Shown one piece after another: positions 1 to 14,459 of a stretch of 14,459 nt of DNA (its first letter is position 1; every line of letters begins with the position of its first letter). The notes beneath the pieces are model-generated. The model did no database searches. It worked only from the letters and a program-made list of their open reading frames with translations, and was not told where the DNA came from. Made by a program: the position numbers and the translations under genes. This DNA is from Bryobacteraceae bacterium (GTDB lineage: Bacteria > Acidobacteriota > Terriglobia > Bryobacterales > Bryobacteraceae): positions 1 to 14,459 of the forward strand of contig JARKOC010000480.1 of assembly GCA_029975915.1 (NCBI GenBank), read 5' to 3'.

Positions 1-742
1 GACGGAGAAACACGAGAGGGGCAAGGCGAAGGGCGCACTTGACGACAAAACCGCCCTGATAGTCATCAATGTCGCGTAGGAGGTGTGCAACCTCTTTCGG
101 ATCAGTAATCGCTGCGTGGTGTCTCTCCGCTGCACCTGGGAGTGCTCCGCGAAGATCGGCTGAGGGGTCACGTTCGGCGCGTCCTGTGGCGACGGCATAT
201 CGAAAAACCTGCCCGCATATAGTCCGGACCCTATGCGCCGTTTCCAGTGCCCCTCGGGATTCTATCCGCCGGAGAGCGTCAAGCAATTCAGGCGCCTTGA
301 TTTCATTTATCGGTCTTGCGCCAATCCAAGGAAACAAGTCCCTTTCCATCCGGCTCATAATCGTGACAGCATGACCAGGTGTCCAGGAAGATATGAATTT
401 GCCATGCCACTCCCGTGCTATCACTTCAAAGGTATTTTCGTCTCTTCCCCCCCCGGCCTGCTTCTTGGCCTTTCTCAGAGCACCGGGATCAATTCCCGCT
501 GCAATCTGCTCCCGTGCATCATCTCGTTTCTTTCTCGCGGACAAAAGGGACACTTCAGGATAAGTGCCGAGAGAAAGTGTTTTCGTTTTACCTTCGAAAC
601 GATATTTGAAACGCCACCATTTTCCTCCGCCGGGAGTGACCAGGAGATAAAGCCCTTTTCCATCAAAAAGGTGCTTCACCTTTTCACCTGGTTTCACGTT
701 GCGGACAGCTGAATCACTGAGTTCCTTGATTATCCGCGCCAT
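1..742 (-). CDS. P4-type tyrosine recombinase (integrase), partial, C-terminus outside window
   Basis: Site-specific recombinase expected to integrate and excise a genomic island. I translated 247 residues from the ATG at 742; the frame is open to the window edge. Residues about 5-90 match the DUF4102 arm-DNA-binding domain of P4/IntS-like integrases: DGKGLYLLVTPGGGKWW near 27-43, and LGTYPEVSLLSAR at 58-70. Residues about 104-200 are the core-binding SAM-like domain, with the typical RTICGQVFRYAVATGRAERDP stretch near 173-193. The last visible residues, APLVFLR, reach what should be the first catalytic arginine. The HxxR and tyrosine motifs of the catalytic domain are therefore outside the window, and intactness cannot be judged. 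The start is supported by AAAGGAG at 751-757, 8 bases upstream. The gene looks less GC-rich than the rest of the window, which fits mobile DNA. Confidence 0.92.
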   Translation of the reverse strand, partial: MARIIKELSDSAVRNVKPGEKVKHLFDGKGLYLLVTPGGGKWWRFKYRFEGKTKTLSLGTYPEVSLLSARKKRDDAREQIAAGIDPGALRKAKKQAGGGRDENTFEVIAREWHGKFISSWTPGHAVTIMSRMERDLFPWIGARPINEIKAPELLDALRRIESRGALETAHRVRTICGQVFRYAVATGRAERDPSADLRGALPGAAERHHAAITDPKEVAHLLRDIDDYQGGFVVKCALRLAPLVFLR

Positions 743-743
743 G

Positions 744-790
744 GGTGTAACTCCTTTCCTTGATGGTACTGTTACACCAACAGTTACACC
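744..790. repeat. GTTACACC repeats around the integrase leader
   Basis: Three exact copies of an 8-base motif. GTTACACC occurs at 771-778 and 783-790 as direct repeats 12 bases apart, and the inverted form GGTGTAAC lies at 744-751, next to the ribosome binding site. Integrases of this class carry an N-terminal arm-binding domain that recognises short repeats, and some repress their own gene through sites over the promoter. That these repeats are Int arm-type or operator sites is inferred from position and repetition. Confidence 0.55.
751..757 (-). promoter_or_regulatory. Ribosome binding site of the integrase gene
   Basis: AAAGGAG on the minus strand, 8 bases before the ATG at 742. It fixes the start of the integrase gene and lies between two copies of the GGTGTAAC-type repeat. 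Confidence 0.75.
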
Positions 791-809
791 TATTTTTTGT
801 GCATGTCAA
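781..809 (-). promoter_or_regulatory. Putative sigma-70 promoter of the integrase gene
   Basis: On the minus strand TTGACA (804-809) is a perfect -35 box. A 17-base spacer leads to TAACTG (781-786), a mediocre -10 box. The -10 box falls inside one of the GTTACACC repeats, so a protein bound there would block initiation. Assigned by eye; a second AT-rich stretch just upstream (TAGTATATT) could also serve as a promoter element. Confidence 0.45.
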
Positions 810-844
810 TATACTAGGATGGACATCACTAGACACCAGATAAA

Positions 845-873
845 GAAAAAGCCCTGATTTCTCAGGGCCTTTG
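845..873 (-). terminator. Rho-independent terminator upstream of the integrase gene
   Basis: A perfect 7-bp stem, GCCCTGA (851-857) and TCAGGGC (862-868), closes a 4-base loop. Read on the minus strand it is followed by TTTTTC, the classic intrinsic terminator form. Flanking A and T runs also allow weak termination on the plus strand. It would isolate the integrase promoter from transcription arriving from the antiporter side. Confidence 0.75.
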
Positions 874-1163
874 TACTTATCCGGACAGTGCCGGACCTTT
901 AAATGGTGGAGGGAACGCCGACCTACCGCAAAACAGTCTCAAAGCCCGCGCTCCTCGTAACTCCTTGATAATAAACGCCGAAGTCATCTTACACAACCAC
1001 TTCCCAACAACCCGACCAGAGAAACGATTTTCTCCCCTGATTTCCCGGCACCGGACGAGGGTGACGGGTTTGCAGTAAAACCGGATACCTGGCGTCGAGC
1101 AGCAACAACTTCGAATCCAGTTTTCGGACGCCGGTTCGGTTCCCAAAACGGAATCGAATTGAC
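874..1163. other. Gene-free stretch between the integrase control region and the antiporter fragment
   Basis: I see no convincing gene here. The open frames lack ribosome binding sites and recognisable motifs. At 904-914 the minus strand reads TTCCCTCCACCA, like the acceptor end and CCA of a tRNA, followed 30 bases later by the terminator. However, the T-loop sequence expected just before it is missing, so no tRNA can be folded. It could be a decayed attachment site or chance. Confidence 0.5.
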
Positions 1164-1733
1164 CTATGCCTGCCCGCCAAAAACCGTGCTGATCAGGTAG
1201 GCCGTATAGCCCACGTAACAGACCAACAGCACCGCGCCCTCGATGCGGTTGATACGTCCTGGTCCCCGGAATCCATAGCCGATCACGAATAGCGACAGGG
1301 TCAGTGCGGCCATCACCAGCATGTCCCGGTTGAAGACTTCCGGCCCAACGGCCAGCGGGTGAATCGTACCGGCGATCCCCACCACCGCCAGGGTGTTGAA
1401 CAGGTTGGAGCCGAGAATATTACCGAGAGCGATATCGTGTTCGCCTTTCCTGGCTGCAATGATTGATGAAGCCAGTTCCGGCAACGAGGTGCCGACCGCG
1501 ACCACGGTCAGGCCGATGATCAGATCGCTGACTCCGAATCCATGGGCGATCTCCACCGCGCCCCAGACCAGTACACGGGAGCTGACAATTAAAAGCGCCA
1601 GCCCCACCACCAACCAGAAGACCGCACGGCGGATGGGCATGGCGCGAACGTCCAGTTCCTGCTCCATCTCGTTTCCCAGCGCATCCTCTTTCTTCCGCAG
1701 CCCCTGCCAGATGGAGATGGCTACGATCTGTTG
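1164..1733 (-). pseudogene. Sodium/calcium antiporter (CaCA family, YrbG-like), 5'-truncated
   Basis: Family members are inner-membrane cation exchangers of about 320 residues built from two homologous five-helix halves. Only the second half is here. The key alpha-repeat motif GTSLPELASS is followed by GNILGSNLFNTLAVVG, with about five hydrophobic segments to the stop. The first ATG is at 1667 (167 residues). Family-like sequence, including a loop with IWQGLRKKEDALG, continues in frame upstream of it to about 1733, and a TGA at 1767-1769 closes the frame. The N-terminal half with the first alpha repeat is absent from the adjacent sequence. Ion exchange needs both halves, so this is probably a non-functional remnant. 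The exact breakpoint is my estimate. Confidence 0.8.
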
Positions 1734-1761
1734 TGCAAGGTCATTTCGCCTACTTTGGTGT

Positions 1762-1776
1762 GCCCGTCAGTCGGGC
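1762..1776. other. Short hairpin between lpxR and the antiporter fragment
   Basis: GCCCG (1762-1766) and CGGGC (1772-1776) form a 5-bp stem with a 5-base loop. No T-tract follows on either strand; on the minus strand a TTTTT run precedes the hairpin. It is therefore not a standard terminator. It lies at the antiporter breakpoint and may be a remnant of the joining event. The rest of the ~100 bases up to lpxR shows nothing else. Confidence 0.3.
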
Positions 1777-1838
1777 TTCAAAAAGACCAGGCAGGATAGC
1801 GAAGTAACCAACTGATCCATTACTCGTAACGCGCACTA

Positions 1839-2885
1839 TCAAAGTTGTAGTGAAAGGCTGAGCACCCCGAAATCATCGCGGCGGTCGCCCTGGCCTTTGA
1901 ACTCCCGTGTCCTGAGCACATGGGTATAACCCAAACGCAGGTTCCGCCAGGTAATAGCGATACCGAACTGGAGGTCTCCCACCAGCGGTTCTTTGTCTAC
2001 GTTGCGGCTGTCGCGAAAGGTGTTGCCGTCAAGAAAGATGTTGCGGGCGACGGCCCGGCCCTCAATGCCTGCAAACAGATACCAGCCGAAACCGTGCCGA
2101 GGAATAAAAAAGCCTGAGCCCGGCACGCTGGGCTGGATTCGGGGAGGGCCATAGTCGAGCGGCAGGTTTTTGCCGTAGCGCAGCATTAAGCCGGCATTGG
2201 CGTAGGTGAATATGTTGCCCAGGGCGCCACCCGCATGCGGAGTCAGGTCGAAGGGAATGCCCAGCAGTGATTCCGCAACCAAACTACGCCAACTGCGGCT
2301 ATAGGCCAGGATGAACCCTGGCTCGTTCTTGAGTTGGGTGTCCCAGCCTCGCGGTTCATCCGCGTTCACGAATGAATGAACGCGCTTCTGGGTCTGTTCA
2401 GCAAGCGAGGCGGGGCCTACCATGCCCACGGTCAATTCGAGTTGATCAAGACGTTGCCCGGTTTCGGCGATTAAGCCAACGGAACCATAGAGCCAGCCGC
2501 CATAAGGGCGGTCATCGAGCGGGGGGTCCCGCAAAGTGATGTCCTCCGGAGTATACATGTTCTGGCCGACCGCGTAGCTCGCCCGCACGGCTTTGCCGAC
2601 AGGGAACAAAGGGAACTTGTCGGCCAGGCGCAACACCCACTCCGGAGTTTTGTCTTCGGCAGACAACCAGGATACACGCACCCCGTTGGTGTAATTCCGG
2701 TCGGTATTGTAGAACAGGTCGTTTTCCAGGACCAGGCTGAGGATGCCCTTCTCCGCCTTCTCGGCGGCGAAGGCCGCCGTGGGCGCGAGCAAAAGCATGC
2801 CGATCAGGATGGCGGCGATTCTCCTTCCCGGGTGGATCACTCCGGGATTTATGGTGAGCATCGGGGCTGCCGTCATTCTGCTCAT
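1839..2885 (-). CDS. lpxR: LpxR-family lipid A 3'-O-deacylase, outer-membrane beta-barrel
   Basis: Predicted 348-residue outer-membrane enzyme (DUF2219/LpxR family) that removes the 3'-linked acyloxyacyl chain of lipid A. It has a signal peptide: RR at 21-22, a hydrophobic core at about 23-35 and a probable cut after AFA (38-40). The family signature is clear: END at 54-56, then TDRNYTNG at 61-68, in the first strand region that carries active-site residues in Salmonella LpxR. Also present are DDRPYGGW (124-131), His170 in the region of the known catalytic histidine, and GWDTQLKNEPG (180-190). Later segments alternate like barrel strands and end in LSLSLQL, a typical barrel C-terminus. The same frame stays open far upstream inside the permease genes, but the real start is the ATG at 2885, overlapping the permease stop as ATGA; ATGs at residues 4 and 9 are alternatives. 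No good ribosome site is visible, so translation is probably coupled. Confidence 0.87.
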   Translation of the reverse strand: MSRMTAAPMLTINPGVIHPGRRIAAILIGMLLLAPTAAFAAEKAEKGILSLVLENDLFYNTDRNYTNGVRVSWLSAEDKTPEWVLRLADKFPLFPVGKAVRASYAVGQNMYTPEDITLRDPPLDDRPYGGWLYGSVGLIAETGQRLDQLELTVGMVGPASLAEQTQKRVHSFVNADEPRGWDTQLKNEPGFILAYSRSWRSLVAESLLGIPFDLTPHAGGALGNIFTYANAGLMLRYGKNLPLDYGPPRIQPSVPGSGFFIPRHGFGWYLFAGIEGRAVARNIFLDGNTFRDSRNVDKEPLVGDLQFGIAITWRNLRLGYTHVLRTREFKGQGDRRDDFGVLSLSLQL

Positions 2886-4003
2886 CCCATGGTCTCGATG
2901 GTTTTCCGAAATCGCGCAAGCGCGAAACCAAACAATGCCGTTCCGATCAGGGCCAGGCTGACGAACTGCGGCCAGACCGCCGTGAGGCCAGCGCCCCGGT
3001 ACAGGATCGACTGAGCCAACATCACAAAATGCGTGTTGGGCGCGGCGAGCATGATGTACTGGACGGCCTCCGGCATGCTCTCGCGCGGCGTCGAAGCGCC
3101 GGAGAGCATTTGTAGCGGAAGCAGCACCAGCAACAGCAACAAGGCGAACTGCGGCATGGAGCGGGCGACGGTGCCGAGGAAAATGCCCATCGAGGTGGTC
3201 GCGAACAGATGCAGCGCCGTGCCGGCCAGGAACAGCGCGAGCGAGCCCTGGATCGGTACGGAAAGCCAGCCCTGCACGACGACGGTGAGTGCCGTGGCAG
3301 TGGCGGCAAGGACGATCAGCCCCATCGCCCACACCTTGCTCGTCATGATCTCGAATGGCGTGACCGGCATGACCAGCAAATGCTCGACCGTGCCGTGCTC
3401 GCGCTCGCGGATCAGCGCCGCGCCGGTTAGCACGATGGAGAGCATGGTCACGTTGTTGATGACCTGCATGACGGCGCCAAACCATGACTTGTTGAGCTGG
3501 GGATTGAAGCGCGCGCGCAGCACCAAATCGACCGGCAGAGCTGGCACCTCGCGATAACGCTGCACGAAAGCGCGCACCTCGTCGCTCACGATGGTCTGGA
3601 TATATCCACTGCCGGTGAACGCCTGGCTCATCCGTGTGGCGTCCACATTGAGCTGAATCGTGGGTTGGCGCCCGGCGAGCAGATCGCGCTGGAAGTTCAG
3701 CGGAATATCCAGGGCGAAGGTGGCCAGGCCGGCATCCATGCGGGCATCCATCTCCGCGTGGTCGATGATTTCGGGGGTCACGAAATAAGGCGGGTAAAAG
3801 GCGCTGACGATGCGCCACGACAGCGGTGAGCGATCCTCGTTGACGACCGCGATCGGCGCCTTGTTGAGGGTCTCCGGCATGGCCGTTGCCGCCGTGTAGA
3901 CCGAAATGGTGAAGGCATAGACGATCAGCACCAGCATGATCGGGTCGCGCATCAGGCTGCGCAACTCCTTGATTCCGAGATGAAGGATGTTGGCCGGGCG
4001 CAT
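2882..4003 (-). CDS. yhhJ: ABC-2 type permease subunit (YhhJ-like)
   Basis: 373-residue inner-membrane subunit of an ABC exporter. One N-terminal transmembrane helix (about 20-42) is followed by a large periplasmic domain (about 45-180) and a C-terminal block of about five helices (180-200, 222-247, 255-280, 285-303, 345-362). The loop EREHGTVEHLLVMPVTPFEI (about 200-219) is the conserved cytoplasmic segment of ABC-2 permeases of the YhhJ/YbhR/YbhS kind. The start ATG at 4003 lies 3 bases after the stop of the fused ATPase gene, with AGGAG inside that gene's end as ribosome site. It is expected to pair with the permease half of the RbbA-like protein. The substrate is unknown. The stop overlaps the lpxR start by 4 bases. 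Confidence 0.88.
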   Translation of the reverse strand: MRPANILHLGIKELRSLMRDPIMLVLIVYAFTISVYTAATAMPETLNKAPIAVVNEDRSPLSWRIVSAFYPPYFVTPEIIDHAEMDARMDAGLATFALDIPLNFQRDLLAGRQPTIQLNVDATRMSQAFTGSGYIQTIVSDEVRAFVQRYREVPALPVDLVLRARFNPQLNKSWFGAVMQVINNVTMLSIVLTGAALIREREHGTVEHLLVMPVTPFEIMTSKVWAMGLIVLAATATALTVVVQGWLSVPIQGSLALFLAGTALHLFATTSMGIFLGTVARSMPQFALLLLLVLLPLQMLSGASTPRESMPEAVQYIMLAAPNTHFVMLAQSILYRGAGLTAVWPQFVSLALIGTALFGFALARFRKTIETMG

Positions 4004-4006
4004 GGA

Positions 4007-6799
4007 CTATCGCTCCTGCTTCTTGAGCAGCGCGGCGGCGAGCGCGATCAGGATCGGCACGGCCAGCGCCAGCGGGACGAAGGCCGCCTGCAGATCGGAG
4101 AAGTCGAGCGCCTTCGAGAAGGTGCCGCGTGCAATGGTAAGGAAATGGGCGGTCGGGTAGATCTGGCCGATCAGCCGGCCCGCTCCTTCCAGCGATGAGA
4201 CTGGATCGATCATGCCGGAGAAGTTGACCGCCGGCAGGATGGTGAGTACCGCCGTGCCGAAGATCGCCGCGATCTGGCTGCGCATGAAGGTGGAAATCAG
4301 CAGCCCCACGGCCGTGGCGGCGCCGACATAGAGCAACGCACCCGCCGCCAGGGTCAGGAAGCTGCCCTTCAGCGGCACGCCGAAGACGGTCACAGCGAGC
4401 AGGGTGAGCAACAGAAAGCTCAGGAAGGACAGCACTATATAGGGTAACTGCTTGCCGAGCAGGAACTCGAGCCGCGTGGTGGGCGTGACGTAGAAGTTGG
4501 TGATCGAGCCGAGCTCCTTCTCGCGCACCACGCTGAGCGCCGCGAGCATGGAGGGGATCAGCATGAGCAGCAGCGGGATCACCGCCGGCACCATCGCCAC
4601 CAGGCTCTTGACATCCGGGTTGTAGCGGAACCGGGTCTCGATATTCACGAGCCCCGCCAAAGCCTCGCCGTGCCCAGCCTCGCGCGCCTTGGTCGCCAGC
4701 CAATGGGCATGAATCCCCTGCACATAGCCGCGGATGGTCTCTCCCCGTGTCGGCATGGCGCCGTCGATCCAGGCGCCGATCTCGACCCGCCGGCCCCGTG
4801 CGATGTCGCGCGCGAAGCCCGGCGGGATCTCGATCGCCAGACTGATGTCGCCTTCGCGCATTCGCCGGTCGAGATCAGCATAACCGGTAATCGGAGCCCG
4901 CTCGATGAAGTACCGGGAGCCGGCGAGGTTGAGCGTATAATCGCGGCTGACGGTGGTCTGGTCGCGATCCAGCACCGCGAAGGTGAGATTCTCCACATCG
5001 AGGCTGATCCCATAGCCCATCACGAACATCAGGATGACGCTGCCGAGCAGGGCCAACGTCAACCGGATGGGATCACGGCGCAGCTCCAGCCCTTCGCGCC
5101 GGGCATAGCTGATCATGCGCCGGGGGTCGAATCGGCGCCGCCAGCCCTGTGGTTCGACATGACTTGGCGAGGCCTCGACTGAATCGAGCGAAGTGCTTGC
5201 GTCCGGTTGGCGTGCCTCGCCAGCGCTCTGCGCTTCGGCATCCTTCAGATAGGTGATAAAAGCCTCTTCCAGGCTGTTCTCGCCATGTTTGCTTGCCAGG
5301 GTGGCAGGCGCGTCAGTCACCAGTACCCGACCTGCATGCATCAGCGAAATGCGGTCGCAGCGTTCGGCCTCGTTCATGAAGTGGGTGGAGATAAAGATGG
5401 TCACCCCGTCGCGGCGCGAGAGCTCGACCAGCATGCGCCAGAAGGTGTCGCGCGCCACCGGGTCGACACCTGAGGTGGGCTCGTCGAGAATCAGCATTTC
5501 GGGCTTATGGATCATGGCGACTGCCAGCGACAGGCGCTGGCGGTGGCCGAGGGGCAGCCGGCCCGGCAAGCTGTCAATCACTGTGGTCAGATCGAAGCGT
5601 TCAACCATTTCGTCCACGCGCCCTGAAATCTCGGCAGCGGGCACGTGGAACAGCCGGGCATGCAGCGTCAGGTTCTGTCGCACCGTCAGTTCGGTATAGA
5701 GTGAGAAGAACTGCGACATGTAGCCGACGCGGCGGCGGGTCGCGAGGTCGTGCGGGTCCACCTCGTGTCCGAACAGCCAGGCCCGGCCTTCGCTCGGCGG
5801 CAGGAGACCGGTCAGCATCTTCATCGTCGTGGTCTTGCCGCAGCCGTTGGAGCCGAGAAAACCGAAGATCTCACCCCGTGGGACACGCAGGTTCACATGA
5901 TCGACCGCGGTGAACTCGCCGAAGCGCATGGTCAGATCCCGGGCCTCGATCGCGGTATCGCCATCGTCTTCCGGCCGCGGCGGAATCTCGACCGCCCGAT
6001 AATCCCGGCGCTTGTCTTCCGGCAGCAGCCGGATGAAGGCCGCCTCCAGCGAAGCCGCCCCCGTGCTTTGCAGCAGGCCTTCGGGCGTGTCGCTGGCCAG
6101 CACCCGCCCACCGTCCATCGCCGCCAGCCAGTCGAAGCGGGCCGCCTCCTCCATATAGGCCGTGGCCACCAGCACGCTCATGCCGGGCCGGGAACGACGG
6201 ATGCCGGCGATCAACTCCCAGAACTGGCGGCGCGAGAGGGGATCGACGCCGGTGGTCGGCTCGTCGAGGATGAGCAGATCCGGATCGTGGATCAGTGCAC
6301 AGCAGAGGCCGAGTTTCTGTTTCATGCCGCCGGAGAGCTTGCCCGCCGGGCGAGCGAGAAACGGCCTGAGCCCGGTGGCCTTGGTCAGGGCCTCGATGCG
6401 GCGCGTCCGTTCGCTACGATCCTGCCCGAACAGCCGTCCGAAGAAGTCGAGGTTTTCGGCCACCGAGAGCGTCGGATAGAGGTTTCCTCCCAGACCCTGG
6501 GGCATATAGGCGATACGCGGGCCGAGTGCGCGCCGATGGCGCGCATCGGCCATATCGCCGCCGAGCACCTCAACCTGCCCCGTCTGGACCGCGCGGGCGC
6601 CCGCGATCAGCGCCAGCAGGCTCGACTTGCCGACCCCGTCCGGGCCGATCAGCCCGGCCATGCAGGCCGCAGGGAAATCGAAGCTGACCTCGTCGAGCGC
6701 ACGCACCTTGCCGTAGCGCAGGGACACATCCCGCAGGCGGGCAACCGGTGCGGCAGCACTCACGCCATCCTCGATCTGTGCATGTATGTCCCGGCTCAT
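4007..6799 (-). CDS. rbbA: Fused double-ATPase/permease ABC exporter protein (RbbA/YhiH-like)
   Basis: 930 residues in three parts. ATPase domain 1: Walker [10 protein letters not shown] at 52-60, signature LSGGM at 155-159, Walker B LLILDE at 175-180. ATPase domain 2: Walker [10 protein letters not shown] at 316-324, Walker B LILDE at 436-440, H-loop histidine 473. C-terminal ABC-2 permease: from about 560, with a helix near 578-596, a periplasmic domain, then about five helices after residue 715. The architecture matches RbbA, first described as a ribosome-bound ATPase in E. coli but encoded with a HlyD-like protein and a permease as an exporter. The two ATPase sites are unequal. Domain 1 has alanine (214) where the H-loop histidine belongs, and domain 2 has LPLGH (about 415-419) in place of LSGGQ. 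The start ATG overlaps the upstream gene's stop by 4 bases. Confidence 0.9.
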
Positions 6800-7869
6800 T
6801 GCGGCAGCCTCGTCTGCAGTTCAGGCGGCCAATCCACCCGTGGGTCGAGCCGCACATAGGCCATGCCCGGCAGGCCGGTCTTGACCTGGAGGAGGTGCTC
6901 TCTGAGCAGATCCGGGGCGATCCGCGCCTTGACCCGGAACATCAGCTTCAGGCGTTCTTCCGTTGTTTCCACCGTTTTCGGGGTGAACTGGGCCTCGTCG
7001 GCGACGAACGAGATCTCGGCCGGGATGACGTATTGCGGGGCGGCATCGAGCACAAGACGCGCTTCGGTACCCAGTGCGATCCGTCCGGCCGCCTTCGTCG
7101 GCAGGAAGAAGGTCATGTAGACATCGGTGAGGTCGATCATGTTCAGGACAGTGCCACCGGAGGCCAGCACCTCGCCGGGCTGGGCCACCCGGTATTGCAC
7201 CCGTCCCTTCTGCGGCGCCTTCAGCACGCTGTCATCAAGGTCAGCCTGGATTCGCTCAAGCATCGCCCGGGTCGCCTCCACATCGGCTTGCGCGCCAAGC
7301 ACCTGCGATCTGGCCGTGGCAATGGCCGCGGCCGCCCTTGCGACATCAGCCTCGGCAGCGCGCAACATAGCTTCGGCGCTGAGAAAAGCGGCTCGATCGT
7401 CGTCGAATTTCTGCTGGGAAACGGCTTTGTCGGCGACCAGCGATCGCGACCGCTCAAGCCGTATCCGTGCCACCTCGGCCTCGGCCACGCGTTGCGAGAC
7501 CACTGCCTGCGCTGCCGTTTTCTCGCTTTGGCGCTGCACGACCTGGCTGTTGGCGATCCGCACCGAGTTCTCAGCCTGGCGCAAGCGGGCCAGCCCTTCT
7601 CTCAGCTGAGCTTCCAATACGGCGGTGTCCATCTTCGCCAGAACTTGTCCGGCCGTGATGAAATCGCCTTCGTCCACCAGGATATCCTTGAGCCGCCCCG
7701 CCGTCTTGGCGGCTATGTCAATCTCCACCGCTTCAATGCGGCCGTTGCCGCTGGTGAAGCCGTCGGGAAGACCCTTTTTCTGCAAGGATTGCCAAGCAAA
7801 GAGTGCGGCCCCGATAACAAGCACCCCTATGGCGATGGCCAGCAACCGTCCTTTATTAAGCTTCGACAT
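6796..7869 (-). CDS. yhiI: HlyD-family membrane fusion protein (YhiI-like) of the ABC exporter
   Basis: 357-residue periplasmic adaptor that should link the RbbA/YhhJ-like pump to an outer-membrane channel or deliver substrate across the periplasm. A transmembrane anchor at about 9-26 is followed by a first lipoyl-like half (about 43-82, with [17 protein letters not shown]), a long alanine-, glutamate- and arginine-rich coiled coil (about 83-225), and the second lipoyl half with [21 protein letters not shown] split around it. Beta-barrel segments then run to the C-terminus. I chose the ATG at 7869 because GGAGGT lies just upstream. An in-frame ATG at 7914 would add 15 residues that fall in the hsdS remnant and have no ribosome site. 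No outer-membrane channel gene is in the window; pumps of this kind often use a shared TolC. Confidence 0.88.
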
Positions 7870-7999
7870 TTTTTGACCTCCGCTTTGCCCCGTTCCCAGA
7901 GAACAGGCGGCCATTCCGGAACAGATTCCAGTGAGCCGAAATATCTCCTAAAAACGGCTGCCCGGAATCCTTGTATTCTGGATAAGGGGCCAGCTTCAT
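7856..7999 (-). pseudogene. hsdS: Type I restriction specificity subunit HsdS, N-terminal remnant
   Basis: 47-codon frame starting at ATG 7999, with GGGGAGG upstream and a 1-base TGATG overlap with the preceding small gene. Residues 1-34 are typical of the HsdS N-terminus: MKLAPYPEYKDSG, then FLGDI, HW and RNGRLF. This same pattern recurs before the second recognition domain of the other hsdS here (SGVEWIGDIPEHW). After about residue 35 similarity stops, and the frame ends at TAA 7856, inside the fusion-protein gene. Both target-recognition domains are missing; intact HsdS has about 400-450 residues. The remnant marks the join between the restriction cassette and the exporter operon, at about 7895. 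Confidence 0.8.
7876..7881 (-). promoter_or_regulatory. Ribosome binding site of the fusion-protein gene
   Basis: GGAGGT on the minus strand, 6 bases before the ATG at 7869. It decides the start of the exporter operon's first gene. It sits within about 20 bases of the point where the hsdS remnant loses family similarity, so it is almost the only native upstream signal left. Confidence 0.8.
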
Positions 8000-8178
8000 C
8001 ACTCAGCCTCCCCGACAATCTGTTCCAGAAAGCCTTCGGTCTCCTGCTCCAGGGCGTAGATATCGGCCTTGATCTTATTTAAAGTGCATCCATTACGGAA
8101 GATCAGATGGCTTTTGATTTTGCTTATCCGTTCAATGGCCATTCTGTTCCCCACCGTTCCTCTGTCAATCGTGCTCAT
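7999..8178 (-). CDS. Small unknown protein (59 residues) in the restriction operon
   Basis: A short gene that I do not recognise. The ATG at 8178 overlaps the stop of the Mrr-family gene (ATGA), and its TGA shares a base with the start of the hsdS remnant (TGATG). GGAGG lies about 10 bases upstream of the ATG. The product is charged, with no signal peptide or membrane segment. It begins MSTIDRGTVG and contains MAIERISKIKSHLIFRNG, then a probable helix (LNKIKADIYALEQETEGFLEQ) with an acidic end. Tight coupling on both sides argues that it is a real gene and once part of the cassette immediately before an hsdS. A helical accessory or regulatory protein is possible, but nothing in the sequence shows its function. 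Confidence 0.65.
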   Translation of the reverse strand: MSTIDRGTVGNRMAIERISKIKSHLIFRNGCTLNKIKADIYALEQETEGFLEQIVGEAE

Positions 8179-9221
8179 TTCACATCCCCTCCCATAGCAA
8201 ACTCCTCATCGATCTCGAACAGATCCGGCGTCGAACGATGGACGCCGATGCCGTGTTCCATCAGCAGCATTACAAGCTGTTCCCCGTTCATCAGGGCGAT
8301 GGGAGTCTTGTCGGGCTGGGCCGCTTCCTTGATGGCTCCGGCACTGAAGTCGCTGGTGGTAATGATCAGCCCTTGCTCGTGTGCTCCGAGGCTGCCGCGC
8401 ACCTGCTGCACAACCGGAGCTTGGATATTATTCTTGAGCTTCCATTTCTTGACCTGGACGGCCATCTTGATGCGGACCACGGCACCGACCACCAAGGTGC
8501 CCCGGACATCGATGCCGCCGTCGCCGCTGAGTTTGGTCACCTCGACCATCTCGAAACCCATCTCCGCCAGTAACTGAGAGATGAACTCCTCGAACTCACC
8601 GGGCTTCATGGCCAGCAAGCGCTCGCGCAGGACCTTGCGGACCTGGTGGTTGTGCTGCTCGATTTGGAATGCGAGTCCACGCCCCATCCATTGGCTCAGG
8701 CCCACATAGCCACGACCGTGCTGAACGAAGCGGGGCCGCTCACCGCGTTTCTGCTGGCGCTTGATCTCGGTGATCACCTGGGCGTACATGGTGGCCTCGG
8801 GCGTTTTGCCGCCTGTCACCAGCCAGCCTTTTTGCAGGGCCTTCTCGGTTATTTCCTTGTAATGCATCGGCTTCTTGCCGCCGAACTCTTCGAGCACCTT
8901 CTGAGCGCAATCAGTGAAGGAGAAACCCGCGTTCGGATGATGTTTTGGGGCTTCTTCGACGGCCGCAGGAACCGGCGCAGCGCCGCTCGATATTTCAGTG
9001 GAATCTCGAAGTGCGAAGGTCTGAGGGCCGACTTTTACAAAGGGCGACTTGTCCCCATTGCTCTTGATGTCGGAGTAGAGCCGGGCGCTGACAGTGGCGT
9101 CTGGGGTCTTACCTCCGGACTGCCAGAGACCGGCAGCCATGATCTGCTCGGCGATATCCTTGGCGTGCAGCGCCGTTCCGGCCTGTTGCAAAACCTGAAT
9201 TGCGGCCGTTTTAACGTCCAT
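8175..9221 (-). CDS. Mrr-family restriction endonuclease with two HARE-HTH-like domains
   Basis: 348 residues. Two similar N-terminal winged-helix modules are visible at about 1-72 and 100-175. Each carries the HARE-HTH pattern of an Ala/Lys-rich helix followed by GGKTPxAT and a YxxI segment (GGKTPDAT at 36-43, GGKTPEAT at 137-144). The C-terminal domain (about 200-325) is an Mrr-type PD-(D/E)XK nuclease fold: the helix GEFEEFISQLLAEMGFEMVEVTK, then GDGGIDVRG with Asp234/Asp238, and QVKKW with Gln256/Lys258. Mrr-type enzymes cut modified DNA, and HARE-HTH domains have been proposed to sense DNA modification; the real target is unknown. The start overlaps the hsdR stop by 11 bases and the end overlaps the small gene. 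It is probably an accessory nuclease of the type I cassette. Confidence 0.87.
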   Translation of the reverse strand: MDVKTAAIQVLQQAGTALHAKDIAEQIMAAGLWQSGGKTPDATVSARLYSDIKSNGDKSPFVKVGPQTFALRDSTEISSGAAPVPAAVEEAPKHHPNAGFSFTDCAQKVLEEFGGKKPMHYKEITEKALQKGWLVTGGKTPEATMYAQVITEIKRQQKRGERPRFVQHGRGYVGLSQWMGRGLAFQIEQHNHQVRKVLRERLLAMKPGEFEEFISQLLAEMGFEMVEVTKLSGDGGIDVRGTLVVGAVVRIKMAVQVKKWKLKNNIQAPVVQQVRGSLGAHEQGLIITTSDFSAGAIKEAAQPDKTPIALMNGEQLVMLLMEHGIGVHRSTPDLFEIDEEFAMGGDVK

Positions 9222-12201
9222 GGCTCGTTCCCGTTGCGGATTGTTCGGCCTGTTGCTGATAAGTCACGCCAAAGATGGTGTCGCCCAGCCATTTCTTGAA
9301 CGACGGATTGTCGCTGAACTGCTTGAACAGCTCGGTGTGGTCGGACAAGAGGTCGATCATGACGCGTTGCAGCGCGGCGTCGTGTTCGATCCGGGCGGTC
9401 TTCTTATCGTTGTTCTTCATGGCGTTCTGGTAGGCGGCGTCCGCTGCGACCTTGGCCGGGATCTCCTCGGCGATGACCTGGCGGATCTTGTCGCCGTCCT
9501 TCCAATCGATGTTGCCGAACTGGTCGTTGAACGCCTTGATGATGTTGCTCAGTTGGTCCAGCTCCGGTTCCGGTTTGCGGCCACCTCCGCTGGTCGGCAC
9601 CGGTCCGATTTCAGCATCCTGATCCGGAAGGCCTATCTTCAGGCTGGTTTTCACCTCGACACGGTAGCTGTCCATGTCGATGGCCTCCAGGATGCCCCGG
9701 GACAGGTCCTCTTCCTTGGGCGCGGGGAGTTTCGGGATCAGGAAGTTCAGGAAGATCGACAGCTTTTCCCAGTCGGCATTCGAATACGCCAGAATCGAGG
9801 ACAGAAAGCCGTAGGTGCGGACGAAAGCCTTGGCCTTGCCCTTGAAGTCCACCTGGCCATCTTCGTCGAGATCGGCGTTGTAGGTGGCCACGCAGGCGTC
9901 CAGGATCGGGTCGAGCTTGTCGCGGTCCGCGCCGTTCAGGTAGAGCCCCACCAGGTCGTCGATTTGCTCCTGGGAGTAGACCTGGTAGCCGTCCAGATCC
10001 GACTTCAGGTCGTGCAGTTTATTCGGGTCGGTTTCGTCACTGAGGATAGTGGTGCGGTAATAGGGCTCGAACGACTTCTGGATGGTCTCCGAGTCGTTGT
10101 GGAAATCGAGCACAAAGGTATCGTGCTTTTTCGGGTGGGCGCGATTGAGCCGTGAGAGGGTCTGCACCGCCTTGATGCCGGAGAGCGCCTTGTCTACGTA
10201 CATGGTGTGCAGCAGCGGTTCGTCGTAGCCGGTCTGGAACTTGTCGGCGACGATCAGGAAGCGGTACGGGTCCTGTTGTACCTTGTCCGGGATCTGGCTG
10301 CTGGGGAAGCCGTTCAGCGTCGCTTCGGTCACTTTCTTTCCGCCATACTCGTGCTCCCCGGAAAAGGCCACGATGGGCGCGTAAGGGCTTTTACGCTCCT
10401 TGAGGTAGTCCTTGAAGGCGTGGAAATACTGAATGGCTCGCTCGATACCGTTGGTGATGACCATGGCCCGGGCATGGCCGCCGATCTTGCGGTGGCCGAT
10501 CACCTGGGTGTGGAAGTGGTCCACCATGATCTCCGCCTTCTCGCGGATGGCGTGATCATGGGACTCCACATAGCGGCGCAGCTTTTTCTGGGCCTTGTTA
10601 GCGTCGAAGAGCGGATCGTCCTCCACTGTCTTGGCCAGGCGGTAATAACTCTCCACCGGGGTGTAGTTCTTCAGCACATCGAGGATGAAGCCCTCCTGGA
10701 TGGCCTGCTTCATGGTGTAGCTGTGGAACGGGTGATGCTTCACGGTGCCGTCGGGCTGCGGGTCCGGCTCGCCGAAGATCTCCAGGGTCTTGTTCTTGGG
10801 GGTGGCGGTGAAGGCAAAGTAGCTGGCGTTGGTCACCATCTTCCGGCCTTCCATGATCTTGTTGATCTTGTCCTCGGTATCCAGTTCATCCCATTCCGCC
10901 TTGTATTCACCCGGCTTTTCCGCAACGGCCATGTTCATGGCGGCGGTGGTCTTGCCGCCCTGGCTGGAATGAGCCTCGTCGATGATGATGGCGAATTTGC
11001 TCTTGCGGTGTTCGTCGCCGATCTCATCGAGGATGAACGGGAACTTCTGCACGGTGGTGATGATGATTTTCTTACCGGCCTTGAGGAAGCGGCGCAGGTC
11101 GCCGGAATGCTCGGCATGGCCGACGGTGGCGGAAACCTGGGCGAACTGCTTGATGGTGTCGCGGATCTGTTTGTCGAGCACCCGTCGGTCGGTGACCACG
11201 ATGACCGAATCGAACAACGCCTTGCTCTCGTGTTCCAGCCCCACGAGCTGGTGCGCCAGCCAGGCGATGGAGTTACTTTTGCCGCTGCCCGCCGAGTGCT
11301 GGATCAGGTAGCGTCTGCCGACGCCGCTCTCAGCGGCATTGGCCAGCAGCATGCGCACCACCTTTAGCTGGTGGTAGCGGGGGAAGATCTGCTTGTGCCT
11401 TTTTTTGCCGGTCTTCTCGTCCTTTTCCTTCACCACCTGGGCGTAGTTTTCCAGAATGTCGGTCAACCCCGCCTTGGAGAGGGCCTCCTTCCACAGATAG
11501 TCGGTGGCGAGCCCGGCCGGGTTGGGCGGATTGCCAGCACCGTCGTTGTAGCCCTTGTCGAAGGGCAGAAACCACGAGCCCTTGCCCTTGAGGTGGGTGC
11601 AGAAACGCACCTCGTGATCGTCCACGGCAAAATGAACGACGCAACGGCCGAACTGAAACAGCAGCTCCTTCGGGTCGCGGTCACGCTGGTACTGCTGCAC
11701 GGCATCGAGCACCGTCTGCTTGGTGAGCTTGTTCTTGAGTTCGAAGGTGGCGATGGGCAGGCCGTTGACGAACACGGCCATGTCGAGGGAGAGCGCAGTC
11801 TCATTGCGGCTGTAGCGGAGCTGGCGGGTGACGCTGAAGACGTTGGCCGCGAACCGCTCGGCCGCCTTCACGTTGCCTGGCGTCGGCGTGCCGTAGAAAA
11901 GGTCCACATGGGCCGGGCCGTGCTTGATGCCGCCGCGTAGCACGTCTACCACGCCGCGCTTGGCGATCTCGCCCTGCAGGCGGTGCAGGAACTGGGTGCG
12001 CTTGGGGCCTTCCTCGTCGATGCCAAGAGCCTCATAGGTGTCGGGCTGGGTGGCGGAGAGGAATTGCAGCAGCTTGGCCCGGTCGACGGCGTGTTCCCGG
12101 TCGTAGTCCTGCGGGTCGCCCTGAACGTATCCGGCCTCCTCCACGAGGGACGCGACGATGATGGACTCCAGGCCCTTTTCGCTGGTGTCGGTCGGTTTCA
12201 T
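9211..12201 (-). CDS. hsdR: Type I restriction enzyme motor/nuclease subunit HsdR
   Basis: 996 residues, normal length for HsdR. It translocates and cleaves unmodified DNA in complex with HsdM and HsdS. The N-terminal PD-(D/E)XK nuclease has Asp140, then FELKN with Glu154 and Lys156. The helicase motor follows: Walker A SAGSGKS at 303-309, VVTDRR near 335-340, the DEAH box at 408-411, a TATPKN motif, and a late QTLSRLNRAHP motif typical of motif VI. The C-terminal part is helical, as expected for binding HsdM/HsdS. All key residues are present, so it looks intact. The start ATG at 12201 overlaps the DUF1016 gene's stop by 4 bases, and the end overlaps the Mrr-family start by 11 bases. Confidence 0.95.
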   Translation of the reverse strand: MKPTDTSEKGLESIIVASLVEEAGYVQGDPQDYDREHAVDRAKLLQFLSATQPDTYEALGIDEEGPKRTQFLHRLQGEIAKRGVVDVLRGGIKHGPAHVDLFYGTPTPGNVKAAERFAANVFSVTRQLRYSRNETALSLDMAVFVNGLPIATFELKNKLTKQTVLDAVQQYQRDRDPKELLFQFGRCVVHFAVDDHEVRFCTHLKGKGSWFLPFDKGYNDGAGNPPNPAGLATDYLWKEALSKAGLTDILENYAQVVKEKDEKTGKKRHKQIFPRYHQLKVVRMLLANAAESGVGRRYLIQHSAGSGKSNSIAWLAHQLVGLEHESKALFDSVIVVTDRRVLDKQIRDTIKQFAQVSATVGHAEHSGDLRRFLKAGKKIIITTVQKFPFILDEIGDEHRKSKFAIIIDEAHSSQGGKTTAAMNMAVAEKPGEYKAEWDELDTEDKINKIMEGRKMVTNASYFAFTATPKNKTLEIFGEPDPQPDGTVKHHPFHSYTMKQAIQEGFILDVLKNYTPVESYYRLAKTVEDDPLFDANKAQKKLRRYVESHDHAIREKAEIMVDHFHTQVIGHRKIGGHARAMVITNGIERAIQYFHAFKDYLKERKSPYAPIVAFSGEHEYGGKKVTEATLNGFPSSQIPDKVQQDPYRFLIVADKFQTGYDEPLLHTMYVDKALSGIKAVQTLSRLNRAHPKKHDTFVLDFHNDSETIQKSFEPYYRTTILSDETDPNKLHDLKSDLDGYQVYSQEQIDDLVGLYLNGADRDKLDPILDACVATYNADLDEDGQVDFKGKAKAFVRTYGFLSSILAYSNADWEKLSIFLNFLIPKLPAPKEEDLSRGILEAIDMDSYRVEVKTSLKIGLPDQDAEIGPVPTSGGGRKPEPELDQLSNIIKAFNDQFGNIDWKDGDKIRQVIAEEIPAKVAADAAYQNAMKNNDKKTARIEHDAALQRVMIDLLSDHTELFKQFSDNPSFKKWLGDTIFGVTYQQQAEQSATGTSHGR

Positions 12202-13241
12202 AGATCCTCCAGCAAATGGGCGATGTCCTTCGGCGACGGCAGTTGACCTTTCAGCGCCTTGGGCAGGGTCTTGGTGATTTCATAAGTGGCCACGCCGATG
12301 GGCTTGCGGGCGTCGTGCAGGGCGTATTCCACAATCGTGCGGCTCTTCTCCTTACACAGGATGATGCCGATGGAGGGGTTCTCGTCCTCCTGGCGGACCT
12401 GCCGGTCCAGAGCCGCCAGATAAAACTGCATCTTGCCGACGAACTCCGGCAGGAACTCGCCGACTTTCAATTCAATGGCGACAAGGCAGCGCAGACGGCG
12501 GTGAAACAACAAGAGGTCGATGAAAAACTCTTTGCCGTCCACCTCCAGCCGGTATTGGCTGCCCATGAAGGCGAACATGCCGCCCATGGCCCGGAGGAAA
12601 TCCTCGATCCGGGCGATGAGCGCCCGCTCCAGCTCCCGCTCGCTGTGCTCCTCGCCCAGCTCCAGAAAATCGAAGGTGTATTCGTCCTTCACCGCCAGCT
12701 TGGCCTGGGCGCGAAGTTCCGGTGTGAGCGCCTGGTCGAAGTTGGTCTGGCCGAGCAGGGATTTTTCGTAGCTCTGGTTGTCGATCTGATGGATGAGCAC
12801 GTTCTTGGACCAGCCGAACTTGCGGGTCATGCGCAGATAGAATTCCCGCTCCAGCGGGTCCTTGCAGCGCTCCAGGATGGCCAGGTTGTGGCTCCAGCCG
12901 ATTTCTCGCACCAGTGGTGCGAGTTTTTCGAGTCCGTTGTACGCCTCGAAAAAAGCCTTCATCCGCCAGAGGTTGGAAGCCGAAAAGCCCCCCACGCCGG
13001 GAAACTCCGTCCGCAGATCGGCGGCGAGCTGTTCCACCACCGCCTTGCCCCAGCCTTCAACATCCTGCCGCTCCACGATCATCCGCCCGATGTCCCAGTA
13101 CAGACCGACCAACTCCTTGTTGACCGCCTTGAGGGCTTCATACTGGGCGGAGCGGATGCGCTCCTTAATCTCGGACAGCAGGCGCGGGTAGTCCTGCGGT
13201 TTGCCGAGGCTGTTTTTTGGGGTTTTGTCAGTCGGTTTCAT
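12198..13241 (-). CDS. DUF1016/YhcG-family PD-(D/E)XK nuclease-domain protein
   Basis: 347 residues from the ATG at 13241. The N-terminal DUF1016 domain (about 10-175) shows the family motifs NKELVGLYWDIGRMI, GFSASNLWRMKAFFEAY and IGWSHNLAILERC. The C-terminal nuclease-like domain (about 190-320) has EFFIDLLLFHRRL with Asp242, then VAIELKVGEF with Glu257/Lys259, a complete D...ExK set. Such proteins are common beside type I restriction genes and in defence islands, but their biochemical job is poorly established. An in-frame ATG at 13259 would add six residues. I prefer 13241 because GGGGGAG lies 5 bases upstream. The gene overlaps the hsdS stop by 14 bases and the hsdR start by 4. Confidence 0.9.
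   Translation of the reverse strand: MKPTDKTPKNSLGKPQDYPRLLSEIKERIRSAQYEALKAVNKELVGLYWDIGRMIVERQDVEGWGKAVVEQLAADLRTEFPGVGGFSASNLWRMKAFFEAYNGLEKLAPLVREIGWSHNLAILERCKDPLEREFYLRMTRKFGWSKNVLIHQIDNQSYEKSLLGQTNFDQALTPELRAQAKLAVKDEYTFDFLELGEEHSERELERALIARIEDFLRAMGGMFAFMGSQYRLEVDGKEFFIDLLLFHRRLRCLVAIELKVGEFLPEFVGKMQFYLAALDRQVRQEDENPSIGIILCKEKSRTIVEYALHDARKPIGVATYEITKTLPKALKGQLPSPKDIAHLLEDL
12905..12928 (+). terminator. Terminator-like hairpin on the plus strand inside the DUF1016 gene
   Basis: A perfect 9-bp inverted repeat, CTCGCACCA (12905-12913) and TGGTGCGAG (12915-12923), is followed on the plus strand by TTTTT (12924-12928). It has the form of an intrinsic terminator but points against the gene it lies in, encoding LAPLVRE there. 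Very tight pairing would use a smaller stem with a larger loop. It could stop antisense transcription or be chance. Confidence 0.35.
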
Positions 13242-14459
13242 CCATCTCCCCCTCGTCATCGATCACGTCATCGGCATCGGCGGTGTCCTCTTCCAGCGCC
13301 AGCAGCTCTTCATCGGCAACCTCCGGCACCTCGATTCCGCGCACATCCACCTGACCGGTGACCACATCGGAAATCAGCCGGGTACGGTATTCGCGCATCA
13401 GCTCGATCTCGCGTTGGGCGCGGGTGATTGCTTGGTCGATCTCGGCCGATTTTTCCTGGATGTGTTCGAGAATCTCCCGCTGCTCTTTGATTGGCGGCAA
13501 ACCGATTGGATAGTTTTTCACAAAATCCGATGGAATCCTCTGCTGGCCAGCCGCGCCGGTCATGTATTGCTCGCCCAGCAACAAGAACTGTTTGGTTGAC
13601 GTGAGGAACCGAAGGAAAGCGCCGTCAATGGCCTTTGAAGGACGAAGAACGATCAGTTCGGTAGTGCCAAAGCCGAAATCAGATTCAAGCCCTTTGAGGT
13701 AAGCTCCTTTGCCATTTTCAAAGCAGGGAGTGATTTTCGCGACAACCACATCCCCGCGTCGGAAATAGGTGAAGCCATTCCAGACTTCGGACAGAGTGCG
13801 TTTTTCAGAGCAGTCGATATCCCCATTGACAGAGATGTTCTCCATGGGAAGAAAGACAACCTTTTCTTCATCCGCCGGATTCGCTCGTGTCTCAGATTTT
13901 GATGGATTGAAGCTGACCACGCGTTTGAGCTTCGTGGCATCCCAATGCTCCGGAATATCTCCGATCCATTCCACGCCGCTGGGCTTGAACTTGACCTTGG
14001 GATCAAGCCCCCGGGTCACGGCCTGATTGATGACGTTCTGCTTCTGCTCCTTGAGAAGTTCAATGAACCGCCGCTTGTTGCGGATAAATTTTCGGAACAA
14101 ACGGTCTTGCGCCTTCAGGAATCGTGCGATGGCTTGCTGCTCTTCCTGCGGAGGGCAGACCACCGGCATGCTCAGAAATTTATCGGGATAGAGCCTGAGC
14201 CGGGAAGAGCGAATGCCCGTTGACCGGCAAATGTATTCCGACCGATATCCTTCAATCCGCAACAGACTGTCGAGATAGTAGTAGTCGTAATCCTGGTTGC
14301 TTCTTGGCCGGTAAACGCCATAGGCGGGACTCACAATTCCAGCATGGTTCGAGACGCCCAATGCAGACATCCAGGCCCACATCGTATTGATGATCAGGTC
14401 TCCGGGTTGGCAACGTTTCTGACCGACATTCGACTCGGCCTTGAACATGGTCACGTTCT
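13228..14459 (-). CDS. hsdS: Type I restriction specificity subunit HsdS, 5' end outside window
   Basis: DNA-recognition subunit that sets the target of the type I enzyme. The frame is open to the window edge; about 410 residues are visible, numbered here from the GTG at 14454. The end of the first target-recognition domain runs to about 100, followed by conserved region 1 (PPQEEQQAIARFL to QAVTRGLDP, about 101-152). The second recognition domain starts at about 158 (SGVEWIGDIPEHW) and runs to about 318. Conserved region 2 is PPIKEQREILEHI to VVTGQVDVRG (about 320-373). The two conserved regions resemble each other, as in all HsdS. After residue 375 comes a long acidic tail (DEELLALEEDTADADDVIDDEGE). 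The missing N-terminus, and hsdM, should lie beyond 14459. Confidence 0.93.
   Translation of the reverse strand, partial: NVTMFKAESNVGQKRCQPGDLIINTMWAWMSALGVSNHAGIVSPAYGVYRPRSNQDYDYYYLDSLLRIEGYRSEYICRSTGIRSSRLRLYPDKFLSMPVVCPPQEEQQAIARFLKAQDRLFRKFIRNKRRFIELLKEQKQNVINQAVTRGLDPKVKFKPSGVEWIGDIPEHWDATKLKRVVSFNPSKSETRANPADEEKVVFLPMENISVNGDIDCSEKRTLSEVWNGFTYFRRGDVVVAKITPCFENGKGAYLKGLESDFGFGTTELIVLRPSKAIDGAFLRFLTSTKQFLLLGEQYMTGAAGQQRIPSDFVKNYPIGLPPIKEQREILEHIQEKSAEIDQAITRAQREIELMREYRTRLISDVVTGQVDVRGIEVPEVADEELLALEEDTADADDVIDDEGEMDETD

Follow-up and report, generated by a model that had tools for sequence, protein, structure and literature searches.

Genes for an ATP-driven exporter and a gene for an outer-membrane enzyme of lipid A modification, lpxR, lie end to end in a Bryobacteraceae genome, raising the question of whether lpxR has a functional part in the exporter operon or merely travels with it. 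The DNA analysed is a stretch of 14,459 nucleotides, referred to here as the window.

Organization of the exporter-lpxR operon

The original prediction described a string of four genes, HlyD-like, RbbA-like, YhhJ-like and LpxR-family, joined by ATGA, a 3-nt gap and ATGA, and both the coordinates and the family profiles confirm it. The features, in the order of transcription, are as follows.

7877-7881, minus strand: GGAGG, a ribosome-binding-like site of hlyD, 5' of the ATG at 7869
6796-7869, minus strand: hlyD-like gene, 357 aa, periplasmic adaptor (membrane fusion protein); PF13437 and PF16576 above cut-off
6796-6799, minus strand: 4-nt overlap ATGA of hlyD stop and rbbA start, read from the sequence
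4007-6799, minus strand: rbbA, 930 aa, two ABC ATPase domains fused to an ABC-2 permease; NF033858
4004-4006, minus strand: 3-nt gap between rbbA and yhhJ, TAG TCC ATG
2882-4003, minus strand: yhhJ-like gene, 373 aa, second ABC-2 permease; PF12698 and PF01061
2882-2885, minus strand: 4-nt overlap ATGA of yhhJ stop and lpxR start, read from the sequence
1839-2885, minus strand: lpxR, 348 aa, outer-membrane lipid A 3'-O-deacylase family; PF09982, 394.4 bits against a cut-off of 26

RbbA matches the whole of profile NF033858 (1-909) with 1576.8 bits against an equivalog cut-off of 1050, and contains PF00005 in two stretches and PF12698 at 584-895. The adaptor reaches the level of the RND_mfp subfamily (TIGR01730, 116.6 bits, cut-off 94.9), its best equivalog, NF002939 (PRK03598), scoring 155 bits and thus below the cut-off of 393. 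The second permease matches the permease half of NF033858, and none of the NCBIfam families reaches its own cut-off with it. YhhJ-like and HlyD-like are therefore fitting names, since the first lacks an equivalog above cut-off and the second is placed at subfamily level only. A longer mechanical frame for LpxR (1839-4703) was set aside in favour of the start at 2885, which is likely to be correct because two related loci, L042 and L043, show the same overlap and the same 348-aa length; their LpxR proteins are 75-79% and 91% identical to that of the window, respectively. The order of the operon is not a matter of chance, given that it recurs in other phyla (see below), and we infer that the four genes are co-transcribed. 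No outer-membrane channel (OEP) was found among the ten window proteins scanned; one is encoded nearby in the relatives L085 and L042.

The first three genes correspond in order to E. coli yhiI-rbbA-yhhJ, with an adaptor, a fused ABC ATPase-permease and a second permease; the window differs in having lpxR as a fourth, coupled gene. No title or abstract was found that names a substrate of RbbA-YhhJ exporters. The nearest studied exporter is YbhFSR of E. coli, in which YbhF, YbhS and YbhR are separate proteins. Like that of the window, the YbhGFSR system (regulator CecR) is an ABC-2 exporter with an HlyD-type adaptor; it is not known to include a lipid A enzyme. YbhFSR is reported to export tetracyclines and ethidium (PMC7190983).

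The LpxR protein

The window LpxR is predicted to form an outer-membrane barrel of the 3FID fold following a hydrophobic helix at residues 19-33. Residues H170 and Q166 align to the catalytic H122 and Q118, and both are invariant among 31 sequences; the H122/Q118 numbering is by our own count, which places Q57, P62, K67, F79 and W133 as in PMC3486919. The alignment runs from 47 to 348 on 1 to 296, and as a range rather than a residue-level alignment it would put N55 and D56 on N9 and D10 if the first strand is ungapped, with T66 as a candidate, from the same range, for S/T34. N55, D56 and T66 are also invariant in the 31 sequences. The protein would presumably act as a 3'-O-deacylase. It is about 20% identical to LpxR of Salmonella and Yersinia, from which it differs also in the coupling of its gene to an exporter. 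A review notes that lpxR had yet to be shown to contribute to polymyxin resistance (PMC4244539).

Recurrence of the linkage

An alignment scan with LpxR over one genome per species (84,980 species) returned at least 550 relatives, of which the best 80 were kept. Among these 80, lpxR follows yhhJ, directly or one gene later, in 12 loci (L061, L062, L063, L069, L070, L072, L073, L075, L077, L078, L081 and L085), and rbbA is present on the same stretch in 10 of the 12; in L069 and L078 the contig begins inside yhhJ. L061 represents the same type as the window (100%), L069 and L070 are near-duplicates, as are L072 and L075, and L075 and L081 come from one assembly. Four further linked loci came from genome searches (L042 in G003, L141 in G573, L142 in G673 and L143 in G180). 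The carriers belong to the Desulfobacterota and to the alpha-, beta- and gammaproteobacteria, and include Phaeospirillum, Thiobacillus, Parasulfuritortus, a Burkholderiales bacterium, Porticoccaceae and a Chromatiales bacterium. Thus the concern that lpxR might neighbour this exporter in a single strain can be set aside: lpxR adjoins the exporter in species from several phyla, where its gene is coupled to that of YhhJ and the two move block-wise. In the open-licence literature no paper was found on both LpxR and RbbA, nor any title or abstract describing this exporter-lpxR operon.

Genes were called by codon scoring, as longest-frame calling misread the G+C-rich loci. In loci with no gene between yhhJ and lpxR, the latter starts between -4 and +12 nt from the yhhJ stop. 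The 4-nt overlap is found in the window, L043, L042, L063, L073 and L077, and with a GTG start in L078; the spacing is +2 in L141 and L142 (with an ATG chosen by our own reading, the gene caller giving +65), +3 in L072 and L075, and +12 in L081. L069, L070 and L143 carry an MFS gene in between, with a 4-nt overlap with yhhJ and with lpxR 60-61 nt further on, and in L085 a patatin-like gene (PF01734, positions 8527-9888) overlaps yhhJ by 4 nt and is followed by lpxR after 10 nt. L085 accordingly has two lipid-acting enzymes, the patatin-like protein and LpxR, within one exporter operon. Both hlyD and rbbA of L081 are broken into two frames, with yhhJ and lpxR whole.

Block transfer and a likely tail exchange

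Window positions 1838-7767 align with L141 (Oceanibaculum-type) at 84.4% DNA identity over 5962 columns, the match ending at the lpxR stop. DNA identity is 75% with L042 over 1770-7752 and 73% with L063 over 1947-7761, such that in all three the shared DNA extends, across phyla, from early hlyD to the end of lpxR. At the level of DNA these alignments show that exporter and lpxR share inheritance and have been transferred as a block, although such transfer would also be expected if the genes merely travel together.

L143 departs from this pattern at the end of yhhJ. Its DNA is 88.7% identical to that of the window up to position 2881, the end of yhhJ, where the match halts. At the protein level its YhhJ stands closer to L141 (94% identity) than to the window (89%). 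Its LpxR is 78% identical to the Thiobacillus protein and 55-62% to the window and Oceanibaculum types (61% to L141), and the final ~90 nt of its yhhJ are also of Thiobacillus type. The segment L143:1923-4276 (along the operon) is thus a mosaic of an Oceanibaculum-type exporter and a Thiobacillus-type MFS-lpxR tail, with the crossover at the yhhJ end. In our reading, homologous recombination within yhhJ replaced the tail or supplied one, apparently leaving an operon that still ends in lpxR; alternatively, the mosaic may be a chimeric assembly.

Frequency of the linkage

Three genome samples were used to ask how often the two genes are adjacent. Among 146 genomes of the window's order, LpxR is present in 41, RbbA in 27 and both in 10, with adjacency in 3; the corresponding counts are 51, 28, 11 and 2 in a sample of 274 genomes from the gammaproteobacterial class and 88, 30, 22 and 3 in a sample of 289 alphaproteobacterial genomes. 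Adjacency is therefore seen in 8 of the 85 RbbA genomes of the three samples, or 5 of 82 when the sample centres (G001, G152 and G149, one per sample, each picked because it is linked) are left out; broken contigs may conceal some adjacent pairs. Linkage is a minority state. With relatedness ignored, co-occurrence of LpxR and RbbA is unremarkable in the window's order (10 genomes against 7.6 expected, p 0.34) and above expectation in the gammaproteobacterial (11 against 5.2, p 0.008) and alphaproteobacterial samples (22 against 9.1, p 4e-7).

It had been proposed at the outset that a functional link would be unlikely if lpxR usually sat elsewhere, and for the sampled majority it does: adjacency is found in 3 of 41, 2 of 51 and 3 of 88 LpxR genomes, and in 3 of 27, 2 of 28 and 3 of 30 RbbA genomes. 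The idea of a joint unit thus gains from recurrence in several phyla as a moving block and loses from lpxR being located mostly elsewhere.

In none of the 55 unlinked RbbA loci that show a following gene does LpxR follow yhhJ. Seven of the 55 have another same-strand gene within 50 nt of yhhJ, comprising five of ~785 aa, a glutamate symporter (L146) and one doubtful 70-aa frame. The ~785-aa product is the fourth gene of RbbA operons in marine-type gammaproteobacterial loci (L175-L178 and L180); in the two that were scanned, L176 and L178, it has an outer-membrane efflux domain C-terminally, and its N-terminal part matches no Pfam family.

A quick tree of 100 LpxR rows places the 15 linked rows within a 29-row clade (SH-aLRT 82, weak) nested in a 39-row clade (98), and on these sequences the exporter link is restricted to one part of the LpxR family. 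The linked rows are interspersed in the 29-row clade with 14 unlinked ones, requiring 7 changes of state, and a single linked LpxR clade is rejected (p-AU 2.3e-5, 100 rows). Among 71 YhhJ rows the 15 linked rows need 9 changes, and one clade is again rejected (p-AU 6.5e-5). L065 (Paramagnetospirillum) has an LpxR that is sister to that of the linked L063 and lacks the exporter, whereas L162 and L164 have a YhhJ 87-89% like the window's and an exporter present without lpxR; neither lpxR nor the exporter, then, needs the other.

Pumps and regulators at related loci

Several linked loci have further efflux genes or regulators nearby. MarR, EmrA-like and EmrB genes lie 5' of hlyD on the same strand in L141, a TetR gene with CecR_C is upstream in L042, and the channel gene of L085 noted above encodes an outer-membrane efflux protein at the linked locus itself. 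Among unlinked members of the LpxR clade, lpxR is preceded by AcrA-like, AcrB and TetR genes in L109 and by TetR-like, AcrA-like, AcrB-like, outer-membrane efflux protein and MFS genes in L071 ('-like' being assigned by eye in both); L116 has TetR and a divergent outer-membrane efflux protein, L097 a divergent MFS gene and L083 an ABC-2 permease two genes upstream. No drug-pump gene was found within two genes in the other nine unlinked rows of the clade, save MatE and a metal ATPase. L071, L097, L109 and L116 thus resemble the window in having an LpxR of the same clade with efflux genes adjoining, but they have no RbbA exporter, and the pump genes of L097 and L116 run on the opposite strand.

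In a first census, 19 of the 29 clade loci (4 of the 14 unlinked) and 2 of 71 outside had a pump gene no more than 1.5 kb away, but this census is biased, the query proteins having been drawn from clade loci and the L085 patatin labelled as OMF. A neutral Pfam census of 26 upstream genes at the 14 unlinked clade loci, a small sample from which one of 27 genes (a 2436-aa frame in L097) is omitted, gives MFS 2, OEP 2, TetR 2, and AcrB, ABC-2, MatE and metal ATPase 1 each. Outside the clade (137 genes at 71 loci), ABC ATPase occurs 4 times, and MFS, OEP, AcrB and TetR are absent among the 25 families shown, that is, have at most 2 each. The neutral census gives a weaker pump association than the first.

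Possible roles of the coupled LpxR

The reading that we favour, at roughly even chances, is that exporter and lpxR form a mobile envelope-defence unit combining efflux with lipid A remodelling. The HlyD adaptor, RbbA and YhhJ would form an ATP-driven exporter connecting to an outer-membrane channel whose gene lies elsewhere, and LpxR, translated from the same message by translational coupling and sent to the outer membrane, would strip one or more 3'-linked acyl chains off lipid A. Faced with an amphiphilic toxic compound, the pump would expel it and LpxR would alter the packing of the outer leaflet, such that re-entry falls or the envelope tolerates the compound. Both the efflux role and the synergy of pump and LpxR are presumed. 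If this is true, RbbA-YhhJ exporters gain a partner through which their job becomes testable, and lipid A deacylation would extend, from the pathogens to which LpxR studies refer, into the efflux physiology of environmental bacteria.

Possible too, if we hold it only tentatively, is a broader arrangement in which this LpxR clade is a standing accessory of exporters, reshaping lipid A in the course of pump action with one transcript setting both; joining or exchange would have happened several times over, involving RbbA, RND, Emr-type and MFS pumps.

We consider it rather doubtful that, in a handful of lineages, lpxR landed by chance behind the last gene of a mobile exporter operon and now spreads along with it, the two having unrelated jobs. 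The minority status of the linkage and the survival of each partner alone (L065; L162 and L164) agree with such hitch-hiking, as does a slot after yhhJ that accepts varied genes, as in the 7 of 55 unlinked loci (e.g. L146). Against this, lpxR holds the slot across several phyla, with 4-nt overlaps, through tail exchange and with spacings or inserts of three kinds, and LpxR proteins related to this one are found at other pumps too.

An envelope-related job for the operon, as originally suggested, remains plausible, but we see no sign here of lipid or lipopolysaccharide as cargo, and it is unlikely that the pump carries such a molecule and that LpxR, at the outer membrane, processes this cargo or what surrounds it. 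The patatin-like gene and lpxR after yhhJ in L085 would fit, as would the ABC-2 class of the pump subunits, a class that also includes polysaccharide and lipid exporters; however, the linked operons examined contain no lipid biosynthesis gene, and the pump neighbours and MarR/TetR regulators favour efflux. The MarR, TetR, EmrAB-like, AcrB and MFS genes of related loci would point to drug or amphiphile efflux rather than to lipid cargo.

PagL is a lipid A deacylase distinct from LpxR that acts on another acyl chain. It raises vesiculation in Salmonella (PMC4958258). We hold it very improbable that LpxR-deacylated lipid A likewise promotes vesiculation and so sheds a toxic compound brought out by the pump; the difference of enzyme and chain speaks against it, and no vesicle gene was seen near the operon.

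Surroundings of the operon in the window

No regulator adjoins the exporter-lpxR operon in the window; a type I restriction operon lies upstream, and the genes that usually precede the unit have been lost.

13228-14457, minus strand: hsdS, open at the window's end
12198-13259, minus strand: DUF1016/YhcG nuclease (PADLOC PDC-S02)
9211-12201, minus strand: hsdR of the type I restriction operon
8175-9221, minus strand: HARE-HTH and Mrr nuclease
7856-7999, minus strand: hsdS-like start, the first 47 codons of an apparent second hsdS, overlapping hlyD

The restriction operon (7856-14457) is on the same strand as the exporter and also contains a 59-aa frame. With hlyD placed behind it and the hsdS-like start, transcription of the exporter genes may come from there.

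On the other side, lpxR is followed by the C-terminal half of a sodium/calcium antiporter (1164-1667; profile 174-317 of 325), and a 325-aa gene downstream of lpxR in L062 matches this fragment at 92%. The left flank of the window carries a tyrosine integrase (2-742, minus strand), and window positions 1-900 were not found in G147 or in G001, which shares all sampled words. The sequence AAATGGTGGAGG at the junction near 900-905 resembles the end of a tRNA gene, and no tRNA was found. L041 (G001) matches the window from position 900 and L061 (UBA5852) from 905, both at more than 99.9%, and the left flanks are all different; the junction is probably the edge of a mobile island.
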